Shown piece by piece: positions 1-64,000 of a DNA stretch of 64,000 bases. A program made the translations under genes and the position numbers. Position 1 is the stretch's first letter. Each line of letters begins with the position of its first letter. The stretch is from an uncultured Hyphomicrobiaceae bacterium (GTDB lineage: Bacteria > Pseudomonadota > Alphaproteobacteria > Rhizobiales > CALHAX01). The notes beneath the pieces were generated by a model. The model was not told where the DNA came from. It searched no databases and worked only from the letters and a program-made list of their open reading frames with translations. The stretch lies in the NCBI GenBank assembly GCA_937931785.1, contig CALHAX010000001.1, forward strand, positions 1-64,000. Direction: 5' to 3'.

Positions 1-792
1 CATTGGTGCGGTAAAACCACCTGCTGCCATGAGTGAACTGACATTTGAGAATTGTCCTTTGCCGCATTCAAAAACCAGCCAACCATTTGGTGCGTACTTC
101 GATGCTTGTGCTGAGATAATGCGATAGGCATCCAGTCCGTCTGTTCCACCATCCAGTGCGGTCACCGGATCGTGCTGCTTCACTTCGACCATCAGGTTAT
201 CCAGTTCACGGGAAACGATGTACGGTGGATTTGAAACGATAATATCGAATGTTTCGTTCAATCCGTCGAACCAGTTTCCCTGCTGAAACGTTGCGCGGCC
301 GGCAACCCCAATGTGATCGGCATTCTTTTGAGCCAGGGACAGCGCATCCTTCGAAATATCAATTCCCAGGCCAACGGCGTCTGGCAGTTCGCTGAGAAGT
401 GAGAGAAGAAGGCATCCCGACCCGGTTCCAAGATCGAGAATGCGAAGTGGTAAACTCTCCCAACCCTCAAAGGCCACAATCCGGAGCGTGAGTTCAATCA
501 GTGTTTCGCTGTCCGGTCGGGGATCCAGCGTTGCTGGAGAAATAAGGAACTCATGGTTCCAGAATCCGCGGCGTCCGATGATACGGGATACCGGTTCACC
601 AGATATCCGGCGGGACACAAGTGCGTCGAGTGTCGAAAGGGCGTCCGGTGCGAGTTCGTCGCGCGTGGCCGACAAAGCTGTCGCCTCAGAGAGCCCGGCT
701 GCGTGGCCGACCAAAAGGCGTGCATCAAGTTCAGGCGTGGGAATATCTGCAGTCTTCAAACGCGCAGCTACAGTGCGCCAGACCTCCGTCAC
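1..792 (-). CDS. prmC: Peptide chain release factor N5-glutamine methyltransferase PrmC (HemK), 3' end cut by window edge
   Basis: Manual minus-strand translation from GTG at 792 ([27 protein letters not shown]...[13 protein letters not shown]...NPPYIVSRE). SAM-binding motif and NPPY motif are present. Start overlaps the prfA stop by 4 nt. Confidence 0.9.
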
Positions 793-1871
793 GCCACCTC
801 GTCCATTGCGGCGAGTTGCGCGGCTTGATGCTCGGTTATCAGAGCTTCGATCATTTCGTCCAGCCCGTCTCCGGCAATGATGGCATCCAGTTTGTGCAAT
901 GTCAGATTGATCCGGTGATCGCTGACACGACCTTGCGGATAATTATAGGTGCGAATGCGTTGTGAGCGGTCCCCGCTGCCGACCTGATCCTTGCGGTCCG
1001 CAGCACGTTCGCTATCGGCCTTCTGGCGTTCCATGTCATAGAGACGCGTGCGCAAAACCTGCAATGCCTTGGCCCGGTTCTGATGTTGTGATTTCTCGCT
1101 GGAGGTGACGACGATGCCGGTTGGAAGGTGCGTCATGCGCACAGCCGAGTCTGTTGTATTCACGTGCTGACCGCCCGCACCGGATGCGCGCATGGTGTCG
1201 ACGCGAATGTCCTCCATCCGTAACTCGATATCGATATCTTCCGCTTCCGGTAAAACGGCTACCGTGGCCGCAGATGTATGAATGCGTCCGCCGGATTCAG
1301 TGACTGGAATGCGCTGCACCCGATGTACACCGGACTCATATTTCATCCGCGCATACGCACCCGCACCCTTGATATTGGCGATGATTTCCCGAAAACCGCC
1401 AGTCTCGCTTTCGGATGTTGATACAATTTCTGTCTTCCAGCCCTGCAGGTCGGCATAGCGCTGATACATACGGAACAGGTCGCCGGCAAAGATCGCGGCT
1501 TCATCGCCTCCAGTGCCTGCACGCACTTCGAGGATCACACTTTTTTCATCTGCTGCATCTTTCGGGAGCAGCTGGATCTGCAGTGCATTCTCCATTTCTT
1601 CGATGCGCGGGGCGATGTCCAGCAACTCCCCCTTGGCGAGTTCTGTCATCTCGGCATCGGCGTCCGGTTCGGATAACATGGCCTCCAGGTCGGCCTTTTC
1701 CTGTTGAGTGTCGCGCAATGCGTTGATTGCGATTACCACCGGATCGATCTCGGCAAACTCTTTCGAAAGTTTAACGAACACGTCCTGATCCGGACCGGAG
1801 GACAGTTGTGCCTGAACGGCATTCCACCGTTCAACGAGTTGATCAAGTTTGTCTTCTGGAAGTTTGGCCAT
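789..1871 (-). CDS. prfA: Peptide chain release factor 1
   Basis: 360 aa; GGQ motif in [25 protein letters not shown]; adjacent to prmC. Confidence 0.97.
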
Positions 1872-1929
1872 GATGAGCGTCTGTATATGAGTTCGGGAAA
1901 GGAAAGAAGAGCGGGCGCATATGTGCCGC

Positions 1930-2023
1930 TATAGCGCGTCTGATTCAAATGGAATCATGACGCGACGGTCCAAGTCGTTCCACTGGCATCGCGGTGTCTC
2001 ATTTAAGTCGGACAACACCCTAG
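1930..2023 (+). repeat. Dispersed ~94 bp intergenic element, copy 1
   Basis: TATAGCGCGTCTGATTC...GAATCATGACGCG...GTCGGACAACACCCTAG; shared with 14993, 22265 and 46490; overlaps the ptsP stop codon and lies upstream of prfA. Confidence 0.85.
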
Positions 2024-4353
2024 GCACCGGCAGCGCGCATCAGATCGTCATCGTCATTGGTGGCGCGAGGGCCAACGGCGCTCGGGTCGCCGGCGAGGTT
2101 CACGCCGTTGCGTGCCGCAAAGTCCTCGATCGCGGCCCGCACATCGCGGGTTTCTGCGTCAAGCATCGATGTGAAGAACTGCGATGTGCGGGCCATGTCC
2201 AGCGACAGGATCATGGCTTTCACCGGGCCGACATTCGCCGGAGCGACCGACAGCGATCGGTAGCCGAGTCCGATCAGTGCCATTGCACCGATTGTCGATC
2301 CTGCCAGTTCCCCGCAGAGGGTAACCGGGACGTCGTGCGCGTTTGCGGTTTCCACAATGTCGCGCAGCACTTTCATCACGGGGAGGGAAATCGGATCGAA
2401 CCGTTCCGAAACACGCTGGTTCCCGCGATCGGCCGCGAAAAGGAACTGCAGCAGATCGTTGCTTCCGACAGAAACAAAATCAGCCGTGTCGAACAGTGCA
2501 TCGAGCTGCCAGAGCAATGCCGGAACTTCGATCATCGCGCCGAACTTGATGGACCGCGGTTGCGCATGACGACGCGCTGCATGCGCGTTCCGTTCGCGTT
2601 CGAATATCTCGCGAGCCCGTTCAAACTCGCTCACATCTGAAACCATCGGGATCATGATCCGAAGGTCCTTGCCCGCAGACGCGCGAAGCAGAGCACGGAA
2701 TTGCGTGCGCAGCAGAACAGGACGATCCAGCCCGATCCGGATTGATCGCCACCCGATCGCCGGGTTCGGTTCGTCCGCATGGCGCAGGTACGGCAGAAGT
2801 TTATCTCCGCCAATGTCAAGCGAACGGAATGTGACGGGAAGATCGCCGGTTGCCGCAAAGATCTGGCTGTAAATCTCGGTCTGGCGCTCACGTCGTGGAA
2901 ACGACGATGAAATCATGAATTCAAGCTCGGTCCTGAACAGGCCAATGCCGTCTGCACCCGATTGCTCTAGATGCGGCAGGTCCACCATCAGACCAGCATT
3001 GATCGACAGGGCAATGCGTTCGCCATCCCGTGTTACCGCCGGAATATCCCGCAGCTCCTGGTAGAGCTTCTGCCGCGTGGCACGGAACCGAACCTTGTCC
3101 GCAAACGCTTCAATAATCTCCGGCGTCGGGCGCACGTGTACTTCGCCCAGATCACCATCAATCATGATGTCGTCGCCGGCTTCGGCCTGATCTACAATCC
3201 CGCGGGCCTGACCAATGGCGGTAATTCCGAGCGCGCGCGCCACCACGGCAACGTGGCTGTTCGGCCCGCCATCCTCGACGACGAGGCCGCGTATCCGGCT
3301 GCTGTCGTAATCCAGAAGTTCGGCAGGCCCCATGGACCGGGCGACCAGAATTCCATCTTCTGGAAGTTCATTGGAGGCCGATGTTTGATCTTCACCCACC
3401 AGCGCCCGCAACAGTCGATCCGACAGGTCATCGACATCGCGGAACCGCTCCCGCCAATAAGGACTTTCATTCCGCAGCATGCGCGCACGTTGATCGTTCC
3501 GCACACGCTCGACGGCGGCTTCTGCAGTCAGTCCACCCTTGACGGCGTCTTGCATCCGCCCCAACCAGCCGCGATCGTGCGCGAACATGCGATAGGTTTC
3601 GAGAATTTCCCTGTGCTCTCCGGCGCGCGAAATTTCACGTCGCTCCAGCATGGCATCAATCGCACCGCGCAAGTGTGTAACCGCGGCATCAAGTCGATCC
3701 ATCTCGACGCTTGGCTTTTCGGCAATCAGTTTCTTGATCACCACACGCGGCCGGTGGAGGACAATATGTCCGAGCGCGATCCCATCGACCAGCGTCGTGC
3801 CGCGAACCAGTGCCGCCCGCCCACGTCCGCCCGCGTCCGGGTCGTCCGCATCATGCAGAAGTTCGTGCGAGACCAGTAGTTCCGCAAGCACCATGGCGGT
3901 GGTTTGCAGCGCTTCGGCCTCATCTTCGCTGTACGTGCGTTTCGCCTCGTTCTGTATGGTCAGGACACCAAGCACGCGGCCACTGCGAAGTACCGGAACA
4001 CCAAGGAACGAATGATAGATTTCTTCGCCGGTTTCCGGGCGATAGGAAAACGATGGATGGGACTGTGCATCATCCAGTGCGACCGGTCGTGCGGTTTCTC
4101 CAACAAGTCCGACGAGGCCTTCGCCGCGCGCCATGTGTGTGTTACCCACCGCACCGGGGTTCAAGCCTTCCGTCGTAACCAGTTCGAACGAGCCATCGCG
4201 CCGCCGCACATAGATGGACGAAACCTCGGCCACCATGATCCGGGCGATCTGCTGCACAATGCGGTCAAGGCGAGACTGTGCATCACCGGGATCAGCCATG
4301 ATCCGGCGCAGGTTCCGGATCAACACCCGGGGCCCAGCATCCACAGTCGGCAT
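2020..4353 (-). CDS. ptsP: Phosphoenolpyruvate-protein phosphotransferase, nitrogen PTS enzyme I (GAF + EI)
   Basis: 777 aa; N-terminal GAF-like region; EI phospho-His region GGPNSHVAVVARALGI; C-terminal PEP-binding motifs (GIGLFRTELEFM, SVGSNDLLQFLFAADRGN). Confidence 0.95.
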   Translation of the reverse strand: MPTVDAGPRVLIRNLRRIMADPGDAQSRLDRIVQQIARIMVAEVSSIYVRRRDGSFELVTTEGLNPGAVGNTHMARGEGLVGLVGETARPVALDDAQSHPSFSYRPETGEEIYHSFLGVPVLRSGRVLGVLTIQNEAKRTYSEDEAEALQTTAMVLAELLVSHELLHDADDPDAGGRGRAALVRGTTLVDGIALGHIVLHRPRVVIKKLIAEKPSVEMDRLDAAVTHLRGAIDAMLERREISRAGEHREILETYRMFAHDRGWLGRMQDAVKGGLTAEAAVERVRNDQRARMLRNESPYWRERFRDVDDLSDRLLRALVGEDQTSASNELPEDGILVARSMGPAELLDYDSSRIRGLVVEDGGPNSHVAVVARALGITAIGQARGIVDQAEAGDDIMIDGDLGEVHVRPTPEIIEAFADKVRFRATRQKLYQELRDIPAVTRDGERIALSINAGLMVDLPHLEQSGADGIGLFRTELEFMISSSFPRRERQTEIYSQIFAATGDLPVTFRSLDIGGDKLLPYLRHADEPNPAIGWRSIRIGLDRPVLLRTQFRALLRASAGKDLRIMIPMVSDVSEFERAREIFERERNAHAARRHAQPRSIKFGAMIEVPALLWQLDALFDTADFVSVGSNDLLQFLFAADRGNQRVSERFDPISLPVMKVLRDIVETANAHDVPVTLCGELAGSTIGAMALIGLGYRSLSVAPANVGPVKAMILSLDMARTSQFFTSMLDAETRDVRAAIEDFAARNGVNLAGDPSAVGPRATNDDDDLMRAAGA

Positions 4354-4620
4354 GTCTTGCCCTTTAGCCCAGCTCGCAACGGATCATGATGATCCGCGCA
4401 AGGCACCAGCTCATTCGATCGAACGCAATTGTCGTGCAACTGCGCATGCAACTAAAATATGCAGGGCTGCAATACGTAAAGATATCAGCCCGTTACCCCG
4501 GGACGTGCGGTATCCGAAAGCGTCGTGACCACCCATCCGTTCGCATCACGTCACGCTCTAAAGAGCAACTGTGACGATAGCATAACCGAGCCCCATCTCG
4601 GTAGTGACGCATCCGAAAAT

Positions 4621-5883
4621 TCAGGCCGCGTCCAGTCCGTAAAGCGAATGCAGTGTCCGCACTGCCAGCTCAGTATATGCCGAGTCGATCAAAACGCTGA
4701 TCTTGATTTCAGAGGTCGAAATCGCCTGAAGGTTGATACCCTTCTCGGCCAATGCCTTGAACATGCTTGCTGCAACGCCCGCATGACTACGCATGCCGAT
4801 GCCGATGACTGAAACTTTAACCACGTCCGTCGAGCCGCGTACATCCTGATAGTCGATATCGCCCTTGCAATCGTCAAGTTTCGCCAACGCGCGCTCAAGG
4901 TCCGTACCGGGCACCGTAAAGGTCATGTCGGTGGATTGGCCGTCGTCCGACACGCTTTGCACGATCATGTCGACGTTGATGTTCGCATCCGCCAGCGGTC
5001 CGAAAATACTCGCCGCCACGCCGGGGCTGTCCGCCACTTTCACCAGCGTGACCTTGGCCTCATCCTTTGCATACGTGATGCCGCTGACAATCTGCTTTTC
5101 CACGATCTCATCCTCGTCACAAACCAGCGTACCGGTAAATTCGTTGGCATTCACGCTTGCGGGCGGCACGCTGTCCGGCGCGTCGAAGCTGGAGCGCACC
5201 AGCAACCGCACCCCCTTCACCATCGCCAGTTCGACCGAGCGCGTTTGCAGCACCTTGGCCCCGAGCGACGCCATCTCCAGCATCTCTTCATACGAGATGC
5301 GTTCCATCCGCTTCGCTTTTGGCACCATGCGCGGGTCCGTGGTGTAGACCCCGTCGACGTCCGTATAGATGTCGCAGCGGTCCGCCTTCACCGCCGCCGC
5401 AATCGCCACCGCGCTGGTATCCGACCCACCGCGCCCGAGCGTCGTGATCCGGTTGTCCGGCCCAAGCCCCTGGAACCCGGCGATCACCGCCACCTGATCG
5501 TCTTCGTCCATCCGTCGGCGCAGCTCGGTCCCGTCAATATCCTCGATCCGGGCCGAGCCATGGGCGTCGTTCGTCACGATCGGGATCTGCCAGCCCTGCC
5601 ACGAGCGCGCCGCGATGCCCATCGACTGCAGCACGATCGCCAGCAATCCGGACGTCACCTGCTCGCCCGCCGACACCACCGCATCGTATTCCCGCGCATC
5701 GTGCAGCGCCGAGGCATCGCGCGTAAAATCCACCAGTCGGTTCGTCTCGCCCGACATGGCCGACACCACCACGGCGCACTTGTTGCCCGCGTCCACTTCG
5801 CGTCTGACGTGCTGCGCCACATTGCGGATCCGTTCGAGATCCCCAACCGACGTGCCACCGAATTTCATCACCACAACCGCCAT
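4621..5883 (-). CDS. lysC: Aspartate kinase
   Basis: 420 aa; N-terminal VMKFGGTSVGDLERI, FQGLGPDNRITTLGRGGSDTSAVA; C-terminal ACT repeats. Confidence 0.97.
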   Translation of the reverse strand: MAVVVMKFGGTSVGDLERIRNVAQHVRREVDAGNKCAVVVSAMSGETNRLVDFTRDASALHDAREYDAVVSAGEQVTSGLLAIVLQSMGIAARSWQGWQIPIVTNDAHGSARIEDIDGTELRRRMDEDDQVAVIAGFQGLGPDNRITTLGRGGSDTSAVAIAAAVKADRCDIYTDVDGVYTTDPRMVPKAKRMERISYEEMLEMASLGAKVLQTRSVELAMVKGVRLLVRSSFDAPDSVPPASVNANEFTGTLVCDEDEIVEKQIVSGITYAKDEAKVTLVKVADSPGVAASIFGPLADANINVDMIVQSVSDDGQSTDMTFTVPGTDLERALAKLDDCKGDIDYQDVRGSTDVVKVSVIGIGMRSHAGVAASMFKALAEKGINLQAISTSEIKISVLIDSAYTELAVRTLHSLYGLDAA

Positions 5884-5917
5884 GGTCGCGCGCGCCTCTG
5901 AGCTGATCCATGCAAAG

Positions 5918-5953
5918 AAAAAAGGCGTCTGTCCGGGGGGCGGACCGCGCCTT
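5918..5953 (-). terminator. Terminator-like hairpin with U-tract in the lysC leader (attenuator candidate)
   Basis: Minus strand AAGGCG-cg-GTCCG-ccccc-CGGAC-aga-CGCCTTTTTT, ending about 35 nt upstream of the lysC ATG. Confidence 0.55.
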
Positions 5954-6040
5954 CATTGCGTTCTGCGTGATGTTCTAGCCGCAAGGGCCACAGCCCGCAA
6001 CCAGATTGGTTGCCTCCCACCCGTCCCGTGAATGCCATCT

Positions 6041-6600
6041 ATTACGTCATCCCGGTGCAGGCCGGGATCCACGCAGGCATCAGGCGCGAAGACAGTTCTC
6101 GGGACGACGGCGGTGGAGGGAATGCGGTTGCTGCAGTCCATGGTGTTGAACATCAGCGGATCACAAGCGGATATCCACGTGGATACCGCCCTGAAAGGGT
6201 GTTCCTGACCAAAGTCGGGAACGCCATCATATTCGGTTACTGATAAAATGTGGCGACAGCCTTGGATGCATCTGTCGCCATGTGCGGCATGACGGGTCGA
6301 GGTCGGGCAACGCATTGCGCGTCCCAACACCACCTTGAGTTGTTGCACACCCCCATTTGTCATCCTGCGGCCTGCCCCCAGGACCCATCGTTCTGCGCAA
6401 TTCTCACATCCCCCCACCCGTCATCCCGGCGCAGGCCGGGATCCACGCGAGCAGCAGGCGCGAAGAAAATAGCGGCACGACGGATCTGGTGGGAATGGGC
6501 CTGTTGCAGTCCACGGTGTTGAACGCCGGCGGATCACAAGCGGATATCCACATGGATACCGCCCTGAAAGGGTGTTCCCGACTGCGTCGGCCCCCCCTTG
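6041..6600. repeat. Two direct copies of a REP-like extragenic palindrome unit
   Basis: GTCATCCCGGnGCAGGCCGGGATCCACG ... TGCAGTCCAnGGTGTTGAAC ... CGGATCACAAGCGGATATCCACnTGGATACCGCCCTGAAAGGGTGTTCC occurs at about 6044-6206 and 6420-6581. ORFs here translate to the typical spurious 'PVIPAQAGIH' string. Confidence 0.8.
6321..6426 (+). repeat. Repeat D (inverted partner at 16464-16570)
   Basis: GTCCCAACACCACCTTGAG...CATTTGTCATCCTG...CCCAGGACCCATCGTTC...CTCACAT...CCCGTCATCC matches the reverse complement of 16464-16570. Confidence 0.8.
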
Positions 6601-6815
6601 GCCCGGTCGCCTCCGGATGGCACCTGCTCTGGAATGCGTTGCGAGACGGTTCCGGTTTGCAGAGTACTGTGGACCCCATGAATGGATGCACGACGACACA
6701 GTGTCGGAGAATAACTGCGTCCATGGGTTTTGCGACAGTGCTGGGGAGTAGAAATGGGTCAGCATCCCAGGGCGGACAGAGGTGCGTCAGTCGCTTTGCG
6801 CCTGACACCCCTGAG

Positions 6816-7108
6816 ATAAGCCGAAAATCGTTTGTGCAGGGCACTCCAAGGCGTGCCATGACCGTTTTGGTCATGACGCGCCCTCTCACTGCGAACAGAT
6901 GCATCCCGGCGCCTTCGAAAAGTCGAAGCCGCCCCAGCGAGCGCCACAGACTTATTTACACAGGACGGCGCAAACCAGAACGCCCCGCCTGCCTTTACAT
7001 CTTCCCTGTCGCGGCGGCGTCGGCTTAGCCGACGCTCTTACTGCTCCACGCCTCTTGTCTGGTGTGAAGGGACAAATCCCGACTCCAGCGTTCGTCGCGT
7101 GGAGCCGT
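6816..7108 (+). repeat. Hairpin-rich ~295 bp repeat C (inverted partner at 15122-15416)
   Basis: ATAAGCCGAAAATCGTTTGTGC..CTCCAGCGTTCG.CGCGTGGAGCCG; near identical to the reverse complement of 15122-15416; contains four local hairpins. Confidence 0.9.
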
Positions 7109-7193
7109 TCCCACATGGCCGCGAACACGCCCACAAGAATGTCATCCCACTTGCCGAACAACTGCGCTATGAACGCCCCTTCACCAACACATC

Positions 7194-8594
7194 ATGAGAT
7201 ACTGCTCCATGACCACAATTCTTGTCGTCGTGACACTGGCGATGGCGGTGGGCAGCGTGTTGCTGTCGCCGCGCGCTACGACCACCGCTTCGTTCTTCCG
7301 TGGCACAGCTCCCTCCGGAGCGGCACCCGGCATCCTTGCGCTCGCACTCAGTCAGGTCACGACGTGGATTTTTGCGCGCTCGATCATGAACGCGGCCATC
7401 CTCGGGTATTTCTACGGCATTGCCGGTGCGCTGGCCTATGCGGCCTACTATCTGTCGTTCCTTACCGGTGCGTGGATCATCTCTTCACTGCGGTTCCGTC
7501 ACGGCTTCGACAGCGTACAGAGCTTCCTCGCAGACCGTTTCGGACTGGCAGGGCCGGTGGCGTACAACTTCGTGACGGGGGTGCGGTTGCTTTCAGAGGT
7601 GTTCGCAAACCTGCTGGTAATTGGTGCGATCTTCGGGCCGGCCGGGTCGATGGTGTACGTGACAGCCGTGCTGGCGGTTGGGGCCGTTACGGTGCTCTAT
7701 GCGGGCATGGGCGGACTGCATGCCTCGATCCGCACGGACGTGTTCCAGATGGTGGTGTTCCTCGGTGTTCTGGCCGTGTTCATCGTGCTGACATTCATTG
7801 GCGGTGCGTTTGATCTTGCCGCCATCGCAGCATCATCACCTGCGATCGGCAACCCGGGATGGGTGCTGCTTGCCGTCGCGTTTCTTCAGGTCTGGAGCTA
7901 TCCGATGCATGACCCGGTGATGATGGATCGTGGTCTGATCGCGGACCGTCGCACAACGATGGCGAGTTTTTATCACGCCGCGTGGATATCTGTGCTGTGC
8001 ATTCTGGCGTTCGGGGTGATCGGCACCTATGCCGGGCTCGCGAAATTGCCGGATGAAAATCTCATCGCCACCATGACACGCGTGTTCGGCATGACTCCAG
8101 TTCTACTGTTCAACATCGCATTGATCGTGTCGTGCATGTCGACACTGGATTCAACGCTGGCCAGCGCCTCGAAGCTCGCGGTGGTCGACATGGGCGCGGG
8201 CGAAGCGACGCCGATGAACGGGCGCATCGCCATGGTGATGTTTCTGCTCGGTGGTCTGGCTATGGTGTTCTTTGGCTCGAAGGATCTGTTCAGCGCGGTC
8301 GCTGTATCCGGGACGGCATCCATGTTCCTTGCGCCGGTGGTCTTCTTCTCGCTCTGGCTGGGATGGATCAACGTGCCGGTCTGGTCCTATCTCCTGTCTT
8401 TCATCGTCGCGCTTGGCGGTGCCATGCTCTATTTCCTCGAAGCCAGCGGATATTCCAACCTCATGGTCACCGCTACCGGCCTGGAGCACAAGTACTCCAA
8501 GCTGTTGGTGATCTGTTGCGTCGTCATGGTCGTGAATTGCGGGAGCTTCATTGTCGGGACGTATATTTCAGGTCCCCGAGAGGCGCGGGCATGA
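7194..8594 (+). CDS. Sodium:solute symporter (SSS) family transporter
   Basis: 466 aa, about 12 hydrophobic segments, SSS-like core (GFDSVQSFLADRFG, LAVGAVTVLYAGMGGLHASIRTDVFQ). Confidence 0.8.
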   Translation: MRYCSMTTILVVVTLAMAVGSVLLSPRATTTASFFRGTAPSGAAPGILALALSQVTTWIFARSIMNAAILGYFYGIAGALAYAAYYLSFLTGAWIISSLRFRHGFDSVQSFLADRFGLAGPVAYNFVTGVRLLSEVFANLLVIGAIFGPAGSMVYVTAVLAVGAVTVLYAGMGGLHASIRTDVFQMVVFLGVLAVFIVLTFIGGAFDLAAIAASSPAIGNPGWVLLAVAFLQVWSYPMHDPVMMDRGLIADRRTTMASFYHAAWISVLCILAFGVIGTYAGLAKLPDENLIATMTRVFGMTPVLLFNIALIVSCMSTLDSTLASASKLAVVDMGAGEATPMNGRIAMVMFLLGGLAMVFFGSKDLFSAVAVSGTASMFLAPVVFFSLWLGWINVPVWSYLLSFIVALGGAMLYFLEASGYSNLMVTATGLEHKYSKLLVICCVVMVVNCGSFIVGTYISGPREARA

Positions 8595-8615
8595 TGGTCA
8601 GACGGCTTCTGATTT

Positions 8616-11393
8616 CTAATTGTCTTCCGCATCCGGTGGGCCGCTCTGATACTGCAGCACCAGACGCTGATAGGCATACCCGATCCCGATCAGCGCCCCA
8701 CCAAGACCGATGAACGAAAGCGCACGGAGCAACCCCGTGAGGGCACTCATATCAACCAGGAAGATTTTCAGTGTTGCGATAAGCAGTACCCCGAACCCGG
8801 CATGACGCAGGAGTTGCGACCGATAACGAATACCCGCATAGAGCAAGGCGAGTGCAAACCCGATCCAGACGGCGGACCAGGTATAAAGTTCTCCTTCCGA
8901 CGGGTTGAACCGCAAAACCGGTCCCTGGAAAATGCGCGATACTTCCAGCGTCAGGTAGGTAAAAGACAAGAGCAGCGCAAGCGCACCTGCCGCAAAGGCA
9001 AACGTCTCGGCAAATGTACGCGGCGTCCAGGGTAAACCGGGCAGGGCGGCGGCAGGCAGGATTTCACGCCGTCCCACAATCTGCCAGACCAGAAGCCCGC
9101 ACAAAAGAGCAGGAAGGGCATATGCCAACACGAGCGTGTTGACGAGCGTTCCACCTGCAAGGGCATCATGTGTCACCATGGGATGCTGAACAAACAGATG
9201 TCCGGTGGCAATCGTCACCAGACCAAACAATCCAACCAGATTGGCGGCCTGCATCATCAAACCATCATGGGTTCGCAAAGCACCCCACCGCAAACCCAGT
9301 GACAGACCAAGCCAACTGAGCGTGTGAATAGCTGTTTCAGCAAGTCCGAACCGCGATGCAAAGACATTGCCGCCGTTCATCAGGTGGCGGATTTCCATCC
9401 CGATCAGTGTAACACCGAAGGCCATCGCTGCGGCGCGTACAATCTGCGCTGGCAGGTCATCCCCATCGCGCAGCATCAGCCATCCGGCGGCTCCGAAGGC
9501 GACTGTCGGCAGTCCGTATCCGTAAAGGATCCAGTTGAACAGCGGTGTTGTGCCGAGCGCATCGCCGACGATACGAGGATCCCATATCAACCGGGCCACA
9601 ACCGCTGCGGCGAGGAGAGCAATAATCCATCGCAGGATGGGGATTGGGCGCTTGAGCGTAATCCATGCCAATGCGGGAGCCATGGCCGCCAGTCCGATGG
9701 TCAACCAACCACGTTCGAAATTAATGGCCAGCGCGAAGGCTACAAACGCACAGGTCGCCGCAGCCAAGGCACCAACGGTCCAGGAGCGATCAGACACTGC
9801 AACATCGGACATGGTATCGCGGCGATCAAGACGTTCCGTGAGGGTGCCGAACAGCGCAGCCAACGCAAGTCCTGCCATTGCGAAAGGAAGCGAGCGTTCG
9901 AAGTCTGCAACGCGCAGATAGCTGTACGCGAATGCCGAAACTGGCACAGTTGCCGCGATGCCGCCCCAGAACAATTGCGGCGTGCGTGTAAACGTGTGCC
10001 AGAGCGCCACGAGCAACAGGGCACCGGCACCAACGATTGCAAAGTTCAGAAAGCGCCCGTCATCGACCAGGCTGAATGCGGAAAGTGCAGGCAGTCGCAA
10101 AATATTGATCTCGGGCCATGTCAGGAGATGCCCGCCGAACGTCAACGCCGCGAGTCCAGCTAACGGGAGCCATTGCTGCCAACGCGTTGCCGACACCACA
10201 AACAGTGCTGCAACCACGGTCGTTGTCAGTGTTGCGATCGTTCCGTGCCCCTGAACAATCGCAAAGAGGACACACAGTGCCGCATTGGCTGCAAAGATCG
10301 GTAAAATCGCCCAGTCAAAACCTTGAGACGGATCGTTGTTGTCAGTTCGGAGAAAAACAACAGCAAGCACGGGCAGGATGATGATGAACAGGGCCAGAGG
10401 AACAGCATCGCCGGTCTTGTAAGTTGCAAGCAACCAGAGCACGCCCCACAGTGTTGCGCCGGCGCAGGCCAGCCATGCGAGGTTCAGCCATTTCCGAAAC
10501 CAGGCCGTGAGGTAAACGGCTCCGGTCAGTACGGCGAGGTAGATGAAAAGATTCCACGCCGATGGCGCGGTGGAAGAGACAAGGCCCGGTGTCACATAAC
10601 CACCAAGCAGTCCGACTGCTGCGATCCCTGGTCCGTGACGAACAGAAATCGCGAGGCCGCCAAACGAGATCAGCGCGAGGGCAGTAAACGCTCCGGCGTT
10701 GCCAAGAAATCCATAGAGCACGTAGGCGGCATAGGTTGTTGCGAAGGCCGTGATCAACCCGGCGGCCGTCAAGACTCCCGGAATGTAGGCGTGCGGGGCA
10801 TCACCCTTTTGCCTTGGCAATCTTGCCGCGAGTACACCCACCACGTCTGTGCGAAGAGTATATTCCCCCAACCCGAGGAGGATGGCTGCGAGCAGCGCCC
10901 CAAGGAAGATTCGCATGCCGGGACCGAGCAACCCCGCATCGATCGAATACTTTACCAGGAATATACCGCCAAGCGCCAACGCGATACCGCCGATCCAGAC
11001 GGTGAGTTGCGAGCCGAGCTTGTCCTCGAAATCCATCGACCGGCCTGCCGGTTTGGACGGCGGCGTTGGAGTTGGAGTTGTGGTTACGGACGAAGAGTGC
11101 GCGGCAACGTCAGCGACAGATGGCGGAGGTGGTACGCTTGGTCGAGATCTCTCGCTTTCAGATATTTCCGATACGCCTGGTGCATTATCCAGGGCGGTCT
11201 GCATTGTCGATGCGTCATCCCTGGGCGTCGCTTCAGAAATATCCGGCTTCACGTGCTTCAATGTTGCGAGTTCTTCACTCAGACCTCTCACGCGTGTCTT
11301 GAGTTCCGAAATCTGAAGCATTTGTATGAAACTGAGAAAGGCGCCAACCAGCAAAGCCAGCCCGAGCAGAATTCCCAAACTGATCAAGCCCAT
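8616..11393 (-). CDS. DUF2339-type large multi-pass membrane protein
   Basis: About 925 aa from ATG at 11393 (MGLISLGILLGLALLVGAFLSFIQ); coiled N-terminal segment then many TM helices; FEDKLGSQLTVWIGGIALALGGIFLVKYSID resembles DUF2339 proteins. Confidence 0.8.
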   Translation of the reverse strand: MGLISLGILLGLALLVGAFLSFIQMLQISELKTRVRGLSEELATLKHVKPDISEATPRDDASTMQTALDNAPGVSEISESERSRPSVPPPPSVADVAAHSSSVTTTPTPTPPSKPAGRSMDFEDKLGSQLTVWIGGIALALGGIFLVKYSIDAGLLGPGMRIFLGALLAAILLGLGEYTLRTDVVGVLAARLPRQKGDAPHAYIPGVLTAAGLITAFATTYAAYVLYGFLGNAGAFTALALISFGGLAISVRHGPGIAAVGLLGGYVTPGLVSSTAPSAWNLFIYLAVLTGAVYLTAWFRKWLNLAWLACAGATLWGVLWLLATYKTGDAVPLALFIIILPVLAVVFLRTDNNDPSQGFDWAILPIFAANAALCVLFAIVQGHGTIATLTTTVVAALFVVSATRWQQWLPLAGLAALTFGGHLLTWPEINILRLPALSAFSLVDDGRFLNFAIVGAGALLLVALWHTFTRTPQLFWGGIAATVPVSAFAYSYLRVADFERSLPFAMAGLALAALFGTLTERLDRRDTMSDVAVSDRSWTVGALAAATCAFVAFALAINFERGWLTIGLAAMAPALAWITLKRPIPILRWIIALLAAAVVARLIWDPRIVGDALGTTPLFNWILYGYGLPTVAFGAAGWLMLRDGDDLPAQIVRAAAMAFGVTLIGMEIRHLMNGGNVFASRFGLAETAIHTLSWLGLSLGLRWGALRTHDGLMMQAANLVGLFGLVTIATGHLFVQHPMVTHDALAGGTLVNTLVLAYALPALLCGLLVWQIVGRREILPAAALPGLPWTPRTFAETFAFAAGALALLLSFTYLTLEVSRIFQGPVLRFNPSEGELYTWSAVWIGFALALLYAGIRYRSQLLRHAGFGVLLIATLKIFLVDMSALTGLLRALSFIGLGGALIGIGYAYQRLVLQYQSGPPDAEDN

Positions 11394-11650
11394 GACGTAC
11401 CCCTCCGGGAAACAGCGTTGCACATCAATATAGTGCGTAGGCTTGTGATTGGAAGTGATCGTGCCAAAATCCGGTAATAACGCACGGGTTTGTTTCACTC
11501 TGACACACGGCGAAACCCAATCGAAATTCACCTGTCAAAAGTGTGAAAGGGAAACTTCAAAATGCGGAGAAAAAACTGCCATTTGCGAAACCATTCGTGA
11601 ACGGTTCGCAGCCATTCTGCAGCTCTGTAAAGGCAGGAGTATTGCGTAAC

Positions 11651-12373
11651 ATGTACAAGCCCACCGTCGCCGCTCTCGCGGCGCTTTCCATAGCTGCAGG
11701 TACCCTCGGTGCCGCAGCCGTCCCGGCGCAAGCCAAAACCATTCGAAAGAATTCCGAACACGACCGGATTGTCGTTGCATTCGACAAGGCTCACAAGCCA
11801 GGTCAGATCATTGTATCGTTTTCAGATCGTCGTCTCTATCATATCACGGAACGTGGTCGTGCCGTGAGTTATCCGATTGCAGTGCCGCGTCCACAAAGCG
11901 TATGGAAAGGCACCAACCGGATTACGCAGAAGAAGAAGAACCCGACATGGACACCAACCGCCTCGATGCGGCGTGAAAATCCAAATCTGCCTCGCCAGGT
12001 CGCTGGTGGAGATCCGCGCAATCCACTTGGGAGACGTGCGCTGTATCTTGGTTCGACACTCTACCGCATTCACGGTACGGATGCGCCCTGGACGATCGGC
12101 AAGAACGTGTCCAAGGGGTGCGTGCGGATGCACAACAGTCATGTGGCAGAACTTTACGAAAAAGTTCGTGTCGGCATGCGCGTCACTGCAACTTACAAGA
12201 GCTACAATACGGCAGCTCTCTCGCCTGTGACATACACACATAAGGCTGCCGCCCGTCCACGCAGACAACGCGTGATTCGTCGTGAAGTTCGCAATGGTCG
12301 CACAACGTATCGTACAACCTACCGCGCAGTTCAGAAGAAACCGGATCTGCTTGATTGGCTACTCGGAAGCTGA
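11651..12373 (+). CDS. L,D-transpeptidase (YkuD family), secreted
   Basis: Signal peptide-like N-terminus (MYKPTVAALAALSIAAGTLGAAAVPAQAKT); catalytic motif IHGTDAPWTIGKNVSKGCVRMHN. Confidence 0.93.
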   Translation: MYKPTVAALAALSIAAGTLGAAAVPAQAKTIRKNSEHDRIVVAFDKAHKPGQIIVSFSDRRLYHITERGRAVSYPIAVPRPQSVWKGTNRITQKKKNPTWTPTASMRRENPNLPRQVAGGDPRNPLGRRALYLGSTLYRIHGTDAPWTIGKNVSKGCVRMHNSHVAELYEKVRVGMRVTATYKSYNTAALSPVTYTHKAAARPRRQRVIRREVRNGRTTYRTTYRAVQKKPDLLDWLLGS

Positions 12374-12451
12374 CCTGAGACTAGTTCCGGATGCAGTTTT
12401 CAACATTTTGGGGAGGCTGATCACTGAGGGGCAGGGTGATCAGTTGTGGCA

Positions 12452-12486
12452 GGGCCGGTCAATCGACCGGCCCTGTTTGTTTTTTA
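12452..12486 (+). terminator. Rho-independent terminator after the L,D-transpeptidase gene
   Basis: GGGCCGGTC-aatc-GACCGGCCC followed by TGTTTGTTTTTT. Confidence 0.9.
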
Positions 12487-12879
12487 ATCTCCAATATAGG
12501 CAATGGCTTCAATCTCGACCAGCATGAGCGGATCGCTGAGGCGCGTTTGCACGGTTGTACGGGCTGGCGGATCGTTCGGGAAAACCTTTGCAAATTCCTC
12601 GTTCATGATCTGGAAGTCGTCGATGTCTTTCAGGTAGACATTGCATTTCAAAACATCGTCCAGCGTCGCGCCAGCTTCCTCGAGTACTGCACGGACATTT
12701 TTCAACGTTTGCACTGTCTGGGCACGCACATCACCAGGTGCACCTACTTCGCCCGTTTCATTCCAGCCGACCTGACCTGCTGTGTAGATCATGTTGCCGC
12801 CGCGCGTGCCTGGAGAATACGGAAATGTCGGGCGCGGCTGAAAGTCCAGTGACTTGGGGCGAATGGTCTGGCGTGGCAT
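12484..12879 (-). CDS. RidA/YjgF/YER057c/UK114 family protein
   Basis: MPRQTIRPKSLDFQPRPTFPYSPGTRGGNMIYTAGQVGWNETGEV...NVYLKDIDDFQIMNEEFAKVFPNDPPARTTVQ. Confidence 0.9.
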   Translation of the reverse strand: MPRQTIRPKSLDFQPRPTFPYSPGTRGGNMIYTAGQVGWNETGEVGAPGDVRAQTVQTLKNVRAVLEEAGATLDDVLKCNVYLKDIDDFQIMNEEFAKVFPNDPPARTTVQTRLSDPLMLVEIEAIAYIGD

Positions 12880-12918
12880 GATGTCGAACCTTCTCATGGC
12901 AATAATGATGGGATCAGT

Positions 12919-13368
12919 ATGGATATTGAAGACAGGGTCGCCAGCGAAATCTCGTCTTTGCACAAAGATCTTGCGCATTGGCTTTCCGGTCGGGTGGCGT
13001 GTGATCCAAAATTTTTTCGCACCGCATTCCGCAACCGGTTCCACGTTGCGTTCTATAACGTTCAACCTGCTGGGCTTGTCTTGTCGCGTACAGACCTGCT
13101 CCACGGCCTCGACTCCGGCTATGGTGCCAGCCCGAACTTCGACATTTGCATTCGCAATGTACGCGTTCGCCAGGTCGTGAGTGCAGACGAGTTCATTCTG
13201 GCCACCTACGAAGAATACCAGCGCGGAGCTCGCAACTCTGATCGCCCCATGAATGCGCGCCTTTCAACTGTCTTGTTCGAACAGCAAGATAGTGCACTGA
13301 TCTGGCACGCCATTCATGAAACTTGGTTGCCGGACGAAAATCACGATCCTGCATATTTTGTATTCTGA
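12919..13368 (+). CDS. Hypothetical protein, possibly NTF2/SnoaL-like (DUF4440 type)
   Basis: 149 aa ORF divergent from ridA; composition and pattern (ILATYEEYQRG...LSTVLFEQQDSALIWHAIHETWL) resemble DUF4440 proteins; weak assignment. Confidence 0.55.
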   Translation: MDIEDRVASEISSLHKDLAHWLSGRVACDPKFFRTAFRNRFHVAFYNVQPAGLVLSRTDLLHGLDSGYGASPNFDICIRNVRVRQVVSADEFILATYEEYQRGARNSDRPMNARLSTVLFEQQDSALIWHAIHETWLPDENHDPAYFVF

Positions 13369-13420
13369 ATGTCGCTAGCGCGCCACAACATCATCTCAGG
13401 CCGCGCGTGTATCAACCGGG

Positions 13421-13672
13421 AACGCAAGCAAGAGCAAAGTTCTGCAGAGCCACGAGAGCCGTGCCCGCGTTAAGATCCCTGGGTCCCTACGTAGTAGGTG
13501 GGTGCCGAGTGAAAGGGACCACGGTCCCAACCAGGGTCAGCTCCCTGATAGATCTTATAGGCCCCGGGAAATGTTGCGTGTCACGCGCACCACAGCCCTG
13601 CAGAAGGTTGAATGTAGGGTGCTTCGGTGTGGATTACCACTGCGGCACGCACGCTTGAGCAGCGCTTGCGTT
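13421..13672. ncRNA. Candidate structured RNA upstream of gapA (strand unresolved)
   Basis: Nested complementary segments: AACGCAAGC(13421-13429)/GCTTGCGTT(13664-13672); TCTGCAG(13441-13447)/CTGCAGA(13598-13604); GTGC-cc-GCGT(13461-13470)/ACGCGCAC(13583-13590); TAAGATC(13471-13477)/GATCTTA(13551-13557); CCTGG(13478-13482)/CCAGG(13531-13535); GTCCCT(13483-13488)/AGGGAC(13514-13519). Confidence 0.45.
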
Positions 13673-13836
13673 AAGATGAACGTGCAAAGTGTGGGCCGTG
13701 GCACCTGCAGCACTGGAAATCGCCCGCAAGGTGCGCTATCGCCACACCATCACCAGTTCGGCCCGGTCAGCACCCGTCTCGAGAGGCGGCACCACGCCCG
13801 CGGCCCTTTTCTCACACGACGTCAGGAGAGCACGCG

Positions 13837-14850
13837 ATGGCCACGAAGGTTGGGATTTCAGGTTTTGGACGGATCGGACGCAACGTTCTGCGTGCCTATG
13901 CGGAAAGTGGGCGGACCGATCTCGAATTCGTCGCCATTAACGACATCGCACCCAACGAAACGCTGGCGCACATGTTCCGCTACGACAGCACGCACGGTGT
14001 CTACGGCAAGGACGTGACGCTCGACGGCGATATGCTCGACATCGGGCTGAACACCGGGCCAGTCAAGATCTTCGCCGAGCGCAACCCGTCGGATCTGCCC
14101 TGGGGCGATCTGGGCGTGGATGTCGTGATGGAATGCACGGGCATTTTCACGGACGCTCCGAAAGCGCAGGCCCATATCGATGCCGGCGCCAAACGCGTGC
14201 TCGTCTCCGCACCATCGAAAGGTGCCGACGCGACGATCGTGTATGGCGTGAACAGCGACGGGCTGAAAGCCGATCACAAGATCATCTCGAATGCATCCTG
14301 CACGACGAACTGTCTCGCGCCAATTGCTCAGGTCCTGCACGAGCTCTGCGGCATCGAGCGTGGCTTCATGACCACGATCCACGCTTACACGTCGGACCAG
14401 CGCATCCTTGACGCGCCACATTCCGACATGCGCCGTGCCCGTTCGGCGGCTGTGTCCATGATCCCGACATCGACGGGGGCCGCCAAAGCCGTCGGTCTCG
14501 TGCTGCCGGAACTTGACGGCAAGCTCGACGGCACCTCGATCCGCGTGCCGACCCAGAATGTGTCCGTGGTCGATCTGAAAGTTGTCGCAAGCCGTGCCGT
14601 GACGCCGGATGAAGTCAACGCAGCCATGGAGAAGGCAGCCAACGGTCCGCTCAAGGGTGTCCTCGGGATCGCGAAGGAACCGCTTGTTTCGATCGACTTC
14701 AACCACAACCCGAATTCATCCACCCTGGACTGGGACAACACACAAGTCGTCGACGGCACGCTGGTCCGTGTTCTGAGCTGGTACGACAACGAGTGGGGGT
14801 TCTCCAACCGCATGCTCGACACGGCCGTGAAGGTTGGCGGTCTGGGGTGA
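13837..14850 (+). CDS. gapA: Type I glyceraldehyde-3-phosphate dehydrogenase
   Basis: 337 aa; [12 protein letters not shown]; active site [28 protein letters not shown]. Confidence 0.97.
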
Positions 14851-14992
14851 GAAACGATCCGGCATCTGCCGGATCAATCGACCCAGTGAACCGATTGGAA
14901 GTGCCGAACGACCCGAGGTCATGCCGAGGGGCCGTCCGATCGATCACGTTGTGAACTTCAGGCATGTAAAGTACTCCAGAATGAGGGATGGC

Positions 14993-15086
14993 TTATAGCG
15001 CGTCTGATTCAGATTGAATCATGACGCGCCCATTCTACTGGCGCCAACAGCCCACCGGTGCCTCCTACAACGTCGGACACCCCTTA
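14993..15086 (+). repeat. Dispersed ~94 bp intergenic element, copy 2
   Basis: TATAGCGCGTCTGATTCAGATTGAATCATGACGCG...GTCGGACACCCCTTAG; central part diverged. Confidence 0.8.
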
Positions 15087-15121
15087 GGCTGCCCCTTTTT
15101 TGTGCGCCACAATACGCGTGC

Positions 15122-15416
15122 GCGAGCGGCTCCACGCGGCGAACGCTGGAGTTGAGATTTGTCCCTTCACACCAGACAGGAGGCGTGGAGCGGTAAGGGC
15201 GTCGGCAAAGCCGATGTCGCCGCGACAGGGAAGATGTAAAGGCAGGCGAGGCATCTGTTTTGCGCCGTCTGTATATGTAATTTGGTGGCGCTCGCTGGGG
15301 CGGCTTCGACTTTTCGAAGGCGCCGGGATGCATGTGTTCGCAGTGAGAGGGCGCGTCATGACCAAAACGGTCATGGCACGCCTTGGAGTGCCCCGCACAA
15401 ACGATTTTCGGCTTAT
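15122..15416 (-). repeat. Hairpin-rich repeat C' (inverted copy of 6816-7108)
   Basis: Reverse complement reads ATAAGCCGAAAATCGTTTGTGCGGGGCACTCCAAGGCGTGCCATGACCGTTTTGGTCATGACGCGCCCTCTCACTGCGAACA, as in C. Confidence 0.9.
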
Positions 15417-15473
15417 CTGTACCGACCCAGTGTACTTTCGGACAACGCGCAGACCAAAGCCGAACGGTCCCCC

Positions 15474-16235
15474 TCACCGCACCGCCGACACCAGATAGTT
15501 CACGTCAGTATCGTCCGCCAAGCTCCACACATCCCGCAGCGGATTGAACACCATGCCCTTGCGTTGCACGAGCGCCAGTTCGTTTGCAGTCATGGCACTT
15601 TCCATCTCTTCAGGCGTTACGAACTTCTCCCACTGGTGGGTGCCCTTGGGGAGCCAGCGGAGGATGTATTCGGCGCCGATGATGGCGAGACCCCAGGCTT
15701 TCAGGGTGCGATTGATGGTGGACATGACGAGCAGGCCGCCGGGTGCCACGAGTTGCGCGCAGGTGGCGACGAAATCGTCCGGGCTCGGAACATGCTCGAT
15801 CACTTCGAGGGCGAGGACCACGTCGAAGGTCTGCCCTTCTTCGACCAGCGTTTCGGCGGTGGCATTGCGGTAGGTGATGTCGAGGCCGCCCGCTTTCGCA
15901 TGCACACGGGCGGCTTCGATGCCGCTGCCGGCCGGGTCGATGCCGGTGACCGTGCCGCCAAGGCGGGTCATGGGTTCGCAGATCAGGCCCCCGCCGCAAC
16001 CGATGTCGAGCACGCTCAAGCCGTCGTAAGGACGCGGGGTCGCGCCGTCGCGATCATGAATATCGCAGATGTTGTCCTTGATGAACTGGAGGCGTGCGGG
16101 GCCGATCTTGTGGAGCGGTTTGAATTTGCCCGCCGCGTCCCACCAGTCGTCGGCCCAGCTGGCGAAGCGGGCGACCTCTTCCGGGTCGAGATTTTCGTGG
16201 GCGGGATCGCGGGCGTCGAAGGATGTGTTGGTCAT
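15474..16235 (-). CDS. ubiG: Bifunctional 2-polyprenyl-6-hydroxyphenol methylase / 3-demethylubiquinol 3-O-methyltransferase
   Basis: From MTNTSFDARDPAHENLDPEEVARFASWADDWWDAAGKFKPLHKIGPARLQFI...LSVLDIGCGGGLICEPMTRLGGTVTGID; TFDVVLALEVIEHV. Confidence 0.95.
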   Translation of the reverse strand: MTNTSFDARDPAHENLDPEEVARFASWADDWWDAAGKFKPLHKIGPARLQFIKDNICDIHDRDGATPRPYDGLSVLDIGCGGGLICEPMTRLGGTVTGIDPAGSGIEAARVHAKAGGLDITYRNATAETLVEEGQTFDVVLALEVIEHVPSPDDFVATCAQLVAPGGLLVMSTINRTLKAWGLAIIGAEYILRWLPKGTHQWEKFVTPEEMESAMTANELALVQRKGMVFNPLRDVWSLADDTDVNYLVSAVR

Positions 16236-16463
16236 CTCCCAGAGGTCGCCGCGGGCGCGCGTTTCGTCAAGACCGTTGCGGCAATGAGCCCACGTCCGCT
16301 TGGGCGTCATGCCGCCGAAGGGCGGTATCCATGGCTCTTTCCGCCAACGCCATCCCAACATGGAGCAATCGTTGTGACAGAAAAAGCGGTTCGGAACTTC
16401 ACGTCGCCCGTGTCGGTTTTCCGTTTCGACACCTGTCGTGGATCCATCTCCTCGCATTCGATA

Positions 16464-16570
16464 GGATGACGGCTGTGGGAATGTGAGAGAGGCGTCGAAC
16501 GATGGGTTCTGGGGACATTCCCCAGGATGACAAATGGTGGATGCGCAACACCCCGAAGTGATATTGGGAC
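16464..16570 (-). repeat. Repeat D' (inverted copy of 6321-6426)
   Basis: Reverse complement GTCCCAATATCACTTCGGGGTGTTGCGCATCCACCATTTGTCATCCTGGGGAATGTCCCCAGAACCCATCGTTCGACGCCTCTCTCACATTCCCACAGCCGTCATCC. Confidence 0.8.
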
Positions 16571-16766
16571 CGCAGTCCAACGCCGACCACAACCGTCATG
16601 CCCGCGAATGCGGGTACCCACGGGGGTATGCACTTGTATTCGGTTGATGTTCGACACCAAGCCACGCTAGAAACTTTATTCCCAGCAGACCTGTCATCAA
16701 CGGGATACTTTTGCATGATCCGTCGATTTGTGCGTCCGTTGCAATCCAGTTGTCCAGGTACGTCAC

Positions 16767-17576
16767 TTACCCCTCCCACAGCACCGGAAAAAAACTCTCG
16801 TCCATCTCCGTTGTCGCGGTCCGTTTGTATCGGGAATACACTGGACTCACATTCGTCTCGTGAAACTGTGCGGCGCTCGACATACAGTGTGCAACCACGG
16901 AACGGCGTGGATTTTTCCCGCGGTTGTCGCGTGAGCCGTGCCAGGTGCGTCCATGATGGAGCACGGCGCTGCCGGCGGAAACCTCGATCGGTACGATATC
17001 AGGCTCTGCGACGTCTGCTGCCTTGGCTGCCTGGTGCAGGTCTGCCAGCGGATCGTCCGGCGCGTGGAATTGATGGATTGGCGGAGAGAGCGGCCACAGG
17101 TGAGAGCCGCGCACATATTCGATGGTGCCCTGATTGGCCCGCGTGTCGTCCAGCGTGATCCAGCACGTCATCATTTCGTTCGGGACGATCCAGTCCTGAT
17201 AGCTGTCGTCCTGATGGAAACCGAGCGGTTTGGTTCCGGGAGGTTTCCAGATGATGTTGTCCTGATTGATCCGTGCGCCGGGCCAGCCGCGCAATGTGGC
17301 GCAGGCTTTGCCGATGTCAGGGCGCAGCACGATTGAAGCAATCGTCCGGTCGGCTTTCCAGGCATTGCAGATCTGTCGGGTGACATCGTCCGGATCGCGC
17401 CCGGTGCGCCAGTTCCATTCATCAGGCTGGAGGCCTGTTTCGAACGTCCCGGAGAAAAGGGGTTCGAAGCGTGCACGACCAGCTTCAACTGCTGCGGCAT
17501 CGAGCACATCTTCGACCACGACAAATCCGTCGCGGCGAAATGTTCCGATCTGATCGTCGGTGAGTGCGAAAGCCAT
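16767..17576 (-). CDS. Phytanoyl-CoA dioxygenase (PhyH) family protein
   Basis: FRRDGFVVVEDVLD N-terminus; LGFHQDDSYQDWIVPNEMMTCWITLDDTRANQGTIEYVRGSH; LHHGRTWHGSRDNRGKNPRRS. Confidence 0.9.
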   Translation of the reverse strand: MAFALTDDQIGTFRRDGFVVVEDVLDAAAVEAGRARFEPLFSGTFETGLQPDEWNWRTGRDPDDVTRQICNAWKADRTIASIVLRPDIGKACATLRGWPGARINQDNIIWKPPGTKPLGFHQDDSYQDWIVPNEMMTCWITLDDTRANQGTIEYVRGSHLWPLSPPIHQFHAPDDPLADLHQAAKAADVAEPDIVPIEVSAGSAVLHHGRTWHGSRDNRGKNPRRSVVAHCMSSAAQFHETNVSPVYSRYKRTATTEMDESFFPVLWEG

Positions 17577-17594
17577 GGGACGTGGAAATTTCAG

Positions 17595-17774
17595 CTACAA
17601 TCCGCGCACGAGGTTGCCGACCGCCAGGACGACATAGGCAAAAACCGCGAACCAAAAATTCTGATTTGGAAACTTGAACGGGATCGGCAGGATACCGAGC
17701 TGGCTGATCACGGCGAGCGTGACGAGCAGGAGTGAAATCAGGAAGACAAAAATCGTTGGAGGATTCAGTCGCAT
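17595..17774 (-). CDS. Small membrane protein, hypothetical
   Basis: MRLNPPTIFVFLISLLLVTLAVISQLGILPIPFKFPNQNFWFAVFAYVVLAVGNLVRGL; two hydrophobic segments. Confidence 0.6.
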   Translation of the reverse strand: MRLNPPTIFVFLISLLLVTLAVISQLGILPIPFKFPNQNFWFAVFAYVVLAVGNLVRGL

Positions 17775-17868
17775 GGCGTGCGTCTCCATTCACGGCCGCG
17801 GAAAAGAACCACCAGTTTAGGGATAATTCGTTACAATTGAAACCACAGCCTCGCATCGACGAAATGGA

Positions 17869-18546
17869 TCATCGAATCCGCCGCGTCGTGAGCGTACGCG
17901 GCACTCGATTGGGGATTTTTCGCCCCGTTTGACGCCACAACGCGATCGTCACACCACTCATGAGAAGAAAGACGAGTGCCATGATCGCGAAGTGCGCCGG
18001 GCCAGTGATGGCTGCGTGTTTTTTGCTTTGCGACGCCTGGAACCACGGTTTGAAATCAACAGTGCCACGATCATAGCGCCAGAAAATCTGCCGTGCCATG
18101 GCATGTCGCGCGTGCTGAGTGTCACGATGCTGCTTGGATGTGGTTTGCGAGGTTTCGCTCACAAGTGGTGGCAGATCGTCTGGGATAGTGTGACGAGGGT
18201 GGGCGTGCATCAAAGTGTCATCAAAGGGCGCATCGACAATTGCAACCGTCTGAACGGTACCACCAGCGAACAGGCCGCTTCCGGAGGTATTGAGTGCAAG
18301 AGCCGGTCCGTTGGCGAGCGTGATGACGCCGAATGACAGTATGGCTGTGAAGACAGAAAGAGGTCGAAGAGGAGGCCGGGCTATGGGAGTGGCAAGCCCG
18401 AACGAGGCCATCCGATTCAGAAATTGCATTGTGTGATGCCCCATATACGCATGATGAAGTGTGGTGCAGTGGCCCGATCTCCACAGACGCTGCAGCACGT
18501 TTCTGTTGTCGCAAAGACAGTGAGCCATCAGAATCTGGCGACGCAT
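17869..18546 (-). CDS. Hypothetical protein with N- and C-terminal hydrophobic segments
   Basis: 225 aa ORF; internal ATG starts possible (MQFLNRMASFG...); no family recognised. Confidence 0.45.
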   Translation of the reverse strand: MRRQILMAHCLCDNRNVLQRLWRSGHCTTLHHAYMGHHTMQFLNRMASFGLATPIARPPLRPLSVFTAILSFGVITLANGPALALNTSGSGLFAGGTVQTVAIVDAPFDDTLMHAHPRHTIPDDLPPLVSETSQTTSKQHRDTQHARHAMARQIFWRYDRGTVDFKPWFQASQSKKHAAITGPAHFAIMALVFLLMSGVTIALWRQTGRKIPNRVPRTLTTRRIR

Positions 18547-18653
18547 GGTCCGGAATGTGGCAATTCAGGTTTGTACGCGATGTATCGCGTTCATGTGATC
18601 CGACAGACACACATCAAAGCATCAGGCAATGTTCAGTGCGAGGGTAACAAGAC

Positions 18654-19520
18654 GTGACAATGTTCGCTTTTATCTGTGCTGCAATTGCACTTTTGGCGGG
18701 GGCTGGGTGGTGGATCGGGCATCAGGTCACCCGTGAAACGCAACGGGTATTTGCCCCGTCGCTGAATGTGAACGTACACGCCGCCGCGAGAGAGCCGTTA
18801 CTGCACGCCATGACGGAACTGGGAATTCCATCCCATCGGATTGTGTTTGTGACGAACGCGACACAAGGCCAGGTGGCACACGTCACGATATCTGCATGTG
18901 AGGGCGGCATCACTGCGTCCTGCATCACAACCCCGGTGCACGCACGGTCATTTGCGCTGCAACGCATTCCGGTTGCAGAAGAGATGGATGCGCAAACCTG
19001 GCGTCGTGTCGCGACACTTCTTCTGCGACAGACGCATACGACGACGCACGACATTTTGCAGGGCAGAGGTGCGCCTGGTTCATGTGATCCCGCATTCGAA
19101 CGCCACTATCTTTCTGCGTGGAAAAATCTTCAAAGTCGTGATGAACACGGGCTCCGAAGCGCCCTGAATGGTCTTCGAAGCGCGCTGGCACAATGGCCCG
19201 GCGACCGCGACGCGGAAAAAGCCGTCGCGCTTGCCAATCTCGCCGATCTTTGCCGTCGGATGCCTGAGACACCCGTTACCCGGCTTGCGCGGAGGCTGGA
19301 GGGCTATGCAGCCGCATGTGAAGCGCTGGAACTTCAGTATAGCCTGCCAACTCAGTGTCGCCTGCAAGGTCTGAGACAGCTTGTCCGGGGGCTGCATGCT
19401 GATCTGGCGATACATGGAACCAATGCAATCCAGACGCTCCATGAGCGGTCGTACGGCCTGTCTGATGCCGCTTGTCCACAGACTTCCACAATGCAACTGG
19501 TCAGTGAGGGCGATCACTAG
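18654..19520 (+). CDS. Hypothetical membrane-anchored protein
   Basis: 288 aa; N-terminal TM (FAFICAAIALLAGAGWWIG); C-terminal helical region; no family recognised; same strand as the next ORF and crtB. Confidence 0.6.
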   Translation: MTMFAFICAAIALLAGAGWWIGHQVTRETQRVFAPSLNVNVHAAAREPLLHAMTELGIPSHRIVFVTNATQGQVAHVTISACEGGITASCITTPVHARSFALQRIPVAEEMDAQTWRRVATLLLRQTHTTTHDILQGRGAPGSCDPAFERHYLSAWKNLQSRDEHGLRSALNGLRSALAQWPGDRDAEKAVALANLADLCRRMPETPVTRLARRLEGYAAACEALELQYSLPTQCRLQGLRQLVRGLHADLAIHGTNAIQTLHERSYGLSDAACPQTSTMQLVSEGDH

Positions 19521-19585
19521 AGTCTGAATGCGATATACCACGCTGGCATCGCCAGAACCGTAAGTCACATACCAGGGAGCAATGG

Positions 19586-20758
19586 ATGGACCTGTTCGCG
19601 GACTTCTTTCATCTGTTCAATGATTTCTTTCTCCTGATTGCAGGTGCCATCGGTGCGGTGTGGTTGATGATTTCAACCGTGCTCAGCCGCTTCAGCCTTG
19701 CCATTATTGCAGGTATTGGGCGGACAGGCGGAGCGGTTCTCGGTCAGCGGTTTGGCGGGCAGATGAACAGCCGACGGATGCCCACAAGCCCAACGCGCAG
19801 AAAAGGTCGCCAGGCCTTGTGGCGAGCCGAAGCCCGTCAGCAACGTATGGCGTCTTACGTCCAGGCCTGGTTCGACTTGCTGGCCACACGAGGAGGGCCA
19901 TTCGCGCTGTCAATTTATCTCCACAGCCATCTGCATCACGGGTTTCGCGACAAGGTGGTGCGGTTGCGTGTGCGGTGTCGAGAATTTGATCGCCTTGAAG
20001 AAGTGGCGCAACATCGCCTGCAACGCTACGAACGCGAGTACGAGAAAACGTGCGAGCCTATTCGTGATCAGATGCTGGAACTTGATCTGGAACTGGCGCG
20101 TTTGCGGGCCCGGCATTCCCGTCAGCGATTTCGATTTTGGAGAAAGCGCTGGTTCCGTGTGAAGCGTCGCCAATTCCAGACGCGGCGGTCCATCATATGG
20201 CATCGCATCCAACTGATGCGCGCCGAATGGCGGCTGAACGAGAAATACAGCGTCTTGCTGGAACCCGCGCTGGTTGCCGTTGATCAATATGAGCGAACAT
20301 ATCTGACCCATTGGGTCCATTCCTTCGAAGCGGACCTCGAGTCTTTCCGTCTGACGGTTGTCACTGGACGTCTCGTTGATATCCTGTTCCAGCCTTCCAA
20401 TGACGCCACATGCCGGCGTTTGGGCTTGGCGGACGTGCCCCGGGATCGCATAAACCTGCGCGATTATCTCATTGCCTACCTTGGTGCGCGAAATGTTGGT
20501 TTTCCGCCCTTGGCGCGATTGGAAGGATTGTTCGAAATTTATCTCCGTCTGCGGCTTCTGGAAGATCCTGCCCTCTGCGATAAATGGGGTGTCAACCGCA
20601 TCTGGCTGGAAAACTACCTGCCACCGCCAGGCACGATGGGCGTCGCGCATGAGAGATACCATCACTTACATCAGGCCCAGGCCATGCGCGCGGGCATTCC
20701 TGGAGTTCAAATTGCAGACCAGCAGAATAACGCCGGCATGAAACGGAGCGCGACATGA
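19586..20758 (+). CDS. Hypothetical Arg-rich membrane-anchored protein coupled to crtB
   Basis: 390 aa; N-terminal hydrophobic segment, strongly basic helical centre; stop overlaps the crtB start by ATGA. Confidence 0.75.
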   Translation: MDLFADFFHLFNDFFLLIAGAIGAVWLMISTVLSRFSLAIIAGIGRTGGAVLGQRFGGQMNSRRMPTSPTRRKGRQALWRAEARQQRMASYVQAWFDLLATRGGPFALSIYLHSHLHHGFRDKVVRLRVRCREFDRLEEVAQHRLQRYEREYEKTCEPIRDQMLELDLELARLRARHSRQRFRFWRKRWFRVKRRQFQTRRSIIWHRIQLMRAEWRLNEKYSVLLEPALVAVDQYERTYLTHWVHSFEADLESFRLTVVTGRLVDILFQPSNDATCRRLGLADVPRDRINLRDYLIAYLGARNVGFPPLARLEGLFEIYLRLRLLEDPALCDKWGVNRIWLENYLPPPGTMGVAHERYHHLHQAQAMRAGIPGVQIADQQNNAGMKRSAT

Positions 20759-21705
20759 CGTCGGGGGCAATGGACCGCGCAGCGCTCGCTGCGTTCAGCC
20801 GCTCCCGAATTGAAAAGGGATCGAAAAGCTTTGCAGTGGCATCCCGAATTTTCGACGTGAAAACCCGTGATGCCGTACACATGCTTTACGCGTGGTGTCG
20901 CCATTGCGACGATGTGATCGACGATCAGGATCTCGGATTTGCACGAAGAAGCGGTGCGCAACACAACACGCTGGATGATATTCTGCAAAATCTGCGTGAA
21001 AATACGCGTGCTGCACTTGCGGGAGAGCTGCCTGAGGATCCGGTTTTCCAGTCACTGGCTCATGTGACGAAGACATATGCCATTCCCGAGTCGCAGCCGC
21101 TGGATCACATCACCGGTTTCGAGATGGACGTGAACGAGGTCGCATACAACACGATCGAGGACACGCTGACCTACTGTTATCACGTGGCGGGGGTCGTTGG
21201 CATCATGATGGCACGGATCATGGGCGTGCAAGGTCAGGATACGCTTGAGCGGGCTTGCGATCTCGGTATTGCATTTCAGCTCACGAACATTTGTCGTGAT
21301 GTCATCGACGACGCCAGAATTGGACGGGTTTATCTCCCGTCAAACTGGTTGCGCGACGTGGGGCTTGATATCGAAAACTTCGCCCGGACTGAAAACCGCG
21401 CCGCACTTCATAAAGTCGTGATACGTACTCTCGATCTTGCAGATCGCTATTATGACAGCGCGGGCGTTGGTATTGCGCGACTGCCGCTTCGGGCAGCGGG
21501 CGCCATTGCAGCAGCACGAAACGTTTATCGTGATATCGGAGAAGAGGTGCGCCAGGGCGGCATACATGCCTGGGATACGCGTGCCTCTACGACAAAACGC
21601 CAGAAAATGATGCGTGCGGCGCAAGGGCTCTTGCAGGCCATGGCATCACGTTTATACGCGCCATCGTTCGACCGTACCGGACTCTGGACGCGTTCGCACC
21701 AGTGA
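20755..21705 (+). CDS. crtB: Phytoene/squalene synthase family protein
   Basis: LYAWCRHCDDVIDDQD and GIAFQLTNICRDVIDDARIGRVYLP motifs. Confidence 0.93.
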   Translation: MTSGAMDRAALAAFSRSRIEKGSKSFAVASRIFDVKTRDAVHMLYAWCRHCDDVIDDQDLGFARRSGAQHNTLDDILQNLRENTRAALAGELPEDPVFQSLAHVTKTYAIPESQPLDHITGFEMDVNEVAYNTIEDTLTYCYHVAGVVGIMMARIMGVQGQDTLERACDLGIAFQLTNICRDVIDDARIGRVYLPSNWLRDVGLDIENFARTENRAALHKVVIRTLDLADRYYDSAGVGIARLPLRAAGAIAAARNVYRDIGEEVRQGGIHAWDTRASTTKRQKMMRAAQGLLQAMASRLYAPSFDRTGLWTRSHQ

Positions 21706-21710
21706 TTGTA

Positions 21711-22238
21711 TCAGCTCGTGGTCCAGTCGTGACTTGTCTCCACGGACTGTTCATCCACCTTCGCGCCACGCGCACGGTTCATGCGAAGCTGCTCTTTCAG
21801 GACGGCGATGGACGGGGCAATCAGGAACCCGAAAGACACGGCCCCATCCTTGTCAGCCACCGCATGGTGCAGGCGGTGCGCCTGATACATCCGCTGCAGA
21901 TATCCACCCCGGGGGACAACACGGAAGCCGAAACGATGATGGACGAGTATATCATGCATGAAGAGATAAATTGCGCCGTAACCGACCAGGCCGAGGCCGA
22001 CAAAGAAGAATGGCATCCAGACATGCAAACCGGCGAGCATCAAACCGATGGATAGGACACTGAAAAACAGACCGAAGAGATCGTTCAGCTCGAACCCGCC
22101 CTCGTAGGGCGAGTGGTGTGACTTGTGCAACGACCACAACCATCCGTGCATGATGTATTTGTGCGTGACCCATGCCACCGCTTCCATTCCGGCGACCGTG
22201 CCGAGAAAGATGGCGATATAGAGCAGCACGTCGATCAT
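21711..22238 (-). CDS. crtZ: Beta-carotene 3-hydroxylase (fatty acid hydroxylase superfamily)
   Basis: His motifs HKYIMHG, HKSHH, HDILVHHR, HRLHHA. Confidence 0.92.
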   Translation of the reverse strand: MIDVLLYIAIFLGTVAGMEAVAWVTHKYIMHGWLWSLHKSHHSPYEGGFELNDLFGLFFSVLSIGLMLAGLHVWMPFFFVGLGLVGYGAIYLFMHDILVHHRFGFRVVPRGGYLQRMYQAHRLHHAVADKDGAVSFGFLIAPSIAVLKEQLRMNRARGAKVDEQSVETSHDWTTS

Positions 22239-22264
22239 AAGCTGTAGCTCCGTTTGTCGTGTTC

Positions 22265-22445
22265 TATAGCGCGTCTGATTTAATTGAAATCATGACGCGA
22301 TGATCCAGGTCGCTCCACTGGCATCCCGGTGTCCCCATTCAAGTTGTGTCGGGGTCACCAGTTCCGACACAACGTCTCACGAGTGCCATGATGATCCCGG
22401 CGCCTCTACTGCGTAGAAGCCGCCCTAAGTCGGACACACCCTGTG
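22265..22445 (+). repeat. Dispersed element copy 3, extended by inserted hairpins
   Basis: TATAGCGCGTCTGATTTAATTGAAATCATGACGCG...GGCATCCCGGTGTCCCC, then GTTGTGTCGG/CCGACACAAC hairpin (22343-22373) and a GATCCCGGCGCCT..AGAAGCCGCC hairpin, then GTCGGACACACCC. Confidence 0.8.
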
Positions 22446-22560
22446 GCAATTCTCAACGGCAATGGGTGAGGCTTCAAACACATTCATGGTAGGCCAAGCA
22501 TGTCTGATCATTCACCGCGCCAGAACGACGCGCTGTGCGTTGGTGCCGCAAGTCCGAAGG

Positions 22561-23466
22561 TCAGGCGTCGAGGCGCAGGACGAGCATTTCGGTAAGCGAT
22601 TGTGCGTAAAGGCCCAGCAATGAAGACGCTCCGCCAGGCAAAACAGCGAGTGCAGCATCCACTTGAGACATGGCCGCCGTGCGCGCTGCGTCAAATCCGA
22701 GCATCTGTACCAGCGTCGGCTTGTCGCTATCATTTGCAACATCCTTGCCGGCCAGTTCGATGGATCCCGCAAAGTCCAGCAAATCGTCAAGAGTCTGAAA
22801 CGCATGTCCGAGCCGCATGCCGAACTCATAAAGTTCATCGCACGTTTCTGCAGGTTGGTCGGATGCGATGGCACCAATCTCGGCGGCGGCAGCAAAAAGC
22901 GCACCGGTCTTGCGGCGATGCATTGTTTCAAGTGCATCTGCGGTGTCGGAATCTGATGGAAGCCCATGCAAATCTTCTTCCTGACCGGCGACCAGCCCTT
23001 GTGACCCGATGCTTCGGCTCAACGCCGCAACGATACGTACGGCGTGAGCAGGTTCCAGCGACGTGTCCCGTGCCACGACGTCATAGGCGAGGTTCATAAG
23101 CCCGATAGAGGCAAGCATCGCCGTGTCATCACCAAACATGGCATGGCTGGTTGGCCGTCCGCGCCGCAACGTTGCGTCATCCATCGCCGGCAGGTCGTCG
23201 AGGATCAGGGATGCAGCGTGAATCATTTCAATAGCACAAGCGGCTGTCATGACGCGTGTCTGCGGCACGCCAAATTGCTCCGCAGACAGAAGGGTCAGGA
23301 TCGGTCGAACCCGTTTGCCCGGCGCCAGCAGGCTATGCCGCATGGCGTCATGCAGTCGTACAGGTTTTGTGCCTTCGGCCGGTGCCAAAGTCTGCAATGC
23401 CGTCTCGGCAGCGGTTTGGGCGGCCAGTATGTGTTGTGCAATCAGTGTGTTTGGTGGCTCAATCAT
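22561..23466 (-). CDS. crtE: Geranylgeranyl/farnesyl diphosphate synthase (polyprenyl synthetase)
   Basis: LILDDLPAMDDATLRRGRPTSH and FQTLDDLLDFAG aspartate-rich motifs. Confidence 0.92.
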   Translation of the reverse strand: MIEPPNTLIAQHILAAQTAAETALQTLAPAEGTKPVRLHDAMRHSLLAPGKRVRPILTLLSAEQFGVPQTRVMTAACAIEMIHAASLILDDLPAMDDATLRRGRPTSHAMFGDDTAMLASIGLMNLAYDVVARDTSLEPAHAVRIVAALSRSIGSQGLVAGQEEDLHGLPSDSDTADALETMHRRKTGALFAAAAEIGAIASDQPAETCDELYEFGMRLGHAFQTLDDLLDFAGSIELAGKDVANDSDKPTLVQMLGFDAARTAAMSQVDAALAVLPGGASSLLGLYAQSLTEMLVLRLDA

Positions 23467-23641
23467 GTTGTCGTTTCTGTCTCACACTCACCCGCAGTTG
23501 TGCAATGGCGTGATGCCGCACATGAACAGGCATCGAACGTGTTCGATATGGCGTATTATCGTCATGAACTTGCACGCTTGCGTCTGAACGGGCATGCAAA
23601 TGCAGCGCAGGCCACACGCGCAAGAGAGGAGATCGGACCAC

Positions 23642-25168
23642 ATGTCATTAACGGCATCGCATCGCCATACCGCCGTCGTCATTGGTTCCGGTTTCGGCGG
23701 TATCGCGGCGGCGCTTCGACTTCGCGCGAAGGGATACGACGTCACGTTGCTTGAGCGTGGCACTGCGCTTGGCGGGCGTGCGCAGGCGTTCGAACGCGGC
23801 GGCTTCAAACACGATGCCGGACCGACAGTGATCACAGCCCCCTTCCTGTTCGAGGAGCTGTTTGAGCTGTTTGGACAGAAGATGTCGGATCACGTGAAGT
23901 TGGTCGAGGTCGATCCCTGGTATCGGTTTCGCTTCAACGATGGCGATACGTTCGACTACGGAGGCACGATCGAGGATACGCAACGCGAGATCGCCCGTTT
24001 CAACACTGATGATTCCAAACGCTATCTCGAGCTGATCGCGCATTCGAAAAAACTGTTCGATGCCGGGTTCACGGAACTTGCAGATCAGCCGTTCCACCAG
24101 CCGTCCAAAATGATTGCGCAGATCCCAAAACTTGTGAAGCTGAAAAGCTATCGCACGGTCTGGCAGATGGTCTGCGCGTACATTAAAGATCCGAAAGTGC
24201 GGCAGGCCTTGTCTGTGCAGCCTCTGCTTGTTGGCGGCAGTCCCTTCGACACGACAAGCATCTACGGCCTGATCCACTACCTGGAACGCCAGTGGGGCGT
24301 ATTTTTCTGTATGGGCGGAACAGGCGCGATGGTGAAAGCTCTTGGGGATCTCATGCGCGCTCAAGGTATCGACATACGTTTCGAGACCACAGTCCGCGAT
24401 GTTCTGATCGAAAAACAAATCGCCAACGGCGTGCGTCTTGAGAGTGGAGAAAAAATATTCGCTGACGTTGTGGTCTCGAATGCAGATCCCATGCACCTGT
24501 ACGGGAAAATGGTGCCGCAAGATGCGCAGTCCCGGATCACAAAGTTGAAGTGTCGGCACTCACGACTGTCCATGGGGTTGTTCGTGATGTTCTTCGGAAC
24601 GACCCGGCAATATCCTGACGTGGCGCACCACACCATCTGGCTTGGGCCGCGCTATAAGGCGTTGCTCGACGAAATCTTCAAGAAGAAGGTGATGTCAGAG
24701 GATTTCTCACTCTACCTTCACCGACCAACGGCAACGGATCCGAGTTTCGCCCCGGCTGGCAAGGACTCGTTCTATGTCCTGTGTCCCGTACCAAACCTTG
24801 ATGGTCATATCGACTGGAAGCGCGAAGCTCCACGGCTGCGCGCGCGCATCATCTCGGAACTTGAAGAGACGATGCTGCCCGGCTTGTCCAACGCGATAAC
24901 GGCAGATTTTTACATGACGCCTGAGGACTTCGCCGAAGATTACCTCAGTGTCGCCGGTGCCGGGTTTTCGGTTGCGCCGTATTTCACACAATCGGCATGG
25001 TTCCGCTTTCACAACAAGGCGGAAGGGATTGAAAACCTTTTTCTCACAGGCGCAGGTACGCATCCTGGCGCGGGCATGCCTGGCGTGCTGTGTTCCGCCA
25101 AGGTTGTCGACCGGCTGATCCCGGCCGTACACGACGCGGACGAGAGCCTCCGCGAAGTTACAGGATAG
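23642..25168 (+). CDS. crtI: Phytoene desaturase
   Basis: AVVIGSGFGGIAAALRLRAKGYDVTLLE Rossmann motif; C-terminal GAGTHPGAGMPGVLCSAKVVDRLI. Confidence 0.95.
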   Translation: MSLTASHRHTAVVIGSGFGGIAAALRLRAKGYDVTLLERGTALGGRAQAFERGGFKHDAGPTVITAPFLFEELFELFGQKMSDHVKLVEVDPWYRFRFNDGDTFDYGGTIEDTQREIARFNTDDSKRYLELIAHSKKLFDAGFTELADQPFHQPSKMIAQIPKLVKLKSYRTVWQMVCAYIKDPKVRQALSVQPLLVGGSPFDTTSIYGLIHYLERQWGVFFCMGGTGAMVKALGDLMRAQGIDIRFETTVRDVLIEKQIANGVRLESGEKIFADVVVSNADPMHLYGKMVPQDAQSRITKLKCRHSRLSMGLFVMFFGTTRQYPDVAHHTIWLGPRYKALLDEIFKKKVMSEDFSLYLHRPTATDPSFAPAGKDSFYVLCPVPNLDGHIDWKREAPRLRARIISELEETMLPGLSNAITADFYMTPEDFAEDYLSVAGAGFSVAPYFTQSAWFRFHNKAEGIENLFLTGAGTHPGAGMPGVLCSAKVVDRLIPAVHDADESLREVTG

Positions 25169-25186
25169 CAGAACAGGAGGCGCACT

Positions 25187-25543
25187 ATGCCACGTCATCG
25201 CATGGTCATGGAACTCGGGATGGGCACAGACATTCGCGGGCAGGACTACACCAAGGCCGCTGTGCGTGCACTGCAGAATGCCTTGCGTCAAAACTCTCTC
25301 ACCGTTGCGCGCGCATTCGGTGTCGAGCCGGAGGACATGCACGTCACAGCGGTTATCGGCGTACAAAAGCCGGAGCAGGTGGACGTCGCCGCAATCGCCG
25401 CCACGTTCCCCTATGGCAAACCGAGCGTGCAGGTCGAGTTTGGTGGCATGGACACGGTGCAGGATGACGGCACGCCCGGTCCCATCATGGCGAACGCCGT
25501 CGTGCTCGTGGACCTGGATCTGCCCGAAGGAGCCGCAGCATGA
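25187..25543 (+). CDS. Lin0512 family protein, paralogue 1
   Basis: ELGMGTDIRGQDYTKAAVRALQNALRQNSL; clearly paralogous to the next ORF. Confidence 0.8.
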   Translation: MPRHRMVMELGMGTDIRGQDYTKAAVRALQNALRQNSLTVARAFGVEPEDMHVTAVIGVQKPEQVDVAAIAATFPYGKPSVQVEFGGMDTVQDDGTPGPIMANAVVLVDLDLPEGAAA

Positions 25544-25887
25544 GTGGCACACAATTGAAACGCATCATTCTTGAAATGGGTACCGGCAACGACCTCTACG
25601 GCATGGACTACACCAAGGCCGCCTGCCGCGCCGTGCAGGACGCCATCCACCATTCCTCTCTGACCTTGTTCAAGAGCTTGAACATCGATCCGGCAACTAT
25701 GCAGATCGAACTCAATCTCGCTGCGCAGGAACCGGAGAAAATCGATCTGGCAAAGGTTGCGAAAGAGTTGCCGTACGGTCAGGTTACGCCGCATGCCATC
25801 AAAGGTGGTCTTAACATCCCTGATGAAACAGGCGACCGCACCACTGTCATCGTCAATGCGGGAATTATTGTGCGATTGCCGTTGTGA
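25540..25887 (+). CDS. Lin0512 family protein, paralogue 2
   Basis: ILEMGTGNDLYGMDYTKAACRAVQDAIHHSSL; ATGA overlap with the preceding gene. Confidence 0.8.
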   Translation: MSGTQLKRIILEMGTGNDLYGMDYTKAACRAVQDAIHHSSLTLFKSLNIDPATMQIELNLAAQEPEKIDLAKVAKELPYGQVTPHAIKGGLNIPDETGDRTTVIVNAGIIVRLPL

Positions 25888-25969
25888 GATGTCGGTTGGT
25901 GGCAGAACGGGCGCGGTGTACTCATCTGGAATTTCGATCTATGGCGTAGCAGCAAACATTCCGCAACCA

Positions 25970-26449
25970 TCATGCAGGCGCAGCGATCCACCAGATATTC
26001 TCACAGGGGTCTTTCACACCAGCCATTCGATCTCCATGCGGGCGCACATTCGGTTCCATAATTGCAGTCGCTCCCGCCGATAACGCTTTGGCGAATGTTG
26101 CGTCGACATCCAAAACGAACAGATGCATCTGTGAGACGTTTGCTGAATAGTTTTCGTTGGCTTCGTTCAGCATGATGATTGTGTCTCCAATTCGCACACG
26201 TGCATGCTGGACAATGTTATTTTTATTTCGTTTTTCGCGCACGACTTTCCCGTCAAAAGCTTCGACAAGAAACGAGATGAACTGATCTGCTGCCAGTACG
26301 GTAAAGTACGGCGTAATGGTGTGGTAACCTTCCGGAATTTTAATTATTGCCCCATGATCCGTTGTTCCTTGTTCAACCGAAGTTCTCAATGTCAAGGAAG
26401 GCCGTAAAGTTAGGGCGTCGAAAGCGCAGGTCATTGCGTCCAAAATCAA
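25970..26449 (-). CDS. VOC/glyoxalase-like (PhnB-type) protein
   Basis: IPEGYHTITPYFTVLAADQFISFLVEAFDGKVVRE...VRIGDTIIMLNEAN...GDRMAGVKDPCENIWWIA. Start uncertain. Confidence 0.8.
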   Translation of the reverse strand: MILDAMTCAFDALTLRPSLTLRTSVEQGTTDHGAIIKIPEGYHTITPYFTVLAADQFISFLVEAFDGKVVREKRNKNNIVQHARVRIGDTIIMLNEANENYSANVSQMHLFVLDVDATFAKALSAGATAIMEPNVRPHGDRMAGVKDPCENIWWIAAPA

Positions 26450-26585
26450 CCCGGATCACGATGAAAGCATCAAGAAGGAAAGTCAATGCAGTACCTGTTT
26501 ACAAAGATATCTCTTGACCAGGGTTTTGCGAAAGCAATCAAATTCTCGGCCAACATGTTCACGACTCTTGTCGTCCGTCTGCCCA

Positions 26586-27851
26586 TCAACCCGGCAGGTC
26601 CTGCACCGCATAAGCAATCGCCTCGATTGTCTCCGCGAGATCATCGTCGGTCAACGCAAGGGAGGGGTATACCTTTCCCGGTGATTTGAATATGCCTCTC
26701 TCGCGAAGCCGCGCGTTGAACGCCGCAGCCTTTTCTGCATCGCCTTTGATTACATCACGATAGTTCGCTATGCGCTGGTCCGTGAACACCACATCGAACA
26801 GCGTCGGATCACCGACGATCTGATGCGCGTGCCCAGCTCCATCGAGATGCGTGTGTATTGCATCCATGAGTTTGCGTCCGCAGTGCCGCAGGCGCTCATA
26901 ACTGCCAGGTCTCCGTAAAATCTCCATCGTTTTCAATCCTGCAACGGCAGCAACCGGATTGCCGCTCAGCGTGCCAAGCTGCATCAGGAAACCCTCAGGC
27001 CCCACCCTGGATTTGTCGAAGTGCGCCATGATGTCGGCACGCCCGGCAATGGCAGCGAGCGGAAATCCGCCGCCGATGATTTTCCCAAGCGTGCACACGT
27101 CGGGCGTGACGCCATACAACTCCTGGGCACCGCCATACGCGAAGCGAAATCCGGTGACGATCTCATCGAAGATCAGAATAATACCATGGGCGTCGCATTC
27201 TTCGCGTAACGCTTCGAGAAAACCGGGCGCAGGCGGAATGATCCGTTGCAACGGTTCGACAATGATGCCCGCAATTTGATCTCCGTACTCGGCAATCAGC
27301 GATCGGGCAAAATCGATGTCGTTGAATGGCGCGATCAACATTTCATCGCGCACGCTCGCGGGTATGCCGGCCGAATCCGGAACCGCCATCGGAAAGTTGG
27401 TCAGTTTCGTCGGGGCAAGGCTCATTTGCGCCTCGGCCGACATGCCATGATATCCGCCCTCGAATTTCATGATCTTGTTGCGTCCGGTGAAGGCGCGTGC
27501 CAGGCGCATGGCATACATATCCGCTTCACCGCCGGAAGAGACGTAACGAACTTGCTCCGCACACGCGACGGCACGGCAAATTTCTTCGGCAAGTTCGATG
27601 CCTGCGGCATTGTTGGCGAAAAACGTCATGCCCTTCGACAACTGCTCTTGAACGGCGTCCAGCACTTCAGGGTGACCATGCCCGATCAACATGGGGCCGG
27701 AGCCGATCAGGTAGTCGATGTATTCATTACCGTCTTCATCCCAGACACGCGAGCCTTGGCCATTGCGGATGATAATGCCAGGATCAAAGTTTCCAAACCC
27801 GCCGCCAGGCAGCACGTTGCGGGCGCGTTCGATCCAGTCCTGTTGTGTCAT
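26586..27851 (-). CDS. Class III PLP aminotransferase, glutamate-1-semialdehyde aminomutase-like
   Basis: ARAFTGRNKIMKFEGGYHGM; ILIFDEIVTGFRFAYGGAQELYGVTPDVCTLGKIIGGGFPLAAIAGRADIM. Confidence 0.88.
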   Translation of the reverse strand: MTQQDWIERARNVLPGGGFGNFDPGIIIRNGQGSRVWDEDGNEYIDYLIGSGPMLIGHGHPEVLDAVQEQLSKGMTFFANNAAGIELAEEICRAVACAEQVRYVSSGGEADMYAMRLARAFTGRNKIMKFEGGYHGMSAEAQMSLAPTKLTNFPMAVPDSAGIPASVRDEMLIAPFNDIDFARSLIAEYGDQIAGIIVEPLQRIIPPAPGFLEALREECDAHGIILIFDEIVTGFRFAYGGAQELYGVTPDVCTLGKIIGGGFPLAAIAGRADIMAHFDKSRVGPEGFLMQLGTLSGNPVAAVAGLKTMEILRRPGSYERLRHCGRKLMDAIHTHLDGAGHAHQIVGDPTLFDVVFTDQRIANYRDVIKGDAEKAAAFNARLRERGIFKSPGKVYPSLALTDDDLAETIEAIAYAVQDLPG

Positions 27852-28969
27852 AACGTGTGGCCTCGTTCGTAAACCGCGATCGGAGTGCCCAGAATGTTTT
27901 CATCCAGGCTCACCCCGAGACCGGGCGCAGACGGCGGCGTTGTGATACCGTCCACGTTTCGGGCGCCTTGCCCCGGCACGGGGTCGATCGACAGATGATA
28001 ATGACAGAGCCAGGATGCAAGCCGGTGCGCATCGGGCGTGGAACTTGCCAGATGAATTGCGGCGGTGTCCGCCAGAGCAGACCCACCAACATCCTCGATG
28101 TGCATCTGCCAACCAACGGAGACACCGAAGTCCCGGATCTGTCGCGCCTTCGTCAATCCGCCGACACGGTTCGGTTTCACCTTCACGCCCTCGCAGGCAC
28201 GACGCTTCCAGGCGTCCAGATGATCGCCGAACGTATGCAGGGATTCGTCCAGCATGATCGGGTTGGCGACGCGCCCTGCGACATGTGCGCATTGCTCCAG
28301 TGTTTCGCACGGCTGTTCCACCCAGTCGCGCGCCACAACGGAATTCAGCACCTGGACTGCGACCCCCGGGGTCCAGGCGCGGTTCACATCGAACGTCACG
28401 CTCTCGCCATCCGACAAACCGGCAGAAATCGCTTCGATCCGCTCTATATCTGTCGCCACATCGCTGCCACCTACCTTTGCGGAGTGGACCTTATACCCTT
28501 TCGCGCTGGCCTTGCGGATCAACGCCAGCATCTCGTCCGGTGTACCCGTCGAGATCGACGAGTTGACAAGCACTGGCTGTGCCTCCGCACCACCGAGCAA
28601 TTTCCAGAGTGGCAGCCCGGCGACCTGGCCCAAAATGTCCCAACACGCGATGTCGATAGCAGACTTTACGTAAGGGTGACCCGGCAAGGCCGTGTCCATG
28701 ACACGGTTCAGAGCATCAAGCGCACACGGATCGTGTCCGATGACCGCAGGTGCCAGAAGCTCCAATCCCGCCCGGATGCCGGACCCATGGGCTGGCAGGT
28801 ACGTGTTCCCCCATGGACAGCCTTCGCCCCAACCGGACACGCCCTCATCCGTATCGATACGCACAAACGTCGAATCCAGCCTCTCGAACTTGAGCCGCCC
28901 ACCCGACAACCAGTATGGCTCGCTTAACGGTAGATCCATCTGCCAGACGGTGATGCGGGAAATTTTCAT
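27848..28969 (-). CDS. Mandelate racemase/muconate lactonizing enzyme family protein (enolase superfamily)
   Basis: PYVKSAIDIACWDILGQVAGLPLWKLLGG; PIMLDESLHTFGD; GVKVKPNRVGGLTKARQIRDF. Confidence 0.88.
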   Translation of the reverse strand: MKISRITVWQMDLPLSEPYWLSGGRLKFERLDSTFVRIDTDEGVSGWGEGCPWGNTYLPAHGSGIRAGLELLAPAVIGHDPCALDALNRVMDTALPGHPYVKSAIDIACWDILGQVAGLPLWKLLGGAEAQPVLVNSSISTGTPDEMLALIRKASAKGYKVHSAKVGGSDVATDIERIEAISAGLSDGESVTFDVNRAWTPGVAVQVLNSVVARDWVEQPCETLEQCAHVAGRVANPIMLDESLHTFGDHLDAWKRRACEGVKVKPNRVGGLTKARQIRDFGVSVGWQMHIEDVGGSALADTAAIHLASSTPDAHRLASWLCHYHLSIDPVPGQGARNVDGITTPPSAPGLGVSLDENILGTPIAVYERGHTL

Positions 28970-28973
28970 CCGG

Positions 28974-30074
28974 CTAATCCATCGTCACGACGATGTTGCC
29001 GACATGCGTCTTGTCAATGAACGCCTGTTGTCCGGTATGGAACTCCTTGAGTGGGTAGCTCTCAGCCAGCATCGGTTTGACTTCGCCGCGTTCGATGTAT
29101 CGGACAAGATCAGCAAACACGCCGGGCGGCAAGACTGTGGATCCGAAGAAGTTCAGATCGCGAAGGTAAAGCGTGCGCAGATCAAGTTCCACCATTGGCC
29201 CGGCAATGGCTCCGGAACAGACATAGCGTCCGCCACGCGCAAGCGCATCGATCAGGATAGGATAATAATCCCCACCAACAACATCGGCAACAACGGTCAC
29301 AGTGTCAGAACCGATCGCGTTATTCAGTGCTGCTTTGAGGTCGTCCGGAGCCCGTCCGAGCATGGCCGCTGGTCCAGCCTCTTGAACACCCGCATGTTTG
29401 GCCTCGCTCGCCATTGCGATTGTCTTTGCGCCACGCCGGTTCGCAAGCTGAATCAATGCCGACCCGACACCACCGGACGCCCCGGTAATCAGCACCGTGT
29501 CGCCTTCGCCCACACTGGCGCGGTTGAGCATTTGCTCGGCTGTGGACCAGGAGGTGGCGAAGGTTGCCAGCTCAGCGTGGTTGAGATCACAATCAATAGG
29601 ATGGATATTCCGCTGATCCACTTTTGTGTAGTCGGCATATCCGCCATCGCATTCGCTGCCGTAATATCCGGTTTTGTTGAGGTTCATGGGATCGTCCCAG
29701 TCCCGCAACCACGTGTCGACCAGCACACGCTTGCCGATCAGAGACGCGTCGGCACCAGTGCCGACTGCAACCACTGTGCCTGCAACGTCTGCGCCCTGGA
29801 TGCGCGGGAAGGTCAGCGGAGCAGCCCCCCAGGTCGGGTCATCTTCGTCGACGGTATCGTACGCCCCACCAGTGGTCGCATCGGTCACGGCTTTCGAGTA
29901 CCAACCCGATCGCGTGTTGACGTCCGTGTTATTCATCCCACAGGCGTGCACCTTGATCAGCGCCTCGCCGGGGCCGGGCTGCGGTGTCGGCCAGTCTTCG
30001 TGATAAACGAGCTTGTCGAGGTCTCCGTGCCCGGTCAGCACAACGGCACGCATGGTGTCAGGCACGTTGGTCAT
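28974..30074 (-). CDS. MDR/zinc-type alcohol dehydrogenase (quinone oxidoreductase-like)
   Basis: MRAVVLTGHGDLDKLVYHEDWPTPQPGPGEALIKVHACGMNNTDVN; VLITGASGGVGSALIQLANRRGAKTIA. Confidence 0.9.
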   Translation of the reverse strand: MTNVPDTMRAVVLTGHGDLDKLVYHEDWPTPQPGPGEALIKVHACGMNNTDVNTRSGWYSKAVTDATTGGAYDTVDEDDPTWGAAPLTFPRIQGADVAGTVVAVGTGADASLIGKRVLVDTWLRDWDDPMNLNKTGYYGSECDGGYADYTKVDQRNIHPIDCDLNHAELATFATSWSTAEQMLNRASVGEGDTVLITGASGGVGSALIQLANRRGAKTIAMASEAKHAGVQEAGPAAMLGRAPDDLKAALNNAIGSDTVTVVADVVGGDYYPILIDALARGGRYVCSGAIAGPMVELDLRTLYLRDLNFFGSTVLPPGVFADLVRYIERGEVKPMLAESYPLKEFHTGQQAFIDKTHVGNIVVTMD

Positions 30075-32542
30075 TCGGCAGCCTCCGTAATGGCATCTGT
30101 ACGAGGAAGCAGGCTTTGCGGGTCGTGGACTGGTTCGTCAAGCACGACGCCGGAACGAGGATGGCCGGCAATGACAACTTCGATCTTTGTGCCTGCGATA
30201 TTGACGTGCGGTTTGACATACGCGAACGCCAGGATTTTCCCGACCGTGTGTCCATACGCGACCGAAGCGGTGGACCCGACCACTCTACCATCCAACAGCA
30301 CCGCTTCGCCACCATGACCGTCCTCGACGCCATTCGGTTCAATAGCGAGGTAGGCGCAGACCCACGGCATGGTCCCGGTCTGGGCCAGCGCAGCGCTTTG
30401 CTCCGTTTTGTCCTTGCCGACGAAGTCACCCTTGTCGAGTTTGACGAACCGCATAACGTCGGCTTCCGGCAACGTCACCTCATTGGTGAGTTCACCGGCG
30501 CCCTTGAACATCTTTTCCATCCGCATGGCATTCATCGCGAACGAACCATAGTCGACAGCACCATGCGCTTCCCCAGAAGACCAGAGCGCGTCGTAAACGG
30601 CAAGCATATGCTCACGCGGCCCATGAATTTCCCAACCCAGCTCGCCGGCGTAGGACATGCGGAACGCCCACATCGTATGACCCGCAATCTCGATCTTCTG
30701 CGCGGTCAACCAGGGAAAATGGGCGTTGTCGAGCAAGGCAGGTGTGTGTGGCGCCAGAGTGTCGCGCGATTTCGGTCCTTGCACGGCAATCGCGGCCCAA
30801 TCATTGGAGTGGACGACGATATCAACATTTTCATCCGCCAGATGCAGATTCAGGTGATCCAGAAGGCGTTGCTCAAAAAAGGCCGCACAGACAAGATAGA
30901 ACCGGTCCGGTGCAAAGCGGACGATTGTAATCTCAATCTCGATCCGTCCTCGCACGTTGAGCAGGTGCGTGAGAACGATACCTCCGTCCTTCTTTGGCAA
31001 TCGGTTTGCCACGAGGCCGTCAAGGAATGAGGCCGCATTCGGTCCGGCAACTTCAACCTTCGTAAACGCCGAAATATCCATGAGGCCCACACCAGATCGG
31101 ACAGCTTTTACTTCAGCGCCGACGACATCGTGCACCACGTTGCGCTTGAACGAATAATGATCTTTCTGTTCCACGCCATCTGTCGCGAACCAGCGTGGGC
31201 GCTCGTGTCCGTAAACTTCCTCAAACACCGCACCTTTGGATTTGAGGCGATCGTACAGTGGGCTCGGTTTGATGGGGCGACCGGCTAGCCGGTTGAAGTG
31301 AGGAAACGGAATTTCGTGGCGCAGGCAATAATCTTCCTTGGCCTTCGTGACCTGCCAGTCCTTTTTGGCATAGTCGCCAAAGCGGCGTGGATCATACTCG
31401 CGCATGGAGATATCCGCTGCACCGTGCACCATCCAGCGTGCCAACTCGCGTGTCAGCCCCGGCCCCCATCCGATGCCAATCTGCGTTCCGCAGCAGCACC
31501 AGTAATTCGCGACACCAGGAGCTGGGCCGATCAGCGGGTTCCCGTCTGGTGGATGCGAGATCGCGCCGTGCACTTCGCGCTTGATTCCAAGGTCTGAGAA
31601 AATCGGCATCCGGCCCATGGCATTCTCGAGCCATGGCATGATCCGGTCATAGTCCGCCTCGAACAACTCATTCTCGGCTTCCCACGGGCATGCGTCCAAC
31701 CAGACGGCGTTCGGGTTTTCTTTCTCGTAAATACCAATCAAGCCGGATTTCTGCTCCATCCGGATGTAACCAGAGACCAGCTTGTCGTCTCGTATGACAG
31801 GGAGTTCCGTATCCAGATCCTGAAACTCCGGCACAGCATCCGTCACAAAGTAGTGGTGCGTCATGGATGTCATCGGGAGTTGCAATCCGGACCACTCGCC
31901 CATCTGCCGGGCGTAGGTGCCGCCCGCATTCACGACGTGCTCGCAGACGATATCGCCTTGTTCCGTCGAGACCTTCCATTCACCGGATGGCAGCAGCTTG
32001 ATATCTGTCGCCCGGCATTGACGGACAATTTTCGCTCCCAGTTGACGCGCCCCGGTCGCCATCGCCTGTGTGACGCCGGAGGGATCCACGTGCCCGTCGT
32101 CCGGTGTGTGCAAGGCGCCGATGACACCGTCAAGATTGTAGAACGGGTGCAACTCCGCAATGCGTTCCGGGGCGACCAACTCGATGTTGAACCCCAGCGA
32201 TCGACCGACACTCAACGTGTGGCGCAGCCAATCCATCTCGTCTTCGTCGTAGGCGAGGCGGAACGAACCACATCCATGCCAGGTCACGGATTGCCCAGTT
32301 TCGGCCTCCAGTGCGCCGGAATAAAGTCCGATATTGTAATCCACGCACTTGCCGAGCCCGAAGCTGGAGGTCGAGTGTGTGATCTGCCCAGCCGCGTGCC
32401 ATGTCGATCCTGAGGTCAGTTCCGCCTTTTCGAGGAGAACAATGTCGGTCCATCCCTCGTGCGCCAGATGATAGGCCAGCCCGCAACCCATCACACCGCC
32501 GCCGACAATCACCACACGCGCCTGATCCGGAACCATGCCCAT
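30071..32542 (-). CDS. Dimethylglycine/sarcosine dehydrogenase-like FAD oxidoreductase with C-terminal GcvT domain
   Basis: VVIVGGGVMGCGLAYHLAHEGWTDIVLLEKAELTSGSTWHAAG; C-terminal aminomethyltransferase-like region (SYAGELGWEIHGPREHMLAVYDAL). Confidence 0.92.
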   Translation of the reverse strand: MGMVPDQARVVIVGGGVMGCGLAYHLAHEGWTDIVLLEKAELTSGSTWHAAGQITHSTSSFGLGKCVDYNIGLYSGALEAETGQSVTWHGCGSFRLAYDEDEMDWLRHTLSVGRSLGFNIELVAPERIAELHPFYNLDGVIGALHTPDDGHVDPSGVTQAMATGARQLGAKIVRQCRATDIKLLPSGEWKVSTEQGDIVCEHVVNAGGTYARQMGEWSGLQLPMTSMTHHYFVTDAVPEFQDLDTELPVIRDDKLVSGYIRMEQKSGLIGIYEKENPNAVWLDACPWEAENELFEADYDRIMPWLENAMGRMPIFSDLGIKREVHGAISHPPDGNPLIGPAPGVANYWCCCGTQIGIGWGPGLTRELARWMVHGAADISMREYDPRRFGDYAKKDWQVTKAKEDYCLRHEIPFPHFNRLAGRPIKPSPLYDRLKSKGAVFEEVYGHERPRWFATDGVEQKDHYSFKRNVVHDVVGAEVKAVRSGVGLMDISAFTKVEVAGPNAASFLDGLVANRLPKKDGGIVLTHLLNVRGRIEIEITIVRFAPDRFYLVCAAFFEQRLLDHLNLHLADENVDIVVHSNDWAAIAVQGPKSRDTLAPHTPALLDNAHFPWLTAQKIEIAGHTMWAFRMSYAGELGWEIHGPREHMLAVYDALWSSGEAHGAVDYGSFAMNAMRMEKMFKGAGELTNEVTLPEADVMRFVKLDKGDFVGKDKTEQSAALAQTGTMPWVCAYLAIEPNGVEDGHGGEAVLLDGRVVGSTASVAYGHTVGKILAFAYVKPHVNIAGTKIEVVIAGHPRSGVVLDEPVHDPQSLLPRTDAITEAAE

Positions 32543-32599
32543 TCTCCCTCAGCACTCGTCGCTAGACATCGTTATTGAACAGTTGTACCGTCGTCAATC

Positions 32600-34800
<2,201 letters not shown>

Positions 34801-34816
34801 TCGATCGGATCGCTTC

Positions 34817-36049
34817 ATGTCCCTCCCGTCTCATGCGCAGATCGTTGTCATAGGCGGAGGGATCATAGGGTGTTCGACAGCCTACCACCTGGCGCGAGAT
34901 CACAACGCCGATGTGCTGCTGCTGGAGCAGGGCAAGCTGACCTCCGGCTCGACGTGGCATGCAGCCGGGCTCGTCGGTCAACTCCGATCATCGGCCGCGA
35001 TCACGCAGGTCCTGAAATATTCTGTCGAACTTTATAAGCGTCTGGATCAGGAAACGGATCTCTCTACCGGGTGGAAAATGACCGGTTGCCTGCGGTTGGC
35101 GTGCAACGCCGCGCGCATGGAGGAGTTCAAACGGTCTGCCAAAACCGCGAAATCGTTCGGTATGGAGATGGAACTTCTTTCCGCGAGTGAAGCGAAAGCG
35201 CTGTGGCCTTTGCTAGAGGTCAACGACCTTGTCGGTGCGTCCTTCTTGCCCACCGACGGTCAGGCCAATCCGTCCGACATTGCGCAATCGCTTGCCAAAG
35301 GTGCACGCATGAACGGAGCGGATCTGCGGGAAGATATCCGTGTGATCGGCTTCGAGAAGTCAGGTGGCCGCATCACGGCAGTTGAAACCACAGAGGGTAA
35401 GGTCACGTGCGACAGTGTGGTGAACTGCGCCGGACAATGGGCCCGCCAGGTTGGAGCCATGGCGGGCGTGATGGTGCCTCTGCAACCCATCAAGCATCAA
35501 TACGTTATCACCGAACCACTAAAGGGGCTCTCCTTGGATGCGCCAACTATCCGCGATCCGGACCGGAGAACATATTTCAAGGAAGACGTCGGAGGCATTG
35601 TCTTTGGTGGTTACGAGCCGAACCCGATCCCCTGGACGACCGGCGACGTGCCGAACGATTTCGCCTTCCAGCTTTTCGATGATGATTGGGATCACTTTGC
35701 TCAGCACATGGAGCAGGCGCTTGTCCGCATTCCTACACTCGGCGAGGTCGGCATCAAGCAGATGATCAACGGCCCTGAGAGTTTTACTCCGGATGGGAAT
35801 TTCATCCTTGGACAAGCCCCGGAATGCGAGAATATGTATGTCGGTGCCGGTTTCAACGCCTTCGGAATCGCGTCAGGCGGTGGCGCAGGCTGGGCACTTG
35901 CACAATGGGTGGTTGACGGAAAACCACCGCTGGACCTTGCCGACGTCGATATTCGTCGCTTCCCACAAGATTATCGCGACCATGACAAGGTGCTGCATGA
36001 AACGCTTCGGTTCTATGCAGACCATTACGCGCTCGCGCCGCAGTTGTAA
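34817..36049 (+). CDS. FAD-dependent oxidoreductase (DMGDH-like, DAO domain only)
   Basis: IVVIGGGIIGCSTAYHLARDHNADVLLLEQGKLTSGSTWHAAGLVGQLRSS; about 410 aa, no GcvT region. Confidence 0.9.
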   Translation: MSLPSHAQIVVIGGGIIGCSTAYHLARDHNADVLLLEQGKLTSGSTWHAAGLVGQLRSSAAITQVLKYSVELYKRLDQETDLSTGWKMTGCLRLACNAARMEEFKRSAKTAKSFGMEMELLSASEAKALWPLLEVNDLVGASFLPTDGQANPSDIAQSLAKGARMNGADLREDIRVIGFEKSGGRITAVETTEGKVTCDSVVNCAGQWARQVGAMAGVMVPLQPIKHQYVITEPLKGLSLDAPTIRDPDRRTYFKEDVGGIVFGGYEPNPIPWTTGDVPNDFAFQLFDDDWDHFAQHMEQALVRIPTLGEVGIKQMINGPESFTPDGNFILGQAPECENMYVGAGFNAFGIASGGGAGWALAQWVVDGKPPLDLADVDIRRFPQDYRDHDKVLHETLRFYADHYALAPQL

Positions 36050-36064
36050 GGTTGCAAACTGCGA

Positions 36065-36334
36065 TTAACTATCTTCAAGCAATTGTTTGATTTTGCGCAC
36101 TTGCCAGCGTTCGACAAATCGGGGCATCGCGCCAAATACAGCGCAGGCATGCGCCAACAGCGCACAACCCCAGATCAGCCCGGGGAACTGGGCCCACCAT
36201 TCCGCACTGGCATGATAGTTAATGGCAAGCATGACCATCACGGACACGCTGTAGAACGCGGCGTGAAAATAGAACGCCGTCAGGTCTGCGACGCGCCGTT
36301 TGGCACGTTTCAGTTTTTCGCGCTGATCGATCAT
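36065..36334 (-). CDS. 2TM domain small membrane protein
   Basis: MIDQREKLKRAKRRVADLTAFYFHAAFYSVSVMVMLAINY...WGCALLAHACAVFGAMPRFVERWQVRKIKQLLEDS. Confidence 0.75.
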   Translation of the reverse strand: MIDQREKLKRAKRRVADLTAFYFHAAFYSVSVMVMLAINYHASAEWWAQFPGLIWGCALLAHACAVFGAMPRFVERWQVRKIKQLLEDS

Positions 36335-36458
36335 TATCGGCCTACTCGGTACCGCGCATGCCACATCAGGTGTGCAGCAGCGTCACGAAACACATGCCAG
36401 CTTCTCTAGCGCGATGACAAGGCCTGATCATGACAATGTTTGATCAAAACTAACTGGA

Positions 36459-36869
36459 TTAAGCCAATTCGAAACCGGCAAACTCGAAACCGGGAGCAAC
36501 TGTACATCCCACAAGCGTCCAGGCCCCCAAACTGCGGGCAGATTGCCACACGCCCGCAGGCACGACAATTTGCGGGCGTTGGCCCTGAAAAAGGTCCGCA
36601 CCGAGGATCATCGTTGTCGTGTCCCCGGATTGAGACCTTTGGCTGAGTTCAATGGGAGCACCAGCGTACCAGTGCCAGACTTCAGCAGCATCAACGCGGT
36701 GCCAGGCGGAGATCTCGCCAGCTTTCAGGAGATAGTAGATCGCCGTTGAATGCGCGCGGGCTTTTCCAACGTCGTCGCGGAACATTTCGCGAAACGCACC
36801 GCCTTCAGGATGTGGTGCAAGGCCCAGCTCCGAGATGATGGCATCTGCGTCAATTGTGTCGGTGTTCAT
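36459..36869 (-). CDS. Cupin family protein (DUF985/Cupin_5)
   Basis: LGLAPHPEGGAFREMFRDD...TAIYYLLKAGEISAWHRVDAAEVWHWYAGAPIELS...GVWQSARSLGAWTLVGCTVAPGFEFAGFEL. Confidence 0.9.
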   Translation of the reverse strand: MNTDTIDADAIISELGLAPHPEGGAFREMFRDDVGKARAHSTAIYYLLKAGEISAWHRVDAAEVWHWYAGAPIELSQRSQSGDTTTMILGADLFQGQRPQIVVPAGVWQSARSLGAWTLVGCTVAPGFEFAGFELA

Positions 36870-36926
36870 CGCGCTTGTCCTCGCGTTGTTCCATTTGATG
36901 TGCGCGTCGGGACCTGCTACCACACG

Positions 36927-37020
36927 GCGTCCTTGGGGAGCCGCAAGGCTGAGAGGCGACGCACAGTACGTGCCGAGCAAACCCATTGAACCTGATCCGG
37001 ATAACGCTGGCGAAGGGAAG
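36927..37020 (+). promoter_or_regulatory. TPP riboswitch (THI element)
   Basis: GGGGAGCCGCAAGGCTGAGAGG...ACCCATTGAACCTGATCCGGATAACGCTGGCGAAGGGA matches the Thi-box consensus; directly upstream of a thiamine-precursor ABC transporter. Confidence 0.96.
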
Positions 37021-37028
37021 GGAAATCC

Positions 37029-38000
37029 ATGCCACAAAACCACGATTCTGTAATCAAGCACGCGTGCGCAACACTCATATTGACGTTTGCGCTCATCATA
37101 TCATCACCAGTCCATGCGGCTGACAAGATGACGCTCATTCTGGATTGGTTCGTCAATCCGGACCACGGTCCGATCATCGTGGCCAAGGAGAAGGGTTACT
37201 TCAAGGACGAGGGGCTTGACGTTGAAATTATCGCGCCGGCAAACCCGACCGATCCACCGAAGATGGTTGCAGCAGGCAATGCGGATCTTGCGGTGTCCTA
37301 TCAACCGCAACTTCATCTCCAGGTCCATGAAGGACTGCCATTGAAACGCGTCGGAACGCTTGTCGCGACGCCATTGAGTTGTCTTCTGGTGCTCAAGGAT
37401 GGCCCCATTCAGAAGATTGCGGATCTCAAGGGAAAGAAAATTGGCTTCTCTGTAGCGGGTGTGGAAGAGGCGTTACTCACAACAATCCTGAAGAAGCATG
37501 GCCTCACGCTGAAGGACATCGAACTGGTCAACGTGAACTGGTCTTTGTCGCCTTCACTCATGTCGAAGCAGGTGTCTGCCGTCATAGGTGCCTACCGCAA
37601 TTTCGAGTTGAACCAGATGGACATCGAAGGCGTCCCGGGCCGGTGCTTCTACATCGAGGAAGAGGGGCTTCCGGCCTACGATGAGCTGATTTATGTCGCC
37701 AATGCCAAGACAATGGACAAGGCAAAGATCGCCCGTTTCCTTTCGGCAACCGAGAAAGCCACGCAGTACATCGTCAACCATCCGACCGAGAGCTGGAAAA
37801 TTTTCTCCGGCACGAAGAAGGAATTGCAGGACGAACTGAACAAGCGTGCGTGGCGTGATACGATTCCTCGTTTTGCACTCCGCCCATCCGCACTGGATGT
37901 TGGCCGTTACAAGCGGTTCGAACAGTTTCTGAAAGACGGAGGTCTCGTACCATCCATCAATCCTGTATCCAAAATGGCCGTTGACGTTACGGCGGAATGA
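37029..38000 (+). CDS. thiY: ABC transporter substrate-binding protein, HMP/thiamine-precursor (NMT1/THI5-like)
   Basis: Signal peptide then DKMTLILDWFVNPDHGPIIVAKEKGYFKDEGLDVEIIAPANPTDPPKMVAAGNADLAVSYQPQ; riboswitch upstream. Confidence 0.9.
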   Translation: MPQNHDSVIKHACATLILTFALIISSPVHAADKMTLILDWFVNPDHGPIIVAKEKGYFKDEGLDVEIIAPANPTDPPKMVAAGNADLAVSYQPQLHLQVHEGLPLKRVGTLVATPLSCLLVLKDGPIQKIADLKGKKIGFSVAGVEEALLTTILKKHGLTLKDIELVNVNWSLSPSLMSKQVSAVIGAYRNFELNQMDIEGVPGRCFYIEEEGLPAYDELIYVANAKTMDKAKIARFLSATEKATQYIVNHPTESWKIFSGTKKELQDELNKRAWRDTIPRFALRPSALDVGRYKRFEQFLKDGGLVPSINPVSKMAVDVTAE

Positions 38001-38773
38001 ACGACGCGGAGCAACACAATGAAACCGGGCAGGGAGAATGGTGCGCGACCATCACCCTGTCCGGTCGTTTTGCGCACGAGCATGTGACGCTGTTTGACGA
38101 TCTGACGTTCACTATCGCACAGGGGCAATGGACGTGTTTGCTCGGACCATCGGGGGTCGGTAAGACCACACTTCTGCGCCTGATCGCAGACCTGCCGACC
38201 GGCGGGCAGTTCTCGGGAACAATCACGACAAGCAACGCGTGTTCACTTGAGGGGCGGATCGCCTACATGGCGCAGTCCGATTTGCTGGCGCCCTGGCTCT
38301 CCGTCCGTGACAACGTGCTGATCGGTGCGCGACTGAGAGACCAGACCCTGGACACGCAACGGGCCAATCATCTGATTGAGCAGGTCGGTTTGACCGAACA
38401 CGTCACCAAACGTCCGAGCGAACTCTCCGGGGGAATGCGCCAGCGCGTGGCCCTTGCCCGGACCTTGATGGAAGATCGCCCGATCGCGCTTCTCGATGAA
38501 CCGTTCTCGGCACTGGATGCGCGCACACGGGCCGAAATGCAGGAACTGACGTTTGAACTTCTTCGAGGCCATACAGTTCTGCTCGTCACGCACGATCCTG
38601 GTGAGGCTGTCCGGCTTGGCCACACCATCACTGTGATGACGGAAGCGGGTTTGCAGGAATTTATTCCCCCATCCGCACCACCCGTGCGTGCGCATGACAA
38701 CGCGGACGCGATGCAGGCGCAAGTCGAACTCATGAACGTTCTGCGTTCACCGGAGGCGTCATGCGTCGCCTGA
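37997..38773 (+). CDS. thiZ: ABC transporter ATP-binding protein
   Basis: Walker A LLGPSGVGKTTLLR; signature LSGGMRQRVALARTL; Walker B IALLDEPFSALD. Confidence 0.9.
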   Translation: MNDAEQHNETGQGEWCATITLSGRFAHEHVTLFDDLTFTIAQGQWTCLLGPSGVGKTTLLRLIADLPTGGQFSGTITTSNACSLEGRIAYMAQSDLLAPWLSVRDNVLIGARLRDQTLDTQRANHLIEQVGLTEHVTKRPSELSGGMRQRVALARTLMEDRPIALLDEPFSALDARTRAEMQELTFELLRGHTVLLVTHDPGEAVRLGHTITVMTEAGLQEFIPPSAPPVRAHDNADAMQAQVELMNVLRSPEASCVA

Positions 38774-39519
38774 TCGATGGTTGTGCCGCCTTCGCCATTG
38801 CTGTGGCGATCTGGCAGGGCATCGTCTGGTTTACTGGTGTTCCTGCGTTCATTCTGCCGGGACCGGCCCGTGTTGCACAGTCGTTAGCGGATAACGCAGG
38901 GCTCATTCTCGATCACGCCGGTATCACCATTCTGGAGGTCATGGTCGGGTTGGTGATTGGTGCGTTGCTTGGCGGAGCGACTGCGCTTCATCTCGTGATT
39001 TCACCGCGCGCGCGTCGCGTTTTCCTGCCTGTCATGGTGTTCAGCCAGGCCGTGCCGGTGTTTGCCCTGGCCCCGATCCTGACGCTCTGGTTGGGTTACG
39101 GTATTTGGTCCAAGATCGTCATGACGATCCTGATTATCTATTTCCCGGTTGCGTCAACATTCTTTGATGGCCTTAACCGCACAGACCGTGGTTTGCTGGA
39201 CCTTGGGCGCACGATGAACGCGACGCCACTTCAACTCCTTCTGCAAATACGACTGCCTGCGGCCCTGCCGTCTTTTGCGTCCGGACTGCGTCTGGCCGCA
39301 GTTTATGCCCCCATAGGGGCCGTGATCGGAGAGTGGGTCGGTTCGTCGAACGGGCTGGGATACTTGATGTTGCTCGCAAACGGTCGTGCCAAAACCGATC
39401 TTATGTTTGCATCCCTGTTCGTGCTGGCGTTCTTTACCGTGCTGCTCTACGGCGCGATCTCCATCGTCGCAGCGCGCGTCACGGCGTGGGCGACAGGGGA
39501 GTCCGTGCCTCGTGAATAG
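38761..39519 (+). CDS. thiX: ABC transporter permease
   Basis: BPD_transp_1-like; GAVIGEWVGSSNGLGYLMLLANGR. Confidence 0.9.
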   Translation: MRRLIDGCAAFAIAVAIWQGIVWFTGVPAFILPGPARVAQSLADNAGLILDHAGITILEVMVGLVIGALLGGATALHLVISPRARRVFLPVMVFSQAVPVFALAPILTLWLGYGIWSKIVMTILIIYFPVASTFFDGLNRTDRGLLDLGRTMNATPLQLLLQIRLPAALPSFASGLRLAAVYAPIGAVIGEWVGSSNGLGYLMLLANGRAKTDLMFASLFVLAFFTVLLYGAISIVAARVTAWATGESVPRE

Positions 39520-39555
39520 AAGGCACGCGCGCAGCCGAAACGTTCGCTATCCGAA

Positions 39556-39903
39556 TTACTTTTTGCGGTTCTTGCGTGCGGCGTAACGTGCATCGCGGGC
39601 GGCCTTTTGTTCCGCCAACCGATTGGCTTCTTCTTCCAGCTCTCTCGCCTGGCGCAATTCTTCCTCAGCCTTCTCGGCTTCTGCACGCGCAACACGCTCA
39701 AGCTCTTCCTTGGCCTTGGCTGCAGCGCGTTCGGCCGCCCTCGCTTCCCGCGCTTCTGCAATCGCCTGGCGCTCGGCCTGGCGCTTGAGAACGGCAGGAT
39801 CATCCGCGGCTGGGCGCGCTTTCAGTTTGTCCAGCAAGGCCTGTTTGGCTTTGGCCTTGTTCTGGAGTCGTTCATTCAGTTGCTCGCCTTTGGGTTTTTT
39901 CAT
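39556..39903 (-). CDS. DUF6481-like basic coiled-coil protein
   Basis: 115 aa, Lys/Ala/Arg/Glu-rich (MKKPKGEQLNERLQNKAKAKQALLDKLKARPAADDPAVLKRQAERQ...). Confidence 0.7.
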   Translation of the reverse strand: MKKPKGEQLNERLQNKAKAKQALLDKLKARPAADDPAVLKRQAERQAIAEAREARAAERAAAKAKEELERVARAEAEKAEEELRQARELEEEANRLAEQKAARDARYAARKNRKK

Positions 39904-40190
39904 GTCTTTGTCGGGGTCCGCTCGGGATATAGGGTTTCGACCGGCGCCAGACCGCTCGTCACTTCAATGTGATCGCACAGGGAAAGTTGCGTCGGGAATA
40001 GGTTGCCAGGCGAGCGTTGTCCAGATCGAACGAGGCTCCGGGCGCGCAATTCATCACATGATACACATTTTTGCGCCACTGGCTGCCTCTTCGTGCCATA
40101 GAAACTGGAAAAGACAGTACAAGCGCTTGCATCAATGGTGAACGGCGCCTGGCTCCCCGCGATGATGCGGCAGACTTCGAAAGACACGAC

Positions 40191-42236
40191 ATGACCGAGA
40201 TCCAGGGCGTCGTTCCAGCGCTTGCACAGGCGTTGAATGAGCGCGGCTACACCAAGTTGACCCCCGTACAGGACGCTGTGGTGGCGTCCGGGCTCGGCGA
40301 AGCGGATGCTCTGGTATCGGCCCAGACCGGATCCGGCAAAACCGTGGCTTTCGGGATTGCGCTGGGCCCCACACTGCTTGGCGAGGCAGATCGGTTTACG
40401 TCCAGTGGTGCGCCACTCGCACTGATTGTGGCCCCGACACGTGAACTTGCCCTCCAGATCAAGCGTGAGCTGGATTGGCTCTACCAGCACACCGGAGCGG
40501 TCATCGCATCCTGTGTCGGCGGCATGGACATGCGAACCGAGCGTCAGGCCCTGGCCCGCGGCAGCCACATCGTTGTCGGTACGCCAGGGCGGTTGCGCGA
40601 CCACCTTCAGCGCAATTCGCTGGAAACGTCGCGGCTCAAGGCTGTGGTGCTGGATGAAGCAGATGAAATGCTTGACCTTGGCTTCCGCGAAGATCTCGAA
40701 TTCATTCTCGAAGCCACGCCTGAAGAGCGGCGCACGTTGCTGTTCTCGGCCACGGTTCCGGACACAATCGGTCGTCTGGCACGCAAATACCAGCGCGACG
40801 CTGTCCGCATCGAAACATCCGGCGAAGCCAAGCAGCACCTCGACATCTCCTATCGCGCCTTGAATGTGGCGTCCGGCGAGAAGGAAAACGCCATCATCAA
40901 TGTCTTGCGCTTCTATGAGGCCAAGAACGCGCTTGTCTTCTGTAATACGCGCGCTGGCGTCAACCACATGACAGCCCGCCTGAACAACCGCGGGTTCTCC
41001 GTCGTCGCGCTCTCGGGGGAACTGAGCCAGGGCGAACGCACGCAAGCGCTACAGTCGATGCGTGACGGGCGCGCCCGTGTCTGCATCGCAACGGATGTCG
41101 CCGCCCGCGGGATTGACCTGCCCAATCTCGAACTGGTGATCCACGCTGACTTACCTAACAATCCGGACACATTGCTCCACCGCAGTGGCCGGACGGGACG
41201 CGCAGGGCGCAAGGGTGTGAGCGCGATGATCGTCTTGCCGAGCGGTCGACAAAGAACCGAGCGCCTTTTGTATGCTGCAAAGATTCAGGCAGAGTGGGGC
41301 TCTCCACCGTCGGCGGACGCGGTGATCCGCAAGGACGATGAGCGCTTGCTGGCGGATGCTGCACCTGATGAAGCGGTGCGTCCCGATGAGCAGGACATCA
41401 TCGCCAAACTGATGGCTCAGCAAAGCGCAGAACAGATCGCAACGGCATTCGTACGCCTCTACCGTGCCGGGAAATCATCCCCTGAAGAACTGGCGGTGGT
41501 TCCACCATCGCAACCGGGAGAACGCCGCCCTGTTCGCGAACGCAAACCGCGCAAGGAGCATCAAAGAGGATTCACCAAAAGTGTCTGGTTTTCCCTCTCC
41601 GTGGGCCGCAAGCAGAACGCTGAACCGCGCTGGCTCATTCCAATGCTCTGCAAGGCGGGAGGCATCACAAATCGCGAAATTGGTGCGATCAAGATGCATG
41701 GCGAGGAGACCCATGTCGAACTCAACGCCAACTGCGCGGAGCAATTTCAGGCAGCGCTCGGGCCAAATCGAAAATTGGAAAAAAATGTAACCGCAACCCG
41801 TTTGGATGGCACGCCAACGGGACCTGTTGCCGCGCCTCGGCCACGCCCCTCCGTAACACCAGTCAAGCGCGACAAACCCCGGATGAAGGTCGCGAAACCT
41901 TCAAAGCGTGACGAACCGAAAGCCCGCAACGAAAAACCAGCGCCACACAAGCCAGTAAAGCCAGCCGAGCCTGTCCAACAGCCGGTTGCTTCGGAACAGA
42001 TCGGCCCCAAGGTGCCGAACCGCAAGGAACGACGTCTCGCAAAATTCGGCCCCGCCAAACAGGGCACGCTGTCTGAAGGGACAACGCCAGTGAAGCCCAA
42101 ACCGGCAACTACGAAGAAACCCAAACCGGCGGCGTCTGTAAAGCCCTTCCGCAATATGTCATCTGGCGATGAAAGCACCGAAATGTCCGCAGCAGCGAAC
42201 GCCACACTCAAGCGAAAGCCCAAGGCTGCGGACTGA
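40191..42236 (+). CDS. DEAD/DEAH-box ATP-dependent RNA helicase with DbpA-type RNA-binding region and Lys/Pro-rich tail
   Basis: SAQTGSGKTVAFGIAL, PTRELALQIK, VVLDEADEMLDLGF, LLFSATVP, ATDVAARGIDLPNL, HRSGRTGRAGRKG. Confidence 0.95.
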   Translation: MTEIQGVVPALAQALNERGYTKLTPVQDAVVASGLGEADALVSAQTGSGKTVAFGIALGPTLLGEADRFTSSGAPLALIVAPTRELALQIKRELDWLYQHTGAVIASCVGGMDMRTERQALARGSHIVVGTPGRLRDHLQRNSLETSRLKAVVLDEADEMLDLGFREDLEFILEATPEERRTLLFSATVPDTIGRLARKYQRDAVRIETSGEAKQHLDISYRALNVASGEKENAIINVLRFYEAKNALVFCNTRAGVNHMTARLNNRGFSVVALSGELSQGERTQALQSMRDGRARVCIATDVAARGIDLPNLELVIHADLPNNPDTLLHRSGRTGRAGRKGVSAMIVLPSGRQRTERLLYAAKIQAEWGSPPSADAVIRKDDERLLADAAPDEAVRPDEQDIIAKLMAQQSAEQIATAFVRLYRAGKSSPEELAVVPPSQPGERRPVRERKPRKEHQRGFTKSVWFSLSVGRKQNAEPRWLIPMLCKAGGITNREIGAIKMHGEETHVELNANCAEQFQAALGPNRKLEKNVTATRLDGTPTGPVAAPRPRPSVTPVKRDKPRMKVAKPSKRDEPKARNEKPAPHKPVKPAEPVQQPVASEQIGPKVPNRKERRLAKFGPAKQGTLSEGTTPVKPKPATTKKPKPAASVKPFRNMSSGDESTEMSAAANATLKRKPKAAD

Positions 42237-42403
42237 AACGCACACCGGTGTGAGCCCGCTCGTGCCCGTCTGCTTGCGCGTGCATCGCGCCAGACAAGGC
42301 TTCTGATGGCATCGCGAGACACAACGATCTGTCAGCGCGATAGGGAAAATATTTCCGGCAGGGGGCAACACTACCAACCTGCCGGATGATATATGCAGTC
42401 GAC

Positions 42404-42952
42404 CTACGCCGCGATGCGTTCCCAGGTTTCAGGACCGACGCGACCGTCGACCTTGATCGCCTCGTCCTTCTGGAATTTCCGAACCGCGTTGCGGGTTTTG
42501 TTTCCGAAGTCGCCGTCGATATCAACCTTGTAGCCCGCGTCATCAAGCAAACGCTGGAGTGTCTTCACGTCGTCGCCTTCTGCGCCGCGCTGCAAGACGT
42601 AACCGGGATAGTCCGGGGTTTCGGCAACATCGTTCGAGCCTTGCCCATCGCGGGCGCAGGGAATCGCAGTGCGCGTGCACTGCCAGCGTTTGCGACCCGC
42701 ATCGTTGCGTGCTTCCTTGCACGTGATCTTGCGTTCCGAGGCGCGACGCCAGCTTTGATAGGGCTTGCCGTGATCTTCCCGCACAGCCTTGCGCCACGCG
42801 AACAGCGACGACGGATAAGCGGCGACCCGTGTCCGCTTCATGTCGCCTTGCACAATTGTGGGACTCGCCTTGCATTCCTTGGCAAGTGCTTCGGGAGTCC
42901 AGCCGATCACCATAAGGAGCGCGGCGAACAGGAAACTTGAGATAGTACGCAT
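42404..42952 (-). CDS. Secreted peptidoglycan-binding domain protein
   Basis: Signal peptide (MRTISSFLFAALLMVIGWTPEALA); PG_binding_1 (LQRGAEGDDVKTLQRLLDDAGYKVDIDGDFGNKTRNAVRKFQKDEAIKVDGRVGPETW). Confidence 0.9.
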   Translation of the reverse strand: MRTISSFLFAALLMVIGWTPEALAKECKASPTIVQGDMKRTRVAAYPSSLFAWRKAVREDHGKPYQSWRRASERKITCKEARNDAGRKRWQCTRTAIPCARDGQGSNDVAETPDYPGYVLQRGAEGDDVKTLQRLLDDAGYKVDIDGDFGNKTRNAVRKFQKDEAIKVDGRVGPETWERIAA

Positions 42953-43163
42953 GTTTCTTGACCTTCTGGATGTTGGGGACAACCGCCCGGAGGCGATTCA
43001 TTGGGGCAAGCAACTGTGAAGTTGTTGTTCCCGAAGCGCTTTTTGACACATCAGGCCGTGGAGGCGTGATGCAATTTGTCGAAATGTTCCAAAACGGAAA
43101 AACCGTGTTGCCTGATCGCATCAAATGCTTCAGCTGGAATTTCGACGCCTTGGATGACTGACG

Positions 43164-44774
43164 TCAGTGGCCCGCGCTCAATATTCCGGTTTTGACATCG
43201 TAGTCCACGGCGATCCCGTAGTGCGGATCGGTTTCAGAATCCACCATCAACTGACCAGCGCGATTGAGCAAGCGGTGGCAGTCGGGTGACAGATGGCGCA
43301 ACTGCAAGGTCTTGCCACGTTTTTCATAGCGTGATGCGAGCTTTTCAATCGCCTGCAATGCCGATTGGTCGACCACGCGGCTGTCCAGGAAATCAATGAC
43401 GACAAGGTCCGGATCATTCTTCGGGCTGAAGAGTTCATCGAAGCCTTCGATTGAACCAAAGAAAAGTGGGCCCTGAATTTTATAGAGCTTTGTGTGATCG
43501 CCAAGTGTTTCTGTATTGGCCTGAATGCGTGTGGCGTTGTTCCAGGCGTAGGCGAGAGCGGAGACAATGACGCCCACGACAACTGCAATCGCAAGGTCGG
43601 TCATGACGGTGACGACGGTCACCAGCAGCATCACGACAGCGTCCATCATCGGGATCACCCGCAGGATGCGCAGGCTTTGCCAGGCGAATGTGCCGATCAC
43701 AACCATGAACATCACGCCGACGAGTGCCGCGAGTGGGATCTGCTCGATCAGGCTGGACGCCACGAGGATGAAAGCGAGCAGAAACAATGCGGCCGAGATG
43801 CCCGAGAGCCGTGTGCGCCCGCCAGATTTCACGTTGATCATGGACTGGCCGATCATGGCGCAGCCGCCCATGCCGCCGAAGAAGCCCGTGACCGTGTTGG
43901 CGAGCCCCTGCGCCATGCATTCCCGGGAAGCGCCGCCGCGTTCGTCGGTGATTTCTCCAACAAGGTTCAGGGTCAACAGGCTTTCGATAAGACCAATCGC
44001 AGCGAGAATGAGCGCATAAGGGAAAATAATACGCAAGGTTTCCAGCGTCAGTGGCACAACTGGGATGTGGAACGGTGGCAGCGTGCCCTTGATGGACGCG
44101 AGATCACTGACGCGGGGCACATCGATGCCGAAAACAATCACGACGGTGGCAACCAGTCCGATGGCTGCAAGCGGTGCAGGCACTGCATTTGTAAGTTTCG
44201 GTGTCGCCCAGATGATCGCCATGGTGAGTGCGACCAGTGACAGCATCGCAATGAGCGGCCAACCGGTCATCCAGACCTTTGCCCCATCTGGTCCCATCAC
44301 CTGAAACTGACTGAGTTGCGCCATGAAAATCACGATCGCCAGACCGTTTACAAATCCAAGCATGACCGGATGCGGAACAAGGCGGATGAATTTGCCCAGG
44401 CGCAACGCACCGGCGGCGAGTTGCAATGCGCCCATCAAGACGACGGCGGCGAACAAGTATTCTACGCCATGCTTCGCAACCAGCGACACCATGACCACCG
44501 CGAGTGCACCGGTTGCACCGGAGATCATGCCGGGGCGCCCGCCAATCGCAGCGGTGATAAGGCCAACAATAAACGCAGCGTACAACCCAACCAACGGATG
44601 AACGCCAGCGACAAACGCGAACGCCACGGCCTCAGGAACAAGCGCCAGCGCAACCGTCAACCCCGCCAGAACCTCGATCTTGATGCGATCGGGGGTGAAG
44701 GCCGTGAAGCGGTCGGTGGACCAGCTCGAGCGGGCAATACGGTTTGCGAACGTCGCAAGGTCGGACTTGGTCAC
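43164..44774 (-). CDS. SulP family inorganic anion transporter with STAS domain
   Basis: [61 protein letters not shown]-terminal STAS-like [24 protein letters not shown]. Start assigned at GTG (VTKSDL). Confidence 0.92.
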
Positions 44775-45023
44775 GTTGGGTTTTCCAATTGTCAGGAATC
44801 GAATGCGCTCGCGCGGGTCTATAGGAACAATAATGCATTGCAATGCGACAATGCTGCGGCGCAACAAAAATACCACACGGGGGCCGCGAAAGGATCAGTA
44901 TCAGGATTGATTTCTGAGAAATATGCAGGGCCGTGGACAGCATTCGGCAACGATTCATTTGGACTTGCCAAACGAGACGTCTGCGGTAGCGTCGAACCTG
45001 GATGTTCGGGACAGGAGGCCACC

Positions 45024-45854
45024 ATGGGGAAAGTTCTAAGCGACGATCAGATCGCGCAGTATGAGCGGGACGGATTTCTGTTTCCTGTGTCGGTTCTCAC
45101 GCCGGACGAAGCCGCCGCCGCGCACGCTGCGCTTGAGCAGGCTGAGGCAGATCATCCGGGGACACTTGACGGCGCCGGGCGAAACAATCCGCATCTCATG
45201 TTCCCGTTTCTGGACGCGATCGTTCATCACCCGCGGATGCTGGATGCCGTGGAAGACATCATCGGCCCGGACATTCGCGTTTGGGGCACGGTACTTTTCA
45301 TCAAGGAAGCGCATGATCCGGGTTATGTGAGCTGGCATCAGGATTTCACGCACATGGGGCTGGAGCCGCATCTTGGTATTTCCGCATGGCTTGCGTTGAC
45401 ACCGAGCACCATCGAATCCGGCTGCATGCGCATGATCCCCGGCACGCACAAGAGTGAGATCCTTCCGCATCACGACACGTTCGACGAGAATAACATTTTG
45501 ACACGCGGGCAAACGATCCACGGTGTTGACGAGAGCAAAGCGGTCGATCTGGTGTTGCAGCCGGGCGAGATGTCACTGCACACACCACGGACAATCCATG
45601 CGTCCGCTCCGAACAACTCGGACAATCGCCGGATCGGCTTCACAATCCAGAGTTATCTGCCGCCCGAGGTGCGCCAGACCAAGGGGGAAGGGTACGCACA
45701 ACATGCACGCGGTGTTGATCCGTTTGGCCATCTGAAGTCTGCGCCACGGCCCAAGACATTGTTCGACCCGGAGGCAATGGTGGTGCGCGAGCGCATCAAC
45801 GCGCTTTGGGCAGAACAGCTTTATGACGGCGCGGAGATGAAGCGGGACTTGTAG
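45024..45854 (+). CDS. Phytanoyl-CoA dioxygenase (PhyH) family protein
   Basis: YERDGFLFPVSVLTPDEAAA; VSWHQDFTHMGLEPHLGISAWLALTPSTIESGCMRMIPGTHK; SLHTPRTIHASAPNNSDNRRIGFTIQ. Confidence 0.93.
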   Translation: MGKVLSDDQIAQYERDGFLFPVSVLTPDEAAAAHAALEQAEADHPGTLDGAGRNNPHLMFPFLDAIVHHPRMLDAVEDIIGPDIRVWGTVLFIKEAHDPGYVSWHQDFTHMGLEPHLGISAWLALTPSTIESGCMRMIPGTHKSEILPHHDTFDENNILTRGQTIHGVDESKAVDLVLQPGEMSLHTPRTIHASAPNNSDNRRIGFTIQSYLPPEVRQTKGEGYAQHARGVDPFGHLKSAPRPKTLFDPEAMVVRERINALWAEQLYDGAEMKRDL

Positions 45855-45875
45855 GTACCCGCTTTTGTCTCCTGA

Positions 45876-46388
45876 TCAGGCAACCCGTGCTGCAGGTTGT
45901 GCCGTGTCCTCGGCCCAGGGATCGGTTTGCTTGCCAATGGACGCATTCAACTGGCTTTCGATGGACGCATTCAACTGGCTTTCGATGTCCTGGCGAATGC
46001 GTTCTGCCGCCTGTCGCCAGTCTCCCGTTTTCTGGTTGACGGCCGGTCGGGGCGCCTGAGCCGGAGGCAAATGCTGCTGCTGGATCGGCTGAGCCGCCGC
46101 TGATTGTGGCACGTAGCGCGGGCTCGCAAGTGTTTCCACTGGCGCACCACGTACGGACTGCCGCGTGTCGGGCGGGAAGGCGCCAACGCGTTCCGCAAGG
46201 GACTGCAATTCGGTCAGGATCATCGTGCGCCGGCCTTCATGTTCAAGGCCGATGTTGCGGACATCTTCGAGGAGTTTCTGATCCACGGCGGACAACCGGT
46301 CCCGCAACGCCTGCATCAGGGCTTTCTCGCGTCTCTCGGTTTCCTCAAGACGGGCATTCATTTCTGCGAACTGGTCTTTGGACAGCAT
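45876..46388 (-). CDS. Hypothetical coiled-coil protein with a duplicated SQLNASIE motif
   Basis: MLSKDQFAEMNARLEETERREKALMQALRDRLSAVDQKLLEDVRNIG; exact 24-bp tandem duplication near the 3' end. Confidence 0.65.
   Translation of the reverse strand: MLSKDQFAEMNARLEETERREKALMQALRDRLSAVDQKLLEDVRNIGLEHEGRRTMILTELQSLAERVGAFPPDTRQSVRGAPVETLASPRYVPQSAAAQPIQQQHLPPAQAPRPAVNQKTGDWRQAAERIRQDIESQLNASIESQLNASIGKQTDPWAEDTAQPAARVA
45937..45984. repeat. Perfect 2x24 bp in-frame tandem repeat
   Basis: atggacgcattcaactggctttcg repeated twice (45937-45960, 45961-45984). Confidence 0.97.
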
Positions 46389-46489
46389 GTGCCGTTCCCC
46401 CTGCGTGATGAGCGTGTAAGTGCAGCCGAAACGCGTGAACTGTCCGACGTTACGGTCCCGCAACCGCTGATCGGCATGAATTAATGTCC

Positions 46490-46583
46490 TGTAGCGCATC
46501 TGATTCTACTGTAATCATGACGCGACGATCCAAGTAGCTCCACCGGCATCCCGGTGTCTCCGTTTACGTCGGACACCCCCTAG
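46490..46583 (+). repeat. Dispersed ~94 bp intergenic element, copy 4
   Basis: TGTAGCGCATCTGATTCTACTGTAATCATGACGCGACGATCCAAGTAGCTCCACCGGCATCCCGGTGTCTCCGTTTACGTCGGACACCCCCTAG. Confidence 0.88.
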
Positions 46584-46666
46584 TGTTCGTCTTGATTCGC
46601 GTTGAGATTGGGGCACAGGCATGATCTCCAGTAGGCAAACCGGAACCGAACCGTTAATTTGGCACC

Positions 46667-47260
46667 ATGAGCACAACGTCAAATCCTGCTGCTACACGTC
46701 CCCCCCCAAGCCGTTGGTGGTATGTGTTCGGGCTTTTTCTCGGCGTCTGCGGGTTCGTGTTCATGGCCGCGTTCCTGGTGCCGCGCGTTCTGGCGATGGG
46801 GGATGGGTTGCAGCAGGTGGTTATGCCCGGCGTGGCGCAGCTGCAACTCCGGGAAACGGGCCGCTATACGATCTTCCATGAACGTGAGACGATCGTGAAC
46901 AACGAGGTGTATTCGTCCCCGACTGTGAGTGGCCTCAGGGTCAAGGTGACAGCCGTATCGCATGCACGTGCTGTGGCGGTTTCTCCAGCGTCCGTTTCCT
47001 CGAACTACAACATCGGCGGGCGGTCCGGGCGTGCGTTGCTGATGTTCGACGTTGATCAGGTCGGCACCTACCGTATTGAAGGTGGCTACAGGAACGGCGC
47101 TGCAACACCGCGTGTGGTTCTTGCCATAGGGCACGAATACGTGGGCGATTTGCTCACCACGATTTTTGGTGCGCTCGCGATTGCCTTTACAGGGGTGCTG
47201 TCAGGCGTAGTGGTCGCGGTGATGACGTGGCGGAAGCGTCGGGCTGCGCACCGAGCATGA
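46667..47260 (+). CDS. Hypothetical protein with two TM segments flanking a soluble domain
   Basis: 197 aa; WWYVFGLFLGVCGFVFMAAFLVPRVL and LTTIFGALAIAFTGVLSGVVVAVMTW. Confidence 0.7.
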   Translation: MSTTSNPAATRPPPSRWWYVFGLFLGVCGFVFMAAFLVPRVLAMGDGLQQVVMPGVAQLQLRETGRYTIFHERETIVNNEVYSSPTVSGLRVKVTAVSHARAVAVSPASVSSNYNIGGRSGRALLMFDVDQVGTYRIEGGYRNGAATPRVVLAIGHEYVGDLLTTIFGALAIAFTGVLSGVVVAVMTWRKRRAAHRA

Positions 47261-47268
47261 CACTCACG

Positions 47269-48189
47269 CTAACGTAGCCCTGCTGGTGCTGGTTTTCGGC
47301 GCGCGCCCGAGATGGCGTTACCGGCAATCGCTGCGAGCAGGATCGAACCGCCGATCATCGTCGAGAGGCCTGCTGCTTCGCCAAGGAAGAGCCAGACCCA
47401 GAGCACGCCGAGAATGACTTCCAGCATGGAAAGCAAGGCGAGTTCCGCCGCGGGAACGGATTTTGATCCCAACGTGTAGAGTGTCAGGCCGAAGCCGAGT
47501 TGGAACACGCCAAGACCAAGGCAAAGCAACGCGTCATGGAGCGAAATCGCAACGCCGATGCCGGATGTCAGGCAGAACGCCGTTGCCGCACCGAAGGAGA
47601 AAACTGAACCGAGGAAAACGGCGGGCAGCATGTCGTTCGTCTGTCGCCAGCGCAGCGCCACGGTGAAGAGGGCAAAACCCAGAGCCGAGGCGACGGCCAA
47701 CAGATTCCCCATCATGTAGCCGAGTGCGATGCCTTCGCTGACCATCAGGCCAATGCCGCCGCTGCCGATGAGCATGGCAACCCAGGTTGCTGGGCGGACG
47801 CGTTCGCCGAGCATCACCCAGCCGAGAACGGCAGCAAAGAAAGGGGCGGCGGCGAACAGGAAGAGGGCGTTGGCGACCGTTGTGAGTTGGATCGCGGCGA
47901 TGCCACCGGCGAACGCTACGACGAGTGCAAGTCCGCCGTATATCGCTGGCAATCCGGCATCGTAGATCGCCTGAAACGGGCGGCCACCGCTGCGCACCGA
48001 GATCAGGACAAACAGGAACGGGCTCAACGAGATCGAGCGATAGACAAGGATCTGCGATGTGGTGGCCCCGTCCATGAAACGAACCACCAGCCCCATGACC
48101 GACCAGCACGCGCCTGCCAGCAGCACCAGCAGAACGCCACGCTGGTAGGCGCGGTCGGGCAGGGCAATGGTGTCGAGGGCGATGGCCAT
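47269..48189 (-). CDS. DMT/EamA family transporter
   Basis: About 10 TM; RGVLLVLLAGACWSVMGLVVRFMDGATTSQILVYRSISLSPFLF; two EamA-like halves. Confidence 0.88.
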   Translation of the reverse strand: MAIALDTIALPDRAYQRGVLLVLLAGACWSVMGLVVRFMDGATTSQILVYRSISLSPFLFVLISVRSGGRPFQAIYDAGLPAIYGGLALVVAFAGGIAAIQLTTVANALFLFAAAPFFAAVLGWVMLGERVRPATWVAMLIGSGGIGLMVSEGIALGYMMGNLLAVASALGFALFTVALRWRQTNDMLPAVFLGSVFSFGAATAFCLTSGIGVAISLHDALLCLGLGVFQLGFGLTLYTLGSKSVPAAELALLSMLEVILGVLWVWLFLGEAAGLSTMIGGSILLAAIAGNAISGARRKPAPAGLR

Positions 48190-48303
48190 GCGGCAACTCA
48201 CAGGTACTGAGACGAGCGTTGAGCGTACATGACGCAACACGGGATTGCCCATGTCCAATTGCGCTGTCAGTGTGTTGGCTGCGACGATATTTGAAATAGT
48301 GCG

Positions 48304-49206
48304 TTGTTCGTATGTTCCCCCATTGAATCTGGAGGTTTCAGTTTGGCTCAGGCGTCGTTGCTGCAACGCACGAAAATTCCGGTGTGGCGTACGGTTGCTG
48401 CGGGGTATGGCGCTGTGTTTCGGCAGTTGCCGGCGCTCCTCAGGGCGGAGTGTGTGCTGATCGGCATCGCGCTTGTCGTCATGTTTGCGATCAACTGGAG
48501 CACATGGGACGCGTTGGCGAACATCGCGACAATCCAGGAGGGGAGTGAACCAGTTATTGATGGCATCGACGAAGTGAGTTGGACGGGATCCATACTTGAG
48601 TGGATGACATGGTTCGTGCCGATTATTCTCGTACTTCCCGCGGTCGTGAGGTTGCACAGGTCGATGATTTCCGGAGTTCCAATTCGTGCTCAGTCGGGGC
48701 GAGAGGTCGTCAGTTCTGCTCTAAAAGTCACAGTGGCGTATCTCTGGTTGTTATTTCCGATAATTGCGTTGATCCTAATTCTTGAGCAAATGGATTTGTT
48801 TCTGGATGATACCCAAGACGGCACGTTTTCTGCTGTAATTGGCTTTGCGACTTTCGCAGTAGTTCTCGCTTGGCTTATACTCTACCCGCGCGCGGCCATT
48901 CGCGTCGCGGCTGTTGCCATTGGTCGAGACGACATTGGTTGGGGGGAGTCATGGCAGGCCAGTCGTGGCAGCACGTTGCGTTTATCCATCTGCTTTCTAT
49001 TGCTGATCATGCCAATTTCGATAACGCTGATAATTGCATTCTGGTCGGGTGAACCGACCGGCCAACTCGGAAGCGCGCTTTACGGTGTGGCCGATTCTGC
49101 GACGACAATGCTCGTAATGTTGTTCGAGACGGCGCTGCTGTCCCTCGCCTATCTCCACTTCTTCGGCACCGACGAACCCGCCACCACGCTTCCTGATAGC
49201 CAATAA
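48304..49206 (+). CDS. Hypothetical multi-pass membrane protein
   Basis: 300 aa, several TM helices; real start may be about 48343 (LAQASLLQRTK); no family recognised. Confidence 0.65.
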   Translation: MFVCSPIESGGFSLAQASLLQRTKIPVWRTVAAGYGAVFRQLPALLRAECVLIGIALVVMFAINWSTWDALANIATIQEGSEPVIDGIDEVSWTGSILEWMTWFVPIILVLPAVVRLHRSMISGVPIRAQSGREVVSSALKVTVAYLWLLFPIIALILILEQMDLFLDDTQDGTFSAVIGFATFAVVLAWLILYPRAAIRVAAVAIGRDDIGWGESWQASRGSTLRLSICFLLLIMPISITLIIAFWSGEPTGQLGSALYGVADSATTMLVMLFETALLSLAYLHFFGTDEPATTLPDSQ

Positions 49207-49242
49207 AAAAAGCCGCCCCTGTTTCCAGGAACGGCTTTCGAA
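49205..49242 (-). terminator. Intrinsic terminator downstream of cspA (convergent region)
   Basis: Minus strand AAAGCCG-tt-CCTG-gaaa-CAGG-gg-CGGCTTTTTTTATTGG. Confidence 0.8.
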
Positions 49243-49287
49243 CATTTCGGATCGTCCGGCCCGTTTGGGGCGGGTTCTCCAACAACC

Positions 49288-49497
49288 TTATGCAGGCTGG
49301 ATGCTGTTCACGGCAGGCTTGCCAGTGCGCGGATCGTCCGCGACGTCGAAGGATACTTTTTGTCCTTCTGCAAGGCCTTGCATGCCAGCACGCTCAAGCG
49401 CAGTGGCGTGGACGAAAACGTCCTTTTCGCCATTGTCAGGTGCGATAAAGCCGTAGCCTTTTTGGTCGTTGTAGAATTTTACGGTGCCCGTTTCCAT
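49288..49497 (-). CDS. Cold-shock protein
   Basis: [72 protein letters not shown]1/RNP2 motifs. Confidence 0.96.
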
Positions 49498-49801
49498 GGG
49501 AAGTCCTTCTTAAGTCCAGTTATGGTATTGAGCCGACATTGCACGACGCAACGACAGTTCGGTATTCGACAATTTCTGGAGGGGGGTCTGTACGTGCGCC
49601 AAGGTTTCCTGAGGCGGTGCGGCCCGGATATCCGGCCAAAGTCGATAGCATGGATATAGCGGTTCGATGGGGCACTTACAAGGCATGAACGGCAGGTCGA
49701 GGACGAAGTTTCTCAATACCTCGTGAGAACAATCGGTTGCGTGCGTTTGTGACAGCGTTATGACATTGAATGCATGAAACAGCGCGCGCACTGCTCTGTT
49801 T

Positions 49802-50020
49802 TCAGGCAAACAGGAACGCGGTTGCGCCAGTGGCGTACACGGCTCCAGCCACGATCATGAAGAAGCCAAAGGCCATGCCGTAACGTGGCATGCGACGTGC
49901 GACTTCCAGCGCAACAACAGCGATCACCGCAAAGATCGCGAAATTGTTCATCGCGAACCCCGACATGTTGAACAGCGTGTCAGGAAATACTGTGAGAAAA
50001 CCGTTTTCGAAAAATTCCAT
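49802..50020 (-). CDS. Small hypothetical membrane protein
   Basis: 72 aa with two hydrophobic segments (FAIFAVIAVVALEVA; GMAFGFFMIVAGAVYATGATAFLFA). Confidence 0.5.
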   Translation of the reverse strand: MEFFENGFLTVFPDTLFNMSGFAMNNFAIFAVIAVVALEVARRMPRYGMAFGFFMIVAGAVYATGATAFLFA

Positions 50021-50112
50021 GTCATCACCTCTGTAACCGGTTGCCCGAAGAAATGATGACAGGTCCTGGCGGTTGTGACAGCGCGACGTGCGTTGACCAT
50101 TAACCTGCGTGG

Positions 50113-50625
50113 TTAAGCGGTGTGGTTATCGGCTCGATCAGGCAAGTCGTAGACAACTGTGTGCCGCAACTGCCGATAGCCAAGGGTTTCGTAAAACCTG
50201 CGTGCGGTCTGGTTCTCGGCATAATACTCGAGACGAATGCGCTGCGCATTCGTTTCATGAGCTATACGGTCCACGGTTTTCATCAAAGCAGCGCCGATGC
50301 CATTGCATCGTCGTTCCTTTGCGACAATGAGGTCGTGAACCGTAATTATCCTCAGTGGGACGAAAATGCGATTGCCGTTGGTCTCGTCGATTGACATGCG
50401 AACATAGCCGATAACATCATCTTTGCCTTCGGCAGCGACGTACACGATGTTCTCTTCTCCAGCGATTGCGTTTTCGATTTTGATCTGATCCATGAGCGTG
50501 GGTTCGCCTTGGCGTATTTGCAGGCGATCGAAAGACTGATGGAATCTATCGATTTGCTGCAGCAACTCACAAATGCAAGGTGCATCGGTTTTTTGGGCAG
50601 GGCGAATGGTGATGTCCGGCCCCAT
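50113..50625 (-). CDS. GNAT family N-acetyltransferase
   Basis: HDLIVAKERRCNGIGAALMKTVDRIAHETNAQRIRLEYYAENQTARRFYETLGYRQ. Confidence 0.92.
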   Translation of the reverse strand: MGPDITIRPAQKTDAPCICELLQQIDRFHQSFDRLQIRQGEPTLMDQIKIENAIAGEENIVYVAAEGKDDVIGYVRMSIDETNGNRIFVPLRIITVHDLIVAKERRCNGIGAALMKTVDRIAHETNAQRIRLEYYAENQTARRFYETLGYRQLRHTVVYDLPDRADNHTA

Positions 50626-50669
50626 GGCTCAGCTCTTGTTCTCGAAGTTGGACTGGCAGACCATTTGCG

Positions 50670-51788
50670 TCACACTGCGACGCGCAGATTGACAGTTAAT
50701 TCATTAAGCACGTCCGGCAATGCCACCTCCAGAAGATCCAGATGGGCGTCGGTTCCAGCGGAAATGCGGACGCAACGGTTTTGCGGTTCAACAAAAGGCA
50801 TGCGGATGAAAATACCGCGTTTGCCCAGACCGTCAACGATGCCCTTGGCAAACGCCGCATCCCGACCGCAATCAACGGCAACGAAGTTTGTGGCGGATGG
50901 CAAGGCTTTCAATCCGTTTTGCGTAGCGATCGCCCCGATCCGTTCCCGCGATGTGGCGACCTTTGCGACGACGTCGGCCAGGTAGTCCTGATCAGCCAAT
51001 GCAGCCATTGCACCAGCTTGTGCCATGCGGCTCATACCAAAATGGTTGCGAACTTTGTTAAATGCCAGAGCGATGCTTTCGTGCGCGATCCCGTAACCGA
51101 CACGGACCCCCGCCATGCCATAGGCTTTCGAGAAGGTGCGGAAGCGGATGAGGTTCTTGCGCGAGACGTCGATGGCGGGCGCCGTGCCCTCTGGGGCGAA
51201 TTCAACATAGGCTTCATCAAGGCAGAGCAAGCTTTTGTTTGGCATGTCGTCGATCAGGTCTTGCACGACGGTCGCCGGGTGCCAGCTCCCCATTGGATTG
51301 TCGGGGTTGGCGAAATAGACAAGCGGTGCGCGTTCCACCTTTGCGAGTGCAAGCAACGCGTGCGGGTCTTCCATATCGTTACGATACGGCACGGTGACCA
51401 ATTCACCGCCGAAACCGCTGACATGGAAATTGAACGTGGGGTACGCGCCAAGTGACGTCGCGACCTTTGTGCCCGGTTCAACCACCATGCGGACGAGCAA
51501 TCCGAGCAATCCGTCGACGCCTTCGCCAACCACAATGTTCTCCGGCGCCACGCCGTGATGCGCGGCAAGAGCCTGCTTCAGGTCGTGGTTTTCCGGATCA
51601 CCGTAACGCCAGGATCCTGCAACGGCATCCTGCATTGCCTTGATTGCTTTGGGTGAGGGACCAAAAACGCTTTCGTTCGCGCCGATCCGTGCAGCGAATG
51701 GTTGACCGTGCTGCCGCTCAAGTGTTTCCGGACCGACAAACGGAACATGTGCGGGCAGGCTCTCGATCAGCGGTGTGAACTGCGTCAT
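50670..51788 (-). CDS. Histidinol-phosphate aminotransferase-like PLP aminotransferase
   Basis: ANESVFGPSPKAIKAMQDA; NPDNPMGSW; LLCLDEAYVEF; FRTFSKAYGMAGVRVGYGIA. Confidence 0.9.
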   Translation of the reverse strand: MTQFTPLIESLPAHVPFVGPETLERQHGQPFAARIGANESVFGPSPKAIKAMQDAVAGSWRYGDPENHDLKQALAAHHGVAPENIVVGEGVDGLLGLLVRMVVEPGTKVATSLGAYPTFNFHVSGFGGELVTVPYRNDMEDPHALLALAKVERAPLVYFANPDNPMGSWHPATVVQDLIDDMPNKSLLCLDEAYVEFAPEGTAPAIDVSRKNLIRFRTFSKAYGMAGVRVGYGIAHESIALAFNKVRNHFGMSRMAQAGAMAALADQDYLADVVAKVATSRERIGAIATQNGLKALPSATNFVAVDCGRDAAFAKGIVDGLGKRGIFIRMPFVEPQNRCVRISAGTDAHLDLLEVALPDVLNELTVNLRVAV

Positions 51789-51992
51789 CTGCGGCGCTCC
51801 TCGGGACTGGCAATGGGTCGTTTTGGACGATGCACCGATCCGTCAAAGCGCATTTGGCGTGTTGTCGTCAACCAAGCCGTCCATTTTGACGAGGCCTTGA
51901 GTTGACCAAAGGGCCTGTGCCCTGCGACAAAGCGCCAGATCCCGAACCCTCAACCCGTTCGTTCCGCAACACCGCTCAAAGGCAGGTGCTCC

Positions 51993-53279
51993 ATGACGCT
52001 TCCCAAGAACCCGAATTTCGCAACGCTTGCTGTTCACGCCGGTGCGCAACCTGACCCAACCACGGGCGCGCGCGTGACGCCAATCTATCAGACGGCATCC
52101 TATGTGTTCGACGATGTTGAGCATGCGTCCGCACTGTTCAATCTGGAAGCGTTCGGCAATATCTATACGCGGATCAACAATCCGACACAGTCCGTACTCG
52201 AAGAGCGCGTGGCGGCACTTGAAGGCGGGACAGCAGCGCTGGCGGTGGCCTCCGGTCACGCGGCGCAGCAACTGGTGTTCCATACGCTGCTGGAGCCGGG
52301 CGACGAGTTCATCGCGGCACGCCAACTCTATGGCGGCTCGATCAACCAGTTCAATCACGCGTTCAAGAAATTCGACTGGCACGTCAAATGGGCGGATGGC
52401 ACGGATCCGTCGTCGTTCAAGAAGCTTGTGACCAAGAAGACCAAGGCGATCTTCATCGAGTCCATCGCCAATCCGGGCGGAATCGTGATGGACATCGCGG
52501 CCATTGCAAAGGTCGCCAAGTCTGCTGGCGTTCCGCTGATCGTCGACAACACGATGGCAACGCCATACCTGTGCCGACCCAAAGAGCATGGCGCAGATAT
52601 TATCGTTCAGTCGCTCACCAAATTCCTTGGCGGTCACGGCAACTCGGTCGGTGGCATTATTGTCGATTGCGGAACGTTCGACTGGATGAAGAGTGGAAAA
52701 TTCCCGACCTTGAGCGAGCCATGCCCGAGCTACAACGGCATGAAACTTGGCGAGACGTTCGGGAACTTCGCCTTTGCCATAGCGTGTCGTGTTCTGGGCT
52801 TGCGAGACCTCGGCCCTGCAATTTCTCCGATGAACGCTTTTTTGATCCTCACCGGGATCGAAACGCTGCCATTGCGCATGAACCAGCATTGCAAGAACGC
52901 CAAGGCCGTCGCGAAATTCCTCGACAAGCATCCGGATGTAGCATGGGTGAACTATGCCGGATTGAAGGACAGTCTCTACCATCATCTGGCAAACAAGTAC
53001 TGCCCGGAAGGGGCCGGTGCCGTGTTCACGTTCGGGCTGAAGGGGGGGTACGATGCCGGGGTTAATCTGGTGCGGAACGTGAACCTGTTCAGCCACCTCG
53101 CGAACATCGGCGATACGCGCTCACTGGTCATCCACCCCGCCTCGACAACGCACAGTCAGTTGACGCCCAAAGAACGGGCTGCAGCCGGCGCAGGTGATGA
53201 TGTCGTGCGGCTTTCGATCGGTCTGGAAGACAAGAACGATATCATCGCGGATTTGAAGCAGGCGATGAAGAAGGGCTGA
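51993..53279 (+). CDS. metY: O-acetylhomoserine aminocarboxypropyltransferase / Cys-Met metabolism PLP enzyme
   Basis: FATLAVHAGAQPDPTTGARVTPIYQTASYVF; SLTKFLGGHGNSVGGIIVD; SIGLEDKNDIIADL. Confidence 0.94.
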   Translation: MTLPKNPNFATLAVHAGAQPDPTTGARVTPIYQTASYVFDDVEHASALFNLEAFGNIYTRINNPTQSVLEERVAALEGGTAALAVASGHAAQQLVFHTLLEPGDEFIAARQLYGGSINQFNHAFKKFDWHVKWADGTDPSSFKKLVTKKTKAIFIESIANPGGIVMDIAAIAKVAKSAGVPLIVDNTMATPYLCRPKEHGADIIVQSLTKFLGGHGNSVGGIIVDCGTFDWMKSGKFPTLSEPCPSYNGMKLGETFGNFAFAIACRVLGLRDLGPAISPMNAFLILTGIETLPLRMNQHCKNAKAVAKFLDKHPDVAWVNYAGLKDSLYHHLANKYCPEGAGAVFTFGLKGGYDAGVNLVRNVNLFSHLANIGDTRSLVIHPASTTHSQLTPKERAAAGAGDDVVRLSIGLEDKNDIIADLKQAMKKG

Positions 53280-53344
53280 AACGCTCAATTAACGGACCCG
53301 AGCCCGTGCTAAGGTTTCGCTCTTCAGGATTCGGGCGGCGCACC

Positions 53345-54073
53345 ATGCAATGGACTGATGAAGGCATTGTAATCGCAGTGCGCCCGCATGGGGAAACGTC
53401 TGCGATCGTGGAAGTATTCACGCGCCAGCAAGGTCGCGCACTCGGGCTTGTCCGTGGCGGACGGTCACGGCGCATAAGACCGGTGCTGCAGGCGGGCAAT
53501 CATGTCGATGTAACGTGGAAAGCGCGGCTCGAGGAACATCTCGGGCAGATGACGCTGGAGTTACGCTGCGGTTACGCTGCACAGTCTCTGGACAGCCGAA
53601 TGGAGTTGGCGGGCCTGTCGTCGATGTGTTCGTTGCTGCGGTATCTGCCGGAACGCGACCCGCATCGCAATCTCTACGAGGTGACGCTCTTCGTTTTCAG
53701 TTTCTTCGATGATGTGGACGTCTGGCCTGCGCTGATGGCGCGTTGGGAACTGGAGCTGCTTGAAGAACTGGGGTTCGGGCTGGACTTGAAGACGTGTGCG
53801 GCAACAGGGGGAACGGAGGATCTGCGGTATGTCTCACCGAGGTCGGGATGCGCTGTGTCAGGAGAGGCCGGGGCACCCTATGCGGACAAGCTGCTTAAAT
53901 TGCCTGGTTTCCTGCAAGGCGGTGAAGACCGTCAGGCCACGGTCACCGATATTGTCGATGCGCTTGAATTGACCGGATATTTTCTCTCTCGTGATGTTGT
54001 GGAACCGCGTGGAGACGTTCTGCCTGAAACACGGGAGCGATTGCTGGGGTACTTGCGCAAGAAGATGATGTAG
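53345..54073 (+). CDS. recO: DNA repair protein RecO
   Basis: MQWTDEGIVIAVRPHGETSAIVEVFTRQQGRALGLVRGGRSRRIRPVLQAGNHVDVTWKARLEEHLG. Confidence 0.95.
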   Translation: MQWTDEGIVIAVRPHGETSAIVEVFTRQQGRALGLVRGGRSRRIRPVLQAGNHVDVTWKARLEEHLGQMTLELRCGYAAQSLDSRMELAGLSSMCSLLRYLPERDPHRNLYEVTLFVFSFFDDVDVWPALMARWELELLEELGFGLDLKTCAATGGTEDLRYVSPRSGCAVSGEAGAPYADKLLKLPGFLQGGEDRQATVTDIVDALELTGYFLSRDVVEPRGDVLPETRERLLGYLRKKMM

Positions 54074-54109
54074 GGCAGTGAAGAAAAATTCCTCAACCTC
54101 GTGCAAACT

Positions 54110-55486
54110 TCAGGGTGATCGTGCTGTGAGGATCATGAAGCGTCCAGCAAGAAGGCTGCCTGTGACCGTCAACCCAACGGCCATGCCCCACCATAATCCG
54201 TCGACACCGAACCCGGCGGGGAAAGCCAGCACCCACCCGCCAGCAATACCGAAGAGCCAATAGCCAATTCCGGCAAACCACATCGGCACAACCGTGTCCC
54301 GCAGGCCGCGCAGCGCCAGGGCCGCCATCACCTGCAACCCGTCAAACACCTGAAAGAATGCGGCAAGGATCAGCAGCCGTGTCGTCAGTGTCAGCACGTC
54401 GTTGAAACCGGGATCGTCGGGGCTGAGAAAAGTCTCGACCAGCAACCGCGGGAAAGTGATGGGAATGACAGCGAGTACAATCAACAACACGATGCCCATG
54501 GTGAATGTCAGGATACCGGCTTGTCGGGCTGACGACATGCTCCCACGCCCGATACTGTAGGCGATGCGCACCATCCCGGCTTCTGCAAGACCGTGCGCCA
54601 TGACAAATGCAATGCCAATCCACGCAATCATGACCTGATACGCGGCAAGAGGAACAGGTCCCAGCAAGCCGGAAAAGATCGAAACGGCCGCAAAGAGACT
54701 GGCTTCAAGAATAACAATCCCCACGACGGGCAGTCCGAGGCGAATGATCTCGCCACAAATCGTGCGGTCGACCCTCAGTCGCCCCAGAAAAAGTCCATAA
54801 CCGCGCAGCGTGGGTGTGACATAGGTATAGGTCACAAGCGCGAGCAACATGAACACGGAGACAATGGTTTTGGCCCACCCAGCGCCGGCGACACCAAGTT
54901 CGGGCAAACCGTAAACACCTTCCACCAGCCCGCGACACAGGACATAGTTCAGTGCGACGGCCGCGAGCGTAATCACAAGGACAGCCCCTGTCTTTGCGAG
55001 CGAGGCGACGAATGTGCGAAGGGTGAAAAACCAAAGCACCGGCAAAATTGCAAAGGATACCGGCTGCAGGTAGGCGGCCATGGGGTCGATGATGACATCG
55101 CTTTGGCCTGTCAGGGCCAGGATCTTGTCCAGGTGCCACACGAGCAGAGTTGCGGGCACGCCAAGTGCGGTGGCAATGAGAAGGCCCTGGCGCGCAGCCA
55201 TACCAGCATCAGTCTTGCGACCACCTCCCTCAGCTTGCGCCACCAGAACCCCGGTGACGGAAAGCAAACCCACCAGAATGACAATGACCTCATGCGTCAT
55301 ATCACTGGCCAGACCGATGCTCGCGAGTTGCTCATAGCCGAGCTTGCCAACAATGGCCTTGCTCGTCAGGGCCATTACGAACTCGGAGAGATAGGCGGCA
55401 ACAAGCGGGCCGGCGATCGTCAGCAGCATGCGGGTTTCAGCCGCCCTGGTCGGTGTTGGCGGCGTGGCGACTGGCGTGCTGGTCAT
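54110..55486 (-). CDS. MATE family efflux transporter
   Basis: About 12 TM; GPLVAAYLSEFVMALTSKAIVGKLG; LAYIL-type MATE pattern. Confidence 0.92.
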   Translation of the reverse strand: MTSTPVATPPTPTRAAETRMLLTIAGPLVAAYLSEFVMALTSKAIVGKLGYEQLASIGLASDMTHEVIVILVGLLSVTGVLVAQAEGGGRKTDAGMAARQGLLIATALGVPATLLVWHLDKILALTGQSDVIIDPMAAYLQPVSFAILPVLWFFTLRTFVASLAKTGAVLVITLAAVALNYVLCRGLVEGVYGLPELGVAGAGWAKTIVSVFMLLALVTYTYVTPTLRGYGLFLGRLRVDRTICGEIIRLGLPVVGIVILEASLFAAVSIFSGLLGPVPLAAYQVMIAWIGIAFVMAHGLAEAGMVRIAYSIGRGSMSSARQAGILTFTMGIVLLIVLAVIPITFPRLLVETFLSPDDPGFNDVLTLTTRLLILAAFFQVFDGLQVMAALALRGLRDTVVPMWFAGIGYWLFGIAGGWVLAFPAGFGVDGLWWGMAVGLTVTGSLLAGRFMILTARSP

Positions 55487-55593
55487 GTTGTTTACTTTGG
55501 GCCGCCGCAAACGACGGAAGGACTGAAGAAGAAGTGCAGGATGGTCGAAGCACGTTCAATCAACAAATGAAAACGCGTTACAGTCACAGGCTT

Positions 55594-56934
55594 TCATGCG
55601 GTGCTTTGGTCAAACGTATCCCGAACAAGTGGTGCTCTGGCTTCAAGTGTGTCTGTCAGAGCCATTCTGAAACGATCAAGATCGTCGTTCGTCATGGGAA
55701 GGGACATGTTCATCATGCCACGTCGCGCGTAAAACTGGCCGCGTTCCATCATGTCCAGGTGGATCAGTTCATGCAAACCCGATGGCGTTCGGGCAGAATC
55801 AGGCGGTGCGGATGGCGTATCTTGCGCGAAATGAAGTGCCATCATCGATCCGAGTCCCGTAATCTGAACGGGCAAATCAAGCGCGTCGATTTCGGCCTTG
55901 AGGGTACTGCGGAAGGCATTGCCGCGATTAAAGAACGTGTCTGCAACCTGTGGAGTGAAAACCTGCTCCAACCCGGTGTGTCCTGCCGTCATGGTCAGGA
56001 TATTGTTGTTGAACGTTCCGGCATGTCCCCAGGCGTCCGCACGTTCCGGGTCAAAGCGATCCATGATATCCGCGCGACCGCCAAAAGCACCAAATGTCAG
56101 ACCGCCGCCAAGATATTTTCCAAAAGTCGCAAGATCTGGCTTGATCTGATGGTGTCCCTGCAACCCGCCTGCTGTGAGACGCGAGGTCATGACTTCGTCG
56201 AAAATCAGCATTGCGCCAGTCGCCTGCGTGGCATCTCGGAGCGCCTGCAGGAATTCATGAGTTCCGGGAATAGCGCCTCCGGCACCGACCATCGGCTCCA
56301 CCAGAACGGCGGCGAGCGTATCGCCCAACTCATGGATTTTCTCCACCACCTCGGTTGCATTGTTATACGTCGCGCGGTGAATCGGAAATGGGAGATTAAG
56401 CGGACTGTCGCCAGAAAACGTCAATACACCGCCGTGGTAAGAGCGGTCCATGACCAGAATGTCTGTTCGGCCCGTGAAGGCGCGTGCGGCGGACAAGGAC
56501 AATATATTGGCTTCCGTACCTGAATTGCAGAATCGCAACCGTTCGATGGCAAGGAAGCGGTCGCACATCAGTTGCGCAAACTTGGCATCCACGGCGTTGG
56601 GGCCACCGAGGGTCAATCCGTTTTGCAAGGCGTGCGTGACCGCATCCTCGATAATCGGGTTGCTGTGTCCGTAAAGCCCCGCCGTGTACTCGCCCAGAAA
56701 ATCTGCATACGTGTGGCCGTCGACATCCCAAATGCGCGCGCCTGCGCCTTTGGCCACCGTGAACGGATAAGGTCCGAAGTGTAGAACGGAGCGCGTATTC
56801 CCACCGGGCATGACGGCTTTCGCCGCCTCAAAACACGCCTGCGATTTCGGACGGGCTGCAACATAACTGGACCGTGCGTCACACAGCGCCGTCTCCAGAT
56901 CCAGGTTTCTGTTTGCCGTTGTCGTCCCGGTCAT
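55594..56934 (-). CDS. Class III PLP aminotransferase (GSA aminomutase-like)
   Basis: GGNTRSVLHFGPYPFTVAKGAGARIWDVDGHTYADFLGEYTAGLYGHSNP; LIFDEVMTSRLTAGGLQGHHQIKPDLATFGKYLGGGLTFGAFGG. Confidence 0.9.
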   Translation of the reverse strand: MTGTTTANRNLDLETALCDARSSYVAARPKSQACFEAAKAVMPGGNTRSVLHFGPYPFTVAKGAGARIWDVDGHTYADFLGEYTAGLYGHSNPIIEDAVTHALQNGLTLGGPNAVDAKFAQLMCDRFLAIERLRFCNSGTEANILSLSAARAFTGRTDILVMDRSYHGGVLTFSGDSPLNLPFPIHRATYNNATEVVEKIHELGDTLAAVLVEPMVGAGGAIPGTHEFLQALRDATQATGAMLIFDEVMTSRLTAGGLQGHHQIKPDLATFGKYLGGGLTFGAFGGRADIMDRFDPERADAWGHAGTFNNNILTMTAGHTGLEQVFTPQVADTFFNRGNAFRSTLKAEIDALDLPVQITGLGSMMALHFAQDTPSAPPDSARTPSGLHELIHLDMMERGQFYARRGMMNMSLPMTNDDLDRFRMALTDTLEARAPLVRDTFDQSTA

Positions 56935-56946
56935 GACAAGTTCCTC

Positions 56947-57906
56947 TTAAGCCGTTCGGGATCGATCGATGGCGGCAGCAATGACGCAGGTCAGCTCGAA
57001 CATCAGGTTCGCTGCAGTCACCGAAGTAATTCCCGTCGGATCATAACACGGCGCAACCTCGCAGATATCGGCACCAATCACGTCCACCCCCATCAACGAA
57101 CGCAGAATGACCTGCGTATCACGCGGCGTGATACCTCCAATCTCCGGCACGGCGGTTCCGGGACAAAACGACGGATCCAGCCCATCGATGTCGATTGTCA
57201 CATAGGTTGGTCCGGTGCCGAGCGTGGTTTTTATCTTTTCGATGGCCGCGGCGCGCCCCATCTCCTCGTAGTCATCGAAAGGCATCATCGTGAAGCCGTG
57301 ATCGTAACCGAACTGAATGTCGTCAGGAACGAATCGTGATCCCCGCAAGCCCAACTGGACGGTGCGCTTGGGATCAATCAGGTTTTCTTCAGTTGCGCGG
57401 CGCATGAACGTTGCATGATTGATTTTTGTTCCGCACATTTCGTCGAGAACATCGGCATGGCTGTCGATCTGAAGAATTCCGACAGGGCCATCCTTGGCGA
57501 GTGCACGCAAGATCGGTGTCGGGATCGTGTGATCCCCACCAATCGCGACAGGGCGAATGTCGAGCGTTTTCAGGTTTGCAAAAAAGTCCTCGATTTGCTG
57601 GATCGACGCATCGAAATTTAACGGATTGATGGGCGCGTCACCAATGTCCGCAATGTTGCACAACTTGTAGGGTTCCACGTTGGTGGTTGGGTGCGCCATT
57701 CGGATGAGGCGGCTGGCCTGACGCACGGCACCGGGGGCCTCGCGCGGACCCGAGCGGTAGTTGAGACCGATATCGAACGGCACGCCAACAAGCCCGATGT
57801 CGATCTCGTCACACGCGTCGATCCGTTTTGTGCGCATGAAGGTCGCTACATCTGCAAAGCGCGGAACATTAGCGGCATCAACAGGCTGGTATTTTGCATC
57901 GACCAT
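56947..57906 (-). CDS. Ureohydrolase (agmatinase/arginase family)
   Basis: IGGDHTIPTPILRAL; IDSHADVLDEM; YVTIDIDGLDPSFCPGTAVPEIGG metal-binding motifs. Confidence 0.93.
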   Translation of the reverse strand: MVDAKYQPVDAANVPRFADVATFMRTKRIDACDEIDIGLVGVPFDIGLNYRSGPREAPGAVRQASRLIRMAHPTTNVEPYKLCNIADIGDAPINPLNFDASIQQIEDFFANLKTLDIRPVAIGGDHTIPTPILRALAKDGPVGILQIDSHADVLDEMCGTKINHATFMRRATEENLIDPKRTVQLGLRGSRFVPDDIQFGYDHGFTMMPFDDYEEMGRAAAIEKIKTTLGTGPTYVTIDIDGLDPSFCPGTAVPEIGGITPRDTQVILRSLMGVDVIGADICEVAPCYDPTGITSVTAANLMFELTCVIAAAIDRSRTA

Positions 57907-57924
57907 TTTTCACTCTCTCATTCT

Positions 57925-58713
57925 TCAAAGTGGAGCACCAACAGTGAGGTGCGTGCCTGCATCGATCACCAGGAGCTGACCGGTAATGGACCGCCCGCCA
58001 AGCGCAAACCAGAGCGCGGCCTCGGCCACCTCCTCCGGCAGGACGATACGATTCAACGGGGCAATATCCGCAGATTTCCGCTTGAAATCGGCCAGGTCAT
58101 CTGCCGACAGTTTTGGAGCCATCCAGTCCGTATCAACAAATCCAGGGCAAACGGCGTTAACGCGGATGTCTGGCGCAAGGGACCGCGCCAACGACAAGGT
58201 GAGCGTGTTCAGTGCACCCTTCGATGCGGCATACGCCATCGAAGACCCGATTCCGGAGAACCCGGAATGGGAGGAAATGTTAACGATGGATCCACGTGAT
58301 TGCCCGAGTGCCGATGTTGCTGCTCGTGTCATCTGATAGGCACCAGTCACATTCACGGAAAAAATTTCCGCAAAATCTGCAGCTGTCAAAGCTTCCAGAT
58401 CGCCAGTGTCCGCAAATCGTGTCATTCCTGCATTGTTGATCAGGATGTCCAGTCGGCCCCAGCGCTCTGTCACGGCTTCGGCGATCGCGCGGCAATCTTT
58501 ATCGTTCGAAATATCCCCCTGGAGGACTAGCGCGGCGGCGGCGTAAGATCTGCATATCTCCGCAACCTCCTCGGCACCTGATTTATTGTGATTGAAATTG
58601 ATAGCCACATTGCACCCCGCCTGCGCCAATGCACATGCCGTCGCCGCGCCAATGCCAGACGATGCGCCTGTTACCAGGGCGACGCGCCTGCCGGTGGATG
58701 ACTGCGGTGTCAC
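57925..58713 (-). CDS. SDR family oxidoreductase
   Basis: VALVTGASSGIGAATACALAQAG; LDILINNAGMTRF; SSMAYAASKGALNTLTLSLARSLAPDIRVNAVCPGFVDTDW. Confidence 0.93.
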   Translation of the reverse strand: MTPQSSTGRRVALVTGASSGIGAATACALAQAGCNVAINFNHNKSGAEEVAEICRSYAAAALVLQGDISNDKDCRAIAEAVTERWGRLDILINNAGMTRFADTGDLEALTAADFAEIFSVNVTGAYQMTRAATSALGQSRGSIVNISSHSGFSGIGSSMAYAASKGALNTLTLSLARSLAPDIRVNAVCPGFVDTDWMAPKLSADDLADFKRKSADIAPLNRIVLPEEVAEAALWFALGGRSITGQLLVIDAGTHLTVGAPL

Positions 58714-60089
58714 GAAGCTACCTCAAGCGCCATGTGCACCAATCCGGCGGCAGTCAGATCGGTCAACGTTGCATCCAGGCGTTCGGCAAGCTCATCGCAT
58801 TCCTGTTCGGTAATCGTCAGCGGCGGTGCCACCATGAACCAGTCGCCATTACGGCCATTCGCTGTTCGTCGCGAGTAGATGATAAGGCCGTGCTGCAGAC
58901 CAAAGGCGCGAACCTGCTCTGTCGGGAGAAAATCTCCGGGATAGGATGTTTTGGAATTTCGATCCGCGACAAGCTCTACGGCCATCAGCAATCCATCGCC
59001 ACGAATGTCGCCAATGCACGCATGCTTTTCTGCGAGACTGTCGAGGAGCCGTCTCAGATACGCGCCACGTTCGCGTGCGGCATCAAACAGATTATCGCGA
59101 TCATATTCATCGAGTACTGCGAGCGCGGTGGCGCAGGTGATCGGATTGGCATTGTACGTGTGCGAGAAGTTGAAGCCCGTCAGGTCGGACAGGTGATCCA
59201 CCATGTTTGCGGGGGCGAGCATCGCCCCGAGTGGCGCGTAACCGGCCGCCAGTCCCTTGGCGAGTACAACGAGATCAGCTTGTGCATCCGGGTATCGATG
59301 ACTGGCCAGGAATTGTCCGGTGCGTCCCGCACCGCAAAGAATCTCATCATAGACAAGGAAGATGCCATGACGGGTGCAGATGTCTCGTATGCGGTTGGCG
59401 TAATCTTCCTCCATCGGCATGGCCCCTGTTGCGAGACCACCGATGGGCTCGACGACAAACGCCAACACATTGTCCGCCCCAAGCTCCGTGATCTTTTGAT
59501 CCAGGGCGTCAGCGCACGACATCCGCCACGTTTGAGACGTATGATTGTCGGGCACGCGATACTGGAAGGGAGCCGGAATGTGCTCTGCAGGGATCGCAAA
59601 TCCGTCGATGAACGTATCGAGGTCGTCGTCACCCGTGATCCCCAGCATCGCAATTGTGCCGCCGTGATAGGACGGCATAAGTGTGATGATTTTCCGCTTC
59701 TCGGGTCGACCGGTCGCCACAACGTATTGACGCAGAAACTTGATCGCGATTTCCATCGCTTCCGAACCGCCTGAGGCGAGACACACACGTTCGTATCCCG
59801 GACCCGCCAGACGCGAGATGCGTGTCACCAGATCGATGTTGGGCTGATGCCGCGATACGCGCGAATAAGCAAAGTCCATCGTCTCGGCCTGTTGTGCCAT
59901 GGCTGCGGCCACGCGTTTGTTGCCATGCCCGATGTTGCTGACGACGGGGCCGGAAGATACGTCGATGTAGTCTGTCCCCTCATCATCCCACATGCGAACA
60001 CCTTCGGCGCGCACAATGAGAGGCAGCGGAACGGCATTGGACCGGGCGTAGAATACGTCCTGTGACAGAGGGCGTGTGTCATGCGTCAT
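58710..60089 (-). CDS. Class III (omega) PLP aminotransferase
   Basis: MWDDEGTDYIDVSSGPVVSNIGHGN; FLVYDEILCGAGRTGQFLASHRYPDAQADLVVLAKGLAAGYAPLGAML. Confidence 0.92.
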   Translation of the reverse strand: MTHDTRPLSQDVFYARSNAVPLPLIVRAEGVRMWDDEGTDYIDVSSGPVVSNIGHGNKRVAAAMAQQAETMDFAYSRVSRHQPNIDLVTRISRLAGPGYERVCLASGGSEAMEIAIKFLRQYVVATGRPEKRKIITLMPSYHGGTIAMLGITGDDDLDTFIDGFAIPAEHIPAPFQYRVPDNHTSQTWRMSCADALDQKITELGADNVLAFVVEPIGGLATGAMPMEEDYANRIRDICTRHGIFLVYDEILCGAGRTGQFLASHRYPDAQADLVVLAKGLAAGYAPLGAMLAPANMVDHLSDLTGFNFSHTYNANPITCATALAVLDEYDRDNLFDAARERGAYLRRLLDSLAEKHACIGDIRGDGLLMAVELVADRNSKTSYPGDFLPTEQVRAFGLQHGLIIYSRRTANGRNGDWFMVAPPLTITEQECDELAERLDATLTDLTAAGLVHMALEVAS

Positions 60090-61339
60090 TGCGAAATTCC
60101 AAAATCGATCTTGCCATTGGCAGCGGCGAGAAGTGTCGTCGCCAACACCTGCGCACCTGTAGCTACATGTTCCGGTTCTGCGTGTTCCGCTTCATTGTGA
60201 CTGATGCCTTCGCGGCATGGAATGAAAATCATTGCGGTTGGCAGGAACCGGGCAATATTGCAGGCATCGTGACCCGCGCCGGTATACATCCGCCGCCACG
60301 GTTTTCCTGATGCGACGGCAGCCGCCTGCACGGCGTCTGCAAGAGGTTGACTGAATGGCATCGGTGGAATGTAGGTGCGTGCCTTCAGGTCCAGATTGAG
60401 TCCCATCTCCTCCGCAATGGTACTTGCGCGTTCTCGAAACATCACATCCATTTCGGACAGGACAGCGTCATTTGGGTGCCGCAGGTCACTGGAGAACACG
60501 ACCCGTCCTGGAATGGTGTTCGGGGAATTCGGGAACACATCGACCCGTCCCACGGTGCCGCATCCCGGCGGATGGTCGCGGGCGATCTGGTCCACTTCCA
60601 GTGCAATTCGGCTCATCCCCATCAGGGCATCCCGGCGCGCAGCCATAGGTGTCGGGCCAGCGTGGGCTTCCTGTCCGGTCAAAGTCAGATCATACCAGTG
60701 CTGCCCCTGCGTCGCATCGACGATACCGACATATTCACCAGCCTGTTCCAGGACTGGCCCCTGTTCGATGTGGGCTTCCAGGTAGCAGGCAACGGGATAA
60801 TCTCCCATCAGTTCGGTCTGCCCGCTATAACCAATCCGTTCCAGGCCTTCCTGTATTGTCCAGCCTTCACGATCTTCCCGCATATCGAGTGCATCTTGAA
60901 GCGGAAGCAAACCCGTCCAGACAGCCGATCCAATCATCGGTTGGAAAAGACAACCTTCTTCGTTTGTCCAGTTGACGACTTCAATCGGGGCGTCCGTTTC
61001 GATCGCATTGTCGTTGAGCGCCCGGATCACTTCGAGTGCACCAAGCACACCGAACGCGCCATCGAATTTCCCGCCCGTCGGTTGCGAGTCCAGATGACTT
61101 CCCGCCATGACAACAGGGGCTTGCGGGTTTTTCCCGGGACGGCGTGCAAACATGTTTCCGAACCGGTCCGTGCGAACGGGACATCCAGCATCTTCCGCCC
61201 AGGTCTTGAAGAGGTCGCGCGCTTGGGCGTCGAGATCGGAAAAGGCAATTCGGTTGACGCCCCCCTTCGCGGTTGCACCAATCTTCGCCATCTCCATCAG
61301 GCTGCCCCACAAACGTTCACCATTGATTGAGACGGTCAT
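60086..61339 (-). CDS. M20 Zn-dependent amidase/hydantoinase/carbamoylase family hydrolase
   Basis: VVMAGSHLDSQPTGGKFDGAFGVLGALEVIRAL; NEEGCLFQPMIGS; AHIEQGPVLE; GAGHDACNIARFLPTAMIFIPCREGISHNEAE. Confidence 0.93.
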   Translation of the reverse strand: MTVSINGERLWGSLMEMAKIGATAKGGVNRIAFSDLDAQARDLFKTWAEDAGCPVRTDRFGNMFARRPGKNPQAPVVMAGSHLDSQPTGGKFDGAFGVLGALEVIRALNDNAIETDAPIEVVNWTNEEGCLFQPMIGSAVWTGLLPLQDALDMREDREGWTIQEGLERIGYSGQTELMGDYPVACYLEAHIEQGPVLEQAGEYVGIVDATQGQHWYDLTLTGQEAHAGPTPMAARRDALMGMSRIALEVDQIARDHPPGCGTVGRVDVFPNSPNTIPGRVVFSSDLRHPNDAVLSEMDVMFRERASTIAEEMGLNLDLKARTYIPPMPFSQPLADAVQAAAVASGKPWRRMYTGAGHDACNIARFLPTAMIFIPCREGISHNEAEHAEPEHVATGAQVLATTLLAAANGKIDFGISQ

Positions 61340-61446
61340 GCGTGCCGGATCCTCCCCGTTTCGAATTCAGGCTTCAACGCCCATTCGACATCCTGTAGAG
61401 CAACACAGATGATGTCGTCCTGCAATTTGAAATTCGGAATGTTGCC

Positions 61447-62412
61447 ATGAAGCTTGTTGTCAGCGGTGCCAGTCAAATCGAGGACGTCCCCGGATTGGAC
61501 GCTGCCCGAGAATACGTCGAGGTGGTTTTCGCTCCGGATGAGAACCAGTTGGGCGCGCACCTTCCGGGAAGCGACATTCTGCTTGGGTGGAATTTTCGAG
61601 GACGCGATCTGCGAAATCAGTGGCCACATGCAGATCAACTCAAATGGATTCACTGGTGCGGTGCAGGCGTCGATGCCGTTCTCTTTCCTGAACTCGTTGC
61701 AAGCGACACAGTTCTGACCAATGCACGCGGGATCTTCGATCGTGCGATGGCGGAGTATGTTTTGGGCTACATGCTCGCCGAAGTGAAAGACTTGCGAACT
61801 ACACTAAAATCTCAGTCTGAAAAGGCCTGGAACTTCCGCATGACGGACAAGCTTGCCGGCAGTCGGGCCGTCATCTTTGGAGTGGGCAGCATTGGTCGGG
61901 AAATTGGTGCGGTGCTCTCAGCAGTCGGTGTTGACGTGGCGGGTGTCGGGCGCAGTCGCCGCAGTGGCGATCCTGTTTTTGGCGGAATTTACGCACAGTC
62001 GGATGCCATAGAGGCCGTTGCGAACGCCGACTGGATTATCGGTGTCATGCCCCTGACGGAGCAAACACGAGGTGCTTTTGACGCTACGTTCTTCAAGAAT
62101 ATGAAACCAACGGCGCGGTTCATCAACGTCGGGCGTGGGCAGTCGGTTGTCGAGAACGACCTGCAAACGGCACTCCATGACGGACGTATTGCGGGCGCGA
62201 TGCTGGATGTCTTCAACGAAGAGCCGGTGTCCGAATCCAGCCCGCTCTGGGACACGCCCAATCTGGTGCTTTCTCCGCACATGTCAGGAGATTATTCCAC
62301 GGCGGAACACGACATGGTGAAACAGTTCCTGGCAAACCTTGAGACATTTGTTGCCGGTGAAGCCTTGGCGAACGTCGTCGACAAGGAACTTGGATTCGTG
62401 CAATCCGGCTGA
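61447..62412 (+). CDS. D-isomer specific 2-hydroxyacid dehydrogenase
   Basis: AVIFGVGSIGREIGAVLSAVGVDVAGVGRS; FINVGRGQSVVENDLQTAL; LDVFNEEPVSESSPLWDTPNLVLSPHMSGD. Confidence 0.93.
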   Translation: MKLVVSGASQIEDVPGLDAAREYVEVVFAPDENQLGAHLPGSDILLGWNFRGRDLRNQWPHADQLKWIHWCGAGVDAVLFPELVASDTVLTNARGIFDRAMAEYVLGYMLAEVKDLRTTLKSQSEKAWNFRMTDKLAGSRAVIFGVGSIGREIGAVLSAVGVDVAGVGRSRRSGDPVFGGIYAQSDAIEAVANADWIIGVMPLTEQTRGAFDATFFKNMKPTARFINVGRGQSVVENDLQTALHDGRIAGAMLDVFNEEPVSESSPLWDTPNLVLSPHMSGDYSTAEHDMVKQFLANLETFVAGEALANVVDKELGFVQSG

Positions 62413-62433
62413 AACGCATATTGTTCCGCAAGC

Positions 62434-63219
62434 CTACGCACGCAGCTCCAGACGGACCGATCCAAGTCCGCCAAAATTCGCCGTTGCCGTATCTCCAGGC
62501 TCAATCCAGATGATGTCTGTCGTGGTTCCGGTGTTGTGAATATCGCCAGATTTCAATCCGTCCCCGTCGCGTGACCGTGCATTTGCCAACCAAACAAATG
62601 CCTCTAGCGGATCGCCAAGAACGTTGCGTCCGCTACCTTTGCGAACAACCTGATCGTTCAAAGTGAGCGACACTGGCGTGTCAATCAGGTCCAGATTCTG
62701 CCAATCGCTTCGACCTTCACCAAAAACCAGCGCTCCGTCTGTTCCATTGTCCGCAATCACGGACCAGACATCCTGAGTGGGCCAGTTCTTCAGGTGCCCC
62801 GCCACAACTTCAATCGTTGGATGCACCGAGCCCACGGCTGCAGCCACCTCGTCTCGCGTGTACGGCTCAGCGCGTTTCGGAAGATCTTCTGACAGCTTGA
62901 ACCCGTACTCGCATTCAAGAACAATCGGGGGGTAGTCAACTGCGTTCAGGATGGCGGGTTCAGGCAGAATGTACGTGCTGAACAGCCGTGCATAGTACGG
63001 TTCATTCAAGCTGAGCAGGGTCTGAATGGATACGTTGGTACACGCACAGAACCACCCGCCGACGTCCCAACCCAGCATTTCCACCAACTGGTCCTGAACC
63101 GCATAGGCCTCGTGGATATTTCCTGGTCGTACGGCTTCCGGAATACAGTCGATGGTCTTGTGATCAATACGAGCGGCCTTGAGAACTTCGGCAGCTTGAA
63201 TGATGTCATCCGGCGTCAT
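62434..63219 (-). CDS. 2-keto-4-pentenoate hydratase / fumarylacetoacetate hydrolase-fold protein
   Basis: IHEAYAVQDQLVEMLGWDVGGWFCACTN...VLECEYGFKLSEDLPKR...VHPTIEVVAGHL...DPLEAFVWLANARSRDGDGLKSGDIHNTGTTT. Confidence 0.85.
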   Translation of the reverse strand: MTPDDIIQAAEVLKAARIDHKTIDCIPEAVRPGNIHEAYAVQDQLVEMLGWDVGGWFCACTNVSIQTLLSLNEPYYARLFSTYILPEPAILNAVDYPPIVLECEYGFKLSEDLPKRAEPYTRDEVAAAVGSVHPTIEVVAGHLKNWPTQDVWSVIADNGTDGALVFGEGRSDWQNLDLIDTPVSLTLNDQVVRKGSGRNVLGDPLEAFVWLANARSRDGDGLKSGDIHNTGTTTDIIWIEPGDTATANFGGLGSVRLELRA

Positions 63220-63234
63220 AAGCAAATCACCTGC

Positions 63235-64000
63235 ATGAAAAATCTGAAGGAAGCCGACATGGGCAGCGACACATTCAATCAACCACTGGGCGGAAACACA
63301 ATGGCCCGCTTCGGCGGTCCGGCAACAATGATGCGCCTGCCGACGCAAGACACCGCGGAAGGGCTGGATGCCTGCTTTGTGGGCATTCCGATGGACATTG
63401 GCACGTCTAACAGGTCCGGCACACGTCATGGTCCGCGCCAGATACGCGCAGAGAGTTGCATGTTGAGACCTTACAACATGGCCACCGGCGCAGCGCCGTT
63501 TGACCGGTTGCAGGTGGCGGACATTGGTGATGTTGCGATCAATACGTTCAATCTTCAGACGACAATCGACATCATCACGCAAGCCTACGATGACATTCTT
63601 GCCCATAACGCGATACCGCTGACACTTGGCGGCGATCACACACTCACCTATCCGGTGCTCCGCGCCATGGCAAAGAAGCATGGTCCCGTCGCGCTGATCC
63701 ATGTTGATGCGCATGCCGATATCAACGACGAAATGTTTGGAGAAAAAATCGCGCACGGCACACCGTTTCGCCGTGCTGTCGATGACAATCTCCTCGTGAA
63801 TGACAAGGTGTTTCAGATTGGCCTGCGGGGAACAGGATACAGTGCGGAAGATTTCAACTGGAGCAGGGAGCAGGGCTTCGAAGTGGTGCCGGCAGAGGAC
63901 TGTTGGCATAAGTCACTCAACTCACTGATGGAGCGGGTTCGCAGGAAAATTGGCGATACGCCTGTCTACCTGACATACGACATCGACAGCCTTGATCCGG
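63235..64000 (+). CDS. Ureohydrolase (agmatinase family), truncated by the window end
   Basis: Manual translation: MGSDTFNQPLGGNTMARFGGPATMMRLPTQ...FVGIPMDIGTSNRSGTRHGPRQIRAES...LGGDHTLTYPVL...LIHVDAHADINDEMFGEKIAHGTPFRRA...VYLTYDIDSLDP. Missed by the ORF track because no stop codon lies in the window. Start 63235 or 63259. Confidence 0.92.
   Translation, partial: MKNLKEADMGSDTFNQPLGGNTMARFGGPATMMRLPTQDTAEGLDACFVGIPMDIGTSNRSGTRHGPRQIRAESCMLRPYNMATGAAPFDRLQVADIGDVAINTFNLQTTIDIITQAYDDILAHNAIPLTLGGDHTLTYPVLRAMAKKHGPVALIHVDAHADINDEMFGEKIAHGTPFRRAVDDNLLVNDKVFQIGLRGTGYSAEDFNWSREQGFEVVPAEDCWHKSLNSLMERVRRKIGDTPVYLTYDIDSLDP

Follow-up and report, generated by a model that had tools for sequence, protein, structure and literature searches.

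A 6S RNA gene in the gap upstream of gapA

What does the gap upstream of gapA encode, and on which strand? For the 64,000-nt stretch of DNA analysed here (the window), a preliminary description had placed a structured RNA of ~250 nt (13421-13672) in this gap, had offered 6S RNA as one possibility and had called for an Rfam scan of both strands. Scanning the whole window gave a sole Rfam match in this region: RF00013 (6S RNA) at 13601-13443 of the minus strand (159 nt), with nothing on the plus strand. The match spans positions 1-187 of the 187 in the model, with an E-value of 8.6e-14 for the whole window, and its covariance-model score of 78.5 bits lies above the curated gathering score of 46.4, which bears out the 6S suggestion. 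A permissive Rfam scan of 13300-13800 matched no family other than 6S.

The 3.66-Mb genome contains only one 6S copy, and among 61 genomes from its order, itself included, 55 have an RF00013 match over the cut-off. Because the family match is joined by a covarying fold, by the lack of a second copy, by a promoter-like site that relatives share and by a position upstream of gap that recurs in many alphaproteobacteria, we infer that the locus is the single 6S (SsrS) gene of a Rhizobiales-related alphaproteobacterium, encoded on the minus strand and divergent from gapA; we put the probability of this reading at roughly 97%. The RNA is a standard representative of a known family and, as such, holds little surprise. 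Features of the locus are listed in Table 1.

Table 1. Features of the 6S RNA locus, with coordinates as positions in the window.
Feature	Position	Strand	Evidence
6S / SsrS RNA	13443..13601	-	RF00013, 78.5 bits; lineage model R1; fold
Closing stem, 5' side	13562..13601	-	MFE fold; covariation
Closing stem, 3' side	13444..13483	-	MFE fold; covariation
Central bubble, 5' strand (ccUAUAAGAUCUAUCa region), 16 nt	13546..13561	-	Unpaired in MFE fold
Small hairpin CCUACuacGUAGG, 3' strand of central bubble	13486..13498	-	MFE fold
Apical stem and terminal loop	13500..13545	-	MFE fold; covariation
Likely 6S promoter, GTGGTA (13640-13635)-n17-CTACAT (13617-13612)	13612..13640	-	Comparison with relatives
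gapA (glyceraldehyde-3-phosphate dehydrogenase)	13837..14850	+	PF02800, PF00044

The fold is conserved among relatives

The 159-nt sequence has a minimum free energy (MFE) of -65.0 kcal/mol. Its MFE fold, together with covariation across 30 sequences, displays a closing stem, a large central bubble and an apical stem with a terminal loop, which are among the canonical 6S parts listed, for example, in PMC8414754. The 5' strand of the bubble (13546-13561) aligns with an unpaired stretch of the Rfam consensus. Opposite it lies a hairpin, CCUAC-uac-GUAGG (13498-13486), of a kind that is common but not universal in 6S RNAs, and the CACCCACCUA that precedes this hairpin is near-invariant in the alignment of relatives.

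Conservation of the pairs was assessed on an alignment of 30 6S sequences from the order, with the structure derived by RNAalifold. Half of the resulting 46 pairs (23/46) carry compensatory changes, as do 14 of the 21 pairs in the closing-stem helix and 7 of the 16 apical pairs; helices 4 and 5, in the apical part, are 100% and 92.9% paired across the 30 sequences. Paired cells amounted to 93.0%, compared with 83.4% in shuffled alignments and 41-51% with slid partners, a control that is biased in the structure's favour because the structure comes from this very alignment. Compensatory cells numbered 112, against a shuffled mean of 33.5, and none of 500 shuffles matched any of the five observed measures. 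The compensatory changes are thus far from chance.

The RNA shares with RF00013 the full-length match, closing stem, central bubble, apical stem and single copy. It differs in length, with ~159 nt compared with 187 model positions, and its apical part is shorter. Lengths in the same order range from 153 to 163 nt (30 loci used), with an apical part that is likewise short. The hairpin on the 3' side of the bubble has a counterpart in sra56, the 6S RNA of Sinorhizobium meliloti, and has been described for alphaproteobacterial 6S RNA (PMC2245857).

Boundaries of the RNA

The proposed ~250-nt RNA had been described as a rod closed by a perfect 9-bp pair, 13421-13429/13664-13672. These arms (AACGCAAGC/GCTTGCGTT) are indeed present in the letters. 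Perfect 9-bp inverted pairs occur, however, in ~14% of 252-nt stretches of the window, and 18 of them have arms 200-234 nt apart within the 64 kb. In the corresponding flanks of 29 relatives, the longest complementary run averages 5.7 nt, compared with 5.1 nt after shuffling. The outer arm falls 5' of the promoter, the pair is unconserved and pairs of this kind are frequent by chance; we therefore rejected it as a closing helix: it is a chance inverted repeat outside the 6S RNA. What stands of the earlier proposal is that a conserved rod-like RNA exists; its extent is ~160 nt (13601-13443, minus strand). The fold can be extended by ~2 bp per end, and therefore the transcript may span ~13604 to ~13441.

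The stretch had also been described as covered by no good ORF. Two plus-strand ORFs, 13323-13658 and 13502-14017, do overlap it, but neither has a Pfam match, and we rejected a coding reading. A further ORF of 149 aa without a Pfam match (12919-13368, plus strand) closely follows the 3' end of the 6S gene, in the opposite orientation, and overlaps a RidA-like ORF at the start of its long version (12484-13104, minus strand). The RidA gene probably starts later than this long version, because the RidA domain lies in its second half.

A promoter-like site conserved just upstream

Just 5' of the RNA, the upstream regions of relatives have two boxes in common, one CTGGC-like and one CCTATATT-like, and 26 more loci agree. 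In the window, GTGGTA and CTACAT occupy the same place as this conserved pair, which suggests that GTGGTA-n17-CTACAT is likely the 6S promoter, although its predicted -35 is weak. A simple scan of 13300-13900 returned neither a consensus sigma-70 promoter nor a T-rich terminator, so the promoter assignment is purely comparative. The published S. meliloti 6S gene likewise lacks a U-run terminator and departs from the canonical -35; its predicted promoter, CTgGtG-n17-CTATAT (PMC2245857), is close in form to the GTGGTA-n17-CTACAT predicted here.

A different promoter had been suggested earlier, formed by GTGACA (13584-13579) and TATAAG (13559-13554) on the minus strand. The letters and the 19-nt spacing are as described, but both motifs lie inside the 6S RNA, GTGACA at RNA positions 18-23 in the closing stem and TATAAG at positions 43-48 in the central bubble. 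They were therefore rejected as a promoter, the conserved promoter-like site being ~30 nt farther upstream on the minus strand.

Genomic neighbourhood of 6S and gapA

gapA is the only match to the Gp_dh_C domain in the genome. Its nearest named relative, from a Methyloligella metagenome assembly, is 70% identical, and other GAPDH relatives are mostly from Rhizobiales and Rhodobacterales. The gapA start codon and the 5' end of the 6S match are 236 nt apart, with the genes divergent. Among 80 alphaproteobacterial GAPDH loci, 26 had a 6S RNA within 4 kb upstream of gap; it was divergent in all 26 and mostly ~3 kb away, with zapA and tkt in between in most relatives. One Bradyrhizobium locus, for instance, reads 5-formyltetrahydrofolate cyclo-ligase, 6S, ZapA, a short ORF, transketolase, gap and phosphoglycerate kinase (order read from ORFs, names given by eye from translations).

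In the genome studied here, contig 79 (23000-26149) carries transketolase and phosphoglycerate kinase next to each other, and gap is missing from between the two. The usual tkt-gap-pgk cluster is thus broken up, and gap is still beside 6S. The cyclo-ligase is on contig 12. ZapA usually adjoins 6S in Alphaproteobacteria. A profile search for ZapA (PF05164) found no match in this genome (99% complete), and its ZapA may be absent or diverged beyond the profile. With tkt, pgk and the cyclo-ligase elsewhere and no ZapA detected, a mere 236 nt separate the 6S match from the gapA start codon. sra56 of S. meliloti is located between Y03975 and Y03976 (PMC2245857), the latter of the ZapA family; here, unlike in S. 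meliloti, the upstream neighbour of 6S is gapA itself. In an early comparison, sra56 was reported to show no synteny (PMC2245857).

The short distance between 6S and gapA is the only unusual point of the locus and may be without consequence. Loss of the spacer genes could have brought the two promoters face to face, within 236 nt, and so let transcription of one gene influence that of the other, which we regard as a long shot. If true, the arrangement would tie a growth-phase regulator to glycolysis in cis, via the lineage's only GAPDH gene.

Alternative readings of the locus

A structured RNA of ~250 nt could instead be read from the plus strand, for example as a long gapA leader or a riboswitch. 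The stretch does lie upstream of gapA, and over its 252 nt it folds better than shuffles on the plus strand (z = -2.50); the minus strand does so as well (z = -2.56), and a plus-strand fold is expected as the complement of a rod. These z-scores by themselves select neither a strand nor a boundary. The strands separate with the lineage model R1, built from the 30 6S sequences, the window's own among them, which scored 140.2 bits on the minus strand of the window and 29.8 bits on the plus strand, where Rfam had no match either. The outer arms are not conserved, and in most relatives the RNA lies ~3 kb from gap behind zapA and tkt, so it is not a gap leader. On strand scores and position in relatives we rejected the plus-strand reading, to which we give almost no credence.

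The weak -35 and the missing neighbour genes might also suggest a degenerate 6S gene that has lost transcription or polymerase binding. Such decay is very improbable: the closing stem, bubble, bubble hairpin and apical stem are all kept, the score is as high as that of relatives' copies, and this is the sole copy in the genome.

Another RNA element in the window

A TPP riboswitch (RF00059) was found at 36924-37035 on the plus strand, scoring 58.0 bits where the gathering score is 54.3. Directly 3' of it, at 37029-39519, the ORFs were named by eye as the substrate-binding protein, ATPase and permease of a ThiY/NMT1-type ABC transporter, and the whole reads as an ordinary thiamine-precursor uptake operon.

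Proposed function and implications

6S is a widespread, abundant small RNA of bacteria that rises in stationary phase and keeps RNA polymerase in check as growth slows; it binds the main-sigma holoenzyme and is freed once its bubble has served as template for a short product RNA. By analogy with its family, the RNA at 13601-13443 would accumulate on slowing growth. The long duplex and its central bubble would mimic an open promoter, and the RNA would hold RNA polymerase in its main-sigma holoenzyme form. Once nucleotides are available again, the enzyme would copy a short product RNA from the bubble and so be released. We take the predicted start of this product to be at ~13557, from likeness to E. 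coli U44; GCCUAU presumably aligns with the product-RNA start region of the E. coli sequence.

An apparently unannotated gap beside gapA is thus the home of what appears to be a standard global regulator. Many alphaproteobacteria have 6S in divergent orientation upstream of gap, from which zapA and tkt usually separate it, and this position is an aid for finding weak 6S candidates in Alphaproteobacteria.
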